From positions 80,148-144,147 of IMG/VR virus record IMGVR_UViG_3300032401_000690: a stretch of DNA of 64,000 nt; one strand, given 5' to 3'. The notes beneath the pieces were generated by a model that was not told where the DNA came from, ran no database searches, and saw only the letters and a list, made by a program, of their open reading frames with translations. Position 1 is the stretch's first letter; each line of letters begins with the position of its first letter. Shown piece by piece: positions 1 to 64,000 of the stretch. The DNA comes from a virus. A program made the position numbers and the translations under genes.

Positions 1-1
1 T

Positions 2-343
2 GAGGTTCAACCTGCGGTTACAAGAATTTTTCAAATGTATGAAGTTGATACACAAATAAAAAAGAAACGACAAAAAAGGGAAGAACCAAATATACCATCG
101 GATTATATTCCAACATATCCATCAGGAGTAACGGAATCTATCCAAACCTTTGAATATACTGTTAATTTAACTTTAGGTGAAACAACTAATGTTGATAATT
201 TTAGTGTATACATTAATGGTGACTATTATGGTGATAATATTGAGTTTATACAAATCAATACAAATGATGTATTAAGGATAACAGTTGTTAAACCAAACGA
301 GTCTGATGGTACCAAAATTATATATAACCAAGAGTTATTATAA
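2..343 (+). CDS. C-terminal part of an unidentified phage protein
   Basis: The frame is open from the first bases of the window to the TAA at 341-343, so this is the 3' end of a gene that begins to the left; the first internal ATG is at 35, but coding evidently continues upstream of it. About 113 residues are visible. They start with a Lys/Arg-rich charged stretch (KKKRQKRE), then a Pro/Tyr linker (IPSDYIPTYP), then a beta-rich Thr/Val/Asn segment that could be a small immunoglobulin-like or fibre-like domain. I do not recognise a family. The stop codon abuts the 3' end of the convergent small gene at 344-508. Being directly upstream of the sheath gene it may be a structural gene, but that is only inference from position. 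Confidence 0.6.
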   Translation, partial: EVQPAVTRIFQMYEVDTQIKKKRQKREEPNIPSDYIPTYPSGVTESIQTFEYTVNLTLGETTNVDNFSVYINGDYYGDNIEFIQINTNDVLRITVVKPNESDGTKIIYNQELL

Positions 344-508
344 TCAATCTTCCCCATAAATATCTTTTTTCTCCTTACACTTTTCAAATATAAGGTTTTC
401 CAAAAAACGATACATTTTGATCCCACGTTTATCACAATAACGTTTTAAAACTTCGTGCGACTCAACTGAAATCTTTAAATTCTTTATTTTTTTAACATCT
501 TCACTCAT
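344..508 (-). CDS. Small ribbon-helix-helix-like DNA-binding protein (54 aa)
   Basis: Reading leftwards from the ATG at 508-506 gives a 54-residue protein ending in TGA at 346-344. The order is a basic N-terminus, a short strand (NLKISV), helix 1 (ESHEVLKRYCDKRG) and helix 2 (KMYRFLENLIFEKC), which is the Arc/MetJ-type ribbon-helix-helix layout of dimeric DNA-binding proteins. It is the only left-pointing gene in the first 59 kb, lies divergently from the sheath gene, and has its own TATTTATA box on the minus strand at 551-544. That suggests a small regulator, perhaps acting on the divergent intergenic region 509-627. The family-level fold is likely; the target is unknown. Confidence 0.7.
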   Translation of the reverse strand: MSEDVKKIKNLKISVESHEVLKRYCDKRGIKMYRFLENLIFEKCKEKKDIYGED

Positions 509-543
509 AGGTAGAAAAAAGGTAGAATAAAATCATACCATAA

Positions 544-551
544 TATAAATA
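544..551 (-). promoter_or_regulatory. TATTTATA box, minus strand, upstream of the RHH gene
   Basis: The plus strand reads TATAAATA, so the minus strand reads TATTTATA, 35 bases before the ATG at 508. Its orientation agrees with the left-pointing gene, while the sheath gene on the other strand has its own box 36 bases away. See the finding on the box for the general argument. Confidence 0.5.
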
Positions 552-587
552 GTTTCATATAAGTAAAGTTTTTGCTTAAAACTCCAA

Positions 588-595
588 TATTTATA
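588..595 (+). promoter_or_regulatory. TATTTATA box upstream of the tail sheath gene
   Basis: TATTTATA followed by TAATAAAATAAA lies 32 bases before the sheath ATG, in a leader that ends in the A/C-rich run AAACAAACAAACAAA and has no Shine-Dalgarno sequence. Candidate late promoter core. Confidence 0.55.
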
Positions 596-627
596 TAATA
601 AAATAAATCTATAAACAAACAAACAAA

Positions 628-3600
628 ATGGCAACTAACAGTAAAGTATTTGTATCACCAGGTGTATATACTTCAGAAGTAGACTTAAGTTTCGTTGCAC
701 AAAGCGTTGGTGTTACCACTTTAGGTATTGTGGGGGAGACTTTAAAAGGACCTGCTTTCGAACCAATCTTTATCAGAAACTTTGATGAATTTACGGCTTT
801 TTTTGGTGGAACATCTGCTGAGAAATTCGTAAATACTCAAATCCCTAAATATGAAGCGGCTTACATCGCAAAATCATATTTACAACAATCTAACCAATTA
901 TTCGTAACAAGAGTATTGGGATTATCAGGTTATGATGCAGGACCATCTTGGTCTATCGTAACTGTGGCAAACGTTGATCCAACAACAATCGGATTTGATT
1001 GTGCTAGTGGTGAGACAGTAGATTGTAACTTTGTATGTACATCAGCACATACATTTGATATTAATGTTGATTTTACGGGATGTACTAATAACATATCATC
1101 TGTAGGATTTACAAGTAACTTCCCAAGTCAAATTCAATCAATCTTAAATAATTCTTACCAACAATTTAATGGTGGGACATCAACTTTAAATGATGATATA
1201 ACAGGAACAATATATGATATCATCACATTAGATAATCCTGGCGCAGGTCAAACAGTAATTGATTATTTCGGTTCTATTGATACCGATGATTATAATGTTT
1301 TACATCCAATTTTTTCTGCTGGAACTGAGAATAATAATTTTAGTGTTCCCTCGGTCTCTTTAGATGCAACTAATCTTGAATCACCATTAAATGATTCTTG
1401 GTATTATGCATTATTTGATAATACAGGAAATGGTAATTATACAGGTTTCTCATTCTATTCTTATGTAACGGGAACAACTGCCACATCAACATCAAGTAAT
1501 TGTGCGTCATTCTACTCACTTAGTGTTGGAGGGTCGGTTACTTCATTTGATCCTATTGTTTCAGGAGGTACAGGTTATACGGCATCAACAACAGGTTTAA
1601 CAACAGTTAACATAAGTGGTGTTGGTTCAGGATTAACGGTAGATGTGTCAGTAAGTGGTACTGGTGTTGTTACAGGGGTTACAATTAATTGTGAAGGTTC
1701 AGGGTATGAATTGGGAGACATTGTTCAGATAGTTCAGCCAGGTTCAGGTGGAGATGCGACCTTATCGATTATTGTCGGTGCAACTACTAATGGTATCATT
1801 AATTATAATACAAATACAATAAATGTATGTTTACCATCTGGGACATCAACTTGTGTATTATCTACGTTGGTTCCTACATTCAGTGCTTGTACGAGTGGTG
1901 TTAGTGTTAATTCAGTAATACAATCAAGTGGTGGAACCGCAAATAATTTCACGTCAGGTTCAGTAACATATGTGTTAACATCTGAAGATAGTACTTTAAC
2001 AACAACTTGGACGGTTAATGTTCAAATAAATGATCCTTGTAATCCTTGTTCTTTCGCTAGTGGTGGAACACAAAATACAGGAGAAATAACAACTTGTTAT
2101 TCAGGTCAAGTAGTAGGTAAATTATATCTATATACAGGTAATTCATTTACTGACTATGATGATATGGTAGTTGGAACATTAAGATCAAGAGGTATATCTG
2201 ATTATGTTGATGGTACAAACCCAACATATGAAATAACAGGAGTTACTGATGTAACACTTGATATGACAGGACCTTACTCAGGAGTTGCAAAAAATCCTTA
2301 TATGTCATTTGTTGTAAATGCAACAAATTATGAAGGAACTAATTATTCTTTTGAAACTTCTTTCACTGCGAGTGATGCTAAATACATACCTAAAGTGTTT
2401 GGAACTTCCAATTTTGGAAAACCAAGAAACGTTGTTCCATTAATGATGGAAGAAAGATTCCAAAACTTGTTAAATTACGCATACAAGAAAGGATACATTA
2501 GAGGTTTAAGTAATAACCTAATTTCTTTGAATTCTGCTCAAAGTGAAGAATCAACATCAATTGGATGGTACTTGGATAAATACCAATCACCAAGTTCTCC
2601 TTGGGTTGTATCTGAATTAAGAGGTACTAAAATTTATAACTTATTTAAGTTCTATACTATATCAGATGGTAATACGGCAAATACTGAAGTTAAAATATCA
2701 ATTTCTGATATATCATTCGCAAATCAAACATTTACTGTATTGGTTCGTGATTATTATGATAACGATTCTGCACCTACAGTATTGGAGAAATTCACAAACT
2801 GTACGTTGGATCCAAGTCAAAATAATTTCATTGCGAAGAAAGTAGGAACACTTGATGGTGAATATGAATTGAATTCTAAATACATAATGGTTGAAATGAA
2901 TGAAGATGCTCCGGTAGATGCGTTACCTTGTGGATTTGAAGGATTTAACTTTAGAGAGTATTCAGGAGCAATTCCTCCATTCCCAATTTATAAAACAAAA
3001 TACGATTTCCCAGGTGAAGTAATTTATAACCCACCATTCGGTTTACCTACAGGTGGAGACAATTCTACAACAACAGGTGGTGATAACATAAGAAGAACTT
3101 ATCTTGGGATGTCAAATTTCTGGGGTTATGATAGTAACTTCTTTGAATATAAAGGTAAAAGAAACCCAATTTCATCTTGTAATTTAGAAGGTGGTGAGTG
3201 GTCTTACAGAACAAAAGGTTACCATATGGATAAAAACGCAAGTGGTCTTACGATCTCAAGTGCGTTTGCTACAAGTGGGACACCAAGATTCTTTGTTGGA
3301 GACGCACCATTTGCATCTGAACCAACAAGTGAGTTAAGTCCTTATTATAGAATATTCTCAAGAAAATTCACTTTGTTTGTACAAGGAGGATTTGACGGAT
3401 GGGATATCTATAGAGAATTTAGAACTAACGGTGATAAATATGTTTTAGGTAGAATAGGTTTCCTTAATGGGGCTTGTCCTACAGATAGATACCCAACGGC
3501 ATCTGGATGGGGAGCGTTTAAACAAATCTCTATTGGTGATGGAACACGTACTTGGGCAAATACTGACTACTACGCATACTTGTTAGGTATTAGAACATTC

Positions 3601-4452
3601 TCTAACCCTGAAGCAGTTAATATTAACGTATTTGTTACTCCGGGTATTGATTATATTAATAACTCTGATTTAGTTGAATCAGCGATTGATATGGTTGAGA
3701 ACGAAAGAGCGGATTCGTTGTATATTACAACAACTCCAGATTACAACTTGTTCTTACCAACAACAACAGGTATTGATGGATTAATCTACCCACAAGAAGC
3801 GGTTGATAATTTAGATGGTACGGGTATTGATTCCAACTACACGGCAACTTACTACCCTTGGGTATTAACTCGTGATAGTGTTAATAATACACAAATCTAC
3901 ATTCCACCAACTGCTGAGGTGACGAGAAACTTAGCATTAACCGATAATATCGCGTTCCCTTGGTTCGCAGCGGCGGGTTACACTCGTGGTATTGTAAATG
4001 CGGTTAAAGCACGTAAGAAGTTAACTCAAGAAGATAGAGATACACTTTACCTTGGAAGACTTAACCCAATTGCTACCTTCTCTGATGTTGGTACCGTAAT
4101 TTGGGGTAATAAGACACTTCAATCAAGAGAATCAGCACTTGATAGAATCAACGTAAGAAGATTGTTATTACAAGCACGTAAGTTGATATCTTCAGTTTCA
4201 GTTAGATTGTTGTTTGATCAAAATGACGAACAAGTAAGACAAGATTTCTTAAATGCGGTTAATCCAATTTTAGACTCTATCAGAAGAGACCGAGGTTTAT
4301 ATGATTTCCGAGTAACAGTTTCAAGTGATACTGCGGACTTAGACAGAAATCAAATGACGGGTAAGATCTATATCAAACCAACTCGTTCGTTAGAATTTAT
4401 TGATATAACGTTCTATATTACACCAACAGGTGCATCGTTTGAGAATATATAA
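628..4452 (+). CDS. gp18: Contractile tail sheath protein (gp18-like), very large
   Basis: This 1274-residue protein forms the outer contractile tube around the tail. The N-terminus (VFVSPGVYTSEVDLS, then a GETLKGPAFEP segment and an FFGG turn) and the C-terminus (LNPIATFSDVGTVIWG, ESALDRINVRRL, residues about 1150-1270) are the conserved ends of the phage sheath family. T4 gp18 is 659 residues; here a Thr/Ser/Gly/Cys-rich stretch of roughly residues 115-590 is inserted, presumably surface domains. Part of it (about residues 305-390, with GSGYELGDIVQI) resembles an insert in the tail fibre at 53606. The family core resumes near residue 590. A box precedes it and a strong terminator follows, so it is probably a single-gene, highly expressed unit. 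Start chosen at the first ATG after the A-rich leader. Confidence 0.95.
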   Translation: MATNSKVFVSPGVYTSEVDLSFVAQSVGVTTLGIVGETLKGPAFEPIFIRNFDEFTAFFGGTSAEKFVNTQIPKYEAAYIAKSYLQQSNQLFVTRVLGLSGYDAGPSWSIVTVANVDPTTIGFDCASGETVDCNFVCTSAHTFDINVDFTGCTNNISSVGFTSNFPSQIQSILNNSYQQFNGGTSTLNDDITGTIYDIITLDNPGAGQTVIDYFGSIDTDDYNVLHPIFSAGTENNNFSVPSVSLDATNLESPLNDSWYYALFDNTGNGNYTGFSFYSYVTGTTATSTSSNCASFYSLSVGGSVTSFDPIVSGGTGYTASTTGLTTVNISGVGSGLTVDVSVSGTGVVTGVTINCEGSGYELGDIVQIVQPGSGGDATLSIIVGATTNGIINYNTNTINVCLPSGTSTCVLSTLVPTFSACTSGVSVNSVIQSSGGTANNFTSGSVTYVLTSEDSTLTTTWTVNVQINDPCNPCSFASGGTQNTGEITTCYSGQVVGKLYLYTGNSFTDYDDMVVGTLRSRGISDYVDGTNPTYEITGVTDVTLDMTGPYSGVAKNPYMSFVVNATNYEGTNYSFETSFTASDAKYIPKVFGTSNFGKPRNVVPLMMEERFQNLLNYAYKKGYIRGLSNNLISLNSAQSEESTSIGWYLDKYQSPSSPWVVSELRGTKIYNLFKFYTISDGNTANTEVKISISDISFANQTFTVLVRDYYDNDSAPTVLEKFTNCTLDPSQNNFIAKKVGTLDGEYELNSKYIMVEMNEDAPVDALPCGFEGFNFREYSGAIPPFPIYKTKYDFPGEVIYNPPFGLPTGGDNSTTTGGDNIRRTYLGMSNFWGYDSNFFEYKGKRNPISSCNLEGGEWSYRTKGYHMDKNASGLTISSAFATSGTPRFFVGDAPFASEPTSELSPYYRIFSRKFTLFVQGGFDGWDIYREFRTNGDKYVLGRIGFLNGACPTDRYPTASGWGAFKQISIGDGTRTWANTDYYAYLLGIRTFSNPEAVNINVFVTPGIDYINNSDLVESAIDMVENERADSLYITTTPDYNLFLPTTTGIDGLIYPQEAVDNLDGTGIDSNYTATYYPWVLTRDSVNNTQIYIPPTAEVTRNLALTDNIAFPWFAAAGYTRGIVNAVKARKKLTQEDRDTLYLGRLNPIATFSDVGTVIWGNKTLQSRESALDRINVRRLLLQARKLISSVSVRLLFDQNDEQVRQDFLNAVNPILDSIRRDRGLYDFRVTVSSDTADLDRNQMTGKIYIKPTRSLEFIDITFYITPTGASFENI

Positions 4453-4470
4453 ACTCACTAACAACATAAA

Positions 4471-4506
4471 CAAAATCCCCCTAACATTAGGGGGATTTTG
4501 TTTTTT
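4471..4506 (+). terminator. Rho-independent terminator after the sheath gene
   Basis: A near-perfect hairpin CAAAATCCCCCTA / TAGGGGGATTTTG with a 4-base loop is followed by six T residues. It lies 18 bases after the sheath stop codon and ends the sheath transcript. Confidence 0.9.
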
Positions 4507-4520
4507 ATAATAATTCGTTA

Positions 4521-4528
4521 TATTTATA
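4521..4528 (+). promoter_or_regulatory. TATTTATA box upstream of homing endonuclease
   Basis: TATTTATAAT lies just after the sheath terminator and 40 bases before the ATG at 4569, so the endonuclease probably has its own promoter. Confidence 0.45.
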
Positions 4529-4568
4529 ATGTAGATACGTATTAATAACATATATAAATATTTTACCA

Positions 4569-6089
4569 ATGAAAATAGAACTTAAATGTACCCATTGTAA
4601 TCAATTATTCACAACGGATTATAAACACAGAGATAAACAATTTTGTGATAGAACTTGTTATTTTAATTATGCAAGAGAAAATAAATTACTCGGTAAAACA
4701 AAGGATCCTAATGTTAGAGAAGAAAGAGAGTGCGTTCAATGTGGAATTAATTTTACTGAAAGAATAAAATATGAACGTAAACTATGTTCCAATGAGTGTA
4801 GAGAAAATTGGCAATTAATTGAATCTAATAAAAACAATAGAATAGATAAATCAAAAAAGAAACTATTGGAAAAATATGGTGTTGACTCAATATTCAAATT
4901 AGATGATTTTAAAAAAAATAAATCTCCAAGGTTTTTTGAAAAATATGGTGTTTATCACCCAATGCTTGTACCAAAATTTGTTTCAAAACTTCAAGACACA
5001 ATACGGAAAAAACATTTAATTAATTTAATACCAAAATTAGAAGATAAAAAAATTGAACTATTAGATGATTATGTGACAAATAAATGTGGTAGTACTTCAT
5101 ATGTGTACAATTTTAAATGTAAGATTTGTGATAATATCTTTAGTAGTACCGTAATGGGTTCGGGTAAAATCCCCATATGCCGTAAATGTTATCCAATAAT
5201 TAAAAATTCAAATTTAGAACAAATCATTAAAGATTTTTTAAATAAAAAAAACATTAAACACATAGATGGTGATAGGACAATATTAGAAGGGAAAGAAATT
5301 GATATTTTTTTACCTGAATTTAATTTAGGTATTGAAATTAATGGTAATTACTTTCATTCAGAGTTAGGTGGGGATAAAACAAAATTTTACCACATTAATA
5401 AAACAACTTTATCAAATAATAAAAACACAACATTAATACATTTTTATGAAGATGAGATATTGTTAAAAACGGATATTGTGATTTCAAAATTATCAAGTAA
5501 ATTAAATTTAAATAACACAATTTACGGTAGAAAGTGTGTTATTAAAGAAATCACTAAAAAAGAATCAACTTTTTTTTTAAATGAAAATCATTTACAAGGT
5601 AATACAATTGATAAAATTAGATATGGACTTTTTTATGAAAATAATTTAGTGTCGGTAATGACGTTTGGTAAAAAAAGAAAATCGTTAGGAAATAAAATTA
5701 AAAATGATGGGGAATACGAGTTGGTTAGATTTTGTAATAAAAAATTCATAAATGTGGTGGGGGGATTTTCAAAAATTTTAAAACATTTTATAAAGTTACA
5801 TTCCCCAATCAAAATAGAAACTTTTGCCGATATTCGTTGGTCAGGGGTTAACTCATTAAAAACAGTTTACCACAAAAATAATTTTACATATGTAAGACAA
5901 ACACCACCCAATTATTGGTATATTAAAACGGATAAATATATTAATAGACAACATAGATTCTCATTTAGAAAAGATGTATTAGTAAGAGAGGGGTACGATA
6001 AAGAATTGACTGAATGGGATATTATGAAATTAAAAGGTTATGATAGAATATGGGATTGTGGGTCATTAAAATATGAACTTATTTTATAA
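4569..6089 (+). CDS. Free-standing homing endonuclease, Vsr-like nuclease with zinc fingers
   Basis: The 506-residue protein starts with Cys-pair zinc-binding units (CTHC...FCDRTC, CVQCG...LCSNEC, then CKIC...CRKC near residue 185-205). Around residues 245-300 comes a Vsr/EDxHD-type nuclease core: EIDIFLPEFNLGIEINGNYFH followed by a His-containing helix and the strand TTLIHFYEDE. This order is typical of phage-borne homing endonucleases related to I-Bth0305I. The C-terminal 190 residues (ENHLQG, ELVRFC, FADIRWSG) are a conserved companion region of the same group. It sits alone between two terminators with its own box, as expected for an element inserted between the sheath and HAD genes. Mobility is inferred from family membership, not shown. 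Confidence 0.82.
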   Translation: MKIELKCTHCNQLFTTDYKHRDKQFCDRTCYFNYARENKLLGKTKDPNVREERECVQCGINFTERIKYERKLCSNECRENWQLIESNKNNRIDKSKKKLLEKYGVDSIFKLDDFKKNKSPRFFEKYGVYHPMLVPKFVSKLQDTIRKKHLINLIPKLEDKKIELLDDYVTNKCGSTSYVYNFKCKICDNIFSSTVMGSGKIPICRKCYPIIKNSNLEQIIKDFLNKKNIKHIDGDRTILEGKEIDIFLPEFNLGIEINGNYFHSELGGDKTKFYHINKTTLSNNKNTTLIHFYEDEILLKTDIVISKLSSKLNLNNTIYGRKCVIKEITKKESTFFLNENHLQGNTIDKIRYGLFYENNLVSVMTFGKKRKSLGNKIKNDGEYELVRFCNKKFINVVGGFSKILKHFIKLHSPIKIETFADIRWSGVNSLKTVYHKNNFTYVRQTPPNYWYIKTDKYINRQHRFSFRKDVLVREGYDKELTEWDIMKLKGYDRIWDCGSLKYELIL

Positions 6090-6094
6090 TTAAC

Positions 6095-6124
6095 AAAAAA
6101 GGGAGACAAGTTCTCCCTTTTTTT
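6095..6124 (+). terminator. Rho-independent terminator after the Vsr-like endonuclease
   Basis: GGGAGA / TCTCCC stem with loop CAAGT, flanked by A6 and a T7 tract. The T tract runs directly into the next TATTTATA box. Confidence 0.88.
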
Positions 6125-6131
6125 ATTTATA
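6124..6131 (+). promoter_or_regulatory. TATTTATA box abutting a terminator, upstream of the HAD gene
   Basis: TATTTATA follows the terminator T tract without a gap; a second copy, TATTTATT, lies at 6135-6142. Both overlap or precede the ATG at 6131, which argues that translation starts at the later ATG at 6146. Confidence 0.45.
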
Positions 6132-6145
6132 TGATATTTATTAAT

Positions 6146-7045
6146 ATGAATTATAAAATCTTAACCAGACAAATCATTACCGAAATGGTAAATGAAATAG
6201 AAGAAAAACAATATGTTTTAAAGTATTATGCTTTTGATTGGGACGATAATCTAATGAAAATGCCAACACAAATTGTTCTAAAGAATGAAGAAGGTAATGA
6301 AGTTGGTATGTCAACTGAAGACTTTGCGGAATATAGAACCGAGATTGGTGAAAAACCATTTAATTATAATGGTGAGACTATTATTGGTTTTGGTAATGAT
6401 CCGTTCAGATATTTTAGAACTGCGGGTGATCAAAAATTCTTACGTGATATAGAAAACGCACCATTAGTAAGAGGTCCTTGGATGGATTTTGTTGAGGCGA
6501 TTAACAACGGATCAGTATTCTCAATTATTACCGCTAGAGGTCACAACCCAAATACCCTTAAAAAAGGTGTGTATAAATTAATAATGATGGGTCGTGGTGG
6601 TTTAGATAAAGAACAACTAGTTGATAGTTTAAATATTTATAGACAAAAAATGGGACTTAAACCAATGTCTGATGAAAATACCTTAATTAAAGATTATTTA
6701 GATAGATGTAAATTTTATCCGGTAAGTTTTGGTGAAGGATCTGCAACCAACCCTGAAGAAGGTAAAGTTCGTGCAATGGAAGAATTTATAAGTTATGTGA
6801 AAAGATTATCACTTAGATTACAGAAAAAAGAATATCAATTTGTAAATGATGTGAGTAATAAATTTGTTCCAGTTTCACCTATGGTAGGATTTTCAGATGA
6901 TGATATAAGAAATGTTGATGTTATGAAAAAACATTTTGAAAAAGAACCAGATAATATATTAAGAACTTATCATACTAAAGATGATGAAAAAACTATGATA
7001 GAGCAACTAATTAATAGAACAATATTAAAAATTAAGTCAAAGTAA
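6146..7045 (+). CDS. HAD-superfamily phosphatase-like protein
   Basis: The protein (299 residues from the ATG at 6146) has the haloacid dehalogenase motifs in order: motif I FDWDDNL with the paired Asp nucleophile/acid, motif II in SIITARGHN, a Lys in EEGKVRAM as candidate motif III, and motif IV in GFSDDDIRN. HAD enzymes remove phosphate groups through an aspartyl-phosphate intermediate; in T4-like phages the 3'-phosphatase domain of polynucleotide kinase belongs here, but no kinase P-loop is present. The substrate is therefore open. An ATG at 6131 in the same frame lies inside the candidate promoter boxes, so I prefer 6146 (MNYKILT). It lies between tail sheath and tail tube genes, an odd place for a metabolic enzyme. 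Confidence 0.78.
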   Translation: MNYKILTRQIITEMVNEIEEKQYVLKYYAFDWDDNLMKMPTQIVLKNEEGNEVGMSTEDFAEYRTEIGEKPFNYNGETIIGFGNDPFRYFRTAGDQKFLRDIENAPLVRGPWMDFVEAINNGSVFSIITARGHNPNTLKKGVYKLIMMGRGGLDKEQLVDSLNIYRQKMGLKPMSDENTLIKDYLDRCKFYPVSFGEGSATNPEEGKVRAMEEFISYVKRLSLRLQKKEYQFVNDVSNKFVPVSPMVGFSDDDIRNVDVMKKHFEKEPDNILRTYHTKDDEKTMIEQLINRTILKIKSK

Positions 7046-7068
7046 ATAGAAAAATTATTACTCCGGTA

Positions 7069-7076
7069 TATTTATA
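7069..7076 (+). promoter_or_regulatory. TATTTATA box upstream of the tail tube gene
   Basis: TATTTATAATAAAA lies 37 bases before the tube ATG, followed by an A-rich leader without a Shine-Dalgarno sequence. Confidence 0.55.
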
Positions 7077-7113
7077 ATAAAAACAATAAACTAAAAATTA
7101 AAATAAAAAAATT

Positions 7114-7602
7114 ATGGCTGATTTATTAATGAAAATGCCAGTTCCTTACGAACCGAAAAGACAGAACCGATTTATAGTAAGATTCCCATCATCGTTGGGG
7201 ATAAACGAGTGGTTTGTTGAAAGTGCTGCAAGACCATCAATTAAAATCGGTTCAACAGAAATTCAATTCCTAAATACTTCAACATTTGTTGCTGGTAGAT
7301 TTAACTGGGATCCAATTACTGTTAAATTCCGTGATCCAATTGGACCATCTGCTTCTCAAGCATTAATGGAATGGGTTCGTTTATGTGCTGAATCTGTTAC
7401 GGGACGTATGGGATATGCCGCAGGATACAAGAAAAATGTTGACATTGAGATGTTAGATCCAACAGGTGTTGTTGTTGAGAAATGGATATTAGAGGGTACA
7501 TTCTTAACAGATGTGAATTTTGGTTCATTAGGTTATAGTACTGACGCATTGGCTGATATTAGTGCAACTTTACGAATGGATCGTTGCATCCTCGTGTATT
7601 GA
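7114..7602 (+). CDS. gp19: Tail tube protein (gp19-like)
   Basis: At 162 residues this is close in size to T4 gp19 (163). The sequence has the family's features: an N-terminal KMPVPYEPKRQNRFIVRFP strand, the PSIKIGSTEIQFLN segment, FNWDPITVKFRDPIGPSASQ, a helix ALMEWVR, and a C-terminal strand with ILEGTFLTDVNFG and the DISATLRMDRCIL end. It polymerises into the inner tube through which DNA passes and around which the sheath contracts. It has its own box and terminator, which fits a protein needed in high copy number. Here sheath and tube are separated by an endonuclease and a HAD gene, whereas they are usually adjacent. Confidence 0.93.
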   Translation: MADLLMKMPVPYEPKRQNRFIVRFPSSLGINEWFVESAARPSIKIGSTEIQFLNTSTFVAGRFNWDPITVKFRDPIGPSASQALMEWVRLCAESVTGRMGYAAGYKKNVDIEMLDPTGVVVEKWILEGTFLTDVNFGSLGYSTDALADISATLRMDRCILVY

Positions 7603-7624
7603 AATTTATACTTAAAAATAATAA

Positions 7625-7661
7625 AAACCTGCAAGATTTACAATAGTCTTGTGGGTTTTTT
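7625..7661 (+). terminator. Rho-independent terminator after the tube gene
   Basis: Stem AAACCTGCAAGA / TCTTGTGGGTTT with one mismatch position, loop around TTTACAATAG, then a T run. It follows the tube stop codon by about 22 bases. Confidence 0.85.
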
Positions 7662-7707
7662 ATTTACTATGGTCTAATGTGAATTATTTTTTAATAAAAA
7701 GAATTAT

Positions 7708-8472
7708 ATGGAAAATGATGCGTCACAATATGGACAAATGGATTTTAATTTACCACACGATGTGGTACAACTTCCTTCAAGAGGAGTATTTTATAAATCT
7801 AAAAAGAAAAGTGTAAAAGTTGGATACTTAACGGCATCTGATGAAAACATTTTATCAAATATAAATTCCAACAAAACAATTAAGGAATCAATAGTTTTAC
7901 CATTATTAAGAGGTAAAATATATGAATCTGATCTTAGGCCCGAAGATTTGTTAGATGGTGATGTTGAGGCGTTGTTATTATATCTAAGAAATACTTCATT
8001 TGGTCCTGAGTATGTTGTGACACTTAAAGATCCTGGAACGGGAAAAGAATTTGAGGCAACAATTCTTCTTGACGAATTAAATATTCAAAAAACTGAAGAA
8101 CAACCTAACGATGAGGGTTATTTAAAAACTACTTTACCTAGAAGTAAGTCAAGTGTTACTTTGAAGTTTTTAACTATGAGAGAAAATATTGAGATTGATC
8201 ACATTCTTGAGTCGTATCCTTCAGGGATTATACCACCAACGCACACATTAAAATTAAGTAAAATGATTGTTGATATTGATGGTAATAGTGATAGAGGTGA
8301 TATCTCAAAATTTATTGAAACAATGCCAATTATGGATTCAAAACATATTAAAAAATTTATGTCCAATAATGAATCTAGATTAGATTTAAATAAAGAAGTT
8401 ATCGCCCCATCAGGAGAAAGAGTGAACGTAAGTATCGCTTTTGGGGTGGAGTTTTTTCGGCCTTTCTTCTAA
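7708..8472 (+). CDS. gp26-like baseplate hub/tail assembly protein, frame-0 product
   Basis: The 254-residue protein starts with a conserved segment of the T4 baseplate gp26-type family: FNLPHDVVQLPSRGVFY, then VKVGYLTASDENILSN and LRPEDLLDGDVEALLLYLR. These proteins act in tail assembly around the hub and tape measure rather than as catalytic enzymes. It lies between the tube and tape measure genes, exactly where many tailed phages encode tail assembly chaperones. The frame-0 stop (8470-8472) is preceded by TTT TTT CGG, and the +1 frame is open past it for 46 codons, so the gene probably makes a second, longer product by frameshifting (see next entries). No TATTTATA box is evident; only TATTTACT at 7661. 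Confidence 0.75.
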   Translation: MENDASQYGQMDFNLPHDVVQLPSRGVFYKSKKKSVKVGYLTASDENILSNINSNKTIKESIVLPLLRGKIYESDLRPEDLLDGDVEALLLYLRNTSFGPEYVVTLKDPGTGKEFEATILLDELNIQKTEEQPNDEGYLKTTLPRSKSSVTLKFLTMRENIEIDHILESYPSGIIPPTHTLKLSKMIVDIDGNSDRGDISKFIETMPIMDSKHIKKFMSNNESRLDLNKEVIAPSGERVNVSIAFGVEFFRPFF

Positions 8473-8611
8473 TCACACCGCACATATATTAGATGAATAT
8501 TATCTATTAGCAAAAATTTTGAGAACTTCTTATACCGAATTTATGAAAATGCCAACATATATTCGTAGATATCTTATTGATAAAATTGTTGAGGAACATA
8601 AAAAACAATAA
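8432..8611 (+). CDS. +1-frame extension of the gp26-like protein (frameshift product tail)
   Basis: The +1 frame is open from 8432 to the TAA at 8609-8611 and has no ATG until about 8543, so it cannot be a normal gene, yet it reads as protein: FGLSSNHTAHILDEYYLLAKI, LRTSYTEFMKMPTYIRRYLIDKIVEEHKKQ. The pattern Tyr/Phe - Met - Pro - (x) - Arg-Arg-x-x-(Ile/Trp)-Asp - Glu-Glu-x-Lys resembles the 'T' part of gpG/gpGT-type tail assembly chaperones, which are made by frameshifting just before the tape measure gene. A single +1 slip at 8452-8458 gives a fusion of about 300 residues. A sequencing indel is the alternative explanation. The 55 bp stretch to the next gene holds its promoter box. Confidence 0.65.
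   Translation, partial: VSLLGWSFFGLSSNHTAHILDEYYLLAKILRTSYTEFMKMPTYIRRYLIDKIVEEHKKQ
8452..8458 (+). other. Candidate +1 ribosomal frameshift site
   Basis: In frame 0 the codons are GAG TTT TTT CGG CCT. A tRNA-Phe on the second TTT can slip one base forward onto TTC, which pairs at least as well with its GAA anticodon, while the next codon, CGG, is rare in this AGA-dominated genome and would slow the A site. A purine-rich GGGGTGGAG lies immediately upstream. After the slip the frame continues as GGC CTT TCT. A -2 slip would reach the same frame. Confidence 0.6.
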
Positions 8612-8617
8612 GAAAAC

Positions 8618-8625
8618 TATTTATT
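8618..8625 (+). promoter_or_regulatory. TATTTATT box upstream of the tape measure gene
   Basis: TATTTATT, one base different from the common form, lies 18 bases before the ATG at 8644 and just after the end of the frameshift extension. Confidence 0.4.
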
Positions 8626-8643
8626 GTAAAATATTGATTATTT

Positions 8644-10443
8644 ATGATGGCAGATGAAAAGGCTCCCAGTGTTGATTCAGGAAATGATTACCTAGGATTT
8701 GATGTTGTTTCACAACTAAGTACATTATGGCAAAAACCCACAAATGTACTTAATCAAATTGGAACTGTTATGGAGGGTGCTTTAAAAGCAATACCCAAAG
8801 CCATTGCGGATTTAGATTCAAAATCGGCAGTTTTAATAAATGCTCTTGGTGTTGGTAGTGGTAGAGGTGCGGAATTAACACAAACACTTGCTAGGGCAAT
8901 TCCACAATATTTAGAATTAGGTTTAAAATCTGGTAAAGTTGTTGAAGATCAACAAAAATTAATTGAGGCATTTAATGTTAATTTAAGATTGACTGATAAG
9001 CAACTTGTTGAATTGGCAGCAACGGCAATGGTTACGGGTCAGGCTGGTGAATTAATGGGTAAAAGTTTCATGGATGTTGGTATTCCATTATCAATGGTTG
9101 GTGATAGAATGAAAGAAGTTGTTGAGGTTGCAAACCAAGCGGGGGTAACTGTTAAGTCAGTTTCGGCTGGTGTTGTTAAGAATCTTGACAAAATGAATAT
9201 CTACAATTTTGAAGGTGGTGTTAAAGGTTTGGCAAAAATGGCGGCACAGGCATCAAGGTTAGGTATTGATATGGAAAAAATATTCACTGTTACTGAGAAG
9301 GTATTTAATCCTGAAGGTGCTATTGAGATGGCGGCCGGACTCCAAAGATTAGGTGTTACATCAAGTGAAATGTTAGATCCATTGAGATTAATGGATTTGG
9401 CTCAAAATGACCCTGAAGAATTACAAAATCAAATTGTTAATCTTGGTAAAGAATTTACTGTTTTTAACAAACAAACCAACTCATTTGAAATATTACCAGG
9501 GGCTAAGAGAAGAATGCAGGAAATTGGTAAGGAACTTGGTATGACAGGTGGGGAATTCCAAAAAATGACTCTTAATGCCGCAAATTTTGATATGAAATTA
9601 AAATCAATCAAATTTGCTACTGGAGTAAAAGATGAGGATAAGGAATTAATTGCGACTATGGCACAGATAAATAAGTCGGGTGTTGCGGAGATTAAAGTTC
9701 GTCAAATGGTTACCGATAAGGAGGGTAAAGAAACTTGGACGGGTAAATATGATGTAAAAGATGTTGATAAACTAACTCCTGGTGATATAGAAGCATTAAA
9801 AGAGGAAGAAATGCTTCAGGGAGCAACTATGGAAGATATTGCTAAACAACAATTATCGCAATTAGTAACATTAAATGGGGCAATTGATAGATTAGGTGGT
9901 AGTGTTGCTTATGGTGTTGCGGGAAGTAAAACTGTTCAGGATAAGTTTAAAGGTGGAGTAAAAGAGGCAACAGAGGGAATAAATAAACTTAAACCATCTG
10001 TTACTACCGAAACTGTTGGTGATAATTTAGATGGTACTATGAAGTCAATAATGAGTTATATAGATACATTAAATTTAAATATGGGTACTATAACTACAGG
10101 TTTAGGAACTATTTATGACTATGTTAGTGATTATATTAAGGATCTTGGGGTTAAATTCCCAACATTAACAACATCAACCGCGACACCGGCAGGAACTACA
10201 ACAAGTTCTGCAAGTAGTTTAGCGGCCGCTGCCGGAACCACTACACCTCCACCACCAACAACAACGACAAATATTGCAATGACACATACATTTGATTTTA
10301 AAAATTTACCATCAAATGCTAATACTGCGGATATAAAGACAATGGTAGAGAAGGCAATAGTGGATGGTTTTAAAGATATCTCACAAGATCAGGCTCAAAA
10401 CATTATTAAAGTTGGTAGTGGGTCTAATTATGGTTTAACCTAA
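8644..10443 (+). CDS. Tail tape measure / hub protein (gp29-size)
   Basis: The 599-residue length nearly equals T4 gp29 (590), the tape measure that sets tail length and is carried in the tube. The sequence is mostly helical and Ala/Gly/Lys-rich (VMEGALKAIPKAIADL, LAATAMVTGQAGELMG, GLAKMAAQASRLG, AAGLQRLGV), with a flexible Thr/Ala/Pro linker near residues 510-545 (ATPAGTTTSS, PPPPTTTT) before a short C-terminal domain. It follows the frameshifted chaperone-like gene, the usual order in tailed phages. Two ATGs (8644 and 8647) are adjacent; either may be used. I judge the role mainly from size, composition and position, as gp29 proteins diverge strongly. Confidence 0.7.
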   Translation: MMADEKAPSVDSGNDYLGFDVVSQLSTLWQKPTNVLNQIGTVMEGALKAIPKAIADLDSKSAVLINALGVGSGRGAELTQTLARAIPQYLELGLKSGKVVEDQQKLIEAFNVNLRLTDKQLVELAATAMVTGQAGELMGKSFMDVGIPLSMVGDRMKEVVEVANQAGVTVKSVSAGVVKNLDKMNIYNFEGGVKGLAKMAAQASRLGIDMEKIFTVTEKVFNPEGAIEMAAGLQRLGVTSSEMLDPLRLMDLAQNDPEELQNQIVNLGKEFTVFNKQTNSFEILPGAKRRMQEIGKELGMTGGEFQKMTLNAANFDMKLKSIKFATGVKDEDKELIATMAQINKSGVAEIKVRQMVTDKEGKETWTGKYDVKDVDKLTPGDIEALKEEEMLQGATMEDIAKQQLSQLVTLNGAIDRLGGSVAYGVAGSKTVQDKFKGGVKEATEGINKLKPSVTTETVGDNLDGTMKSIMSYIDTLNLNMGTITTGLGTIYDYVSDYIKDLGVKFPTLTTSTATPAGTTTSSASSLAAAAGTTTPPPPTTTTNIAMTHTFDFKNLPSNANTADIKTMVEKAIVDGFKDISQDQAQNIIKVGSGSNYGLT

Positions 10444-10473
10444 TGTTGGTTAATAAAAAAAATACATCTAAGG

Positions 10474-10481
10474 TATTTATA
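10474..10481 (+). promoter_or_regulatory. TATTTATA box upstream of the 1699-residue structural gene
   Basis: GGTATTTATAAG lies 15 bases before the ATG at 10497. Confidence 0.5.
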
Positions 10482-10496
10482 AGATAAAGGTTAAAT

Positions 10497-13400
10497 ATGT
10501 CAGATAGTATATTATCATTTGCGTCATCGTCATCATTTAGAAACAAATTAATTGCGAGGAATTTAGCACCTTATCAGGTGCAAGGTGCGTATACTGCCCC
10601 TTCTGGAAATGTAACTTATGAGGCAACACCATTAGCGGATAGTAATGTAATTGACTCACCTGATACGTTAATTTCAACAAATCAAGGGGCAAATCAACTT
10701 TATACGTTAAATGAGTATGGTCCTGAAGGTGGGTATAGTGGAAAATATAATGTACCGGGAGCACCTTACCCTGTTGAACCAAATAAAGGACCTTACGATC
10801 CAAATGATACGATATTAGATTTAATTAACGAATTTTATATTGATACCGCATATATTCAAAATAAATATGGACCTGAAGGTGGGTATAAAGATTTGGTCGT
10901 TGTTACAGATGTTATTACATCAGGTAAGATGTATTTACCATATTGGGATCCATCAATTTTTGTTCCATCATTTTATTCTCCGTATGAAATATTAAGTAGT
11001 AGTAATCCAAATGGATCTAGTGGGTCTTTATCACAAGATTCATATCTTGCAAAGATTGGAGCGGCACAACTAAAGGGGTATTTTGAGGATAGGATTGCAT
11101 TAGAAATCCAACAAATGACAATTGGGTCAATTAATTTGGATACGTTGTCTGATCCGTTCAGTGCGAGTTTATTGGCATCAGGACAACAACCATTTTTCAT
11201 TAAAAATTGGAAAATTACGGTACCTGAAAGTCCGGTATTTGCCGCAATATCATTTGCAAATAGATTAACGGGGACATATTTTCCTGTTTCATTTATTCCT
11301 GGTGATTATTTTGATGAGAATGATCCTGTTGGTAATGTTCCATCATCATTAAATACGGCTAATAATTTAACGGGTGGTGCTTTAGGACCTATATTAAATA
11401 AATTTAGAAATCCGTCAGAGATATTTTTGGCAAATACGGGTAATGGACAACAATCAGTATTGTTTGCAACATTAGATTATAATATATATAGACCACAATA
11501 CCAAAAGAACCTCATCCAAGGGGTGTCAAGTGCAATCAATAACTTATTTGGTGGAGGGTCGGCATCTGTTGGTGGTTATTATGTTGGTAGTGTTGATTCG
11601 GAACCAAGTCAAATTACAACACCCGCAAATGAAGTTGCCGTTGATAGATTTGGTAAACAGGTTGGAACTATTGTTTATGGTCCTGATGAACTTGCCAAAC
11701 TATATGAAGGCAATGAGGATAAAATAAATTTTGGATTAAAGGCGAAATCATATACTGATGGTGATGGTACGGATGGTAAATTTGTATGGACATCACCAAA
11801 ATATAAAGACAATGCAGGATTTAAGGTTGGACCTGGTGGGCAGAACTTCCAAAAAGATGAAGAGTTTAACATTATTGAAAGTCAATACGGACAAAACCTT
11901 TCAACGGGTATAGAATATAAGGGAGGATCTATTTTAGATAACACCCAACGAATTGTACAGGCCGCGGACAATGTCCAAGGTGCAAAAAGATTAAAACACG
12001 TTGGTAACGCAATTAATCAAGTGTCAAAAGTATTCAACGATGGATATAAAGAGATGACTAAAGGATCACAAGTTATTGCATATTACGATCAAAGTACGGG
12101 TGAAAATACAATTGGTGTTAGTGGTTTTGAAGTTGGTAAAGAATATTGTAGAGTATTCCAAAAAGACACACCATATTTAACATACGCCGATTTACAAAAA
12201 ACTGATGGTATAACAACATCAGGTAGAAAGTTTAGTTATTCTATCTTTGATAATACCTATAACTTGAATATTGCACCAATAAGAAATCCGGGATCAACAA
12301 ATATTGTTGATGGTAAAGTTAAAAAATATATGTTCTCATTGGAGAATTTGGCGTGGAGAACATCAGATCAACCAGGTTTTACATATGATGATTTACCTAC
12401 TTGTGAAAAAGGTCAAAATGGGGGTAGAATAATGTGGTTTCCACCTTATGATATAACATTTAGTGAGGATAGTAAGGCAAATTGGAACCCTACATCATTT
12501 TTGGGTAGACCTGAACCAATATATACCTATAAGAATACGACAAGAACGGGAAGTTTAAGTTGGAAGATAGTTGTTGATTCACCCGCGATGATGAACACAA
12601 TTGTTGAAAAACAATTAGCAAATAGAAGTTCTCAAGAGATAAATTCTATTATGGATTCATTTTTTGCGGGATGTGTTAAATACGATATCTATGATTTGGC
12701 AGCAAAATTTAATACAATACCGACAAGTGAGTTATATACATATCAACAAATACTTAATGACCCAAGATTAACACCTGAAGAATATAATAATATAATAAAA
12801 GAAGTTCCGGTGGATAAGGAAAGTGGTACGGTTACTGCTCCTGGTAAAGGAGCTGACGATGGTCCTGGAACTAAAACCGACAATAAAGATACGGTAGTTG
12901 CGAATGCTACTGATCCAATATCATTAGATGTGTTAAATGCATATTTAGGTTATGGGTTTTATTTTGAAAATGATTCACCATATTATAATCCAAACATTAA
13001 AAACCCTTCGGCTGATGATGAATGGAAAATTCAAGGACCATTAGGAAGACCACCGGCATCACAAGTTGATGGATCATCATTCACTTATGTTGATTACTAT
13101 AATTATTATATTGGATTACAGGGGACATATAATACTAAGGCACCTGAAATTGTTTGGGCATCAACTGGATCAACTTTAGATCAAGGAACAACATTTACTA
13201 AAAGTGCTATTGACCCATTCTTTTCTGATGTTGTTAAATATAATTTTGAAACATTACAAAAGGATTTTATTACATCATTAACAAAAATTCTTGTGGATAT
13301 GAAAGGTAGTGTTACTATTACGATGGAAGGATCCGCATCACCAATTCAAAATGAGACCTATAATAAATTTCTTTCTGATAGAAGAATTAATTCAGTTATT

Positions 13401-15596
13401 GCGTGGTTAGCAAGTTTAGATTTTGGGGAACTTAAAGGTCAAAAATATATTGATGATAAAAAATTAAATGTTATAGCATCAAGTTTGGGTGAAGTTGCAA
13501 ATGTTACACCAAAAACAAAAAATGGTCCTTTTTCGTCAATTAATTGTCACGAAAATGTTCGTAACGATAGTAAAACCGGAAAGGTTGTTAATACTGGTGG
13601 TCAGTGGTATTCGGCACCGGCAATGGCTTGTAGAAGAGTTTATATTAAGACCATTGTTGCAACCGGAATACCTGAAAGTCCTGTTGTTGATGATCCTGTT
13701 GTTATTGAACCAATACCTGTCGTTGTTATTGAGGGTACAGTAATAGGTAATACAGACCCGATATATGTACCCCCACTTAAAGTTGCTCCAGTACCTGATA
13801 TTAAACAATCGGTTAAAGATGGGATATCAAAAAAAGTATTGAGACATATGTTTTCTGAATGTGATTATTTTGAGGTAATAAAGGAAACTAACCCTATGGT
13901 GTTTGATAGTATTAAAGATAAAATTAAATACTTTAATCCGGCATTTCACTCTATGACACCTGAAGGTTTAAATGCTAGATTAACATTCCTTAATCAATGC
14001 ATGAGACCGGGTCAAACAATACCTGTTATTGGTCCTGATGGTAAACCAAAGTATAACGATGCGTTAAATACATCGTTTGGTGCACCACCCGTTTTGGTAT
14101 TAAGAATTGGGGATTTTTATAATACAAAAATTATACCTAACTCACTTGGTATTACATTTGATCCGTTGGTATTTGATATTAACCCTGAAGGTATTGGTGT
14201 TCAACCGATGATTGCAAAAATTAGTTTGGGGTTTGATTTTATTGGTGGTCACGGAATTGCGGGACCTGTTAAGGAACTTCAAAACGCATTGTCTTTTAAT
14301 TATTATGCGAATACCGAAATATATGATGAAAGATCGGTTGCAACGGAGAATACTTCTGAACGAGATAATACTTTAGTGAAGGCAATTATTAAAGATGGGT
14401 CAGTTAATGGTAATCCACTTATGGCAAACCAAGTTGATAATCAAATTCCACAAAAGGGTGGAAGTACTGTTGGTACCATATTATCAACAACAACATCATC
14501 TGACGGATCTTTTGCTGAAGGAGATATTGAATATAAAACATTAATGAGTGATTTATCAACAGGAACTCAAACTTATTTTAAAACAATATTTAATCAGTTG
14601 AAAACACTTACTTCAACCACAAATGGCGGTATAATGTCATTATCAAGTACTGATATGGAATTTAATAATGGTGTTTTTAATGAATATGATGCGGTACCAA
14701 CTAATGTGGATATATACGGTAAGTCAAATAGTGTTGAAAAATACATTGAAAGTTTGGTTAAACAAACAAAAAAAGATGTTAATGATGAGGTGTCTCCGAT
14801 AATTTCTGATATTGTTGGTAGTAGTAAGGGTTATCAAAGTTCATTAAAAAGAGAACTTAAAGACAATATGGGAAAAGAGGTTGAAAAGGCGGAAACTGAA
14901 TTAAATGGTATTGTTATTGGACCAATAAATGAAATGACTTCCTATCAAGAAGGGTTTAATTATACGTTAAGAAAGTTGGACGTAATATGTGATGGTATTG
15001 ACGGTATTAAATTGGGTACGGGAGATTATAAAGTTTATTCGTTAAGTGGTGATAGTGTTATAAGTAATATAAAGGATGTATATGTATTTACCGCTGGAAC
15101 ACAGATTACAAGTTTTTTAAATGATTTTCTAAGAGATAAACTTTTTGAAAAATTAGTATATAAAAAAGATGAAAATAATTTTGTTGGGATTACCGCAATG
15201 TCGATTCCTGAAAGTAGATTTTATATGGCAATGTCCCACATATTTTTGGATGATAATAAATATAATGCATTTGTTACGTCATTAACGACAAGTAAAAAAA
15301 TTAAAGAATCTGAAACAACAATTGTTGATGATATAAAAAAATATTGTGAAATTTTTAAGGTTAAATGTAAAGCAGAACACGATGCTGAAATAAAATTATT
15401 TAATGATATAGAAACATCTGAAGAGTATAAAAAATATGAAACCTTTAAACTTGTGGAGTTTGATAGTAAAGTACAATATACTACAGAAAAAACCGGAAAT
15501 AATTTACAGAAGATAAATAGAATTAAAAATTTATATCTTGATGTGAATGTTAAGACAAGTAATAAAACATATAATGGTAAAGTTAAATTTAATTAA
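10497..15596 (+). CDS. Very large tail/baseplate protein with OmpA-like domain
   Basis: This 1699-residue protein has no overall family that I recognise. Visible parts: a Gly/Pro/Tyr-rich N-terminus with a repeated YGPEGGY motif (about residues 75 and 123), beta-rich regions with a central AWRTSDQPGFTYDDLP and GSLSWKIVVDSPAMMN segment (about residues 615-705), and at about residues 935-1055 an OmpA-C-like domain: VTITMEGSASP, NKFLSDRRINSVIAWLASL, ending with CRRVYIKT. The last 250 residues are Lys/Glu-rich and probably helical. OmpA-like domains bind peptidoglycan, so it might contact the cell wall during injection; the usual Asp of the binding loop is not obvious. It sits between tape measure and LysM/hub genes, so a baseplate hub or tail-tip role is likely. 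Confidence 0.6.
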   Translation: MSDSILSFASSSSFRNKLIARNLAPYQVQGAYTAPSGNVTYEATPLADSNVIDSPDTLISTNQGANQLYTLNEYGPEGGYSGKYNVPGAPYPVEPNKGPYDPNDTILDLINEFYIDTAYIQNKYGPEGGYKDLVVVTDVITSGKMYLPYWDPSIFVPSFYSPYEILSSSNPNGSSGSLSQDSYLAKIGAAQLKGYFEDRIALEIQQMTIGSINLDTLSDPFSASLLASGQQPFFIKNWKITVPESPVFAAISFANRLTGTYFPVSFIPGDYFDENDPVGNVPSSLNTANNLTGGALGPILNKFRNPSEIFLANTGNGQQSVLFATLDYNIYRPQYQKNLIQGVSSAINNLFGGGSASVGGYYVGSVDSEPSQITTPANEVAVDRFGKQVGTIVYGPDELAKLYEGNEDKINFGLKAKSYTDGDGTDGKFVWTSPKYKDNAGFKVGPGGQNFQKDEEFNIIESQYGQNLSTGIEYKGGSILDNTQRIVQAADNVQGAKRLKHVGNAINQVSKVFNDGYKEMTKGSQVIAYYDQSTGENTIGVSGFEVGKEYCRVFQKDTPYLTYADLQKTDGITTSGRKFSYSIFDNTYNLNIAPIRNPGSTNIVDGKVKKYMFSLENLAWRTSDQPGFTYDDLPTCEKGQNGGRIMWFPPYDITFSEDSKANWNPTSFLGRPEPIYTYKNTTRTGSLSWKIVVDSPAMMNTIVEKQLANRSSQEINSIMDSFFAGCVKYDIYDLAAKFNTIPTSELYTYQQILNDPRLTPEEYNNIIKEVPVDKESGTVTAPGKGADDGPGTKTDNKDTVVANATDPISLDVLNAYLGYGFYFENDSPYYNPNIKNPSADDEWKIQGPLGRPPASQVDGSSFTYVDYYNYYIGLQGTYNTKAPEIVWASTGSTLDQGTTFTKSAIDPFFSDVVKYNFETLQKDFITSLTKILVDMKGSVTITMEGSASPIQNETYNKFLSDRRINSVIAWLASLDFGELKGQKYIDDKKLNVIASSLGEVANVTPKTKNGPFSSINCHENVRNDSKTGKVVNTGGQWYSAPAMACRRVYIKTIVATGIPESPVVDDPVVIEPIPVVVIEGTVIGNTDPIYVPPLKVAPVPDIKQSVKDGISKKVLRHMFSECDYFEVIKETNPMVFDSIKDKIKYFNPAFHSMTPEGLNARLTFLNQCMRPGQTIPVIGPDGKPKYNDALNTSFGAPPVLVLRIGDFYNTKIIPNSLGITFDPLVFDINPEGIGVQPMIAKISLGFDFIGGHGIAGPVKELQNALSFNYYANTEIYDERSVATENTSERDNTLVKAIIKDGSVNGNPLMANQVDNQIPQKGGSTVGTILSTTTSSDGSFAEGDIEYKTLMSDLSTGTQTYFKTIFNQLKTLTSTTNGGIMSLSSTDMEFNNGVFNEYDAVPTNVDIYGKSNSVEKYIESLVKQTKKDVNDEVSPIISDIVGSSKGYQSSLKRELKDNMGKEVEKAETELNGIVIGPINEMTSYQEGFNYTLRKLDVICDGIDGIKLGTGDYKVYSLSGDSVISNIKDVYVFTAGTQITSFLNDFLRDKLFEKLVYKKDENNFVGITAMSIPESRFYMAMSHIFLDDNKYNAFVTSLTTSKKIKESETTIVDDIKKYCEIFKVKCKAEHDAEIKLFNDIETSEEYKKYETFKLVEFDSKVQYTTEKTGNNLQKINRIKNLYLDVNVKTSNKTYNGKVKFN

Positions 15597-15598
15597 TA

Positions 15599-15922
15599 AT
15601 GGCATTACAATATTATAATAGATACAATCAATTTTTACAAGATGGACAACAAACAGTTGTTCCTTATATTAACTTGCCGATAAAATCGTCTGATAAACTC
15701 TATATATATAAAGTTGGAATTTCAAGGTTGGATAAAGTATCTCAACAATTTTATGGAACACCCTTTTTTGGTTGGTTAATACTACAAGCAAACCCACAAT
15801 TTACGGGTTTTGAGTTTAACATACCTGACGCGGCTATCTTGACAATTCCATATCCTTTGTTAAGTTCATTACAAGACTATAAAAATACATTAGAAAATCA
15901 TTTCTTCTACTATGGCAGATAA
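15599..15922 (+). CDS. LysM-like small baseplate protein (gp53-like)
   Basis: The 107-residue protein contains a segment like the LysM fold found in T4 gp53 and in P2 gpX: SRLDKVSQQFYGTPFFGWLI, LQANPQ and a final strand with AAILTIPYP. In these families the domain helps hold wedge or hub parts together, and LysM domains otherwise bind peptidoglycan. It is half the size of T4 gp53 (196). The gene starts 2 bases after the preceding stop and overlaps the next gene by 11 bases, so the three are translated from one message. Assignment to gp53 versus a gpX-like protein cannot be settled from sequence reading alone. Confidence 0.6.
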   Translation: MALQYYNRYNQFLQDGQQTVVPYINLPIKSSDKLYIYKVGISRLDKVSQQFYGTPFFGWLILQANPQFTGFEFNIPDAAILTIPYPLLSSLQDYKNTLENHFFYYGR

Positions 15923-18900
15923 CGGGGAAAATATATTAGTAGAGTTTGATTACCAAAACATTACAGTAATAGATCCAAATAAAATTATTGATAAAGATGG
16001 TAAACCACAACAAAGACTCATAAATCACGAAGATCTCGTTATGTATGCTAATTTGGAGTGCACGGTACTACCAAGAACAAAATTGGCACTTGGGGCACCA
16101 TTAAGTGATACAATTAGAACTGTTTCAGTTGCAAGTATGAACTTCTTGAATCCTGGAAATAAAACTTTTTTGGATGACGATTGGTCGGACGAAATTACCG
16201 GTAAAAACACCCTACAAGGTAAAGGGGTTAATCAGAAAAAATCTAATATCATACCGGGAAATACTTCAAATATTGATAAGAGTGATGATTATTATATAAC
16301 CCAAACATTGGTTTCAAACGGTAATCCCGGAGCGGTAGATAATGGTTTATTGGGAATTACACAAATTAATATAAGTTATAGTACGGATTTTATGCCCATA
16401 ATTGATGTTACATTGGAAGATGTTAAAGGTCGGGCATTGTTTGAGGGTGGAAATAATTCACCATATGCAGCATTTTTCCAATTACCATATCCACTATTTT
16501 ATTTAACAATAAAGGGTTATTTGGGTAAAGCGGTTAGATTACCATTAATGTTAGTTACATTTAATGCCTCTTTTGATCCTGGTTCAGGAAACTTTAGGGT
16601 TCAGTTAAAATTATATACATATAAGTATACTATTATGTCCAGCGTAAATTGGGGTGGAATGATGGCGGCACCATTAATGTATCAATCAAATGTTAAAACA
16701 AAACAAACTACTACCACAAAAAATGGTAATGGTAATGATAAGGTTACAAGTTCTTGGTCAAGTACTGGTTTTGCAAAAATGAAAGAACTTTACGCGACAT
16801 ATAAATCCAAAGGATTAATTGACGATGGTTTTCCTGAAATAACATTACAAGAATTAAAGGTTAGATTAGATACATTCCTTAAAAATATAATTGAGGAGTA
16901 TTCAAAAACAAATATGGATGTTCTTAATAAACTTGAAGAATATGCAAAAAATCTAACAGAATACGAACAAAAAGTTTATATATATTCTGGTGAAGATGCT
17001 TGGGCAAAAAAATATTTAGATTTTACTGATGTTTTTATTACAAAACCAACTAACACTCAAAAAGATGGTCTTACATTATATAAATTTAAAAAAGAATATG
17101 ATACTGCAGAAAAGAGACAATTAGCCTTAACGGTATTAGACGGACTTGTAATATCTTATAATGGGTTACTTAAGGGAAATGCGACACTTGGTGATAATAA
17201 ACCAAATAGTATTCCGGTGAATATTGTTTTAGATTTGAAAAAAAATGTTAGTACATTTTACAGTAATGCGACAGTTACGGATATTGATTTAGTTAAAACA
17301 TATTTCACAAGATCAAATAAAAAAATAACGGAAGAAGAAAAAGCAACATTTGAGGCAAAAGTAAAACTTGAATTTAATTCAAGTCAATTATTTTTCTTTG
17401 AGGGTAAAGGGTCATTTATAGATCAAACATCCACAATAGCCGAAAATTTTCAAATACAAAAACAAAAGATTGAGGAAGGTATTGCTAAAGATTTAACTAA
17501 CAAGATTGGTGCAACCTTTAAATCTGACGGAAAAGGTGGTGGAAGTGGTGGTATTGGTTTTGCTCCAACCATTAGAAACGTTCTTGCGGTGTTTTTTGCA
17601 CAAGGTGAGGCATTTTTACGCTTACTTGATGATGTTCATACAAAGGCGTGGGATCTTAGAGATAGTCCATTAAGAAAAAATGCAATACTATCTAATTCAT
17701 CTACCGTTAATAGTGTTGACCTTAAAGATTTAAGTATTGAAAAAACACCAATATACCCTTGGCCTCAATTGATTGTTGAAAACAATCTAAAAGAAGATGG
17801 GGAAAGGTTTGAATTAATGTATCCGGGACATCCATCAATTGCAACAAAAGTAAGAGCGTTTTCTCCTGAAATATGGCCTGAAGTTCAGTTTGTTGAGGAG
17901 TTTATTAAAGGAACTGTTGAGAGATCGGTTAAACAGGATTTCCCTGGGTCAGTTACAAATTCAGAAACAAAACCAAGTAGATTAAGTTTTAATGCTATTG
18001 AATTCCCAATTAGTAATGAAGTATATCAAAATACGGAAGAAGTTAAATTTTTCTATGAGATTTATGAAAGAATGTTATTGAACTCATTCTACAGTAAATT
18101 AAGTAGAGATTCAAATATTGATTTTAATATGAAGGAATATTACGCAGAATGTGAAGTATTAGATATTATTACTGCGTTGGGGTCTGATAACCCTTATTTA
18201 ACAAAAAAATTAAAAGAATATAATTTAACTTCAGGTTCGTATTTAGCGTTCTTAAAACACATATCAAACGAAGGGTCGGGAGAATCTTGGCAAAACTTTG
18301 TTAGAGGAGAATTTAACACATCATATATAAAAAATGAAGTTAATAGTTCTTTTGGGTTATTAAGTGGGGACATTATTGATAATGATAAATCAATGCCATT
18401 ACTATCGTTAAAGGATGTCTCACAATCTACAGAATATTTTGGAGATAATAATAATATTGAAAATTATGATTTTACCGACCTATATCCTATAACAAATTTG
18501 GGGTGGGATAACACTTATTTGGCAAACGCAAAGGGAATACAAAAAGCTGAAAACATATTTAAAACAACACAAGTTTTAGAATATAATAACACTAATAAAA
18601 TTATCACAAATTATTTAAATAAGGGTAAGGGTAAAGATCCTATCACAAACTTCAACTACAAACCGGCAATTTTTAGTCAAACAATAGATTTTACACTATT
18701 AGATCTAAAGGTCTTTTATAAAAATAGGAAATTTGAAGATCAATTTATTACGGAAGGAAACATATATTATTCTAATTATGAAAACAAATTAGATGCCGAT
18801 CAAACTACATCTATGTTAAACACTCCTTATTTTGTTAATGCAATACAACAAGGTGTATATAATTTTAGGTATAAGTCAAACGATCAATCACCATATAAAT

Positions 18901-21900
18901 CTGCGGCATTTTTATTCTTGAATAGTTTGCCGTTGGCAACTCTTAAGGAAAAATATAAGGAATATGGGGATAACGCAAGTACCAAGGAACTTGATTATAT
19001 TATATCAACATTTAAGAAATTTGGTGCGGTTCATGAATTACCATATGCTTGGATATTAAAATATGGGTCAATTTGGCATCGTTATAAAACGTGGAAGGAA
19101 ACGGGTGTTGATATATTAAGTGAGGTATGGACGGACTATAATTATGCTTATAATTACGACCCAACAAATAGTGCTACAACAAAAAATTATACGGTAACAA
19201 TAAATGGTGTTACTAAAGAAATTATCTTACAAGATAATTTTACAAGTGGTCTTTTAACTCAAACAAAAATAAATCCTGGGTTTTACCCAAGGACTATTGA
19301 TGATTTTAATGTTTTTTTACAGGGACAAAAAGTGTTCGGGGCAATACCACAATTAATAAATGGTACTTGTACTGTAAGTGGAACAACACTTGAAATTACA
19401 TCAATTAATTCCAACGATATTTTTACTGGTGCCGTTTTATCGGGGAGTGGTTTATCTATTGGTACAACAATATTAGATCAATTAAATGGAACTGCCGGTG
19501 GTATTGGAACATATGTTATTAGTCCATTACAGACTTCAGGAACAACACAATTTGTGGTAACCAATAACAACGCAAATGGATATACTAGTGGTGAAATACA
19601 AGGTGCGATTGATAACGGACTATCGTTGGTTAATACAACAGATTCTGTAATAACTAAAACTCCAGGTTTTGATCTTGGGTCTATAACTAGAGGTTTAAGT
19701 ATAACACCTTGGAGTTGTTATGTTGCAACAACTGATGGTGAATCAATATATCCTATGCCGTCATTTGGATCTACGATAAATCAAACACTTGTTGAATGTT
19801 TTAGACCTAATGGAACACTGAAGACTGAAGTTTCAAATAATGGTGCGATGTATAACGGTTCGGTTAGGACATTTTGGAAAGCACCCAATTATGGGTATTT
19901 TGATAATTCAAGATTATCAATACCATCACCAGATAGTTATTTAAAGGAAGTATTTAACGATGTTGCAATACAACAAAACTTCTCAATTAATGGGGAAACA
20001 AATAAATATTCAACAATAAGTGAATTATTTACAACCTTTAATAAAGAAATATTAGATATTCTTGAAACTGAATTTTTAAATTTTAGTAGATCAGAATATG
20101 ATTATAACTCAACTTTATCTTCAAATGATGAACTTGACTCAAGTAAACAAAATAAAAATTTCCAATCTTTGATGAGGGTTGTTATGAAATTACCAAAACC
20201 ATCACCAACTAGTACAAATGGTAATTCTATTGTAAAAGAAATACAGGAAAATCAAATAACTAATTTTACTAGTTATTTAACTACGTTTATGGAATATAAA
20301 GTTGTAATGAAGTATGGTAACCCATCAAATTACGATAAAAAATTATTCTATACATTCTCTAATCAATTTATTATTGACCCATATTCTTATCAGGGTTATA
20401 ATCAAAACTCACCAAATAGTTTACCAACTGCGGGTGGAACTTTAACGTTATCTCAATCTAAAACGCAATATCCTGAAACGTGGAAAACTTTGGAAACATA
20501 TATTGGTTTTTCTGAAATACCTGAATTAGTATATTCTGATAATGGATCTTATATTACTGACTTTTTTGTTGATATTGATGTTGAATTTAGTGAGAACAAT
20601 ATAAAGAATTTTGCACCAATTATTAAAATGTATGCAACTCAGAAACTACAAAATAGTGCAATCACTAAGGTTGAGTTTTATAGTTTAATGGATACCTATC
20701 TTACAAAAAACACAACATATTTAAATACTGTCTTGGATTTAGAATTAACTAGATTGAGAAAAGAGTTACCTACCATTGAAATAACCAGTGCGGATGGTAA
20801 TGTTAAGTCGGATCTTGAAGGTGAACAAACTAGATATGAATTGTGGGATTTATTTAAAACAATAAACGATACTTGGATTTCAGGGGCTGACTTTAAAAGT
20901 AAAACATTATTTGAAGATGTTTTAATAATGGATAGGGCAAGTAGGGATGTTGGTCAGAAAGTGTTTGTAGATATTTTTATGTTAAAGAATTTAATGGAAA
21001 ACGCTAATTATGCAAATAAATTACTTGATATTGTCCAATCAATTTTAACTGCTAATAATTTTGTAAACTTTACATTACCTGCTTATGCCAATTTCTATAA
21101 TGTAAAAGATGTGAGTAAAAATCCATCACCAAAACCTGAAGGAACACTAGAATTTGCAAACACTTTATTTGGGACATTTTTAGATGTTGATTATAGAGAA
21201 ACATCGGCAAAGTTTCTTTGTTTGTATAGTAATCCCCCAAGTAAACATTTGGCGATGAATGAAAATACTGATTATAGATATAGGGACGATGCGTTTGATT
21301 TAAGGAGAGCAACTGATAATCCTTTGTTGGAAAATCAAGATGGTAAAACTAATTGGGATAAATCAAATAAGGTAGTTGGGTTTAATGTTGATATTGGACC
21401 ACAAAATCAACAAATATTTAAACAGATTGATATTTCTCAAGACCCGGGATTACCAACAAGTGAGTCGTTAGAGGTATTAAACCAAATGGCGAATTTAGAT
21501 CAAAATAGAGGTGGGTATACACAAAGTGTTTCATTATATAACTTATATAAAAATAGAAGTTATAGGTGTAGTATTGATATGATGGGTAATGCTCTTATGC
21601 AACCTATGATGTATTTTAATTTACGAAATGTTCCTATGTTTAGTGGGCCATATATGATCACTAAAGTTTCTCATAGAATAGGTTTAGATGGGTTTGATAC
21701 AACAATAGAAGGTCAAAGACAACCATTCTATAGTATTCCTAAAATTGAGTCATTTATACAGTCGTTAAGTACAAAAATACTTTCAAACATTAGAGAGAAA
21801 GTAGAACAAAATAATAAGGAGATAAATGCGACAACAACAAATGTTATTAGTCAAACAAATAATGTTGTGAATAATAGTAATATGACTGTTGGTTTAAGTC

Positions 21901-22481
21901 CAAATCAAGAATGTAGTGATAATTTAAATTCTGATTATAAAAATAAAAATTATGTAACGGCAACACCACAAAAAAACACAATTACAATTAAAGAAGCAAT
22001 AACATTAATTAATAAGAAAATTAATGAGTTAAACCCACCAAATAAAGAAGATTTAGCGTTATTAATTTATTCCATAATGTCATTAAGGTTAAGTACTAAA
22101 TTTAGTGGTTATGGTAATAATTATGGTGTTATACCATTAACATCATCATATGGTGGTTCAGATGTTAGTTTTAGTAAGACATATTTCTGTGATACTAATA
22201 AAACTCCAATAGTTATTTTTAATACTCCTGATTTATTTATGGATTTTATGGTTAGTAAATATGGTACTCAGATGGTGGCATTAAACGCTTATTTATTGAA
22301 TTTTACGACTTATCTTGATCCCCAACAATTGGCTAAAGCGATTGTTAAATTCTATGTTATTAATTTCCCATCAATAAGTGATAATAATGTATACGACAAA
22401 TTACCTGAAGATGATAAAATTAAATATGAGAATATTGTTATTAACGCAATTAAGGAATATAGGTTAAATGTGGGTCAATAA
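15912..22481 (+). CDS. Giant baseplate hub-like protein (2189 aa)
   Basis: The product is one of the largest in the window. The N-terminal 240 residues (TQINISYSTDFMPIIDVTLEDVKGRALF, PLFYLTIKGYLGKAVRLPLMLVTF; each part beta-rich) and a region around residues 1870-1945 (CSIDMMGNALMQPMMYFNL, MFSGPYMITKVSHRIGLDGF) look like the two barrel halves of a gp27/gpD-type hub, separated by about 1600 residues of other sequence. A Thr/Gly-rich module at about residues 1149-1220 (TVSGTTLEITSI, VLSGSGLSIGTTIL, GGIGTYVIS) is a mobile phage surface domain. The C-terminal 200 residues hold a compact domain (DLFMDFMVSKYGTQM) of unknown role; I see no lysozyme motif. ATG at 15912 overlaps the upstream gene. Hub role is inference from position and the C-terminal motif. 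Confidence 0.6.
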   Translation: MADNGENILVEFDYQNITVIDPNKIIDKDGKPQQRLINHEDLVMYANLECTVLPRTKLALGAPLSDTIRTVSVASMNFLNPGNKTFLDDDWSDEITGKNTLQGKGVNQKKSNIIPGNTSNIDKSDDYYITQTLVSNGNPGAVDNGLLGITQINISYSTDFMPIIDVTLEDVKGRALFEGGNNSPYAAFFQLPYPLFYLTIKGYLGKAVRLPLMLVTFNASFDPGSGNFRVQLKLYTYKYTIMSSVNWGGMMAAPLMYQSNVKTKQTTTTKNGNGNDKVTSSWSSTGFAKMKELYATYKSKGLIDDGFPEITLQELKVRLDTFLKNIIEEYSKTNMDVLNKLEEYAKNLTEYEQKVYIYSGEDAWAKKYLDFTDVFITKPTNTQKDGLTLYKFKKEYDTAEKRQLALTVLDGLVISYNGLLKGNATLGDNKPNSIPVNIVLDLKKNVSTFYSNATVTDIDLVKTYFTRSNKKITEEEKATFEAKVKLEFNSSQLFFFEGKGSFIDQTSTIAENFQIQKQKIEEGIAKDLTNKIGATFKSDGKGGGSGGIGFAPTIRNVLAVFFAQGEAFLRLLDDVHTKAWDLRDSPLRKNAILSNSSTVNSVDLKDLSIEKTPIYPWPQLIVENNLKEDGERFELMYPGHPSIATKVRAFSPEIWPEVQFVEEFIKGTVERSVKQDFPGSVTNSETKPSRLSFNAIEFPISNEVYQNTEEVKFFYEIYERMLLNSFYSKLSRDSNIDFNMKEYYAECEVLDIITALGSDNPYLTKKLKEYNLTSGSYLAFLKHISNEGSGESWQNFVRGEFNTSYIKNEVNSSFGLLSGDIIDNDKSMPLLSLKDVSQSTEYFGDNNNIENYDFTDLYPITNLGWDNTYLANAKGIQKAENIFKTTQVLEYNNTNKIITNYLNKGKGKDPITNFNYKPAIFSQTIDFTLLDLKVFYKNRKFEDQFITEGNIYYSNYENKLDADQTTSMLNTPYFVNAIQQGVYNFRYKSNDQSPYKSAAFLFLNSLPLATLKEKYKEYGDNASTKELDYIISTFKKFGAVHELPYAWILKYGSIWHRYKTWKETGVDILSEVWTDYNYAYNYDPTNSATTKNYTVTINGVTKEIILQDNFTSGLLTQTKINPGFYPRTIDDFNVFLQGQKVFGAIPQLINGTCTVSGTTLEITSINSNDIFTGAVLSGSGLSIGTTILDQLNGTAGGIGTYVISPLQTSGTTQFVVTNNNANGYTSGEIQGAIDNGLSLVNTTDSVITKTPGFDLGSITRGLSITPWSCYVATTDGESIYPMPSFGSTINQTLVECFRPNGTLKTEVSNNGAMYNGSVRTFWKAPNYGYFDNSRLSIPSPDSYLKEVFNDVAIQQNFSINGETNKYSTISELFTTFNKEILDILETEFLNFSRSEYDYNSTLSSNDELDSSKQNKNFQSLMRVVMKLPKPSPTSTNGNSIVKEIQENQITNFTSYLTTFMEYKVVMKYGNPSNYDKKLFYTFSNQFIIDPYSYQGYNQNSPNSLPTAGGTLTLSQSKTQYPETWKTLETYIGFSEIPELVYSDNGSYITDFFVDIDVEFSENNIKNFAPIIKMYATQKLQNSAITKVEFYSLMDTYLTKNTTYLNTVLDLELTRLRKELPTIEITSADGNVKSDLEGEQTRYELWDLFKTINDTWISGADFKSKTLFEDVLIMDRASRDVGQKVFVDIFMLKNLMENANYANKLLDIVQSILTANNFVNFTLPAYANFYNVKDVSKNPSPKPEGTLEFANTLFGTFLDVDYRETSAKFLCLYSNPPSKHLAMNENTDYRYRDDAFDLRRATDNPLLENQDGKTNWDKSNKVVGFNVDIGPQNQQIFKQIDISQDPGLPTSESLEVLNQMANLDQNRGGYTQSVSLYNLYKNRSYRCSIDMMGNALMQPMMYFNLRNVPMFSGPYMITKVSHRIGLDGFDTTIEGQRQPFYSIPKIESFIQSLSTKILSNIREKVEQNNKEINATTTNVISQTNNVVNNSNMTVGLSPNQECSDNLNSDYKNKNYVTATPQKNTITIKEAITLINKKINELNPPNKEDLALLIYSIMSLRLSTKFSGYGNNYGVIPLTSSYGGSDVSFSKTYFCDTNKTPIVIFNTPDLFMDFMVSKYGTQMVALNAYLLNFTTYLDPQQLAKAIVKFYVINFPSISDNNVYDKLPEDDKIKYENIVINAIKEYRLNVGQ

Positions 22482-22515
22482 TCTACCAACACATAAATTT
22501 TTTAATACTTAATGA

Positions 22516-22523
22516 TATTTATA
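22516..22523 (+). promoter_or_regulatory. TATTTATA box upstream of two small genes
   Basis: GATATTTATATAAAAAAG lies 13 bases before the ATG at 22537. Confidence 0.5.
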
Positions 22524-22536
22524 TAAAAAAGAAATT

Positions 22537-22761
22537 ATGAACACTAAATTAATATTAGATAACTACTTGGGTAAAAACACAAGAGTTACAGAAAAAGACA
22601 AAGGAAATGGTTATAAAGAAGTTTGTGACCTTGATAGTGGAGATTGCTACACAATTAGAATGAAAGATGGTTTAATTGAGAGAGTTGACAATACTATGAA
22701 TACAAATAAAAAAATCCAAGTAGAGACTAAAACAGGTATTAAACAATTATTAAACGGATAA
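22537..22761 (+). CDS. Hypothetical protein, 74 aa
   Basis: Short soluble protein with an alternating charged/beta pattern (RVTEKDKGNGYKEVCDLDSGDCYTIRMKDG). It looks like a small one-domain beta fold, with two Cys seven residues apart. I recognise no family. It has a promoter box and is followed after 4 bases by the proline-rich gene, so the two form an operon closed by a terminator. Coding reality is supported by the box, spacing and the intact frame. Confidence 0.7.
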   Translation: MNTKLILDNYLGKNTRVTEKDKGNGYKEVCDLDSGDCYTIRMKDGLIERVDNTMNTNKKIQVETKTGIKQLLNG

Positions 22762-22765
22762 TAAA

Positions 22766-23416
22766 ATGAGTGTAGATAAAAAGATTTTAGAGGAAATTAA
22801 GAGATATAATTCTATTAATAGTTATATTATGGAACAAGACATTCCTGATTTACCACCACCATTACCGGGAGATGTGCCACCGGCACCTGATGCGGCACCA
22901 TTACCGGGAGATATACCACCTGCACCTGACGCGGCAGCACCTGTACCACCTGTAGGGCCAACACCTGAACCTATTGACATTGCAAATGATCCTGATGTTG
23001 AAGAAGTTGGTAAAGAGGAGGACGAAAAAGAAGATATTGAGATTACTGATTTGGTAAAATCACAAAAAAATATTGAGGATAAACAAGAGGAATATTTTAA
23101 TAATTTATTTGGCCAACTTGAGAATATGGAATCTAAGTTGGGTGAAATGGATAAAATTATGAATGCTCTTAATGCTCTTGAGGTTAAAGTTGAAAAAATG
23201 AGACCTAAAACCCCACAAGAAAAATTAGAATTAAGAAGTTTGGATTCAGGACCGTTTAATCAAAAACTATCAGATTTTTTTATTGACAAAGAAGAAGATA
23301 TGGAAAAATCGGGAAAAAATGAATATGTTTTAACATCGGATGATGTTGAGGACTTTTCACCAAACGAAATTAAGGGAACTTTTAATTCCTACGATGATGA
23401 TGATATGATGCCGTAA
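22766..23416 (+). CDS. Proline-rich, coiled-coil acidic protein (216 aa)
   Basis: Residues about 25-75 are a Pro/Ala/Asp linker with a repeated LPGD(V/I)PPAPDAA unit; residues 80-100 are acidic (EEVGKEEDEKEDIEI); residues 105-155 form a probable coiled coil (LFGQLENMESKLGEMDKIM, LNALEVKVEKM). The C-terminus is acidic and ends DDDDMMP. This layout suggests an extended oligomeric structural or scaffold-like protein. No enzymatic motif is visible. It follows the 74-residue gene closely, lies after the hub genes and is followed by a terminator that separates tail genes from the SSB gene. Function unknown. Confidence 0.75.
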   Translation: MSVDKKILEEIKRYNSINSYIMEQDIPDLPPPLPGDVPPAPDAAPLPGDIPPAPDAAAPVPPVGPTPEPIDIANDPDVEEVGKEEDEKEDIEITDLVKSQKNIEDKQEEYFNNLFGQLENMESKLGEMDKIMNALNALEVKVEKMRPKTPQEKLELRSLDSGPFNQKLSDFFIDKEEDMEKSGKNEYVLTSDDVEDFSPNEIKGTFNSYDDDDMMP

Positions 23417-23419
23417 TTA

Positions 23420-23443
23420 TAAAACCACAAAATGTGGTTTTAT
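23420..23443 (+). terminator. Rho-independent terminator before the SSB gene
   Basis: Stem AAAACCACA / TGTGGTTTT with a 3-base loop, followed by ATTT; it begins 4 bases after the stop codon at 23416. The T run is short, so efficiency is uncertain. Confidence 0.75.
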
Positions 23444-23475
23444 TTACGACAACAAGTTGACAACACACAATTTTC

Positions 23476-23483
23476 TATTTATA
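23476..23483 (+). promoter_or_regulatory. TATTTATA box upstream of the SSB gene
   Basis: TTCTATTTATACTTT lies 31 bases before the ATG at 23515. SSB is needed early and late, so other promoter elements may also act here. Confidence 0.4.
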
Positions 23484-23514
23484 CTTTCTATGTAAACTTT
23501 TAATTAATATATAT

Positions 23515-24378
23515 ATGGCGACAACAAATGTTTTAGATGCGGTTTTGGCTCAGTATGAAAGCTCAAAACAAGGTGGTTCTTCTAACACCACAAAAATGTC
23601 TCAGGACGAAAGAATGAAAAAATATTTCGCGGCTATCCTTAAGGATAACGAGAAACAAGGTCAGAAACGACTTAGAATATTACCAACAACTGATGGGTCT
23701 TCACCTTTCAAAGAAGTATGGTTCCACGAACTTAATGTGGATGGTAAATGGCAAAAATTCTATGATCCAGGAAAAAATGATAATGAGAGATCACCATTGA
23801 ATGAGGTTCACGAAGAACTTATGTCAACGGGTAAAGAATCTGACAAAGAAATGGCACGACAATATAAAGCTCGTAAGTTTTATATCGTTAAAGTAATTGA
23901 TCGTGATAACGAACAAGACGGAGTTAAGTTTTGGAGATTTAAACACAATTACAAACAAGAAGGGATCCTTGATAAAATTATTCCAATTTGGAAAGCAAAA
24001 GGTGATGTTACCGATTCTGATAAAGGTCGTGATTTAATCTTGGAACTTACCAAAGCAAAAACTCCAAAAGGGGCGGTATATACAGTAATTCAAACTGTAA
24101 TGTATGATGACCCAACACCAACTCACGAAGATGTGGAAACAATGAACACTTGGATCAATGATGAATTGACTTGGGAAGATGTTTATTCTAAAAAACCAAT
24201 TGAATACCTTGAAGCGTTATCAAGAGGTGAAACTCCACGTTGGGATAGTGAAAAAGGTGGTTACGCCTATAGTAATGATGTTGTTGCAGAAACTTCTATT
24301 GGGGGATCAAAACAAGAGTCAAAGACTACTGTTGACCCACAAGCAAATGAAGAGGTTGACGAGGAATTACCATTCTAA
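23515..24378 (+). CDS. gp32: Single-stranded DNA-binding protein, gp32-like
   Basis: The 287-residue protein resembles T4 gp32 (301 residues), which coats single-stranded DNA in replication and recombination. The core has QGQKRLRILPTTDG, FKEVWFHELNVDGKWQKFYDP, RKFYIVKVIDRDNEQDGVKFWRFK (in two parts) and a PTHEDVETMNTWI segment, consistent with the OB-fold and connecting regions. The C-terminus is acidic and ends DEELPF, the typical SSB protein-interaction tip. T4 gp32 binds zinc through three Cys and one His; this protein has no cysteine at all, so the zinc site is lost or replaced. It has its own box and terminator and is followed by uvsX, a natural functional pairing. Confidence 0.88.
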   Translation: MATTNVLDAVLAQYESSKQGGSSNTTKMSQDERMKKYFAAILKDNEKQGQKRLRILPTTDGSSPFKEVWFHELNVDGKWQKFYDPGKNDNERSPLNEVHEELMSTGKESDKEMARQYKARKFYIVKVIDRDNEQDGVKFWRFKHNYKQEGILDKIIPIWKAKGDVTDSDKGRDLILELTKAKTPKGAVYTVIQTVMYDDPTPTHEDVETMNTWINDELTWEDVYSKKPIEYLEALSRGETPRWDSEKGGYAYSNDVVAETSIGGSKQESKTTVDPQANEEVDEELPF

Positions 24379-24401
24379 AAAAAAAAGAACCTAAATGATA
24401 G

Positions 24402-24432
24402 GCACCGATTTACAATGTCGGTGCTTTTTTTT
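24402..24432 (+). terminator. Rho-independent terminator between SSB and uvsX
   Basis: Stem GCACCGA / TCGGTGC with a 9-base loop followed by T8. It would give strong SSB expression with separate or reduced uvsX expression. Confidence 0.9.
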
Positions 24433-24458
24433 ATCTTTTAAAAAACAAACAAATTATT

Positions 24459-25448
24459 ATGGCAATAAAAAAGAAAGAAATATCCTTGGATGCAATCAAG
24501 GGTAAATTCTCAACAAAAACAAAGTATAAACCAGAAAGTTTTTATAATTGTGGTGAGGCGTTTATGGGGGCTTGCGGACTACCCGGACCTGTAATGGGGG
24601 GTATAAATATGTTCTTGGGGCATTCAAATGCTGGAAAGACAACGGCAATGATCCTTGCGGCTGCGGACGCTCAGAAAAAGGGTCACTTACCAGTTTTTAT
24701 TATAACGGAGAAGAAGTGGAGTTTTGAGCATAGTGTGGAATTGGGGTTACAGGCTCAAAAAAATGCGGATGGAACTTGGGATGGGGACTTTATATTTAAC
24801 GATTCGTTTGATGTTATTGAACAGGCAACGGACTTTATTAACAATATTTTAGACGAACAAGAGAAGGGTAACCTCCCTTATAACTTATTGTTTTTGTTTG
24901 ATAGTATTGGGTCAGTTCCGTGTCAGATGACTTTTGACGGAAAGGGTGGGTCCATGCACAACTCAAGAGTTCTTGCGGATAAAATAGGTATGGGGATACA
25001 TTCCAGAATTTCTAAATCTAAAAAAGAAGATTATCCTTATTATAATACTTTAGTTATAGTTAATCAACCATGGGTCGAGTTACCGGACAATCCATTTGGT
25101 CAACCTGAAATTCGAGCCAAAGGTGGTATAGCAATATGGTTGGCGAGTAGTTTAATATTCTTATTTGGTAATCAGAAAAAAGCTGGTATCAGTCATATTG
25201 ATGCAACTAAAGACGGTAGAAAGGTGTCATTTGCAATTAGAACAAAGATATCTATTTTGAAAAATCACGTAAATGGTCTCGGTTACAAGGATGGTAAAAT
25301 AATTGCAGTACCGCAAGGGTATATTGAAGACACAAAAGAGGCTTTAGATAATTATAAAAAAGAATATTCGGAGTATTGGGCAACAAAATTAGGTTATTCG
25401 GAATATTCTTTGGATGAATATACTAATGACATTGACCCTGAAGAATAA
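24459..25448 (+). CDS. uvsX: UvsX-like RecA recombinase
   Basis: The 329-residue protein is a RecA-fold strand-exchange ATPase. The Walker A motif is GHSNAGKTT (residues 54-62), the catalytic Glu lies in IITEKKWS, the Walker B strand is LLFLFDSIGS, and the DNA-binding loop area contains FGQPEIRAKGGIAIW. T4 UvsX is 391 residues; this one is shorter at the C-terminus, which is acidic (DEYTNDIDPEE). It forms filaments on SSB-coated DNA and drives recombination-dependent replication. No TATTTATA box precedes it; only the terminator and an A-rich leader do, so it may depend on read-through from the SSB promoter or on an element I cannot recognise. Confidence 0.92.
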   Translation: MAIKKKEISLDAIKGKFSTKTKYKPESFYNCGEAFMGACGLPGPVMGGINMFLGHSNAGKTTAMILAAADAQKKGHLPVFIITEKKWSFEHSVELGLQAQKNADGTWDGDFIFNDSFDVIEQATDFINNILDEQEKGNLPYNLLFLFDSIGSVPCQMTFDGKGGSMHNSRVLADKIGMGIHSRISKSKKEDYPYYNTLVIVNQPWVELPDNPFGQPEIRAKGGIAIWLASSLIFLFGNQKKAGISHIDATKDGRKVSFAIRTKISILKNHVNGLGYKDGKIIAVPQGYIEDTKEALDNYKKEYSEYWATKLGYSEYSLDEYTNDIDPEE

Positions 25449-25490
25449 AAAAAATTGTTAATGGGACACTCTTTTACTTGATTTGACGAT

Positions 25491-25498
25491 ATTTATAT
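25491..25498 (+). promoter_or_regulatory. TATTTATA box upstream of the PD-(D/E)XK endonuclease
   Basis: GATATTTATATGATATG: the box ends only 3 bases before the ATG at 25502. If it is a promoter the message would start at or inside the start codon. Confidence 0.35.
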
Positions 25499-25501
25499 GA
25501 T

Positions 25502-26389
25502 ATGTGTGATTGTAAAGAAACTATTGGCCATAAAACTTCTTGTTTTATTAAATGTGATGAATGTGATAAAATTATTAAATATAAGGCTTTATCTACATAT
25601 AAGACATCCATTAGACGAAGTAAAACTTTTGGGTTATGTTCGTCTTGTTTAAAGAATGGGGAAAGAAATCCGTTCTTCAATAAGAAACACACTAAAGAAT
25701 CCATGGTTAGGATGGTTAAAACCTCAAATAATAGTGAAGAAAGAAAAAAATATTACGAAAAAATAAGGTCAGAAGAATATAGAAAATATTTAAGTGATTG
25801 GATGAAAAAAAATAGTCCGATGAGAGGTAATTCATATTATAAAATATGGGTTCAAAAATATGGTGTCGATAAGGCCGATGAAATGAATAAAGAGTGTTCG
25901 TTAAAAAAATCGGTTAAAGGGGAAAAAAATTATTGGTTTGGTAAAACCCCCCCCTTTGGTTCTGGAAATGGTTGGTCAGGATGGTACAATGGGTGGTATT
26001 TTAGAAGTTTATTGGAGTTGTCGTATATGGTCAACGTAATAGAAAAATATGGGTTTAATTGGGAGACGGGAGAATCTAATAAATTTAAAATTGTTTTTAA
26101 ACATAAAGATGTGGTGAAGAATTATTTTCCGGATTTTGTATTAAATAATAAATATATGGTTGAATGTAAACCAAAAAGATTATGGAATACCGATTTAATT
26201 ATAAATAAAAAAAACGCAGCTGAAGAATTCTGTCAAAAAAATGACTTAATCTATAAGTTAAGAGATATACCAAAAATGTCTGATGATGAGATATTATCAT
26301 TATATGTAAATGGGGAATTAATTTGGATAGAAAGATACCGAATAAAATTCCAAGATAGAATTTTAAAAAAGAGTAACAAAATATTGTAG
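25502..26389 (+). CDS. Homing endonuclease with NUMOD3-like and PD-(D/E)XK domains
   Basis: The 295-residue protein opens with Cys pairs (CDEC, CSSC; residues about 18-50) that could bind zinc, then a NUMOD3-like DNA-binding motif at residues 53-71 (GERNPFFNKKHTKES). After a Lys-rich linker and a second glycine-rich motif (GKTPPFGSGNGWSG), residues about 165-260 form a restriction-endonuclease-like core: FRSLLELSYM, NYFPDFVLNNKYMVECKPKR (Asp ... Glu-x-Lys) and the helix NAAEEFCQ. This is the composition of a phage homing endonuclease. It stands between uvsX and RNase H, two essential replication genes, a typical site for such elements. Nuclease activity is inferred from motif conservation. 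Confidence 0.78.
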   Translation: MCDCKETIGHKTSCFIKCDECDKIIKYKALSTYKTSIRRSKTFGLCSSCLKNGERNPFFNKKHTKESMVRMVKTSNNSEERKKYYEKIRSEEYRKYLSDWMKKNSPMRGNSYYKIWVQKYGVDKADEMNKECSLKKSVKGEKNYWFGKTPPFGSGNGWSGWYNGWYFRSLLELSYMVNVIEKYGFNWETGESNKFKIVFKHKDVVKNYFPDFVLNNKYMVECKPKRLWNTDLIINKKNAAEEFCQKNDLIYKLRDIPKMSDDEILSLYVNGELIWIERYRIKFQDRILKKSNKIL

Positions 26390-26411
26390 TAACAATTATA
26401 AAAAAATTTAA

Positions 26412-27431
26412 ATGACCAAAACACTTATTGTTGATGGTAACAACTTATTAAAAATTGGATTTCACGGAGTTAAGGATTTCTATAATGATGGGGAACACAT
26501 TGGTGGGACTTGGCATTTCCTTAACACAATCCGTAAATTTTTAGAGGAAACTAACTTTAACAAAGTTATGGTTTTTTGGGATAGTGATACAAACTCAACC
26601 CAAAGAAAATTAATATACCCCAAATATAAGATGAATCGTAAATCTTCTCCTGATAATATGGAGAAGACAGATTCATTTAACAAACAAAAAACAAGAGTTA
26701 AACAATATCTTGAAGAGATGTTTATAAGACAATTGGAGGTTGAAAATTCGGAAGCGGATGATCTTATTGCCTATTACTGTCAGATCTCTTTAGATGAGGT
26801 TAAAACGATATTCTCGTCCGACAAAGACTTAACTCAATTAATATCAGAAACGGTAACAATATATTCCCCCAACCTAAAGGCATATTATAAGTTTGGTGAT
26901 AACATTAAGTTCAAAGACTGTTTAATTCCCCATTATAATGTTAAAACATTTAAGATTGTTGCTGGTGATACATCAGACAACATTGATGGTATTAGTTTAA
27001 TGGGTGAGAAAACTTTAGTTAAATTATTTCCTGAAATACTTGATTCGGAAATAAGTTTTACAGATATTTTAACAAGAGGTAAGAAATTATTGGAAGAACA
27101 AGGTAAAAGTGTTGTTTTAAATAATCTAATAAGTGGAAAAACGAAGGAGGGTATTCTTGGGGAAAAGTTCTACGAAATAAACAAGATATTGGTTGATTTA
27201 TCTGAACCACTTATAAGTGAAGAGGGTAAGGAGATGGTTAAACAATATTATTCAGAAAGTTTAGATCCTGATGGAAGGGGTTATAGAAACTTAATGAAGA
27301 TGATGATGTCGGACGGATTTTTTAAGTATTTACCAAAACGTGATGACGCTTGGGTTGGATTTATAAAACCATTTTTAAAATTAACAAGAAAAGAAAAAAC
27401 AATTTACAAAAACAAAAAAACAAATTTATGA
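26412..27431 (+). CDS. rnh: RNase H / 5'-3' FEN-type exonuclease
   Basis: The 339-residue protein matches the flap endonuclease family to which T4 RNase H (305 residues) belongs; it removes RNA primers and 5' flaps from lagging-strand fragments. Metal-binding acidic motifs appear in order: LIVDGNNLL (Asp8), VFWDSD, SEADDLIAYY, SSDKDLTQL, and AGDTSDNIDGI, followed by the helix-hairpin-helix-like LMGEKTLVKL. The basic C-terminal tail (RKEKTIYKNKKT) is extra. The stop codon overlaps the ATG of the next gene (ATGA at 27428-27431), so the two are translationally coupled. It is downstream of the inserted endonuclease and upstream of the helicase. Confidence 0.88.
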   Translation: MTKTLIVDGNNLLKIGFHGVKDFYNDGEHIGGTWHFLNTIRKFLEETNFNKVMVFWDSDTNSTQRKLIYPKYKMNRKSSPDNMEKTDSFNKQKTRVKQYLEEMFIRQLEVENSEADDLIAYYCQISLDEVKTIFSSDKDLTQLISETVTIYSPNLKAYYKFGDNIKFKDCLIPHYNVKTFKIVAGDTSDNIDGISLMGEKTLVKLFPEILDSEISFTDILTRGKKLLEEQGKSVVLNNLISGKTKEGILGEKFYEINKILVDLSEPLISEEGKEMVKQYYSESLDPDGRGYRNLMKMMMSDGFFKYLPKRDDAWVGFIKPFLKLTRKEKTIYKNKKTNL

Positions 27432-27877
27432 GAGATCAAGATTTTACAAAAGTGGAATTCCTTTTAAAGTGTAATGAGAACATCGTTGTTCAAAGATTCT
27501 TTAATGTTAGGGGTTTTAATCCTGAATCAAAAAATTCATTAGATGTTTATAACTATATTGGAGACTTATGTCGTCAATTGACTTATAATATGAAGATGAG
27601 AACTGTTGTCTATATGATGGACAACCAATATGAAATTCAGGAAAATCCTGACATCTTAAACACATCAAATACGGATGGTGAAGAGAACTTTAATTTAATA
27701 ATTAGGGTTGGGGATATGACAATTTGTCATAGAGTGTTTGATGCAAAAGTGTACCCACCAAAGGTAAGATACACCGTAGACCTACGTCCGCAACTAAAAG
27801 GTATACTATCTGACTTGACTGACATTTTTTCAGGCAAAAATTTTAATACGGAATATGGCGGATTTAGTTTAGTTTGA
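27428..27877 (+). CDS. Conserved-looking hypothetical protein coupled to RNase H (149 aa)
   Basis: I place the start at the ATG at 27428 (MRDQDFTKVEF), which forms an ATGA overlap with the RNase H stop; the longer frame from 27350 would add 26 Lys-rich residues overlapping the RNase H gene. The product is a small alpha/beta protein (KVEFLLKCNENIVVQRFFNV, then DVYNYIGDLCRQL, MRTVVYMMDNQYEIQEN), without motifs I know. Its place between RNase H and the replicative helicase suggests a replication accessory role, but nothing in the sequence proves it. It is not an evident UvsY or gp59 relative. Confidence 0.72.
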   Translation: MRDQDFTKVEFLLKCNENIVVQRFFNVRGFNPESKNSLDVYNYIGDLCRQLTYNMKMRTVVYMMDNQYEIQENPDILNTSNTDGEENFNLIIRVGDMTICHRVFDAKVYPPKVRYTVDLRPQLKGILSDLTDIFSGKNFNTEYGGFSLV

Positions 27878-27880
27878 TAG

Positions 27881-27888
27881 TATTTATC
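27881..27888 (+). promoter_or_regulatory. TATTTATC box upstream of the helicase gene
   Basis: AGTATTTATCTTT, one base from the common box, lies 22 bases before the ATG at 27911 and just after the preceding stop codon. Confidence 0.35.
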
Positions 27889-27910
27889 TTTACGAACGAA
27901 TAAAAAACAT

Positions 27911-29290
27911 ATGGCGACAAACAAAAATTTTGATTATTTAGGGAATAATTTTCAGATTCAGTTATTGAATCAAATCATTTTGGATAAAGAATTTTCACAC
28001 TCAATTATTGATGTGATTGAGTCTAGTTATTTTGAAAACAAATATTTTAAAATAATTATCCAGATGATCAGAGAGTATTATAAAAAATACGATCACACAC
28101 CATCATTTGACACATTAGAACAAGTGGCAAAATCCGAATTACAACAAGAGATTGCATCCAAGATTGTTTTGGATATGATTGGTAAAATCAAGGATGCACC
28201 TATTGACGGGGGGGATTTTGTTCAAGACAAGGCACTTAAGTTTTGCAAACAAGAGGAAGTAATTAAAGTTATGGGTAAGGCTCAAAAAATCATTGATGGT
28301 GGTGAATTTGAGAGTTATGAGACCATAGAACAAATGTTTAGAGAAGCATTACAAGTAGGTGAAAAAAACACAAATTTGGCAAGTGTTTTTAGTAACTTGG
28401 ATCAAGTATTAGATGATGACTACAGACACCCCATACCGATGGGAATACCTGGTATTGACAGGTTGTTAAAGGGTGGTTTGGCTAAAGGTGAGATTGGAGT
28501 TATTTTGGCACCGACTGGTGTTGGTAAATCAACTCTATTAACTAAGATTGCTAATCACGCATTTAACTTGGGGAACAATGTAATACAGATCTTCTTTGAA
28601 GATAATCCAAAGATTATTCAGAGAAAACATTACACATTATGGACTAAAATTCACCCGGACGAATTATCAGAAAAAAAGGATGAGGTTATCCGAAGAGTTA
28701 AGGAGATTGAGGATTCTATGCCGAACAAATTAATTATGCAAAAGTTGCCCTCAGATACGGTTACAATGCTTCAAATTAAGAACCAACTCAGAAAGTTAAT
28801 TGCGGATGGTACCAAGATAGATATGGTATTATTGGATTATATTGATTGTGTTGTTCCGGATAAGAATTTGGGTGATGAATGGAAGAGTGAAGGATCTGTA
28901 ATGAGAGGTTTTGAATCAATGTGTCACGAACTTGACCTTGTTGGTTGGACTGCAACACAAGGAAACAGAAGCTCAATATCATCTGAAGTGGTTACAACAG
29001 ATCAAATGGGTGGTTCCATTAAGAAGGCACAAGTTGGTCACGTAATTATCTCAGTTGCAAAAACATTACAACAAAAAGAATTAAAATTGGCGACAATAGC
29101 AATTACTAAATCAAGAATTGGTGATGATGGTATTGTCTTTGAAAATTGCAAATTCGACAACGGTATGTTAGAAATTGATACCGAAAGTTCTATGACATTT
29201 TTAGGTGTGGAGGAACAAAAAGAAGACAGACAACGTCAACGAGTAAAAGAGTTGATGGAAAAAAGAAAACAAAAAGAACAAATAAATTAA
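27911..29290 (+). CDS. gp41: Replicative DNA helicase, DnaB/gp41-like
   Basis: At 459 residues this fits the T4 gp41 size (475). The N-terminal helical domain (QLLNQIILDKEFSHSIID) precedes the RecA-like motor: GIPGIDRLLKGGLAKGE, Walker A APTGVGKST (about residues 197-205), IFFEDNP with the catalytic Glu, Walker B LLDYIDCV, and the QGNRSS sensor loop, then a C-terminal arginine-rich tail (KEDRQRQRVKELMEKRKQKE). It unwinds the duplex 5'-3' at the fork as a hexameric ring and would work with the DnaG-type primase encoded at 61 kb. The RNR gene follows after 15 bases, so the two probably share a transcript. Confidence 0.9.
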   Translation: MATNKNFDYLGNNFQIQLLNQIILDKEFSHSIIDVIESSYFENKYFKIIIQMIREYYKKYDHTPSFDTLEQVAKSELQQEIASKIVLDMIGKIKDAPIDGGDFVQDKALKFCKQEEVIKVMGKAQKIIDGGEFESYETIEQMFREALQVGEKNTNLASVFSNLDQVLDDDYRHPIPMGIPGIDRLLKGGLAKGEIGVILAPTGVGKSTLLTKIANHAFNLGNNVIQIFFEDNPKIIQRKHYTLWTKIHPDELSEKKDEVIRRVKEIEDSMPNKLIMQKLPSDTVTMLQIKNQLRKLIADGTKIDMVLLDYIDCVVPDKNLGDEWKSEGSVMRGFESMCHELDLVGWTATQGNRSSISSEVVTTDQMGGSIKKAQVGHVIISVAKTLQQKELKLATIAITKSRIGDDGIVFENCKFDNGMLEIDTESSMTFLGVEEQKEDRQRQRVKELMEKRKQKEQIN

Positions 29291-29305
29291 ACAATTAACA
29301 AAACT

Positions 29306-31165
29306 ATGGACGCATCACAACAGATTTTATCGGATCTAACGGTTTATATGAAGTACGCAAAATTTGTACCAGAATTAAATAGACGTGAAACTTGGGGAGA
29401 ATTAGTAACCCGAAACATTAATATGCACATTAAGAAATACCCATCACTTGAGAGTGAAATAAGAGAGGTATATAAGTTTGTGTATGACAAAAAAGTATTA
29501 CCATCAATGAGATCAATGCAATTTGGTGGAAAACCAATTGAGCTCTCACCTAACAGAATTTTTAATTGTGCGTATTTGCCAATTGACAATTTGGAATCGT
29601 TTTCCGAATCAATGTTCTTGTTATTAGGTGGGACAGGTGTTGGGTACTCAGTACAAAAACACCACGTAGATAAACTTCCTGAGATTAGAAAACCAAACCC
29701 AAACAGGTTTAGAAGATTTTTAATTGGGGATTCTATTGAAGGGTGGTCAGACGCAATTAAGGTTCTATTCAAATCTTATTTTGGAGAACAATTATCAACA
29801 CCTGATTTTGATTTTTCCGATATTAGGCATAAAGGATCTAGGTTAATCACATCTGGAGGTAAAGCCCCTGGACCCCAACCACTTAAAGATTGTTTACACA
29901 AATTAAAAAGTATTTTAGAGTCAAAAGAGGATGGTGATAAATTAACAACCATTGAGGTTCATGACATTATTTGTCATATAGCTGACGCAGTCCTTAGTGG
30001 AGGGATTAGAAGAGCGGCACTGATCTCACTATTCAATGCTGATGACCAAGAAATGATTTCTTGTAAAACGGGTAATTGGTGGGAAACAAACCCACAAAGA
30101 GGGAGAGCGAACAACTCGGCAACATTGTTAAGGCATAAAATAACTCAAGAGTTTTTTATGGGACTATGGAAACGTATTGAGGCTTCAGGAGCGGGTGAAC
30201 CAGGAATTTATTTCACAAATGATAAAGATTGGGGAACAAATCCTTGTTGTGAAATTGCTCTCCGACCAAATCAATTTTGTAACCTATGTGAGGTAAATGT
30301 TTCGGATATTGTGTCTCAAGAAGATTTAAATAATCGTGTTAGAGCTGCGGCATTCATTGGAACATTACAAGCGGGTTATACTAACTTCCATTACTTAAGA
30401 GATATTTGGAAAAGAACAACTGAGAAAGATGCGTTAATTGGTGTTTCTATGACAGGAATTGGATCAGGAGTTGTTTTAGGTTATAATATGAAAGAAGCCG
30501 CAAAAATCGTTAAAGAGGAAAATGAACGAGTTGCAAAATTAATTGGTATTAATAAATCGGCAAGAACAACAACTGTAAAACCTGCGGGGACAACATCATT
30601 AACATTGGGGACATCATCAGGTATTCACGCTTGGCACAATGACTACTACATTAGAAGAATCCGTGTTGGTAAAAATGAATCAATTTATGGGTATTTAAGT
30701 GAAAATCACCCTGAATTAGTTGAGGATGAATTCTTTAGACCCCACGATACTGCGGTCATATCAATCCCACAAAAAGCACCTGAAGGGGCAATTTTAAGAA
30801 CTGAAAGTCCATTCCAACTATTGGAAAGAGTTAAAAAAGTAACTCAAGAATGGGTAAGACCGGGACATAGAGGGGGTTCAAATATGCATAATGTATCAGC
30901 AACAATCAGTTTGAAACCTGAAGATTGGGAATTGGCTGGGGAGTGGATGTGGAAAAACAGGGATTATTACAATGGTTTGTCTGTTTTACCTCACTCCGAA
31001 CATACTTACATACAAAGTCCTTTTGAGGATTGTGATGAAGAAACATTTGATAGGTTAAATATGTCGTTAACCAATATTGACTTAAGTAAAGTTATTGAGT
31101 TGACAGATGAAACGGATTTAAGTGAGAGTTTAGCGTGTTCGGGAGGTTCATGCGAGATTTTATAA
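29306..31165 (+). CDS. nrdJ: Adenosylcobalamin-dependent ribonucleotide reductase (class II)
   Basis: The 619-residue protein makes deoxyribonucleotides with coenzyme B12 and needs no separate radical-generating subunit. Spacing matches the monomeric Lactobacillus-type triphosphate reductase: Cys88 in FNCAYLP, Cys314 and Cys325 in NPCCEIALRPNQFCN (the 11-residue gap between thiyl-radical and redox Cys is kept), and the C-terminal shuttle Cys611/Cys616 in CSGGSC. RTSGGKAPGP-like (ITSGGKAPGPQP) and GGIRRAALISLF segments are family hallmarks. T4 uses a class Ia enzyme instead. The leichmannii enzyme has 739 residues, so this one is compact. It lies directly behind the helicase, linking dNTP supply to the replisome, and is followed by a terminator. 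Confidence 0.92.
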   Translation: MDASQQILSDLTVYMKYAKFVPELNRRETWGELVTRNINMHIKKYPSLESEIREVYKFVYDKKVLPSMRSMQFGGKPIELSPNRIFNCAYLPIDNLESFSESMFLLLGGTGVGYSVQKHHVDKLPEIRKPNPNRFRRFLIGDSIEGWSDAIKVLFKSYFGEQLSTPDFDFSDIRHKGSRLITSGGKAPGPQPLKDCLHKLKSILESKEDGDKLTTIEVHDIICHIADAVLSGGIRRAALISLFNADDQEMISCKTGNWWETNPQRGRANNSATLLRHKITQEFFMGLWKRIEASGAGEPGIYFTNDKDWGTNPCCEIALRPNQFCNLCEVNVSDIVSQEDLNNRVRAAAFIGTLQAGYTNFHYLRDIWKRTTEKDALIGVSMTGIGSGVVLGYNMKEAAKIVKEENERVAKLIGINKSARTTTVKPAGTTSLTLGTSSGIHAWHNDYYIRRIRVGKNESIYGYLSENHPELVEDEFFRPHDTAVISIPQKAPEGAILRTESPFQLLERVKKVTQEWVRPGHRGGSNMHNVSATISLKPEDWELAGEWMWKNRDYYNGLSVLPHSEHTYIQSPFEDCDEETFDRLNMSLTNIDLSKVIELTDETDLSESLACSGGSCEIL

Positions 31166-31186
31166 TTAATTAACATTATGTAAATT

Positions 31187-31216
31187 AAAAGGAATACGTA
31201 TTCGTATTCCTTTTTT
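31187..31216 (+). terminator. Rho-independent terminator after nrdJ
   Basis: Stem GGAATACG / CGTATTCC with loop TATT, flanked by AAAA and T6; it ends the helicase-RNR transcript. Confidence 0.9.
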
Positions 31217-31228
31217 AATTATTGGTGA

Positions 31229-31236
31229 TATTTATA
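31229..31236 (+). promoter_or_regulatory. TATTTATA box upstream of the HNH gene
   Basis: GATATTTATAATAAAA lies 14 bases before the ATG at 31251 and just after the nrdJ terminator; the downstream bases match the tube-gene box. Confidence 0.5.
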
Positions 31237-31250
31237 ATAAAACACCAATA

Positions 31251-31757
31251 ATGTTATTAAAGGAATTGGCAATTAGAAAAGAAAAACTTGTAAAAGGAAA
31301 AAACAGGTATTATCTTTATATTTTTAAATGTGGGTGTGGTAAAGAACTATTGGTACAATCTTCAGCATTAAAAACACATTCTGGAAAATGTATAAGATGT
31401 GCGCAACTTAAAGAACCTTATAAGTACATTTATAATGAATTAAAATTACATAAAAGAAATGATACTAAGGTTGAGTTAACATTTGAGGAATTTCTTGATG
31501 TAATTAAAGTAAGGGACTGTCATTATTGTGGTGAGGAGTTAAATTATGAAGAATATTCTAGAGTTTGGGGGAAAATAAATAGTAGGGCTCACCAATTAGA
31601 TAGAAAAGATAATAATTTGGGGTATAGTAAGGAAAATGTTGTTACTTGTTGTTGGGAGTGTAATAGGTTAAAATCTAACAGATTTACTTATGAAGAGTTC
31701 ATTCAATTATCGCCCATCTTAAATAAAATACGAATTGAAAAGAAAGAATTAAAATGA
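31251..31757 (+). CDS. Small HNH homing endonuclease
   Basis: The 168-residue protein has an N-terminal Cys-rich unit (CGCGKE ... CIRC) and a C-terminal HNH domain: CHYCGEEL, then HQLDRKDNNLGYSKENVV with the catalytic His and the Asn/Asp metal ligands, then CCWECNRLKS. The four Cys around the HNH motif would bind a structural zinc. This is a common type of free-standing phage homing endonuclease. It has its own box after a terminator; its last codons overlap the ATG of the DUF5522-like gene (ATGATGG at 31754), so the two are coupled. Confidence 0.85.
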   Translation: MLLKELAIRKEKLVKGKNRYYLYIFKCGCGKELLVQSSALKTHSGKCIRCAQLKEPYKYIYNELKLHKRNDTKVELTFEEFLDVIKVRDCHYCGEELNYEEYSRVWGKINSRAHQLDRKDNNLGYSKENVVTCCWECNRLKSNRFTYEEFIQLSPILNKIRIEKKELK

Positions 31758-31975
31758 TGGTAACAAAAGATTGGATATATGATTTATATGTGGAGGAGAT
31801 TTCAAAAAAGAAGTCTCCCCCACTTGATTATTATAAAAATAAGGATGGTAATATCGTTATGACCGAAGATTACCACAAAAAAAGGGGTTTCTGTTGTGGA
31901 TCAAAATGTTTGCATTGCCCTTACGACCCAATTTATACTAAATATAGTACAAGAGTTAATGAATCACGATTATAG
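31754..31975 (+). CDS. DUF5522-like small Cys-rich protein
   Basis: The 73-residue protein has the signature of DUF5522-type proteins, which I know mainly from Bacteroidota genomes: YYKNKDGNIVMTEDYHKKRG followed by FCCGSKCLHCPYDP. Four conserved Cys in CCGSKCLHC could bind a metal. Function is unknown. The gene may have been acquired from a host. Start at 31754 overlaps the HNH stop codon; a second ATG follows at 31757. The stop codon lies in the loop of the terminator that follows. Confidence 0.8.
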   Translation: MMVTKDWIYDLYVEEISKKKSPPLDYYKNKDGNIVMTEDYHKKRGFCCGSKCLHCPYDPIYTKYSTRVNESRL

Positions 31976-31987
31976 TCGTGATTTTTT
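31962..31987 (+). terminator. Rho-independent terminator overlapping the stop codon
   Basis: Stem AATCACGA / TCGTGATT with loop TTATAG; the loop contains the TAG stop of the DUF5522-like gene. The T run leads directly into a TATTTATA box at 31987. Confidence 0.85.
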
Positions 31988-31994
31988 ATTTATA
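31987..31994 (+). promoter_or_regulatory. TATTTATA box upstream of the gp25-gp6 operon
   Basis: TATTTATATAAAA is 30 bases before the gp25 ATG (32025); a second copy, TATTTATT, is at 32013-32020. The first copy shares bases with the terminator T tract. Confidence 0.5.
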
Positions 31995-32024
31995 TAAAAT
32001 ATCCGAACATTATATTTATTAGAT

Positions 32025-32483
32025 ATGGCAAATGGAATAACATATGGAATAAATTTCCCCTTTTTAGATTCTTACGTTGGTAAGTATTTGGATTGTTCTG
32101 ATACATCGGATGAAGAGATTAGAAGTAGTTTGGTTCATCTATTATTAAGTCGTAAGGGTACGAGGTATTTTTTACCTGACTTTGGTAGTAGATTATATGA
32201 GTATTTATTTGAACCACTTGATGGTCCGACATTTAATGAGATGGAGTCTGAGATTAGGGATTCGGTTCAAAAGTATATGCCGGGGATCTTAATTAGTAGT
32301 ATTAAGATAACGGACGCATCTATGGGTGAGGAAGATAAGGGTTCTTATGTTAATGGTGATGGTAAAAAGGAATTTACTGTTCCCAACATTGGGCAATTGG
32401 AGCACACGGCAAAAATAAGAATTGATTATAAAAACACCAATAACACATTCGATTCAAGTGATTTTGTAATTATCAATATTTAA
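32025..32483 (+). CDS. gp25: Baseplate wedge protein gp25-like
   Basis: The 152-residue protein belongs to the gp25/gpW-type lysozyme-like baseplate family, a core of the wedge that connects to the sheath. Family features are EEIRSSLVHLLLSRKGTRYFLPDFG (read in two halves), SRLYEYLFEPLDGPT and a C-terminal strand-rich end with IRIDYKNTNN. T4 gp25 is 132 residues. It is the first gene of a long baseplate operon and gp6 follows after 6 bases, the conserved contractile-tail arrangement. Confidence 0.92.
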   Translation: MANGITYGINFPFLDSYVGKYLDCSDTSDEEIRSSLVHLLLSRKGTRYFLPDFGSRLYEYLFEPLDGPTFNEMESEIRDSVQKYMPGILISSIKITDASMGEEDKGSYVNGDGKKEFTVPNIGQLEHTAKIRIDYKNTNNTFDSSDFVIINI

Positions 32484-32489
32484 TAGAAT

Positions 32490-34328
32490 ATGGCAAATAA
32501 AAAAATATCTTATACGACTAGGGATTTCCAAGGGATAAGAACTGAGTTAATAAATTTTACGAGAACTTATTATCCTGATTTAGTTCAAAACTTTAACGAT
32601 GCTGGGGTATTCTCGGTATTATTAGATTTAAATGCTGCGGTGACGGATAACTTACAATTTAATATTGATAGAAGTATTCAGGAAACTGTATTACAGTATG
32701 CGCAACAAAAATCGTCAATTTATAACATTGCAAGGACTTATGGTTTAAAGATTCCGGGATTAAGACCTTCTGTTGCTTTGGTTAACTTTTCCATTACGGT
32801 ACCGGCTTTTGGTGATAGAGAAGATTTAAGATATTGTGGTATATTAAGACGAGGATCTCAAGTAAATGGAGCGGGACAACCATTTGAAACGGTTTATGAT
32901 ATTGATTTTTCTTCTGCGGTAAATGCTGAAGGGTCGCCAAACAGATTAAAAATACCTAATTTTGATGCTACTGGTAAGTTATTAAATTATACGATTACAA
33001 AAAGGGAAGTTGTTGTTAATGGATCAACAAAGGTTTTTAAACGTGTTATTACACCGAATGATGTTAAACCATTCTTTGAATTATTTTTACCTGAGAAAAA
33101 TGTGTTAGGAATCACAAGTGTCTTACTTAAAGATGGGACACAATATACAAGTACACCACAACCTCAAGAGTTTTTAGGGTTGGCTGATAGATGGTATGAA
33201 GTCCAAGCGTTGGTTGAGGATAGAGTGTTTGTTGAGGATCCTACAAAAGTTTCGGATCAACCGGGAATTAAGGTTGGTAGTTATATACAAACAATTGATA
33301 AGTTTATTAGTGAATATACACCTGAAGGTTTCTTAAAAATGACTTTTGGTGGTGGTAATGTTTCTGCTGACGAACAATTACGAGAATTTGCTAGAGATGG
33401 TTATCCACTTGATCTTAGTAAGTATATTAATAATTTGGCTTTAGGTTCTTCACTTAAGTCAAACTCAACATTGTTTATACAATATAGAGTTGGTGGTGGT
33501 CAAGCAACCAATTTGGGGGTTAATATTATTAATCAGATTGGAACTGTTTCATTCTTTGTTAATGGTCCGTCTGAGTCTATTAATACTACTGTTGTTAATT
33601 CATTAAGATGTAATAACGTAACTGCGGCGATTGGTGGGGCAAATGCTCCTACCACAGAGGAAGTAAGACAATATGTGACATATAACTTTGCTGCACAGAA
33701 TAGAGCCGTTACAGTTAATGATTATGAATCTATATTACGTAATATGCCTTCACAATATGGGGCACCTGGTAAAGTATCGGTAACTGAAGAAAATAATAAG
33801 ATTAAAGTTAAGATGTTATCATATGATTCAAATGGTAAATTAACTGAGGTTATATCAAACACACTTAAGAATAATGTTGCAAATTATTTATCAAACTATA
33901 GAATGATAAACGATTATATCTCAGTTGAAACTGCAAATGTTATTGACTTGGGAGTAACGATTGATGTTGTTTTGGATGCAAGTCAAAACCAAGGTGCGGT
34001 TATTACAAAAATAATTGATATTGTAACAACTTATTTTAGTCCTTTACAGAGACAGATGGGACAGAATGTTTATGTGTCGGAAATTAGACGATTAATTCAA
34101 AGTGAGAATGGTGTTATAAGTATTTCAGATATGCAATTCTTTAATAAAGTTGGTGGTCAATACTCTTCATCACAGACATCTCAACCATATTCGGATGTTG
34201 CAACAAAACAAATAGGGTTAATTGCTGATACCATATTTGCTGAACCAACACAGATTTACCAAGTTAAACTACCGAATAAGGACATTAATGTTAGGGTTTT
34301 GAACTTTTCTACGGTCAATTTCTCTTGA
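32490..34328 (+). CDS. gp6: Baseplate wedge protein gp6-like (gpJ family)
   Basis: The 612-residue protein resembles T4 gp6 (660), the wedge ring protein related to baseplate J. The N-terminus YTTRDFQGIRTELINFTRTYYPD and the helix LNAAVTDNLQFNIDRSIQE (each read as parts of one conserved region) are typical, followed by LKIPGLRPSVALVNFSI. Later the region FVNGPSE ... TEEVRQYVTYNFAAQNRAVTVNDYE carries the gpJ-like dimerisation part. It joins six wedges around the hub. It follows gp25 and precedes the putative gp7-position protein, the T4 order. Confidence 0.92.
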   Translation: MANKKISYTTRDFQGIRTELINFTRTYYPDLVQNFNDAGVFSVLLDLNAAVTDNLQFNIDRSIQETVLQYAQQKSSIYNIARTYGLKIPGLRPSVALVNFSITVPAFGDREDLRYCGILRRGSQVNGAGQPFETVYDIDFSSAVNAEGSPNRLKIPNFDATGKLLNYTITKREVVVNGSTKVFKRVITPNDVKPFFELFLPEKNVLGITSVLLKDGTQYTSTPQPQEFLGLADRWYEVQALVEDRVFVEDPTKVSDQPGIKVGSYIQTIDKFISEYTPEGFLKMTFGGGNVSADEQLREFARDGYPLDLSKYINNLALGSSLKSNSTLFIQYRVGGGQATNLGVNIINQIGTVSFFVNGPSESINTTVVNSLRCNNVTAAIGGANAPTTEEVRQYVTYNFAAQNRAVTVNDYESILRNMPSQYGAPGKVSVTEENNKIKVKMLSYDSNGKLTEVISNTLKNNVANYLSNYRMINDYISVETANVIDLGVTIDVVLDASQNQGAVITKIIDIVTTYFSPLQRQMGQNVYVSEIRRLIQSENGVISISDMQFFNKVGGQYSSSQTSQPYSDVATKQIGLIADTIFAEPTQIYQVKLPNKDINVRVLNFSTVNFS

Positions 34329-34378
34329 TGATTTATTTTTGAGATAAAAGAATTATTTTTTGAAAATAGGAAATAAAC

Positions 34379-34386
34379 TATTTATC
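34379..34386 (+). promoter_or_regulatory. TATTTATC box upstream of the 1743-residue baseplate gene
   Basis: CTATTTATCAAAA lies 16 bases before the ATG at 34403, in the 74-base gap after gp6. Confidence 0.4.
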
Positions 34387-34402
34387 AAAAAAAGAATTAT
34401 TA

Positions 34403-37400
34403 ATGCCAAAATCATATAGAATAAGGACTCAACCTGGCGTTGACAAATCAATACAAATTAAATTAGATCAGGATTTTGAATTCTTGGAGATCTTATCTCT
34501 AAAGATACTTCAAAGTGACATCTATACTCGTTTGTGCTCCGATTATGGGGTGGTTGTTGGTAGAGTTTTAACGAATGGTGGAACTGGACTACCAAATGCG
34601 AAAGTATCGGTATTCATCCCAATAAGTGAGGTGGATCAACAAAATCCAATTATTTCCGAATTATATCCTTATACATCTTTAGAAGATTTAAATGTTGATG
34701 GGTATAGATATAACTTATTACCATATAAACCATCATATACAGGTCATGCAGCAACAGGGACATTCCCTGAGAGAGATGATATTTTAACTGATTTTTCATT
34801 GGTTGAGGTTTATAACAATTATTATAAATTTACAACCAAAACAAATGAGAGTGGTGATTATATGATATTTGGTGTTCCAACAGGGAGTCAGACCATTGTT
34901 ATGGATGTTGATCTTTCGGATATTGGGTGTTTTTCATTGACACCACAAGATTTGATTAATTCTGGAGTTGCGGGAGAAGGACAGTTTGATGGAAACAAAT
35001 TTAAAACCTCAAGTAACCTTCGTGAGTTACCACAAATTATTAATTTAAATAAAATTGTTGAAGTCCAACCATTATGGGGGGAACCTGAAGTTTGTTTGTT
35101 GGGAATTACAAGAGTTGATTTTGATTTAACTGCATCGTCAAACATTAATATCCAACCAACCTCAGTTTTTATGGGGTCTGTAATTTCAACTGCTAATGAA
35201 GATTCTCTTAAGAAAAGTTGTAAACCAAAATTAAACACGGGTAATATGTGTGATTTGGTTGCTGGTCCCGGACAAATATTGGCAATCAGACAAACAATTA
35301 ATGTTGATGCGAATGGTGATCCGGTTCTTGAAACTTATAAGATAGAACAAGATGGTAAGATAATTGACGGTGATGGTACGTGGTTAATAAACTTACCAAT
35401 GAACTTGGATTATATTACAACGAATGAATTCGGGGAACAAGTTATCTCTAATAACCCTAAAATAGGTATTCCGACAAAGGCAAAATATAGATTTAAAGTT
35501 AAGTGGCAAAACGAACAAGGATTACAAAATAACTTTATGAGGGGTAATTACTTAATACCTAATGTAAAAGAACATGGGTGGGATAGTACTAACCCAGATT
35601 ATGATCCATTTGACCCAACACTTGGTAGTGTATATGGGTTGGATATTCTTGTTGGATCAACACAAATGTCACAAATATTTCCTAAAGGTGGTTTAATATA
35701 TAATAGTAGTGTTAATTCTAATGATTTAAGTATTTTAATTGGTGGTGTTCCGTATTATGGTAGTTTAGATAGTATACCTCTAACTGGGTCAACAAATATT
35801 GTAACGTTAATATCAAATGCTATTGATGTGACTCAACAACAAACATTTTATTTTACTTTTTTACAGGATCCATATTTTACGGTATTAAAATCGTATGCGT
35901 TTAGTTTAGATTGGGATGATTATTACGATAAGGTATCAGCAATTAATTGTGAGGATACTTTTTATGAGTTTAATTATAATAAAGTTTATACTATTGCATC
36001 ATTTATTGATAGATATAAAAATGGTAGAAATAGGGCGAGACATCTTGGGATTAAAGAAATAACTGATAGGTCTTGTCAGAGTGAGAATAATAAAATGCCT
36101 GTAAATGATGTTGTTAGAAATTTTGATTTTTTATTTTTCTTATTTTCATTATTAATTGCAATTTTATCCCCAGTACTTGCGATTGTTATAGTCTTTAATC
36201 ACATATTGGCTTGGATATATCCTATTATTGTTAAAATAAATAACTTTATTATTAAAATTGTTAATGGTTTAATTTATGATTTATGTAAAGGGTTAAATGC
36301 TCTTAGGACTGCGGCAAATAAGAAAGAATGTAAGAAAGATGCTTTGGAATATATGTCCGATGAAAATCCATTTAAACGATTATCATTACCTATGTTAACG
36401 TATCCCGATTGTGAAGCTTGTAGTTGTGATGATAAAGGTTTGGTAACGGAAAATAGTGTTGCTGATGGTTTAAATGCCGCGGCTTTAAGTGTTAATTTAT
36501 CGTTATTATCTGATTTGGGGTCAATAGAAAGTTATAGTTCTTTCACACTTGATACTGCGTTAGATCCTTGTACTGGTTTGCCATTTCCTAACCCACCTGA
36601 TCAAACGGATTGGGATCAAGGAGTACAACAAATATTTGCGGGAACTTCAAATCCTGCTCAAGTTTATTATAAAGTACCTATTTGGGAAGAGGTAGGACCT
36701 AACGGAGTGACTCCTACTTCAGGTCAATTTTTTAAAAGATTTGGTGATGGTATGACACTTGGTCAGTCTATGAATATGGCTAATTTAAGAGCAAGATATT
36801 CTGATGCGACCGCTAGAAATAGAATTACAATAACTCCTAACCCATTATTAGGTGGTGATTCATATAAAGATTTATCTATGATTATATTAGTTGATGCGGG
36901 AACTACCGCACAATTAACTGGTAATTTAATAACATTTAATGATCCAGAACTTAATTCTGACCCAAATACTACGGGAGGAACTGAAAATCAGTTTGGTGGT
37001 AATGGGATTACAGGTATAACATTGGGAACTAGTACATATACGGTACCTTTAATTTATATGGATGATTCGGGTGTTAATATAACATCAAATATAAAAGTTG
37101 TTAGTAGTGAAAGTGAAAAAGAATACTTATATAAGTCGGGGTTAGAATATTTTCAAGTAATTACTGGATATACGTGGGATCAACTTACAATACCAGGTCC
37201 ATTACAACCAATAGGTAGTTATGTTGGTAGTTCAGTAATAAATTCGGGGGTTTTATATAAATATTTTTTACAAAATGAAATAAGTTATGTTAGTGCTTTA
37301 GCAGGATCACACTCTCCACCTTGGTATTGGTTTAATAGTTATCAACAACAAGAAATTTTAATTTTAGTAAGAGGTGTTGATCCATATACTGAAAAACAAG

Positions 37401-39634
37401 AAATAAAATATGATTTATCAGAATTATTTGGGCAACCATTAAATACCCTAACAGTGACTGGTGAATATTATTTAAATATACCAATACAACAGAATGATGG
37501 TGGGTTATATAGTTATGATCAAAAAACACCACAAACCCATGCAAATGCCAATAGTAACTCTAACACATTTTTATTTCACAAACCAATTGGGTTTACTGTG
37601 GATCCATTGGCGTTTACCGGATTCACCACCAATTCACCACAATATTATACATCAACAGATAGGTCTACTTTAAACTATATACACGGATCATATGATTCAG
37701 TCACTATGTCAGGTTGGATAGATATTGATGGTAGAATTACAGATGGTAATACTCAATTACAAAATTTTAGATGGAAAAGTACTGTTGGTCCATCTGGTGC
37801 AATAATTTTAAATGAATATATTGGAAGAGTTGATGGTGGATCATTCACAGTAACAAATGGTAATCAATATTCTTGTTATGATGGGGGACTTGGAATTTTA
37901 GCCCTGTCTGGGTACCCACTATTTACACCACTTAGTCCGTTAGCGAGATGTTACGCACCTGCTTATAGTGTCAATGCGAACGGTAATACACCATTAATGA
38001 CAAACATGAATTCAAGTGAATATTTAATATTTAGATCTGATAGGTTACCAACATCAGATCAAACGGATACGCTTGGTTATAATTCATTCCCATTACATCA
38101 AAATAATAATTTTTCATTTTACACCATATCACCTGAAGGTGGTGTTGTTAATTATAATATTTCTGCGGGTGGTGTTGCAGGTTTTAATGATTTGGATGCT
38201 ATTGGTGATTTAGGGACGGGTAATACTGCAAATTTGGTTAATACCTTCAGTTGTGAAGGTATGGTACCATTAGGTTGTTATTCAGGTGTGGGAACTAACT
38301 TTGGTATTGAGGATCCTTGTACTGATAATCAAACGGGTAAAAACGGACAAAATCAAAGAGTTTATAATGGGTGTTATTATTTTGTTGATGATAAACTAAT
38401 TAAAACAATTAAGGATGATTTAAAATTCCTTGCAGAATGGAGAACAAGATTTAGAATTATATTTGCTGCGTGTAGAGGGGTTTTCGGACATATGTTTCAA
38501 AACAATTGGATTAATGGTGTGTTATATATGCCATCATTTAATAAACAAACAAGATATAATATTGTTGGAATACCTAGTTATAAATATTGTAAGGATGTTG
38601 TGGTATTTAACGATATTAGTAATAATTTCTACTATAGAAGTTCTCCATACGCTGACGATATTGGTCAATTTATTGGAGCTCCAAGACCAACCGCATCAAA
38701 CTTACTAAATATTTCATTTGCGGGGGATGATGAGTCTGCAAATAAAAGACAAATTCTATTCCCAACAACAATTATGGATTTGGGTAATAGGGATGAGTTT
38801 ATTGCTGAAGTATGTGGTGATCCTGATTTTTCTAGTAGATATCTTGGGAATTCATTTAAAAGTACATCTTATCAAGATAGTTCAGATTTATTACAAATGG
38901 CAATTATTTCTAGAATTGTAAACTCAACATTTTTACAACAAGTATTGTCGGTACAAGAAGGTGGTATTGAACAATTTTTTAGTAGAGAAGGGGATAGAAT
39001 TGATGGTGATATTGCACAATCATTCTCAATTAATTCAGAATATCAGGTAACTCCATTTATTGGGGGTAACTATGATGATAATTATGTGTTTATTGGTGGT
39101 GATAATAGTAATGAACCTGTGTTTGGTATCTTCTACGTTAGTGATGAGAATGAGTATAAAAATAGGAGAGGATTATCTCCTGGTATTAATATTTACAGTT
39201 TTAGTACCGCACCTCCGCTACAAACTTTTTATGGTTATCCGAACACACAAGAAGTTCCATTATATAAGTGGCAAATATCACCTAATAACACAATATTTGG
39301 TGATCAAACAAATGAGTGGATGACTAATAATACTGGTAACCTTACCGGTAATGGTTTCTATAGTCAAAAATATCAAAGTTTGGATGTGGTTAATGATGAT
39401 TATTTTAAGACATCATTAATGTCTACAACATATCCGAACATTTATTATGGATATATAACAAATTTTGATTCAACACCGTCACCAGTAACACCACAACCAT
39501 ACGTGAATATATCACCAATAGTTGCAAATCCTGTTGTTGTGGGAGCTCCAAATTATTTTTATTTTGGTTTAAAAAATGGTAAAACCGCATTAAATAGGTT
39601 TATAAAAATATATATAGATACAACCGCAGAATAA
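34403..39634 (+). CDS. Giant baseplate wedge protein with membrane-like hydrophobic segment
   Basis: The 1743-residue protein follows gp6, where T4 has gp7 (1032 residues), and is probably its functional counterpart, though I see no direct sequence signature. The N-terminus (QPGVDKSIQIKLDQDFEFLEILSLKI in two parts) is followed by a carboxypeptidase-regulatory-like beta domain: VVVGRVLTNGGTGLPNAKVSVFIP ... TKTNESGDYMIFGVP. Residues about 574-625 are strikingly hydrophobic (FLFFLFSLLIAILSPVLAI, VIVFNHILAWIYPIIV, NNFIIKIVNGLIYDL), enough for one or two membrane-spanning helices, and are followed by a Cys-rich CEACSCDD. The rest is beta-rich. A 1-base TAATG overlap couples it to the next gene. 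Confidence 0.7.
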   Translation: MPKSYRIRTQPGVDKSIQIKLDQDFEFLEILSLKILQSDIYTRLCSDYGVVVGRVLTNGGTGLPNAKVSVFIPISEVDQQNPIISELYPYTSLEDLNVDGYRYNLLPYKPSYTGHAATGTFPERDDILTDFSLVEVYNNYYKFTTKTNESGDYMIFGVPTGSQTIVMDVDLSDIGCFSLTPQDLINSGVAGEGQFDGNKFKTSSNLRELPQIINLNKIVEVQPLWGEPEVCLLGITRVDFDLTASSNINIQPTSVFMGSVISTANEDSLKKSCKPKLNTGNMCDLVAGPGQILAIRQTINVDANGDPVLETYKIEQDGKIIDGDGTWLINLPMNLDYITTNEFGEQVISNNPKIGIPTKAKYRFKVKWQNEQGLQNNFMRGNYLIPNVKEHGWDSTNPDYDPFDPTLGSVYGLDILVGSTQMSQIFPKGGLIYNSSVNSNDLSILIGGVPYYGSLDSIPLTGSTNIVTLISNAIDVTQQQTFYFTFLQDPYFTVLKSYAFSLDWDDYYDKVSAINCEDTFYEFNYNKVYTIASFIDRYKNGRNRARHLGIKEITDRSCQSENNKMPVNDVVRNFDFLFFLFSLLIAILSPVLAIVIVFNHILAWIYPIIVKINNFIIKIVNGLIYDLCKGLNALRTAANKKECKKDALEYMSDENPFKRLSLPMLTYPDCEACSCDDKGLVTENSVADGLNAAALSVNLSLLSDLGSIESYSSFTLDTALDPCTGLPFPNPPDQTDWDQGVQQIFAGTSNPAQVYYKVPIWEEVGPNGVTPTSGQFFKRFGDGMTLGQSMNMANLRARYSDATARNRITITPNPLLGGDSYKDLSMIILVDAGTTAQLTGNLITFNDPELNSDPNTTGGTENQFGGNGITGITLGTSTYTVPLIYMDDSGVNITSNIKVVSSESEKEYLYKSGLEYFQVITGYTWDQLTIPGPLQPIGSYVGSSVINSGVLYKYFLQNEISYVSALAGSHSPPWYWFNSYQQQEILILVRGVDPYTEKQEIKYDLSELFGQPLNTLTVTGEYYLNIPIQQNDGGLYSYDQKTPQTHANANSNSNTFLFHKPIGFTVDPLAFTGFTTNSPQYYTSTDRSTLNYIHGSYDSVTMSGWIDIDGRITDGNTQLQNFRWKSTVGPSGAIILNEYIGRVDGGSFTVTNGNQYSCYDGGLGILALSGYPLFTPLSPLARCYAPAYSVNANGNTPLMTNMNSSEYLIFRSDRLPTSDQTDTLGYNSFPLHQNNNFSFYTISPEGGVVNYNISAGGVAGFNDLDAIGDLGTGNTANLVNTFSCEGMVPLGCYSGVGTNFGIEDPCTDNQTGKNGQNQRVYNGCYYFVDDKLIKTIKDDLKFLAEWRTRFRIIFAACRGVFGHMFQNNWINGVLYMPSFNKQTRYNIVGIPSYKYCKDVVVFNDISNNFYYRSSPYADDIGQFIGAPRPTASNLLNISFAGDDESANKRQILFPTTIMDLGNRDEFIAEVCGDPDFSSRYLGNSFKSTSYQDSSDLLQMAIISRIVNSTFLQQVLSVQEGGIEQFFSREGDRIDGDIAQSFSINSEYQVTPFIGGNYDDNYVFIGGDNSNEPVFGIFYVSDENEYKNRRGLSPGINIYSFSTAPPLQTFYGYPNTQEVPLYKWQISPNNTIFGDQTNEWMTNNTGNLTGNGFYSQKYQSLDVVNDDYFKTSLMSTTYPNIYYGYITNFDSTPSPVTPQPYVNISPIVANPVVVGAPNYFYFGLKNGKTALNRFIKIYIDTTAE

Positions 39635-41376
39635 TGGGAATTGATAACAGTACAAACATAGTATTAGGGTCTTTGAGATATAAAACATCTCCAAACGTCT
39701 CTATGTTTGTAAATGTCCCTATGGAACAAACGCAAAAAGAATTAATTGAGTTTGATAGGAGTGTTGATTTGAACTTACAACAAGTATTTCTTGATGAAAG
39801 AGAGGGATCTAATATTTTTAGACCCGTAACTAAATTCACTTATATTTTTAAAAATCAATATGATGGGTTGGCAATATATCCACCATTTAGGAATAATTTA
39901 TATTATACTGACGCTATTAACAATGCGATTAGTGCAACAACAAATCCGTCATTACCTTGGCAAGGATATCCCCAATATTTTGAGTTTGATTTTATTCGTA
40001 ACGACAATAATAATGTTGGGTATACTCAACCACCTAATAATCACTTAACGTTTGTTAATAAGAGTGCAAGTACGTATAATTGGACTCATTATATGAGTTA
40101 TGCGTATGATAATGTGTATGACCGACAAATGGTGGCTATAGATCAAGAAACTTTGGCTAGTTGGTCTTGGGTTGCGTCTGATGGGTTACCATTTATAATA
40201 AAAGTGGGTAATGATAATAAGAAAAGGGTAATATCTTTTAGATGTGTTATGCCTCACGGATTATCGGTTGGTGATTCGGTTTATTTATCGTTTGATTATA
40301 ATGGAGAATACTTTTTCCAAGTTAGTAGTTTGGGTGATGTTGGTTTTGGGAGTGAGGAATTTATTTTTAACATTTCAAATGTTGGATATACGGGAACTAC
40401 GTTTAATCAGGGTGTTACTGGAATTTTTAAAAGACTTATTAGTAAGGCGAATTCGGGTGAAACAATGTCAACATATTATGTTAGAAGAAATAAGATTTTA
40501 ACAAATGTTAATGATTCTCAACTAATTAAGGCTGGTTTTGAGCAAAATATTTTTAATTCTAAAATAAAATCTGAACCTGCGGTATTAACACCGAATAATT
40601 TGGCGAGAACATCTATTAAAGAGGGTAGTCAAGCCTATACTCTATCATTTAACGATGACATTGATATTACGGAATTGATTGATAATCAAAAAAGACCATT
40701 ATCTGAATTATTTTTCACAACAATATGGAAAGGTTATTTTGGTTGGACAAACCCATTAAAAAAGGGGTATGAGTTTAATTTACCACTTTATAATAATATT
40801 CCAAGTCCTTGGTGGAATGTTGCAAATGTAAATTCAGATTCTGGAATACCAACGGGAACATATAATAGTCAAACTATACCACCACAAGGGCCTTTTACTT
40901 ATCAACAAGATCTAAATATTGGGGACATTGTTGATGGTGATTATTGTGAATATAATGGGTATGATCAAACAGAAAGAGTTATTTCAAACTTAAAACATAA
41001 ATTTACCTTTAATAATTTATTTTTTACTTTGGATACTATTGCCCCACAGAATAATCAATTTGGGTATTATTATAGACCACATAATCCGATTGTTATAAGA
41101 AGATTTTCGGATTATATTGAGGAGGGAAGTGCAACTAATGTTGTAGGGATACCTAATTATGCATTTTATTCTAACTTATCTAATAGTTTTAGGTGGAGAG
41201 ATTTATATCCTTATGGGTTTATTGATGCCGATGGAATTGGTGTTGATTATCCATTTATGAATGGAAAACAATATCCATTTGTTAATACGATATTTAGGTT
41301 GATACCTGAAGGTACGAAAACTGCAAATCAATACATAAACGAAATTGTTGAACCTGTTATAGATGAGTGTGAATAA
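39634..41376 (+). CDS. Structural protein of the baseplate operon (gp8 position)
   Basis: The 580-residue protein is beta- and aromatic-rich, with no transmembrane or enzymatic motif. It begins with NIVLGSLRYKTSPNVSMFVN and contains a repeated-looking Asn/Tyr-rich region and the segment LSELFFTTIWKGYFGW, which seems characteristic. It lies two genes after gp6, where T4 has gp8, and the TAATG overlap with the upstream gene and 14-base overlap with the next show tight co-translation. Assignment as wedge protein is based on context only; I do not recognise the family. Confidence 0.65.
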   Translation: MGIDNSTNIVLGSLRYKTSPNVSMFVNVPMEQTQKELIEFDRSVDLNLQQVFLDEREGSNIFRPVTKFTYIFKNQYDGLAIYPPFRNNLYYTDAINNAISATTNPSLPWQGYPQYFEFDFIRNDNNNVGYTQPPNNHLTFVNKSASTYNWTHYMSYAYDNVYDRQMVAIDQETLASWSWVASDGLPFIIKVGNDNKKRVISFRCVMPHGLSVGDSVYLSFDYNGEYFFQVSSLGDVGFGSEEFIFNISNVGYTGTTFNQGVTGIFKRLISKANSGETMSTYYVRRNKILTNVNDSQLIKAGFEQNIFNSKIKSEPAVLTPNNLARTSIKEGSQAYTLSFNDDIDITELIDNQKRPLSELFFTTIWKGYFGWTNPLKKGYEFNLPLYNNIPSPWWNVANVNSDSGIPTGTYNSQTIPPQGPFTYQQDLNIGDIVDGDYCEYNGYDQTERVISNLKHKFTFNNLFFTLDTIAPQNNQFGYYYRPHNPIVIRRFSDYIEEGSATNVVGIPNYAFYSNLSNSFRWRDLYPYGFIDADGIGVDYPFMNGKQYPFVNTIFRLIPEGTKTANQYINEIVEPVIDECE

Positions 41377-42181
41377 ATATAAAATAGTAAGACCAACTAC
41401 TGATCAACATATTGATATACCAATTGAAATTAAATGGGATTTTTCTGGTAGGGATGATAGTATTGATGATTATCAAGAAAAGATGGTTAAAGAGGTTACA
41501 GGATCTGCTAATGATTTTGAAATTGATAGATTTACACATAACGAATATACTGAAATTGGTGTTGATAAAACTTCCATTAATTATGAGTTTAATTTTTATG
41601 GTGGTGTTCCGGCAAATGTTACATCATCAACAATAACTGATTGGGTTAATTCATATATTACTGAGGGATTTACAAGTAATGAAATTTATTATTATGAACC
41701 CCAATTTACAAAATCGTTCTTCAAGTTAGATTTTTATGACACAAAGGATTTAAAAACACAAAAAAACTATTTTACAATAATATTACCGGTACAACAGGGA
41801 TTTTTTGAACTTGCATCAATATCTCAATTAATACCTGATGTTTATATTAGAAAACCACAATTTAGGTTGGATTATATTGGAGATAAAGAAGGGTTTTACA
41901 TTTATTGGTTACGAAAAAAAGATTATATAGACATTAACGAATTTTTTATGTCTGCAAAATTCTTTGATGCAAAACTTGGGGTATATGTTAAAATGACAAA
42001 TGTACCACAATCAACAATTAATAACCCATTCACATTTAATGGTGATAATTATTTTTATTATCAGGTTAATTTGGATTATACAACAAAAACCTATGAGGCA
42101 TATACAACTTCAAACTTAGTTCAAAGAGTTGGAACCGATAGTTTACCAATAAAATGGTATGAATATGTAAACCCTGAATAA
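41363..42181 (+). CDS. Uncharacterised baseplate-operon protein (272 aa)
   Basis: Soluble beta-rich protein without recognised motifs. It starts inside the end of the preceding gene (14-base overlap; ATG at 41363 in the sequence ATAGATGAGTGTG) and is followed after 1 base by the PKD-domain gene. An acidic N-terminal third (SGRDDSIDDYQEKMVKE) precedes a region rich in Phe, Tyr and Asp (KSFFKLDFYDTKDLKTQKNYF in parts). Probably a wedge or tail-fibre connector protein. Confidence 0.65.
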   Translation: MSVNKYKIVRPTTDQHIDIPIEIKWDFSGRDDSIDDYQEKMVKEVTGSANDFEIDRFTHNEYTEIGVDKTSINYEFNFYGGVPANVTSSTITDWVNSYITEGFTSNEIYYYEPQFTKSFFKLDFYDTKDLKTQKNYFTIILPVQQGFFELASISQLIPDVYIRKPQFRLDYIGDKEGFYIYWLRKKDYIDINEFFMSAKFFDAKLGVYVKMTNVPQSTINNPFTFNGDNYFYYQVNLDYTTKTYEAYTTSNLVQRVGTDSLPIKWYEYVNPE

Positions 42182-42182
42182 T

Positions 42183-43355
42183 ATGGAAGAACAAAAGTAT
42201 TATTTTACAGTATCTCCTGAGAATATAATTGGGGATCTTCTTACCGTAAATTGGACGGGTGGGACTGATATTGCTTATAATGTGGATCCTTGTTGTCCAA
42301 TAACAGGGATAACAGAAACAACGACAACGGGAACTGTTGGTGTTTATACTGGGATGACATATGTGTTATCGGGTGGAACAAATGGTGAATCATTATTAAC
42401 GGGACTTACAATTCCAATAATGATAACACAAACTGCGGTTGATATTGGTTATTATTCGGTTTTTGATGGGGCAATAATCCAAAAAGATGTTATTACAAAT
42501 TTCTTATTTTCAGCAACAACTGGAAGTCCATATACCTATTATTTTTATAACACTTCAGATGTTGAATTAAAAAAGTTTCTTGAGGTGACAACCTTTAAAG
42601 TTGATTGGGGGGATTTAACAACAATAGAGACAATTACAGGTGTTGCGCCATTATCACATAATTACCCATTAGGTAATAATCAATATGTTATTACGATGAC
42701 GGCAACATCACCTTGGGGCATATCAACAATATCAAAGACAATAACCGTTCCATTTACGAATGTCCCAATATTGAACCCATCGGGTAATGCAACATTCACT
42801 CCTGCGGGAGGTAGTTGGGCATCAACACAATTTAATTATAATTATATCTACCCATATGATGAGGGGATGGACATAAACGATTACTATAGTTATAACTACG
42901 TTCCTGTCCCATTTATTGTCTCAGGATATACACAATCATCAATAAATGATTTGGCTCAATATGGTCCAAAATATACCTTAATTGATGGTAAATTTAAAGT
43001 TGGTGTTCAAGTTACTGGTACCTCAAATAGTGTTGGTACTTATTGGGGTCCAGATCCAACAAACACGTATGTGTCATATACAATAGATGGTATTGATTAT
43101 TATGATTATGAGGATGGAACAACATTATATGTTCTTCCCTCTTCAGGTTTCACTCCTGATGACTTAATATTATCGGCAATAACTAAAAATGAGGCATTGT
43201 TAAATGTTATTGATCAACCCGAAGTCCAAACAGATGTATTCATTGAACGGGGTAAAAATTCGGCATTGGAACGAGTACAAAGACTTGGGGAAGTAGATAA
43301 TGTTGGGGGCCTAATTAAGTACGGGTATGGATTTTTTAATGTTGAAAAACAATAA
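42183..43355 (+). CDS. Baseplate/fibre-associated protein with PKD-like domain
   Basis: The 390-residue protein contains a PKD-type immunoglobulin-like domain at about residues 130-195: FKVDWGDLTTIETI, SHNYPLGNNQYVITMTATSPWG, the characteristic WGD ... HxY ... Y-x-V-x-x-x-A series. PKD domains are common in surface and adhesive proteins. The N-terminus is Thr/Gly-rich with two adjacent Cys (DPCCPITG). The C-terminus (SALERVQRLGEVDNVGGLI, KYGYGFF) looks like a conserved attachment region. The next gene is an inserted homing endonuclease with its own box, which separates it from the rest of the operon. Confidence 0.65.
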   Translation: MEEQKYYFTVSPENIIGDLLTVNWTGGTDIAYNVDPCCPITGITETTTTGTVGVYTGMTYVLSGGTNGESLLTGLTIPIMITQTAVDIGYYSVFDGAIIQKDVITNFLFSATTGSPYTYYFYNTSDVELKKFLEVTTFKVDWGDLTTIETITGVAPLSHNYPLGNNQYVITMTATSPWGISTISKTITVPFTNVPILNPSGNATFTPAGGSWASTQFNYNYIYPYDEGMDINDYYSYNYVPVPFIVSGYTQSSINDLAQYGPKYTLIDGKFKVGVQVTGTSNSVGTYWGPDPTNTYVSYTIDGIDYYDYEDGTTLYVLPSSGFTPDDLILSAITKNEALLNVIDQPEVQTDVFIERGKNSALERVQRLGEVDNVGGLIKYGYGFFNVEKQ

Positions 43356-43362
43356 TTTTAAG

Positions 43363-43370
43363 TATTTATT
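43363..43370 (+). promoter_or_regulatory. TATTTATT box upstream of the HTH-HNH endonuclease
   Basis: AAGTATTTATTGAATATGAG: the box ends 4 bases before the ATG at 43375. This spacing supports the 43375 start rather than 43327, although it leaves no room for a leader. Confidence 0.35.
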
Positions 43371-43374
43371 GAAT

Positions 43375-44304
43375 ATGAGTTATAATAAGAACTGTGGTAA
43401 TTGTGGTAAGATCCAAACCTACACAACTAAAGGTAGGTTAGATTGTTCTATCCGAGAAAATTGGGTGTGTAATAGTTGCTCGTCAACTCATATGAAAAAA
43501 ATATATGGTGATGATGTTATAACTAATGTGGTTGACTTATATGTTAATGGTAATAGTTTTAGTAAAATAAGTTTAATATTAAAGATTAAAAGAGATAATG
43601 TTAAAAATATTTTAATTGAAAAGAATATTTGGGTTGAAAATAGGGACGATATTAAAAAAGAATTTAATGATGTTGATATTGAGAATATTATTAAAAAATA
43701 TAATAGTGGGTTGTCGGTGAAAAAAATATCTAATTTATATGGTGTTAGTGTTGGACCAATTAAAAGAATTTTAAAAAATTCAAATTTATTAAGAAAAGGT
43801 CTTAGTGATGGTAAAAAAATTGTATTATCAGATGAACAGATATTACTTATTAAGGATTTATATTTAAATGAATTTAAAAATTGTGAAGAAATTAGTTATC
43901 AATTAGGTTTAACAAAATCATTTGTTGATAAATATTTGCGTAATTGTGGGTATAGAAGGAATAAAAGTGAGGGGGTTTCAGTTGGATCCATATATAAATA
44001 TCACGGTATTAAATATAACGAATATTTAAAAATTATCCCCGATTTGGATAAATATAAACTTGATGTCTCAAAAATGACTCGTCAACAACCAATACATAAT
44101 TTATTGAATTACGATAAAAGAGGAAATTCGGGTGTTGAAGGGGCATATCACTTAGACCATAAATTCTCAATATCAGAAGGGTTTAAAAATAGAATACCTC
44201 CCGAAATAATTGGTGGTATAAAAAACCTTGAATTTATTACTTGGGAGGAAAATATAAAAAAAAGAACTAATTGTTCAATAACAATAAATGAACTAATAAA
44301 TTAA
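43375..44304 (+). CDS. Homing endonuclease with helix-turn-helix and HNH domains
   Basis: From the ATG at 43375 (MSYNKNCGNCGK) the product is 309 residues. A Cys-pair finger (CGNC ... CNSC) is followed by helix-turn-helix-like repeats (SGLSVKKISNLYGVSVGPIKRIL and KNCEEISYQLGLTKSFVDKYL, each in parts) that would recognise DNA, then a C-terminal HNH-type core (AYHLDHKFSISEGF, IGGIKNLEFITWEENIKK). This architecture is a classic phage homing endonuclease. It interrupts the baseplate operon between the PKD protein and the 302-residue structural gene, 20 bases after one and 3 bases before the other. The longer frame from 43327 would start inside the previous gene. Confidence 0.82.
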   Translation: MSYNKNCGNCGKIQTYTTKGRLDCSIRENWVCNSCSSTHMKKIYGDDVITNVVDLYVNGNSFSKISLILKIKRDNVKNILIEKNIWVENRDDIKKEFNDVDIENIIKKYNSGLSVKKISNLYGVSVGPIKRILKNSNLLRKGLSDGKKIVLSDEQILLIKDLYLNEFKNCEEISYQLGLTKSFVDKYLRNCGYRRNKSEGVSVGSIYKYHGIKYNEYLKIIPDLDKYKLDVSKMTRQQPIHNLLNYDKRGNSGVEGAYHLDHKFSISEGFKNRIPPEIIGGIKNLEFITWEENIKKRTNCSITINELIN

Positions 44305-44307
44305 ACA

Positions 44308-45216
44308 ATGGCAACTGGCGTTTATGGTACAATTCGTGGGAGCGATGTCTCTCCAGCGGATGTTGATATAATAATGAATTACACTCCAAGTAGGGATCAA
44401 ACAGATAATTTTGTATTAACAAAATTGGATGCTAATAGTATATTAAGACCTTATTTTAATAACAATCAAACGGGAGGTAATTCAGGTATTGAGATACTTG
44501 GTGGTATGTATAATTTAAAATTACCGGCAGACCAATTTAATAAAATAGGGATTTATACTCTATATATTAGACCTGCAGAGATTAGAACAAAGATTACTGA
44601 TTGTGGTATTTTATCCGCATTACCAAATGTTAAGGGTATTGTTATTGATTTAAATAATGTTCCAACTCAATTTACAAATAAATTCACAAATCAAGGTTTG
44701 GTAGGGTTTAGAGTTGAGTATTTAAATGACGATGGATCTAAAATCCCAAATTTCTTTAGGGTTATAACCTCATCATTTTATTGTGAACCTGTAATTCAGA
44801 ATTTAACGAATACTTCGCAACAATCAATTAGATATAGATATACTGAGGGAACTACAAACATTATGTTCTGTACGTTATCACCATCGTCATCTCCAACTAA
44901 TAAACCAAATGCGACACCATATATTGGGCAACCTGATCAAAATATTATTATAACAAATACATTTTTTAACCCAATAACCACAGAAATTGAAATTGTTGAA
45001 CACGATATTTCTACATTGGCAATTGCGTTATATGGTAATCAAACTAAGTCTATTGATGATGGTATTTACACTATTTACGATAGTAATAATAACATCTACA
45101 AACAATATAACTTATATGAAATTAGAGATCAATTTAGTGATCTTCTTTATGAAGTTAGACAAGATAGAAATAATAATATTGATTTTACTAAAAACTTTAC
45201 AAATATAACAGGATAA
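44308..45216 (+). CDS. Uncharacterised tail structural protein (302 aa)
   Basis: Beta-rich 302-residue protein; N-terminus MATGVYGTIRGSDVSPADVD, a Ser/Pro linker in the middle (LSPSSSPTNKP) and a C-terminal segment that is Asn/Ile/Tyr-rich. I recognise no family. It starts 3 bases after the inserted endonuclease and shares one base with the following gene (TAATGG), so before the insertion it was presumably coupled to the PKD-domain gene upstream. Role in the baseplate inferred from context. Confidence 0.65.
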   Translation: MATGVYGTIRGSDVSPADVDIIMNYTPSRDQTDNFVLTKLDANSILRPYFNNNQTGGNSGIEILGGMYNLKLPADQFNKIGIYTLYIRPAEIRTKITDCGILSALPNVKGIVIDLNNVPTQFTNKFTNQGLVGFRVEYLNDDGSKIPNFFRVITSSFYCEPVIQNLTNTSQQSIRYRYTEGTTNIMFCTLSPSSSPTNKPNATPYIGQPDQNIIITNTFFNPITTEIEIVEHDISTLAIALYGNQTKSIDDGIYTIYDSNNNIYKQYNLYEIRDQFSDLLYEVRQDRNNNIDFTKNFTNITG

Positions 45217-48200
45217 TGGCGGTTACAAAATATACTTGTCCACCACAAACTGCTAGCGGGGAGGGGACTTTTTCTGATAACCTAGTTGGTCTACAGTTAG
45301 TTAGTGGGGGAGGTTTTACTCAAGGTAATTTTGAATTTACAACGGGATTAACTGAAAAAACCAATAGAACATTTAGTATTGGGTCGTTTTCAGATCCTAT
45401 ATCGTTAGAGACACTTAATATTGATGATATTGCTCAATCAAAACTGTTGGTTGCAAAAAACTTCCAAGTTTACCCTAACTACGATTTAAGTGAGATAACT
45501 AATTTTACGTTATTCGGATCTTTATCAAAACGATTATCTGTTTCTGTAAGTAAAATAATTAACTTTTTCCCTGGTGGGATGGAAGTATTCTCATCAACAA
45601 CAACGTTTGATGTAACAAAAACTGCGGATAACATATCATATGATTCTGTTGCGGATGAAACGTATCTTGAGATTTGCGCAAGTGTTGTTAGAAACCCATT
45701 TGATCTTGATTATACGGTTAATTCAACAAGAAACTTATTATTAAAGGAGATTGTTGTTTCTCCATTAAGAAATTTCTCAGTTGAGTATCAAAATTATTCT
45801 CTTTTTGTGAATGGTATTGAGTATGAGATTGTGACTTTTACACCACTTAATGATGGTGATACGACATTAAAATTTTATATTAGTGGAAACCCTTTTTCGG
45901 GACAAAGTTTTAGTCATGATACCTTATTGATAAGACCAACTGATTATTATGTTAATAAAGTTTTTAATGAGAATTTTGATCAAGTAGAGAACTTTTTATT
46001 AAATAGAGAGGTAAGTCCAATTTATACCGCATATTTTAACACTCCTGTTGAGAGAGACAATGGAACGTATGTTTTCAGTTATGAAATTTTAACCTTTCCT
46101 GTGAATGGTGTTTGGAATTTAGATATTTCGGGAATACCATTTAACTCTTATTTAACTAAATTAAGTAATATTGCTAATAGTTTAGATTTATATACGACGA
46201 ACTTAATATCAAGATTTTTAACTGCGGGAGCAATTAAAGAATTTGATACTCAAGATCAGAAAGTTGATAAAATATTACAAATTTATGGTAGAAGTTTTGA
46301 TGAAACTAAAAAATTCATCGGGGCATTGGCATTTATGAATTCCGTTCATTATAATGTTGGTAATGATATTCCTTCACAACTACTTAAAAATTTAGCACAG
46401 ACATTGGGTTGGAATAATAATATATCGCCAATCACTAACGAACAATTATTAAGTTCAGTTTTTTCTGCGGGTGAAAACACATTTACTGGGTTATCTAAAG
46501 GACAAACACCTGAAGAGTTAAACTACCAATACTATAGAAATTTAATATTAAACTCCGCTTATTTATTCAAGTCAAAAGGGACAAGAAAATCTATTGAGGC
46601 ATTGATGAGGTTAATTGGAGCCCCAGATGCGATAACAGAATTTAATGAATATGTATATGTTGCCGATCAAAAAATTAACTTAAGTCAATTCGGTGAGCAA
46701 TACGCACAAATATCAGGAGGAACATATGTTCAACAAATTCCGATATTAGATGTTTCGGACATTTACTCAATTATGGGTAATCAATATACAGGATTTACAA
46801 CTTCATCACAAATTCAGGATGTTTCGGTTACAGTTTTGGACTATCCAATAGATAGTTTCGGTTTCCCAAGTATGCCTGCGGTTAGTGATAGTTTTTATTT
46901 CCAAATTGGTGGAGGGTGGTTTGAATCGACACCACAACATAGAATGCCACAACAGATTGACTTAACGAATAGTGTATTTACGGGTCAAAATCCTGATTAT
47001 CAAACAGTATTACAACCATTTAATTATGGTGATGAATACTTACAAAGATATAGGGATTTTCCATATATGGATCTTGGTTTTAAACTAAAAAAGATCGCAG
47101 ATAATAAGAAAAGTTGGATTGATGGTGGAAATACATTACGAAAAAGTTCTGATGGTAATTTCAACGCATATTATAATACCGGTGATGATAGGTTGGTATT
47201 AAATGTTAAAAATGTTGATATATTTATGAATCCTGGTCAAGGATTAGCCTACGATGTTTGGTATATGTCAAGAACATATAATTTCCCAATTCCTGAAGAG
47301 GGTCTTAATTATGTTGTTCCAACATATTGTGATCCAAACCCAAATACACCATATCCACAAAGAGGGGGTATAGATTGGACGGTTATAATACCAAAACCAA
47401 AACAAAAGACATTTTTTGAGTTTGCTCAAAGTTTTTGGCATAACACAATTAATGTTAGAAATAGACAATATATTACTGATGGTAAGACGGGTGGTTATCC
47501 GACCTTACAATCTATTTATTGGAAATATTTAGAATCAAGACAATTAGCCGGTATAGACAACGATAATTTTACATATCAAACAATGATTGATTATGTAAAT
47601 GGGTTGGGGGATTATTGGATTAGATTGGTGGAACAAATGGTTCCGGCAACAACGATTTGGAATGCTGGTGTTAAATATGAGAACTCTATCTTCCATAGAC
47701 AAAAATTTGTATGGAGAAGACAAATGGGTTGTCAACTTGTTCCGGTACCTTGTAATCCTTGTCAGTTAGTTGCTCAATTATTTGCATATGATTGTCCGAT
47801 ACAATCAACAAATTGTCCTATTTATCCTTGGGGATCAAATCCACTTATCACTTCATTTGGTGGTGTGTTGGGATCAACTTTAAATTCATATTTAACGGCA
47901 AATGGATTAACAATGGGTTCTTGCGATTTAAATACGTTACAAACGACTTGGTATGTGAATGCTAAATTGGATGGTGGTGATGTTGTTAGTTATCCATTCT
48001 TTAATGGGGTGGGTTATAATAACCCATTATCGGTACCGAGTGATTCAACGTGGTTGTCTGCAATACAAACAAGTTTCGTTGATTTACAAAATTATGGACT
48101 AACTTATTATATCAATAGTAATGATACGATAACGGTTTATAATAATAATTGTACACCATTAAGTATCACACAAAATTTTGAACTTAATGTTGGAATAAAC

Positions 48201-48221
48201 TTTAATATTTTATGTAGTTAA
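45216..48221 (+). CDS. gpI-like tail protein with Cys-rich C-terminus
   Basis: The 1001-residue protein contains, at about residues 370-475, a region like the P2 tail protein I family: VDKILQIYGRSFDETKKFI, LLKNLAQTLGW, then YRNLILNSAYLFKSKGTRKSIEAL and MRLIGAPDAITEFNE. gpI-type proteins join baseplate wedges to tail fibres. The rest is much longer than gpI (176 residues): a beta-rich N-terminus and a C-terminal part rich in Cys (CQLVPVPCNPCQ, YDCPIQSTNCPIYPW). The last 110 residues (WYVNAKLDGGDVV ... WLSAIQTSF ... INSNDTITVYNNNC) resemble the C-terminal region of the next protein. It immediately precedes the fibre genes, which fits a wedge-fibre adaptor. Confidence 0.7.
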   Translation: MAVTKYTCPPQTASGEGTFSDNLVGLQLVSGGGFTQGNFEFTTGLTEKTNRTFSIGSFSDPISLETLNIDDIAQSKLLVAKNFQVYPNYDLSEITNFTLFGSLSKRLSVSVSKIINFFPGGMEVFSSTTTFDVTKTADNISYDSVADETYLEICASVVRNPFDLDYTVNSTRNLLLKEIVVSPLRNFSVEYQNYSLFVNGIEYEIVTFTPLNDGDTTLKFYISGNPFSGQSFSHDTLLIRPTDYYVNKVFNENFDQVENFLLNREVSPIYTAYFNTPVERDNGTYVFSYEILTFPVNGVWNLDISGIPFNSYLTKLSNIANSLDLYTTNLISRFLTAGAIKEFDTQDQKVDKILQIYGRSFDETKKFIGALAFMNSVHYNVGNDIPSQLLKNLAQTLGWNNNISPITNEQLLSSVFSAGENTFTGLSKGQTPEELNYQYYRNLILNSAYLFKSKGTRKSIEALMRLIGAPDAITEFNEYVYVADQKINLSQFGEQYAQISGGTYVQQIPILDVSDIYSIMGNQYTGFTTSSQIQDVSVTVLDYPIDSFGFPSMPAVSDSFYFQIGGGWFESTPQHRMPQQIDLTNSVFTGQNPDYQTVLQPFNYGDEYLQRYRDFPYMDLGFKLKKIADNKKSWIDGGNTLRKSSDGNFNAYYNTGDDRLVLNVKNVDIFMNPGQGLAYDVWYMSRTYNFPIPEEGLNYVVPTYCDPNPNTPYPQRGGIDWTVIIPKPKQKTFFEFAQSFWHNTINVRNRQYITDGKTGGYPTLQSIYWKYLESRQLAGIDNDNFTYQTMIDYVNGLGDYWIRLVEQMVPATTIWNAGVKYENSIFHRQKFVWRRQMGCQLVPVPCNPCQLVAQLFAYDCPIQSTNCPIYPWGSNPLITSFGGVLGSTLNSYLTANGLTMGSCDLNTLQTTWYVNAKLDGGDVVSYPFFNGVGYNNPLSVPSDSTWLSAIQTSFVDLQNYGLTYYINSNDTITVYNNNCTPLSITQNFELNVGINFNILCS

Positions 48222-50470
48222 TGAGTTGCGGACTTCCATATATATATAACTATTTTTTAAGTGGTGATTGTAGTAATACGAATTCTGGTATAATATCTTT
48301 TGATATATCAGGTGGTACGGGACCATATGCCGTTAGTGAGGTAACGACGACGGGGGTATTACCTTTATCTGCAAGTACAAGTAACTATTATTTTAGTGGT
48401 TTATCTGCTGGTACATATACTTTATCAATAACGGATTCTTGTGTGTCTCCGACACCGTCAACCATATATGTCCCCTTTGTAGTATCGTCGGGAAGTTGTT
48501 TGTCGTCCTCAATTACCAACACAATTTGTGGGTTTAATAATGGTACGTTAACTGCAACATTTAGTCCATATTATGGTACTGGAACTGTTTCTCTTTATGA
48601 GACAACTTTAGGGTATATTAATAGTGCTTTGACAATATCGTCAAGTGCTACTTTCTTCAATTTAACTGGTGGGACATATTATGTTATTGGGGATGATGGG
48701 GGTGGATGTACCGGAAAAAGTGAGTCGTGTATTATAAAATCATCAACTACTTTGGATTTTGGTTATTATGTTATAAATGATGGTAGTTGTGTTGCTTTGG
48801 ATGGTGCAGGAAAAATATTTATAACAGGACAAACGGGGACACCACCATATACTTATGTTTGGAGTTCAAACGCAAATGGGCAGACAGGATCTACGGTTAC
48901 TGGATTAACTGCGGGTAATTATGGGGTTACGGTTACTGACTCTTTGGGTTGTACTAAAATAGATAATAGTATTGTTATATCTGAGGTTTTACCTGTTGGG
49001 ATTGTTAATCTTACGACAGTATCACCAAGTTGTTTCTCAAACGATGGTGAGGTATTCGCCCAACTAACCGGTGGTACATCACCATTCTACTTTTCAGGAT
49101 CAAACGGTACTGTTGGAATAACATTTGCTAATAATTTCACATTTACTGGGTTATCAACGGGAACTTTAACTGTTAGTGTAACTGATGCGGGACTATGTAC
49201 GGCATTGGGGGTTGTTTCGTTATTAACACCTAATGGGTTCTCAATTGCAAACATTTCAACAATAAATTCAAATTGTAATAACAATGATGGTCAAATTAAC
49301 ATTGTATTAAATGGTGGGACTAATTCAGGAACATATGTTTATACGTTAATTGATTCTTCGGGTAATACGGTTAATATTGCAACTTTAGGAACTACTTGTG
49401 ACTTTACTAACGTATCGTCAGGGGTATATACTATTAAAATAGAAAATGGTGCCTGTGTTTTTACGGGTACAACAACGGTAAGTAATACCAATTTATATAC
49501 GATTTCGGCTTCTACTACGGGAACTACCTGTGGGTTTGATAATGGATCAATACAAATTATTGCAACAAGTGGTGGTACCTTACCATATGTATACCAAATA
49601 ACGGGACAACCTGCAGGTCCTGTAACGACATTTAATGGTCTTGCTCAAGGATTTTACAATATAACCGTAACAGATGGGTCAGGATGTCAACAATATGATA
49701 CCGTTTATATTAATGGATCAAGTAGTATGTATTTTGATTTGTTTGTTTCACAACCGTTATTTGGGAATGATGGGGAGATTTCAACACTAATTAGTAGTGG
49801 TGAACCACCATTTACGTTTAATTGGAGTTCTAATGTGAATGGTCAAACGGGTACAACTGTGACAGGATTAACTGCGGGAACATATTCTTTGGAGGTAATT
49901 GATGATAATGGTTGTGTCTTTACAAGAACAACGACTTTAGTTGGAACCACACAATATGCAACATACCAATCATATAATGTTTGTTCTCAAGATTTTGTTA
50001 ATACTGGTGTTTTAGGTAAAAGAGGGATTTTACAGATGTTATATGAGGGATATTTTGATTTAACATCGGGGGATACGAATTGTGTTCTTAATTCTGCAAT
50101 ATTCACGGCAGACGTTACAGTTAATGGCGTTGATCAACAAAGTGTTTTTTATACATCAACAGGGTTTGAAGATACTCCAACCGATAATGATTGGGTAACG
50201 GCAATAACAAATTTATTATACGCTTTTGCCGGTATTAGTAGTGTTTTAGTTAATCTTGATACAAATCAGATAATTATAACTAGTGGTTGTCAGACTGAAG
50301 GTGAAGGGTGTCAAACAAAGAGTGTTACTACATTGGATGACGCAAATGTTAAAATAAGTTTAAATATTGATTACGATATTTCTTGTGTGGAATGTGAGAT
50401 ATATCAGAAAGTTTTTCAAGATGATTTTGAATTTATATTCCAAGATGATAACAGTTATATTTTTCAATAA
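48221..50470 (+). CDS. Tail fibre protein with SprB-type repeats
   Basis: The 749-residue protein is built of about seven repeats of 60-80 residues with the SprB pattern: a Cys/Asp-Gly start (CVALDGAGKIFITG), GTPPYTYVWSSNANGQTGSTV, then TGLTAGNYGVTVTDSLGC. SprB repeats are known from the mobile gliding adhesin SprB of flavobacteria. Near-complete units are at about residues 195-250 and 510-565, with more degenerate ones between. The C-terminal 170 residues form a different domain that resembles the end of the preceding protein. Likely a host-contacting fibre attached by that domain. It shares one base with both neighbours (TAATGAG at 48219, TAATGA at 50468). Confidence 0.78.
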   Translation: MSCGLPYIYNYFLSGDCSNTNSGIISFDISGGTGPYAVSEVTTTGVLPLSASTSNYYFSGLSAGTYTLSITDSCVSPTPSTIYVPFVVSSGSCLSSSITNTICGFNNGTLTATFSPYYGTGTVSLYETTLGYINSALTISSSATFFNLTGGTYYVIGDDGGGCTGKSESCIIKSSTTLDFGYYVINDGSCVALDGAGKIFITGQTGTPPYTYVWSSNANGQTGSTVTGLTAGNYGVTVTDSLGCTKIDNSIVISEVLPVGIVNLTTVSPSCFSNDGEVFAQLTGGTSPFYFSGSNGTVGITFANNFTFTGLSTGTLTVSVTDAGLCTALGVVSLLTPNGFSIANISTINSNCNNNDGQINIVLNGGTNSGTYVYTLIDSSGNTVNIATLGTTCDFTNVSSGVYTIKIENGACVFTGTTTVSNTNLYTISASTTGTTCGFDNGSIQIIATSGGTLPYVYQITGQPAGPVTTFNGLAQGFYNITVTDGSGCQQYDTVYINGSSSMYFDLFVSQPLFGNDGEISTLISSGEPPFTFNWSSNVNGQTGTTVTGLTAGTYSLEVIDDNGCVFTRTTTLVGTTQYATYQSYNVCSQDFVNTGVLGKRGILQMLYEGYFDLTSGDTNCVLNSAIFTADVTVNGVDQQSVFYTSTGFEDTPTDNDWVTAITNLLYAFAGISSVLVNLDTNQIIITSGCQTEGEGCQTKSVTTLDDANVKISLNIDYDISCVECEIYQKVFQDDFEFIFQDDNSYIFQ

Positions 50471-50772
50471 TGACGCAATTACAGATAAATAATGTTACAG
50501 GTGCAACATTACCGTATGATATTTATATCTGTGATGTGTATGGTAATCAATGCATTTTGGTTGCAACTATTAATGTTGCGGTTCCACCAACAATAACAAT
50601 TACATTACCAATACAATTTAATACGGCTCCGGCAATTGGTCTTAAAATAATAACACCAGATTGTGAGAAATTTGTAATAATTAATTGTGATGAATTACCA
50701 CCTGTTGGTAAACAATTTCAATATGGTGATACATTTTTCTTTATGGATTATAGTGTTTATGATTTCCAATAA
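50470..50772 (+). CDS. Small beta-rich fibre-associated protein (100 aa)
   Basis: The 100-residue protein begins LQINNVTGATLPYDIYICDVYGNQCILV, a pattern that recurs in the left-pointing gene at 60997-60776 (ITNALGQTPFDIYVCD). The two are paralogues. The C-terminus ends in aromatic residues (FFFMDYSVYDFQ), like the end of the preceding protein (DNSYIFQ). It is coupled to the SprB-repeat gene by a TAATG overlap. Probably a small domain that caps or attaches a fibre; no known family name. Confidence 0.65.
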   Translation: MTQLQINNVTGATLPYDIYICDVYGNQCILVATINVAVPPTITITLPIQFNTAPAIGLKIITPDCEKFVIINCDELPPVGKQFQYGDTFFFMDYSVYDFQ

Positions 50773-50784
50773 TGGTTTGGTGTG

Positions 50785-50792
50785 TATTTATA
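50785..50792 (+). promoter_or_regulatory. TATTTATA box upstream of the glycine-repeat fibre gene
   Basis: GTGTATTTATATATAAAAAAAG lies 14 bases before the ATG at 50807 (core and downstream A run as at 22516). Confidence 0.5.
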
Positions 50793-50806
50793 TATAAAAA
50801 AAGACA

Positions 50807-53593
50807 ATGGCATTTTTAACGGATCAAATACCAGCAACCGGAGTTAATTTAACGGATTTATTTCACGTAGTGGATCCTAATGATTTATCTCAAGGTAATC
50901 CTGCGGGATCTTCATATAAGGCAACATTCCAACAAGTAATTGGGGCATTAACGGGTGGAACATCTGTAATGGTTGTTAGTTCTGGTGTTGGGTCTGTTGA
51001 GAGGTGTGGAAATGATAATGAGGCTAGTAGTTTTTATTCTACTGTAAGTGGAGGTCGTTGTAATACCTCAAGTTGTTATTACTCTACTATTGGTGGAGGT
51101 TATTGTAACATATCAAGTGGTCTTACCTCAACTGTTGGTGGTGGGTCAAATAACGAATCAAGTGGGGGTCATTCTACTGTAAGTGGTGGGGATCATAACA
51201 TATCAAATGGGGGTTGTTCATCGGTAGGTGGAGGTCATTATAACACATCAAGTAATTATAGTTCAACGGTAAGTGGTGGTTATAATAATAAATCAATCAG
51301 TAATTATTCAACGGTAAGTGGTGGTTATAATAATATATCTAGTGGTTGTACGTCAACGGTAAGTGGTGGTTATGGTAATACGTCAAGTTGTAATTACTCT
51401 ACTATTGGTGGAGGTGCGTATAATGTCTCAAGTGGGGATATATCAACCGTAGGTGGGGGTTGTCAAAATACGTCAAGCGGTTTATATGGGTCAACCGTAA
51501 GTGGGGGTTATAATAATAAATCAATTAGTGATTTTTCAACCGTTGGTGGTGGTAGACAAAATACCTCAAGTGGTTGTTACTCAACTATAGGTGGGGGTTA
51601 TTCTAACGCAATATTAACAGGTGGGACAAGTTCAACTATCGGTGGGGGTAATTCTAACACAATATTAACAGGAACAACAAATTCGTTTATAGGTGGTGGT
51701 TATAATAACACATCAAGTTGTAATTATTCAACCGTAAGTGGTGGTCGTCAAAACACATCAAGTGGTTATTACTCAACTGTTGGTGGTGGTTTATGTAATG
51801 AGTCAAGTGGTTCTATTTCAACCGTAAGTGGAGGAAGAAATAACACATCAAGTTGTAGTAATTCAACTATTGGTGGAGGTCGTGAAAATACGTCAAGTGC
51901 CTATAATTCAACAGTAAGTGGTGGATATCGTAATACAATATTAACAGGGGCAACAAGTTCAACTATCGGTGGTGGCAGTCAAAATACAATAACAACAGGA
52001 TCAACATATTCAATCATTGTTGGGGGTTATGGTAACATATCAATCGGAGATTTTTCAACCGTAAGTGGGGGTGGTCAAAATACGTCAAGCGGTTTATATG
52101 GGTCAACCGTAAGTGGGGGTTATAATAATAAATCAATTAGTGATTATTCAACGGTAAGTGGTGGTAGAAATAATACATCAAGTGGTAATGAAGGTTCAAC
52201 TGTAAGCGGGGGTAAAGGCAACACATCGTGTGGTTATTATTCAACTGTAAGTGGTGGGTATAATAATGTATCAAGTGATTGTAATTCAACCGTTGGTGGT
52301 GGTAGACAAAATACCTCAAGTGGTTGTTACTCAACTATAGGTGGTGGTGAATGTAATATGTCATTATGTTGTTATACGACAATTGGTGGTGGTCTTTGTA
52401 ATTTCCTTAATTCAGAATACTCAACAATAGGTGGAGGGTTAAATAATTCAAACGCACCTGTTGCGGGTAGATCGACAATAAGTGGTGGTGAAAAAAATTG
52501 TGTTAAATGTGAGTTTGATGTGATTGGTGGTGGATATAATAATACCACGTTAAATTGTAATAGTATTATTGGTGGTGGATCGTATAATACTACAACGGGA
52601 AGTACCTCAAGTATTTTAGGTGGACAACAAAATACGACAATAGGTATTTTATCAACGATTGGTGGTGGTGCATATAATAAATCTATTGGTGATTATACCT
52701 CAATTGGGGGTGGTAGTTGTAATACAACAACATCAACATTTTCAACAATTTCTGGTGGAGCAAACAACACGGGAGGTTGTGGGTCATCAATTGGTGGTGG
52801 TCTATGTAATAGTTCTAATGGGAATTACACAATGATTGGAGGGGGTTATAGAAATACATCAAGTGGTGTTTATTCGGCAATATTAGGTGGTTCAGGAAAT
52901 ACGGTAACACATAATTGTTCGGGAGCATTTGGTATGGGTGTAACATCAATATCGGCAAACACATTTCACGTAAATAATTTGGCATTACAAAATGTACCAG
53001 CAACTGACGTACAAACAACCACACAATATTTAACAAGAGATTCTGCGACGGGTGTTGTTAAAACTAAAATTATTGCGGGACCGGCAGCGTATGGTCTTCA
53101 TGCTCAAACTGGTAATAGTGTTGCGGTGTCGGCAACGACAGTTTCAACAACAATACTTAATGGTGGTGTTGGAACATTAACAGTTCCGGCAAATGGGTTT
53201 ACCGTTGGTGAAAGTTTTCTTGCAAAACTTGGTGGGGTTATATCATCTAAAGTAAATGATACTATAACAATTAATGTTATTAGTGGTGGGGTTACCTTAA
53301 CAAGTAGTGGTCCTATAACTATGCCTAATATAACAAATAAAGTTTGGTTAATGGAGGTTACGTTTACGATAAGGAAACTTGGTTCGGCAACAGTTGGGTC
53401 AATAGTTAGTCTTGGTAATTTTGTTTGGAGTAACAATGTTAACGTACAACAAGGGTTTGGATTTAATACTGTTAATAGCACAACTTTTGATACTACAATC
53501 TCAAACACATTAGATATAAAAGTACAATGGAGTTCCGCATCAACAGATAACAGTATATACTCAGATGTATTTGTATTAACTAAAACATATTAA
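50807..53593 (+). CDS. Tail fibre with tandem glycine-rich 14-15 residue repeats
   Basis: The 928-residue protein has an N-terminal attachment domain (about residues 1-65: LTDLFHVVDP, PAGSSYKATFQQV) shared with the next gene. Residues about 75-710 are dozens of 14-15 residue units of the form STVSGGxxNTSSGxY / STIGGGxxNT, like head repeats of YadA-type trimeric adhesins or collagen-like beta-solenoids. The C-terminal 200 residues (FLAKLGGVISSKVNDTITI, VWLMEVTFTIRKLGS) form a compact beta domain that is probably the receptor-contacting or trimerising tip. Long runs of nearly identical repeats at DNA level invite recombination. Function as a fibre is inferred from architecture. Confidence 0.75.
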   Translation: MAFLTDQIPATGVNLTDLFHVVDPNDLSQGNPAGSSYKATFQQVIGALTGGTSVMVVSSGVGSVERCGNDNEASSFYSTVSGGRCNTSSCYYSTIGGGYCNISSGLTSTVGGGSNNESSGGHSTVSGGDHNISNGGCSSVGGGHYNTSSNYSSTVSGGYNNKSISNYSTVSGGYNNISSGCTSTVSGGYGNTSSCNYSTIGGGAYNVSSGDISTVGGGCQNTSSGLYGSTVSGGYNNKSISDFSTVGGGRQNTSSGCYSTIGGGYSNAILTGGTSSTIGGGNSNTILTGTTNSFIGGGYNNTSSCNYSTVSGGRQNTSSGYYSTVGGGLCNESSGSISTVSGGRNNTSSCSNSTIGGGRENTSSAYNSTVSGGYRNTILTGATSSTIGGGSQNTITTGSTYSIIVGGYGNISIGDFSTVSGGGQNTSSGLYGSTVSGGYNNKSISDYSTVSGGRNNTSSGNEGSTVSGGKGNTSCGYYSTVSGGYNNVSSDCNSTVGGGRQNTSSGCYSTIGGGECNMSLCCYTTIGGGLCNFLNSEYSTIGGGLNNSNAPVAGRSTISGGEKNCVKCEFDVIGGGYNNTTLNCNSIIGGGSYNTTTGSTSSILGGQQNTTIGILSTIGGGAYNKSIGDYTSIGGGSCNTTTSTFSTISGGANNTGGCGSSIGGGLCNSSNGNYTMIGGGYRNTSSGVYSAILGGSGNTVTHNCSGAFGMGVTSISANTFHVNNLALQNVPATDVQTTTQYLTRDSATGVVKTKIIAGPAAYGLHAQTGNSVAVSATTVSTTILNGGVGTLTVPANGFTVGESFLAKLGGVISSKVNDTITINVISGGVTLTSSGPITMPNITNKVWLMEVTFTIRKLGSATVGSIVSLGNFVWSNNVNVQQGFGFNTVNSTTFDTTISNTLDIKVQWSSASTDNSIYSDVFVLTKTY
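51030..52900 (+). repeat. Tandem 42-45 base coding repeats (glycine-rich fibre)
   Basis: The DNA under residues 75-700 of the fibre is a tandem array of 42-45 base units encoding STVSGGxxNTSSG-type motifs. Some copies are highly diverged and others exact: 51464-51533 and 52076-52145 are a 70-base identical pair. The array is in frame throughout, so it is maintained as coding sequence. Confidence 0.85.
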
Positions 53594-53605
53594 AAATAAA
53601 AAATA

Positions 53606-54826
53606 ATGGCAAATCAAAAACTTACACAAAGAACATTAGCGACAGGAGTCACATTAACTGATTTAATTCATATTGTAATACCAACTGATCCGACAGATGA
53701 TCCAGCAGGTTCATCATATAAAGCAACCGTCGGTCAGATGATGGACACAATCAGTGCATCAACAATTATGGTGTTAGGTGTTGGAACGGGATCAACAGAA
53801 AGATGTAGTAATTTAAATAGTGCTTATGGGAATTACTCAACAGTAAGTGGGGGTATTTATAATACCTCTAATAAGGATTATTCTACTGTGGGTGGTGGTA
53901 GAGTCAACACTAGTAGTTCTTATGGTGGTACAATTTCAGGTGGTTTAGATAATTTAACAGGACCAACAGGTGTTATTGCAACTCTAAGTTCATATACTTC
54001 AGCGGCTGGAATAGGACTTGCAGATGGGACTTACGGACCTTATACTCAAACAACAACGAGTGGTAATGGTGTTGGTGCGGACTTTACGTTTGATGTTAGT
54101 GGTAATACAATAACAGGTGTTACAATCACAAACGGTGGTGTGGACTATAATAATGGTGATACGATTTTTATAACGGGAACAACATTTACTTTGGGAACAT
54201 CATCAAATGATGTTACAATAACTATTGGTAATGTTTTGGTCTCAACATTTAATACTGTTGGTGGGGGGCGTCAAAACACATCAAGTGGTTATAATTCAAC
54301 AGTAAGTGGTGGTTATAGAAACACATCTAGTGGTCGTTATTCAACCGTTGGTGGTGGTTTATATAATGAGTCAAGTAATTATAGTTCAACTGTAGGTGGA
54401 GGATCAAATAACACATCAAGTGGTCCATATTCAATAGTAAGTGGTGGATATGGTAATACATCAAGTAACTATAGTTCAACTGTGGGTGGTGGAAAAATTA
54501 ATACCTCAAGTGGTTGTTACTCAACTATAGGTGGGGGTTATTCTAACACAATATTAACAGGTGGGACAAATTCAACTATCGGTGGGGGTAATTCTAACAC
54601 AATATTAACAGGAACAACAAATTCATATATTGGTGGTGGTACGTCTAATACGGTTTCACACAACTGTTCATTTATTCTTGGTAATGGAATTGCCACAACA
54701 ACAACAGGTACAACATTTGTTAATCAATTGAATATTGTTGATTTACAGGATGGATCTGCAGGGTTATTAGCTGGTTCAGTTTATTATTGTTCAACTGATG
54801 GTAATAGACTTTATTTTGTTCCATAA
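53606..54826 (+). CDS. Second tail fibre with glycine-rich repeats and inserted domain
   Basis: The 406-residue protein is a paralogue of the preceding fibre: the N-terminus (TLTDLIHIV, DPAGSSYKATVGQM) and the STVGGGxxNTSSG repeats match. It differs by an inserted domain at about residues 120-215 (ADFTFDVSGNTITGVTI, NGGVDYNNGDTIFITG), a module also seen in the sheath insertion, and by a short C-terminus (LNIVDLQDGSAGLLAGSVYY) instead of the long tip domain. DNA at 54509-54630 is nearly identical to 51567-51695. It starts 12 bases after the previous stop without a box, so both are probably one transcript. Confidence 0.72.
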   Translation: MANQKLTQRTLATGVTLTDLIHIVIPTDPTDDPAGSSYKATVGQMMDTISASTIMVLGVGTGSTERCSNLNSAYGNYSTVSGGIYNTSNKDYSTVGGGRVNTSSSYGGTISGGLDNLTGPTGVIATLSSYTSAAGIGLADGTYGPYTQTTTSGNGVGADFTFDVSGNTITGVTITNGGVDYNNGDTIFITGTTFTLGTSSNDVTITIGNVLVSTFNTVGGGRQNTSSGYNSTVSGGYRNTSSGRYSTVGGGLYNESSNYSSTVGGGSNNTSSGPYSIVSGGYGNTSSNYSSTVGGGKINTSSGCYSTIGGGYSNTILTGGTNSTIGGGNSNTILTGTTNSYIGGGTSNTVSHNCSFILGNGIATTTTGTTFVNQLNIVDLQDGSAGLLAGSVYYCSTDGNRLYFVP

Positions 54827-54891
54827 TACACTTTTTAATGTCGTTGTTTATCTTTAATTGTAATTAATTATTCAAAAAATAAATAATTGAT

Positions 54892-54899
54892 TATTTATA
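54892..54899 (+). promoter_or_regulatory. TATTTATA box upstream of the 516-residue fibre gene
   Basis: GATTATTTATAGAAAACC lies 16 bases before the ATG at 54916, in a 89-base gap that holds nothing else recognisable. Confidence 0.5.
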
Positions 54900-54915
54900 G
54901 AAAACCATTAAATAA

Positions 54916-56466
54916 ATGCCAAATTGTTATTGTTTAGAATTTAGTTTTGCTAAAGTTAGTGAATATGACTTAACCTACACTAATTGTAGTGGAAATACTG
55001 TCACAGAAACATTTTTAAGTGGAACAACATATAATATATGTAGTCAGGATTTAGATCCGATCACATCTTGTCTTGATATTGTCTTTGAAGTAAAAGGATT
55101 ATGTATTGACGGAGATTGTCCCCAACAATTAATTAAATATCAAAATGAATGTGATGTGATAACGATATTCCCTATGGGAGTTCAGTGTTACGTTACACAA
55201 CCAACTAACTCAATAACATACAATGGATCGGCAACATTACAAATAACAGGTGGAACTCCACCATATCACGTAATGTGGGATAATGGGAATATATCATCAA
55301 CAATATCAAATTTAGGGCCTGGTAGTTATGGATCAACGGTGGTTGATTTTTATGGTGATTTTACGGCAAACACTATTTGTGTTTTAACGGGAGTTACGAT
55401 AAGTCCAACACCAACACCTACACCAACACCAACACCAATACCAACGTTTGGTGATTTATGTTTAGTTGTGAAAGGTAGAAAGACTGAAAAAGTATCTTTT
55501 ATGGAAGTGATTAACTTTAATTATAATGGGTATGTTAATGGAAAACCATCGTGGATCTCTGACGACACATTATATACGATTGAATGGGTTACATTAACTA
55601 ATCAATGGGAAATTATAGGTTGGACAATAGGGTCAATTATAAATATTAACCCAATTTATCCACCTCTAACAGGATGGCAAATATTGGGGACACAATATCC
55701 ATATGTTGTAACAGAATTAACAGTTTCTAATGGTAATTGTGGTAGTTTGGATATATTAAGATATGATTTAACGGTTAATCAACCAACTTGTAAATGTAAT
55801 GGTAGTATAATCTTTAATGTGATTGATGGTGTTCCACCATATCAATATAGTATTGATGGTTTAACATATTTTAATTCGCCAATTTTTAATAATTTATGTG
55901 ATGGATTTTACCCAACTAAAGTTAATGATTCTTCAGGTCAAACATTTACTGAAGTGGTAACATTAAATATTCCGCCACCACCACAAACATATTCAGTTTC
56001 ACTATTGTTAAATGTTGTTGGAAATAGTTTTAGTGTTAATGTTACCCCGCCATTACCTCTTGGTGCATCACTTATCTTTGATTTAGTACATAAATCTGAT
56101 TTTACAGTTGCTCCAACTATAGGCGTGGCAACATACAATAATGTTGTTACGGTTAATGTTAATAGTGTTTCTACACCGTATAGTACAACATCTGTTGTTG
56201 GAACATCAACACTTTTATCAAATAAACTTTGTATTGGGGGAACACAAACCAATACGATAACAACAAATATTTGGAATAATCTAACTATGGTTCAAGGAAC
56301 AACTATTAATGGTACGATAACTAATTCTGTTATACCAATAACCCCATTAGTTGCTTGTTATAGTGTTAAGTCAGGATATAATTTAATCTTAGATAATGTT
56401 AGATTGATTGATTGTCCTTGTTGTAATTTAGTGATAAAATTACCGGCAGGTACGAGTAAAGTTTGA
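54916..56466 (+). CDS. Tail appendage protein with Thr-Pro linker (516 aa)
   Basis: The N-terminal 90 residues are Cys-rich (CSQDLDPITSCLDIV, CIDGDCPQQ). A SprB-like unit follows at about residues 100-160 (GSATLQITGGTPPYHVMWD, then NLGPGSYGSTVVD), then a threonine-proline linker near 165-180 (SPTPTPTPTPTPIPT), then a second module with another SprB-like part (CKCNGSIIFNVIDGVPPYQYSIDG) and a Cys-rich end. Such linkers separate beta domains in fibre and spike proteins. It has its own promoter box. Likely a minor fibre or base appendage; no family recognised. Confidence 0.62.
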   Translation: MPNCYCLEFSFAKVSEYDLTYTNCSGNTVTETFLSGTTYNICSQDLDPITSCLDIVFEVKGLCIDGDCPQQLIKYQNECDVITIFPMGVQCYVTQPTNSITYNGSATLQITGGTPPYHVMWDNGNISSTISNLGPGSYGSTVVDFYGDFTANTICVLTGVTISPTPTPTPTPTPIPTFGDLCLVVKGRKTEKVSFMEVINFNYNGYVNGKPSWISDDTLYTIEWVTLTNQWEIIGWTIGSIININPIYPPLTGWQILGTQYPYVVTELTVSNGNCGSLDILRYDLTVNQPTCKCNGSIIFNVIDGVPPYQYSIDGLTYFNSPIFNNLCDGFYPTKVNDSSGQTFTEVVTLNIPPPPQTYSVSLLLNVVGNSFSVNVTPPLPLGASLIFDLVHKSDFTVAPTIGVATYNNVVTVNVNSVSTPYSTTSVVGTSTLLSNKLCIGGTQTNTITTNIWNNLTMVQGTTINGTITNSVIPITPLVACYSVKSGYNLILDNVRLIDCPCCNLVIKLPAGTSKV

Positions 56467-56494
56467 TAAATAAATAATAAAATTAGATATACAA

Positions 56495-56502
56495 TATTTA
56501 TA
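56495..56502 (+). promoter_or_regulatory. TATTTATA box upstream of the 813-residue structural gene
   Basis: CAATATTTATATAACAAATGG: the box ends 6 bases before the ATG at 56509. Confidence 0.45.
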
Positions 56503-56508
56503 TAACAA

Positions 56509-58950
56509 ATGGCATATATATTAAAAAATACTTCGGGGTTAATCAACACAAGAGTAACTGATACGGGAAGACAAAAGTTATCCGAAGGTAATTTCAACAT
56601 ATCATATTTCCAAATTGGGGATAGTGAAGTTTCCTATAACGCATTACCGAGTAGTTATAATCAACCATATAGTGTTGTATTGGAACCACCATTTAATACT
56701 CAAAATAGTTCAGGTGTTCCCCAATCTAACAGACAAGCGGTTAAATATCCGTATTATGTTGATGGATCTGCGGGTAATACATATGGTATCCCTTATATGG
56801 ATTCTATAATTGAACCTGTATTTAATAGAGCACCACTTCGTGGGTTTTTTACGGGAAATACTACCGCAACAACTATTAGTTGGAGTGCATTAACTAATGA
56901 TAATTATGTTGTTAGTCCGAACTACCTTGTTGATATGTCTACATTAAGTGGAACGAATGTTGTGAATTTAATATATTCAGGTCCTAACACATTTAATCAA
57001 ACCACACCATCTATTGGCGATTTTATAACGATGTTTTTTGATGGTAAGGGTAATATGAATTCGGCTTGTTATAACTTGCCGACTCCAACACCAACGGCAT
57101 CTATTGGTAGTACGGCAACTCCAACACCAACACCTAGTTCTACTAGTAATATTGATTGTTCAACACCTACACCAACGCCTACACCAACAAAGACACCTTG
57201 TTTAACACCATCGTCAAGTCCTATATGTCCTTTACCTCCACCGGCAGATTGTTATTTGGATGTAAGTAGTTGTTATCCGATTATGACTTATAGAATTGTT
57301 GATGTATGTAATACTTATACAATAACTTTAGATAGGGCAACACCTGATTTTTCAGCATTTTCTGCGGGATGTTATTCAACAACAATAATCTATCCTGCAA
57401 CGATGACACCAATTTACGATAGTATAACACCGGGACCACATTGGAAAACGGATGTTATTAATTTTGAATCGGTATGTGATGTGGATCAATTTGATGTTAA
57501 GATATGGAATATGAATATTCCTTGGACTGAGAATCCTGCGGGGTTAAACTCTAACTTATATATGGATTATACTAAATTTGGTTCGGTAGATTATATTGGA
57601 TCAAAAGAATATTTTGGATATAATTCAAGTTTGGGTCAGTCGGATACAAGTTCTGTTTTTTATATAAACTCATTTAATGAGAAAATTGTGGTTCAACCAA
57701 AGGAACAAAAGGCGGTTGCAATCATTCATTATACAAATCAAACAATTGATTTCTTCTATGGTGAAAAATTTGCACTTGAACCATATGATCCAACAAACCC
57801 TGAAGATACTACAGGTCAAGCAAGAAACTTTAAATTACACATTCCTTGGTTGATGTGGCATAAAAATCCTGAATGTTGTTATGGTGAGACTTTTTGGGTT
57901 GATCCTGCAAATTTTGAGGATAAGGATTTGTTCACCGTTCAGTATATTGAATCACTTAAGAACACTGGAATGAACCAACCTGGTATTAGATATTACCATT
58001 TATGGGATACGCACCCAAATGCTGATGGTAACCCAAGTAGAATTGGTAAGGTATTCCCTGATAGTAAGATTATTATTATTGATGATGAAGAAGTTGTTGC
58101 GGCAATGTCTTATAAGTCAAATAGAAATTGGACTCTACCAGCTCCTCAAATATCGTTAATCACACCAAATACTTGTGGAACACCTACAACGACTGTGGAT
58201 GGTATCTTAACGGGTAATAATGAGACAATGTTTGTTACTTATAGATTAACGAATGAGAGTGGATTCACAAATTCATTACATTGTAATTATTACTCAAAAG
58301 TTGTTGGTAATAATAACGATTGTAATCCTGATACATCTAAAAATGTTGGGATTAGATTTGGTGCCGAATTTAATTGTTTATCACAACCAGGATTTACTGC
58401 GGGAACCGAATGTTCGGTTGCGTGTAATGTACCTACAGGATTTTATGGTAATAAGTTTGAGATATTATGTCAGAAAGTTATTACGGGGACTAGACCTGAT
58501 CCTACGGGGTGGGTATTGATTGATTTTACGGACGCAATTAGTGCAACGACAGTAAATGGTTATTTAACACAATCGGGGATCACAGGGACGACCTTTGTTA
58601 TAACTCCTGAACTTTATAGTAGTGGATCAACATATGTACTTAATGATTATATTGATATGGTGGATCTTGGAACTACAGGTCAGACACTTAATTTTGGTGA
58701 TGAGTTCTATTTTTATGGTGGAATTGAAACCGATATTCAAGCAACAATATATGAAATGAAATATAAAGTTAATCTTGGGGCTGCTGAATTCCAAAATACT
58801 TCTAACCCAACTTGGACTCAAGGAACCAAATCATATATTACTGAAATATCGTTATTAGATAAAAATAAAGACATTCTTGTGGTATCTAAATTACAATCAC
58901 CAGTGTTAAGACAGGGGATACAACAATTCTTGGTGAAGTTGGATTTTTAA
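56509..58950 (+). CDS. Large tail appendage protein with Thr-Pro linker (813 aa)
   Basis: The protein starts with a domain that looks like a tail/fibre attachment module (MAYILKNTSGLINTRVTDTG, SEGNFNISYFQIGDS). Residues about 190-245 form a Thr/Pro/Ser linker with Cys (PTPTPTASIGSTATPTPTPS, CSTPTPTPTPTKTPC). Two or more beta-rich domains follow (DYTKFGSVDYIGSKEYFG, YFYDGEKF-like FFYGEKFALEPYDP), with a conserved-looking HLWDTHPNADGNPSRIGKVF. No enzymatic motif is obvious. It is the last gene of the right-pointing structural block. Role as virion component is inferred from composition and neighbours. Confidence 0.65.
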   Translation: MAYILKNTSGLINTRVTDTGRQKLSEGNFNISYFQIGDSEVSYNALPSSYNQPYSVVLEPPFNTQNSSGVPQSNRQAVKYPYYVDGSAGNTYGIPYMDSIIEPVFNRAPLRGFFTGNTTATTISWSALTNDNYVVSPNYLVDMSTLSGTNVVNLIYSGPNTFNQTTPSIGDFITMFFDGKGNMNSACYNLPTPTPTASIGSTATPTPTPSSTSNIDCSTPTPTPTPTKTPCLTPSSSPICPLPPPADCYLDVSSCYPIMTYRIVDVCNTYTITLDRATPDFSAFSAGCYSTTIIYPATMTPIYDSITPGPHWKTDVINFESVCDVDQFDVKIWNMNIPWTENPAGLNSNLYMDYTKFGSVDYIGSKEYFGYNSSLGQSDTSSVFYINSFNEKIVVQPKEQKAVAIIHYTNQTIDFFYGEKFALEPYDPTNPEDTTGQARNFKLHIPWLMWHKNPECCYGETFWVDPANFEDKDLFTVQYIESLKNTGMNQPGIRYYHLWDTHPNADGNPSRIGKVFPDSKIIIIDDEEVVAAMSYKSNRNWTLPAPQISLITPNTCGTPTTTVDGILTGNNETMFVTYRLTNESGFTNSLHCNYYSKVVGNNNDCNPDTSKNVGIRFGAEFNCLSQPGFTAGTECSVACNVPTGFYGNKFEILCQKVITGTRPDPTGWVLIDFTDAISATTVNGYLTQSGITGTTFVITPELYSSGSTYVLNDYIDMVDLGTTGQTLNFGDEFYFYGGIETDIQATIYEMKYKVNLGAAEFQNTSNPTWTQGTKSYITEISLLDKNKDILVVSKLQSPVLRQGIQQFLVKLDF

Positions 58951-59004
58951 AAAAACTTTAATTTTTCTTGATAAACACTATATTGTTATTATATATATTT
59001 TTTT

Positions 59005-59607
59005 ATGGTAAAAAACATTAAAAATTCACCTAAAGTATTAGGTCTTGATGTCTCAACAACAACTATTGGGTGGGCGTTATTTGATATCCAAAAACAAGAA
59101 TTGTTGGAATTAACACATATCTCACCAAGACCAAAAAACGCTGGTGACAGTAAAATCTTGGAACTGATGTTAAAATCGGAAATATTCAAGACAAAATTAA
59201 TGGAGTATAAGAACTTGGGTATTGCAAATGTAATAATTGAAGAACCATTACTTAACTCAAACAACGTATATACCGTTCAAACATTATTAAGATTTAACAC
59301 TTTAATTTGTAAAGTAATATATGATGTGTTGGGAATTGTTCCTGAATTTATATCCACTTATAACTCAAGAAAATTTGCATTCCCAGAATTGGTTCAACCA
59401 AATGATAAAGGTAAGTATGTTTTATTTGGGGGTCTTCCAAAAGATGCTGATAAGAAACATATAATTTGGGATCTTGTTGCAAAAAAAGAACCACAAATAC
59501 AATGGTTATATACCAAAAATAATACGCTCAAGAAAGAAAACTTTGACCAAACAGATGCTTACGCCTGTGTTTTAGGTTATATGCAATCAAAAGAAATTTG
59601 GAAATAA
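59005..59607 (+). CDS. RuvC-like Holliday junction resolvase
   Basis: The 200-residue protein has the RuvC/RNase H fold acidic residues in the expected order: Asp15 in VLGLDVSTTTIGWALFD, Glu79/80 in VIIEEPLLNSNN, and Asp181/Asp184 in FDQTDAYACVLGY. Holliday junction resolvases cut four-way junctions before packaging. T4 uses the unrelated endonuclease VII (gp49), so this would be a functional replacement. It is convergent with the inverted fibre operon and the two share a terminator. The preceding 54-base gap is AT-rich without a clear TATTTATA box. Confidence 0.82.
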   Translation: MVKNIKNSPKVLGLDVSTTTIGWALFDIQKQELLELTHISPRPKNAGDSKILELMLKSEIFKTKLMEYKNLGIANVIIEEPLLNSNNVYTVQTLLRFNTLICKVIYDVLGIVPEFISTYNSRKFAFPELVQPNDKGKYVLFGGLPKDADKKHIIWDLVAKKEPQIQWLYTKNNTLKKENFDQTDAYACVLGYMQSKEIWK

Positions 59608-59613
59608 TAATAA

Positions 59614-59665
59614 TGTAAAGATATTTCTTTACAAAACAATAATAATGTAAAGATGGTTCTTTACA
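59614..59665. repeat. Two tandem identical-stem hairpins downstream of the resolvase
   Basis: TGTAAAGA / TCTTTACA stems of 8 base pairs occur twice, 32 bases apart (59614-59633, loop TATT; 59646-59665, loop TGGT), each preceded by AATAATAA. The stems are identical and only the loops differ. They lie between the resolvase stop codon and the shared terminator, so they would be in the 3' untranslated part of its message. Confidence 0.8.
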
Positions 59666-59700
59666 AAAAATATCGGTCAATAATTGTCCGATATTTTTTT
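59666..59700. terminator. Bidirectional terminator between convergent genes
   Basis: Stem AAAAATATCGG / CCGATATTTTT with loop TCAATAATTGT, A-rich on the left and T-rich on the right, so it can serve the right-pointing resolvase and the left-pointing fibre gene, whose stop codon is at 59702-59700. Confidence 0.85.
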
Positions 59701-60773
59701 TATGGGGTTGTTGATGATGGTGTTGGTGTTGGGGTTGGTGTTATACAAGGACAATCAACAAATACAACATTTATGTTAGTTCCACTAGGAACAGTCCAAG
59801 ATTTAATTGTTATAATAGAATTACCACCTATGTTATTAGTTTGTGGAACGCCATTACTACAATTAGTTGTGGTAAATGTGTTGGCAGAAAATAGTAAATT
59901 GGTAACAATATATTCACAACATACTGAAGGTGTTGATGAAGGTGTTACCGTCGGTGTCATTGTTGGTGTCATTGTTGGTGTTTGTGATGGTATTGGTAAA
60001 CAAGGACTACAATCAGGACCATACTCAATATTTAACGATACAACGTCAGATCCACTAATGTTATCAACAACCCCAATGTAAGTAACGCAAATATCGTTCC
60101 CATTAATTGTTGCACCATATACATACTCAACAACAGGAGTTCCTCCAGTTGGGTTTAGAACAACATCGGTTGTAGAATAGATAAATCCTGAACTACAATC
60201 TCTAAATTGTTTACTGTTTGCACATCTGATATAATCATCAACGGTATTAAATATTACTAACCCATTATAATTACAAGGTCTTAAAATACTTGCAGATTGG
60301 GTTGGTGTGACTGTAGGTGTTGGTGTAGGTGTTGGTGTATATGTAACACCACTAACTACGAGTGAAACTCCACCACAAGGATTAGTTGAGGATGGTGTCA
60401 TTGTTGGTGTCATTGTTGGGGTAACGGTTGGTGTTACTGTGGGGGTAACGGTAACCTCACAATCAAAAAGACCGTCAAAATCTATATTACAAGCGGCGGT
60501 TGGTGTTGGTGTTGGTGATGGACAAGGTCCTGGTCCAAAAAGTTCATCACATAAGTCAGGACATAAACTTGAGCAAGGTGATTTACCAAATAATAAACAA
60601 GTTGGATCTCCTAATGTGGATGCTAAACACCATTGTGTTTGTCCCGTGGAGTAATAAATAGTGTAGGTATCACCTGTGTAATAATCATACCCATCATAAG
60701 TTCCTGCGGAAAAATATCCACCATCATAATTTGTTCCGGTACCACTAATACAATATTCTAATAAACAAGGCAT
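59700..60773 (-). CDS. Cys-rich tail appendage protein with Thr-Pro linkers, inverted
   Basis: Reading leftwards from the ATG at 60773 (MPCLLEYCISG) gives 357 residues; the frame's earlier ATG at 60806 overlaps the previous gene. The protein is divided by three threonine-proline linkers (PSPTPTPTAACN, VTPTVTPTVTPTMTPTMTPS, QTPTMTPTMTPTVTPSST) into small Cys-rich beta domains, and it ends with another Pro/Thr run. Architecture matches the right-pointing 516- and 813-residue appendage proteins. The start lies 2 bases after the previous stop codon, so it forms a two-gene inverted operon. Role in host recognition inferred. Confidence 0.72.
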   Translation of the reverse strand: MPCLLEYCISGTGTNYDGGYFSAGTYDGYDYYTGDTYTIYYSTGQTQWCLASTLGDPTCLLFGKSPCSSLCPDLCDELFGPGPCPSPTPTPTAACNIDFDGLFDCEVTVTPTVTPTVTPTMTPTMTPSSTNPCGGVSLVVSGVTYTPTPTPTPTVTPTQSASILRPCNYNGLVIFNTVDDYIRCANSKQFRDCSSGFIYSTTDVVLNPTGGTPVVEYVYGATINGNDICVTYIGVVDNISGSDVVSLNIEYGPDCSPCLPIPSQTPTMTPTMTPTVTPSSTPSVCCEYIVTNLLFSANTFTTTNCSNGVPQTNNIGGNSIITIKSWTVPSGTNINVVFVDCPCITPTPTPTPSSTTP

Positions 60774-60775
60774 AA

Positions 60776-60997
60776 TTAAACTGTTACAGTATCGGTTACG
60801 ACACAATTATTATCATCAACCACTTTAACAATAAAATCTGTTAAAGATGAAAAAATTGGTGGAATCTCAAAAATATATGGTAAATCACCGGTGGCGATAG
60901 TTGATACATAGATGCAGGTTGTGTATCCTGTATCACATACATAAATATCAAAAGGTGTTTGACCCAAAGCGTTGGTTATTGTTATATCTGTTGGCAT
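60776..60997 (-). CDS. Small fibre-associated protein, inverted paralogue of the 100-aa gene
   Basis: The 73-residue protein (MPTDITITNALGQTPFDIYV, CDTGYTTCIYVSTI) shares its N-terminal pattern with the protein at 50470-50772 (NVTGATLPYDIYICDVYGNQCILV). It lacks the aromatic C-terminal tail. It is the first gene of the left-pointing operon, with a TATTTATT box on the minus strand just upstream. The paralogy suggests that the inverted block was copied or moved from the right-pointing fibre cluster. Confidence 0.72.
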   Translation of the reverse strand: MPTDITITNALGQTPFDIYVCDTGYTTCIYVSTIATGDLPYIFEIPPIFSSLTDFIVKVVDDNNCVVTDTVTV

Positions 60998-61003
60998 ATA
61001 CCA

Positions 61004-61011
61004 AATAAATA
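61004..61011 (-). promoter_or_regulatory. TATTTATT box, minus strand, upstream of the inverted fibre operon
   Basis: The plus strand reads AATAAATA, i.e. TATTTATT on the minus strand, 6 bases before the ATG at 60997. Together with the box at 544-551 it shows that the box follows gene orientation on both strands. Confidence 0.5.
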
Positions 61012-61036
61012 TAGTAAAACATAAAAACTTGTGAAG

Positions 61037-61068
61037 TTTGGATAATTGATTTTTTATTCTTATCTTTG
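61037..61068 (+). promoter_or_regulatory. Bacteroidota-type promoter (TTTG / TATCTTTG) upstream of primase
   Basis: TTTG at 61037-61040 and TATCTTTG at 61061-61068 are 20 bases apart, matching the -33 TTTG and -7 TAnnTTTG consensus of the Bacteroides/Flavobacterium main sigma factor. The ATG is only 4 bases after the -7 box, so the message may be nearly leaderless. This suggests host-polymerase (early) expression, unlike the TATTTATA-box genes. Confidence 0.65.
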
Positions 61069-61072
61069 TCTT

Positions 61073-61972
61073 ATGGACGAATTTGACGATGTAGTTGAAA
61101 TAATTAGTGAATTTTTAGGAGACCCAAAGAAAATTTATGAAAACAGATCCCAAGTTTCGTGGAATTGTCCAATATGTGATGATGATAATAACAAGGGTAA
61201 CTTAGAGGTTAATATTGAAAAATCAGTTTTTCACTGCTGGTCGTGCGGAGATAGTGAAGGTACTCACGGATCTTTAGGTAAGTTATTTGATAAATTTGGT
61301 AATAAAAAACAAAAAAAACTTTATAATATTCTAAAACCTGAAACAATTCAAGTTAGAGAAAAAAAAATTGATAAAGTAAGATTACCTGATGGATATAAAA
61401 AGTTTAGTGAGGTTAGTCAAGTATATCCTGTTAGGAGACAAGCAATGAACTATCTTAAAAATCGTGGGATTACAGATGAGATGGTTGAGAAATACCAAAT
61501 TGGGTTCTGTGATACCGGTGATCATAACGGTAGAATAATAATACCCTCTTACAATAAAAAGAATGAATTAAACTACTATATCTCAAGAAGTTGGGATCCT
61601 AACAGTAGATATAAATATAAGAATCCAATTGCACCTAAAGATGAGATAATTTTTTGGGAAAACATTATTGATTGGGATAAAGATATTTATTTGGTTGAGG
61701 GGGTTTTTGATGGGTTATTCCTACCAAACTCAATACCGATGTTGGGGAAACATATGTCTCAAGTATTGTTTGAAACAATTTACAATAACGCCAAAGGTGA
61801 GATTGTTATTTGTTTGGATGCCGATGCTTGGTCTAATGCTTCAAAGTTATATCACGAATTAAATGGTGGTTCATTGTATGGTAGAATAAAAATAATAAAA
61901 TTAATAGATGATAAGGATGTCTGTGATCTAAAAGGTCAGATAGATGATTTTTATTTTAAAATGAGAGGGTGA
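61073..61972 (+). CDS. gp61: DnaG-type DNA primase
   Basis: I start the gene at 61073 (MDEFDDVVE), because the frame's ATG at 61046 lies inside the promoter spacer; this gives 299 residues. The N-terminal zinc-binding domain has CPIC (residues 32-35) and HCWSC (54-58), then a linker, and the TOPRIM core has LVEGVFDGL and ICLDADAW. T4 gp61 is 342 residues. It makes RNA primers for the lagging strand with the gp41-like helicase at 28 kb. A 1-base gap separates it from the RecB-like nuclease, so they share a message. Confidence 0.9.
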   Translation: MDEFDDVVEIISEFLGDPKKIYENRSQVSWNCPICDDDNNKGNLEVNIEKSVFHCWSCGDSEGTHGSLGKLFDKFGNKKQKKLYNILKPETIQVREKKIDKVRLPDGYKKFSEVSQVYPVRRQAMNYLKNRGITDEMVEKYQIGFCDTGDHNGRIIIPSYNKKNELNYYISRSWDPNSRYKYKNPIAPKDEIIFWENIIDWDKDIYLVEGVFDGLFLPNSIPMLGKHMSQVLFETIYNNAKGEIVICLDADAWSNASKLYHELNGGSLYGRIKIIKLIDDKDVCDLKGQIDDFYFKMRG

Positions 61973-61973
61973 T

Positions 61974-62831
61974 ATGGATTTATATAAAATAAGAGACGAA
62001 ATTAATGAGATCATTAAGAATAGACAAAATGAATTAGAACTTACTTTTGAGGAAGAATCACATACCTATACTATGAGGGATGTGGAGACTAATTTAAGAT
62101 CTGATTGGCCGTCGGTATCAAAGGTAATGAAATATTTCTACGATGAATTTGATTCTGATGGAATTTCCGAGAAGAAAGCCAAAGGTGATCCTGTGGAAAA
62201 GGCTCGTTTATTAAAGGAGTGGTCTGATGCTGGAGAATACTCAACAAACATGGGGTCAAGAGTCCATTTCATATTGGAAAAAAAATCACTTGAAATGTTT
62301 GGTGTAACAAAAGAAGTGAGACAACCAATCTTTGATTGTGATTTCACACAAATATTAAAGGGGGATTCAATGGTATCTGCTGGTACTAATTTCTTGGAAT
62401 TAATGAAAGAAAGGGGTGCGGTGTTGTTGGATACTGAAATTGTTTTGGGTTGTAATGAATTTGGGTATGTTGGACAACCAGATAAGTTTTGGTTAATAAT
62501 GAATAAAGAAGGGACTGAATTTGGGTTGATAATAACTGATTGGAAGACAAACAAACCAAAAAACTTTGAGGAGAATTTCTTCACCAAAAAAATGAAATAT
62601 CCCTTCCAAAAACACCCAAACAATGCGTTGGGACATTACTTCACACAACTTCCGTTTTATGGTAAGTTATTACTTAAGATGTTGCAAGGATCAAAATATG
62701 GTAATATTAAGTTATATGGTGGGATTATTGTTTTGGTAAAAGAAACTGGTCAGTTTGAAGAGTTTAGAGTTCCAAAAGAAGTAATTAACACAATTCTTGA
62801 TATGGATATGAAGAAATACTTGAAAAAATAA
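61974..62831 (+). CDS. RecB-family PD-(D/E)XK nuclease
   Basis: The 285-residue protein shows the full RecB-type nuclease series: GSRVHFILE (His98), DTEIVL (Glu155), GYVGQPDKFW (Asp170), ITDWKTNK (Asp189-x-Lys191) and QLPFYG (Gln225-x-x-x-Tyr229). Such domains act as exonucleases or in recombination and degradation of host DNA. It lacks the Cys residues of a Cas4 iron-sulphur cluster, so I read it as a phage exonuclease rather than Cas4. It is coupled to the primase gene with a 1-base gap. The unusual N-terminal 90 residues (EEESHTYTMRDVETNLRSDW in parts) bear no motif I know. Confidence 0.82.
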   Translation: MDLYKIRDEINEIIKNRQNELELTFEEESHTYTMRDVETNLRSDWPSVSKVMKYFYDEFDSDGISEKKAKGDPVEKARLLKEWSDAGEYSTNMGSRVHFILEKKSLEMFGVTKEVRQPIFDCDFTQILKGDSMVSAGTNFLELMKERGAVLLDTEIVLGCNEFGYVGQPDKFWLIMNKEGTEFGLIITDWKTNKPKNFEENFFTKKMKYPFQKHPNNALGHYFTQLPFYGKLLLKMLQGSKYGNIKLYGGIIVLVKETGQFEEFRVPKEVINTILDMDMKKYLKK

Positions 62832-62853
62832 AAAAGATTAATTATAATTGGGT

Positions 62854-62946
62854 ATGGAAGGAACGATACAAATGATATGGACATCAACAACAAGTTGGGA
62901 TTATGTTGGTGCAGGAAAAATAAAAGTTAATTATATAATAAAATAA
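62854..62946 (+). CDS. Possible very small protein (30 aa)
   Basis: ATG at 62854 (MEGTIQMIWTSTTSWDYVG ...) gives 30 residues ending one base before the next gene's ATG at 62948. Its position in a tight small-gene block and its close spacing suggest it may be translated, but it is too short to judge by sequence alone. Confidence 0.3.
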   Translation: MEGTIQMIWTSTTSWDYVGAGKIKVNYIIK

Positions 62947-62947
62947 T

Positions 62948-63160
62948 ATGGATGAGATTTTAAAACCAAAAATTGATTTAAAAAAACAACCAACGGTGGT
63001 ATGTGAAAAATGTGGGTCAAAATACTTCAAAGAGGTTGTGTTAATAAAGAAAGTTTCTAAATTAATGACTGGAAGTTCGGAAGACACGTTGGTTCCGTTC
63101 CCCACATATATGTGTGATGGGTGTAACCACGTTAATATAGATTTTGAATTGTTTGATTAA
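62948..63160 (+). CDS. Small zinc-ribbon protein (70 aa)
   Basis: The 70-residue protein has CEKCGSKYF and CDGCNHVN, four Cys in a zinc-ribbon arrangement around a KKVSKLMTGSSEDTLVPFP segment. Proteins with this layout recur in T4-like phages, with no known function; I recognise the general type, not a named family. It belongs to a block of small genes after the primase operon. Confidence 0.72.
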   Translation: MDEILKPKIDLKKQPTVVCEKCGSKYFKEVVLIKKVSKLMTGSSEDTLVPFPTYMCDGCNHVNIDFELFD

Positions 63161-63172
63161 TATAAATAAATA

Positions 63173-63373
63173 ATGGGAAAGAAAATTGTATGGTTTGAAA
63201 CTTACGTCACAACTTGTAAGTATTTTACAAACTTAACGGACGAAGAGGCGGAACTTTTTGAACAAGATGAAGAAAAATTCTTTGAAGAAGTTGATTTTAG
63301 AGGAAATCAAGATTTGGAATGGGATAAAATTAGTGATGAAACAGAATCAGATTTTAATATTGAGGAGGATTAA
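63173..63373 (+). CDS. Hypothetical acidic protein (66 aa)
   Basis: Short acidic protein (EEAELFEQDEEKFFEEVDF) beginning MGKKIVWFETYVTTC. No motif. Spaced 12 bases after the zinc-ribbon gene and 2 bases before the next gene, so it is probably translated with its neighbours. Function unknown. Confidence 0.6.
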   Translation: MGKKIVWFETYVTTCKYFTNLTDEEAELFEQDEEKFFEEVDFRGNQDLEWDKISDETESDFNIEED

Positions 63374-63375
63374 AT

Positions 63376-63573
63376 ATGACACATAAACAATTTTATATTT
63401 GGTTGGATGGTTATTTAACTGGTAAGTTGGAAGACAAACATATTGCGATTGGACCTATTGTTGAAAAAATGGGTGAAGTTATATCTGACGAACAAAAATG
63501 GATTAATGATTTTACATCGTATCGGAAAATGGAAAAATTAAATCCAATTAAAATTGAGAACTCACCTGAATAA
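63376..63573 (+). CDS. Hypothetical protein (65 aa)
   Basis: Begins MTHKQFYIWLDGYLTGKLEDKHI; the FYIWLDGYL part looks like a small helical protein type found in other phages. It starts 2 bases after the preceding stop. The last codons overlap the terminator that precedes the next gene (63559-63587). Function unknown. Confidence 0.65.
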   Translation: MTHKQFYIWLDGYLTGKLEDKHIAIGPIVEKMGEVISDEQKWINDFTSYRKMEKLNPIKIENSPE

Positions 63574-63587
63574 AGTGGGTTTTTTTT
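63559..63587 (+). terminator. Terminator before the last gene
   Basis: Stem AACTCAC / GTGGGTT (one G-T wobble) with loop CTGAATAAA followed by T7-8. The TAA of the 65-residue gene (63571-63573) lies in the loop. Confidence 0.7.
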
Positions 63588-63588
63588 G

Positions 63589-63596
63589 TATCTTTG
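63589..63596 (+). promoter_or_regulatory. TATCTTTG -7 box upstream of the last gene and repeats
   Basis: TATCTTTG lies 5 bases before the ATG at 63602, identical to the primase box, but without a TTTG at the usual -33 distance. It directly follows a terminator, so it probably starts a new unit that includes the repeat-bearing region. Confidence 0.5.
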
Positions 63597-63601
63597 TGAT
63601 T

Positions 63602-63898
63602 ATGAATAAACAAGGAATTGTATTAAAGTGGTTAAACAAAGAGTTTGGTAATTTAACTCCGGTGGTTAAAAATGATAAAACATTTTATGTTGATAAGGAC
63701 AGATTGCCGTTATTTTACTATTACCAGGATTCAAAAAATAGGTATGTTTATATAAATTACGAAAGAATTTGGGTATTTTTTGAATCCATTTTTGGTCTGA
63801 ATTACTTGCAAACACAGGAGATTCTGAAGGTATGGTTGGGGGAGACCTATAATTTGAGGGGAGTCACACCTAAGTACTTTAAATCTGAATCACTTTAA
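63602..63898 (+). CDS. Hypothetical protein whose C-terminus is encoded by a CRISPR-like repeat
   Basis: I start at 63602 (MNKQGIVLKWLNKEFG); the frame's ATG at 63554 lies upstream of the promoter box. The 98-residue protein has a small alpha/beta appearance (KTFYVDKDRLPLFYYYQDSKN, then YINYERIWVFFES in parts), no motif. Its residues about 78-90 (WLGETYNLRGVTP) are encoded by the first copy of a 36-base repeat that continues outside the gene. Either the repeats grew into the gene or the gene was copied to make the repeat. Function unknown. Confidence 0.65.
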   Translation: MNKQGIVLKWLNKEFGNLTPVVKNDKTFYVDKDRLPLFYYYQDSKNRYVYINYERIWVFFESIFGLNYLQTQEILKVWLGETYNLRGVTPKYFKSESL

Positions 63899-64000
63899 TA
63901 GTTGGAAGAGACCTATAATTTGAGGGGAGTCACACCTAACAATTCAAAGTTCCAATGTGGAATTTCCTGTTGGAAGAGACCTATAATTTGAGGGGAGTCA
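63835..64000. CRISPR. CRISPR-like repeats at the window edge: 36-base repeats, 30- and 32-base spacers
   Basis: Three copies of a 36-base repeat (GTTGGAAGAGACC - TATAATTTGAGGGG - AGTCACACC): 63835-63870 (two changes, AA to GG), 63901-63936 (exact) and 63969-64000 (exact, cut by the window end). Spacers are unlike each other: 63871-63900 and 63937-63968. Both spacers begin TAA, so the repeat may be 39 bases. Repeat length and spacer size match CRISPR arrays, and the ends GTTGGAA and TCACAxC with a GAGGG core resemble type VI-B (Cas13b) repeats as I remember them. No cas gene is in the window. Only two and a part units are visible. Confidence 0.55.

Follow-up and report, generated by a model that had tools for sequence, protein, structure and literature searches.

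The window analysed here, a stretch of 64,000 nucleotides, covers bases 80,148-144,147 of an IMG/VR virus record that belongs to a phage with a contractile tail and replication genes like those of T4; the record encodes a tail sheath, a UvsX-like recombinase, a DnaB-like helicase, a primase and a ribonucleotide reductase. At the right-hand end of the window (63835-64000) lie three copies of a 36-nt unit, separated by spacers of 30 and 32 nt. The contig, 144,147 bases long, stops together with the window inside the third copy, of which 32 nt remain. The features of the locus are as follows.

63602..63898, plus strand: phage gene of 98 aa, MNKQGIVLKWLNKEFG...WLGETYNLRGVTPKYFKSESL and stop, its body in the position of a CRISPR leader and its 3′-end forming repeat 1
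63835..63870, plus strand: repeat 1 (R1), 36 nt, GTTGGGGGAGACCTATAATTTGAGGGGAGTCACACC, coding, read in frame as W-L-G-E-T-Y-N-L-R-G-V-T-P
63871..63900, plus strand: spacer 1, 30 nt, TAAGTACTTTAAATCTGAATCACTTTAATA, with the stop codon of the gene inside it
63901..63936, plus strand: repeat 2 (R2), 36 nt, GTTGGAAGAGACCTATAATTTGAGGGGAGTCACACC
63937..63968, plus strand: spacer 2, 32 nt, TAACAATTCAAAGTTCCAATGTGGAATTTCCT
63969..64000, plus strand: repeat 3 (R3), first 32 nt, cut by the contig end

An earlier, sequence-only reading had taken this locus for a CRISPR-like array encoded by the phage, with repeats of 36 nt and unique spacers of about 30 nt, and the anatomy confirms that description. What it had missed is that the open reading frame 63602-63898 of the ORF list continues in frame through R1, which forms its 3′-end, with the third base of the last proline codon supplied by spacer 1. 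It had also missed three further arrays on the same contig (G000:C1:73.7-74.8 kb, minus strand), in which a paralogous gene again supplies its 3′-end as the first repeat, followed by spacers of 30-33 nt and a terminal repeat truncated to about 21 nt.

We find that the same array design recurs in many contigs of related uncultured large phages, as revealed by pattern and protein scans of IMG/VR. Nineteen phage records hold 54 arrays or single repeats, about ten of them dispersed over a single 296-kb record (G011), and additional IMG/VR scans yielded further ones; a period scan without bias over the 19 records and the window recovered the same arrays, plus unrelated coding repeats. All 68 analysable arrays (translatable and distinct) start at the 3′-end of one gene family. 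The number of full repeats per array ranges from one to seven, single-spacer units consisting of one full and one truncated repeat. Across lineages the terminal repeat almost invariably breaks off after about 18-21 nt, with various sequences following it (e.g. L007:2636-2653, minus strand, and L012:4428).

The array-bearing gene family is a domain of about 100 aa with many copies per genome (e.g. in L007 and L134), often starting with MKIIITESS and in some copies fused to other proteins, and arrays adjoin nearly every copy, also in lineages with diverged repeats. The array-bearing gene had no match in Pfam, PHROG or NCBIfam, and an AlphaFold model of the protein, of moderate quality (pLDDT 69), had none in the PDB; its structural relatives in BFVD are only uncharacterised phage proteins from uncultured Caudovirales. 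The repeat differs by phage lineage, and the peptide it encodes is always W-L-x-E/T-x-Y-x-L/I-x-G-x-T-P or near to it. The repeat boundary falls two bases into the proline codon, and the third base, coming from the spacer, is free (synonymous identity 0.29). Synonymous codon conservation is about 0.80 in R1 vs. about 0.66 upstream, as a rough column average rather than a formal test.

The spacers behave as those of a CRISPR array. The 163 unique spacers have a mean length of 30.22 nt (SD 1.18), and within arrays they are no more alike than random pairs (identity 0.292 vs. 0.284). L215 and L220, two contigs from different samples with 99.4% identity over 3.3 kb, have four gene-distal spacers in common, whereas their first, gene-proximal spacers (31 and 33 nt) are wholly different; a third contig, L309, has the L220 version. 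Since near-identical contigs differ only in the gene-proximal spacer, we conclude that spacers enter beside the gene, and that they have done so recently. Across related phages, too, gene-distal spacers are kept (s44/s66/s70; s8/s71) and gene-proximal ones are not. The polarity first proposed, with the copy nearest the gene as the old end, is therefore reversed: the gene side is the young end, and the truncated repeat of about 21 nt lies at the far end. R1 and R2 are identical in 27 of the 54 arrays. In the copies of L007 and the window, repeats near the gene tend to match its own 3′-end while older ones diverge, as if each new repeat copied the gene end.

That repeat 1 is the gene end is also what one would expect of a tandem duplication of the 3′-end of the gene, with no CRISPR machinery involved, and 36-nt repeats, without spacers, are a feature of type III toxin-antitoxin loci. 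Both candidates were rejected because the spacers are unrelated to one another and many of them match bacterial genes, as described below. The spacers furthermore stay at a length of 30 nt, and their turnover is confined to one end. Constant spacers in related phages, which the sequence-only reading had named as the mark of a duplicated gene end, are contradicted by the exchange of the gene-proximal spacer between contigs of 99.4% identity. We regard the duplication as scarcely credible; the 36-nt repeat is real and not a duplicated gene end.

The repeat was compared with genuine type VI-B repeats from Bergeyella, Riemerella, Capnocytophaga, Porphyromonas gulae and two more Cas13b-bearing genomes. 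Without gaps, the phage repeat is identical to the Bergeyella Cas13b repeat at 24 and to the Capnocytophaga one at 25 of 36 positions, which supports the VI-B resemblance proposed in the sequence-only reading, and the G020-type repeat has its first ten bases in common with one genuine VI-B repeat. When the encoded peptides were recoded synonymously with the phages' own codons, the mean was 18.6 matches (SD 1.4) vs. the 25 observed, a value reached in none of 6,000 trials (P < 1/6000 for two repeat types). As the recoded peptides never reach 25, the main repeats are VI-B-like beyond what the protein needs, and an explanation of the likeness by the peptide alone is rejected for the main repeat types; the divergent repeat of G035/G036 is weakly VI-B-like (19/36, P 0.018). 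In three phage genomes the 36-mers with at least 24 of 36 matches to VI-B repeats are exclusively the array repeats, and chance is excluded.

The folding of the repeat RNA differs from that of type VI-B. The outer GUUG..CAAC helix, for which five genuine repeats give a pairing probability P(1-36) of at least 0.92, has one of at most 0.02 in the phages, and the predicted folds reach -2 to -6 kcal/mol in the phages vs. -8 to -15 in genuine VI-B. Because the phage repeat RNA is without the VI-B fold, we favor a role at the DNA level, and the missing fold would indeed fit an integration site better than a Cas13b guide. Taken at the sequence level, these comparisons support a resemblance to type VI-B and do not support membership in it. 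Two Cas13b hosts have CRISPR repeats of 47 nt or 30 nt next to cas1, which we considered as another candidate and which are by eye unlike the phage repeat.

The sequence-only reading had suggested that the array could be used through host Cas13b against rival phages. The VI-B-like repeats, and the fact that mini-arrays of archaeal viruses are known to serve against rival viruses (PMC6858448; PMC11656645), would suit this suggestion, which is not borne out by the spacers. When compared with phage records and relatives, the phage's own genome included, they scored no better than a reversed-spacer control, and 50,697 phage records gave marginal matches only. Four spacers scanned through IMG/VR matched arrays only, or nothing. 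The one marginal phage-record match that could be read is, in reverse complement, the thymidylate synthase motif YQRSADLF (thyA), and this reading led us to search bacterial genomes next, where the spacers match chromosomal genes instead. We consider a weapon against rival phages very improbable.

At a threshold of E <= 0.05, 98 spacers had matches in 99 of 398 Flavobacteriales genomes, vs. 14 of 396 for the same spacers reversed, and the best E values were 6.4e-5 and 4e-3, respectively. Real spacers recur at one conserved gene in many genomes, as with one spacer that matches purA in more than 20, and none of the reversed control spacers recurred at one site in several genomes. Two further searches with other spacer sets gave more targets. 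The target genes named by NCBIfam comprise purA, dnaK, thiL, rnz, leuS, miaB, an acyl-CoA ligase, tig, nrdA and purC, as well as paaA, a lolCE-like gene, phoH2, an msbA-like gene, hemL, lpd, pnp, a response regulator and ADH; thyA is also among the targets. In the G007 phage, spacers from two separate arrays match two sites in purA. With respect to the coding strand about 13 spacers are sense and 12 antisense, a few of these assignments being less certain. The matched targets are homologous genes on Flavobacteriales or Bacteroidia chromosomes, with 24-28 matching bases, and are to be read as homologs of the true sources rather than as the host's own protospacers; neither an upstream TTTA nor another spacer-acquisition motif was seen in the flanks of these homologs. 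As such a search favors conserved genes, we make no claim on preferred targets. For most spacers the searches found no source, and this includes both spacers of the window: spacer 1 had no confident source among the phage and bacterial genomes searched, and the core of spacer 2 had no exact match in IMG/VR. Judged from the matches obtained, many of the spacers derive from the bacterial chromosome, not from rival viruses.

The sequence-only reading had also proposed a search for cas13b and cas1, and neither was found: Cas1 was absent from 24 phage records and Cas13b from eight large ones; the latter eight are incomplete sequences, and a cas13b gene of the host could act in trans. Cas13b itself is rare, occurring in 4 of 395 Bacteroidia genomes, and a scan with the VI-B consensus returned known Cas13b hosts and chance matches only. 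The core of the repeat is absent from the GTDB collection of one bacterial genome per species, in which the host may be unrepresented. A repeat that is the same as that of the host, a feature of mini-arrays, is therefore not seen here, as no GTDB species genome has the repeat core.

Taken together, we think it probable that the phages carry mini-CRISPR arrays with a new layout, in which the 3′-end of a gene is the first repeat and which are filled in trans, with host DNA, by the adaptation proteins of the host. As far as sequence can tell, the arrays have the repeat and spacer anatomy of CRISPR, have grown recently and at one end, and carry VI-B-like repeats. We suggest that a phage gene present in many copies has a 3′-end that would double as the first repeat of an array, the gene body replacing the leader, and that pieces of bacterial chromosomal DNA of about 30 nt would be inserted beside the gene, the 36-nt repeat being duplicated each time. 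As the phage records contain no cas1, we infer that host Cas1-Cas2 probably reads the gene end as leader and repeat and integrates spacers in trans. There is precedent for such a division of labor in Flavobacterium columnare, where the Cas1-Cas2 of a II-C system fills a VI-B array in trans, and where the VI-B arrays gain many spacers from the host genome with no bias for the targeting of mRNA (PMC8092290).

The arrays resemble, and depart from, several known systems. The mini-CRISPR arrays of Sulfolobales viruses and huge phages (PMC6858448; PMC7162821; PMC11656645) are also short, with unique spacers and presumed use of host Cas proteins, and are without cas genes, as seen here for Cas1 in 24 records and Cas13b in eight; host-targeting spacers have likewise been reported for huge phages (PMC7162821). 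Unlike in those arrays, the first repeat is here the coding end of a phage gene, the gene replaces the leader, there are many arrays per genome, the repeat is absent from the GTDB species genomes, and the spacers match bacterial chromosomes, not related viruses. With type VI-B the arrays have in common a 36-nt repeat, spacers of about 30 nt, 24-25 of 36 identical positions, growth at the upstream end and many spacers of self-genome origin, as in F. columnare (PMC8092290). They differ from it in that no cas13b was found in the records, the repeat RNA is without the conserved fold, the last repeat is about 21 nt, and most phage copies end in CACACC, not CACAAC. As with RNA anti-CRISPRs (PMC10651486), CRISPR repeats are mimicked by phages without cas genes, but those have neither acquired spacers nor arrays embedded in genes, the survey holds no type VI example, and inhibition by the arrays described here is putative. 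Off-target (neo-CRISPR) integration by Cas1-Cas2 would likewise give rise to arrays where a repeat-like sequence lies away from a CRISPR locus; the arrays described here differ in being inherited, in recurring at nearly all copies of a gene and in being kept across lineages.

On our analysis, the function of the arrays may be that of a decoy or that of a host-directed guide. With less assurance than for the steps above, we suggest that the phage benefits from the product, the likeliest role being that of a decoy and the next that of guides which direct an effector of the host at the host's own genes, or else that the product is a tolerated by-product of a gene end resembling a repeat. As a decoy, an idea that the sequence-only reading had also raised, the repeat would draw off integration by host Cas1-Cas2 or, in the form of RNA, capture a Cas13b-like effector of the host, and the content of the spacers would be irrelevant. 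The many repeat copies per genome, their VI-B likeness beyond coding need and the random orientation of the spacers point in this direction, and in VI-B systems crRNA derived from the first repeat ties up Cas13b and so lowers defence (PMC13187072), while solitary repeat units are known as RNA anti-CRISPRs for other types, with no type VI case in the survey (PMC10651486). On the other hand, the phage repeat RNA folds weakly and has no outer helix, no host with the repeat core was found among the GTDB species genomes, Cas13b is rare among Bacteroidia, and a pure sink should hold some phage-derived spacers, of which none was seen. We lean towards the decoy tentatively, at somewhat less than even confidence.

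Alternatively, transcripts of the arrays could be made into crRNAs that act with a host effector, or an unrecognised phage one, on host core genes or on the chromosome. This could explain why the spacers match host-type core genes, with purA hit twice from two arrays of one phage, and why no spacer matches its own phage or relatives, as the purging of self-targeting would predict; huge phages with host-targeting spacers are also known (PMC7162821). However, with about 13 sense and 12 antisense spacers, an effector that targets RNA could make no use of half of them, and the antisense ones would trigger Cas13 dormancy; the apparent targeting of core genes may be a sampling effect, as detection favors conserved genes, and cas13b is absent from the eight large records. 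We therefore regard such guides as doubtful. If the end of a gene that looks like a repeat were occasionally taken for an array by host Cas1-Cas2, spacers of host origin would arise in both orientations as a neutral by-product, much as F. columnare VI-B arrays gain many self-genome spacers (PMC8092290). That arrays lie at nearly every gene copy, also in lineages with diverged repeats, that R1 shows synonymous conservation and VI-B likeness beyond coding, and that the truncated terminal repeat is kept throughout, all speak against mere tolerance, which we judge unlikely. The complete chain, in which a phage gene end is an adaptation site, host machinery writes host DNA into the phage, and the arrays then act against the host as guides or as a sink for its machinery, is one we put forward as possible but rather doubtful in its entirety.

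If the preferred reading of host-filled arrays is correct, CRISPR adaptation would be seen to have written into the genomes of viruses in nature, both repeatedly and in recent time, at a repeat that also serves as protein-coding sequence. Decoys would represent a counter-defence against spacer acquisition or type VI, of which the published survey of RNA anti-CRISPRs holds no case, while guides would mean that phages gather host genes as targets; either use, if true, would represent a novel means by which a phage exploits or disarms CRISPR. The spacers could also point to the hosts of phages found only in metagenomes.

A few observations on the genomes themselves may be added. A simple CRISPR scan also catches 63-nt periodic coding repeats at G003:C1:9.6-12.7 kb and G011:C1:214-216 kb, which have the look of a leucine-rich-repeat protein. 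In the window, the genes at 59703-60773 (minus strand) and 54916-58950 (plus strand) encode proteins with long TPTPTP/PTPS runs, among large, probably virion-associated genes, and directly 3′ of the tail sheath gene lies a gene for a 505-aa protein (4569-6083, plus strand) with PHROG matches to homing/HNH endonucleases. Finally, one of the paralogous genes at the three further arrays of the window's contig (L007:2636-4129, minus strand, equal to G000:C1:74636-76129) encodes a protein of 497 aa in which the array-bearing domain forms the C-terminus and an Fe/Mn superoxide dismutase is present in full (Pfam E 1e-39), and the message of this phage superoxide dismutase thus ends in a CRISPR-like repeat.
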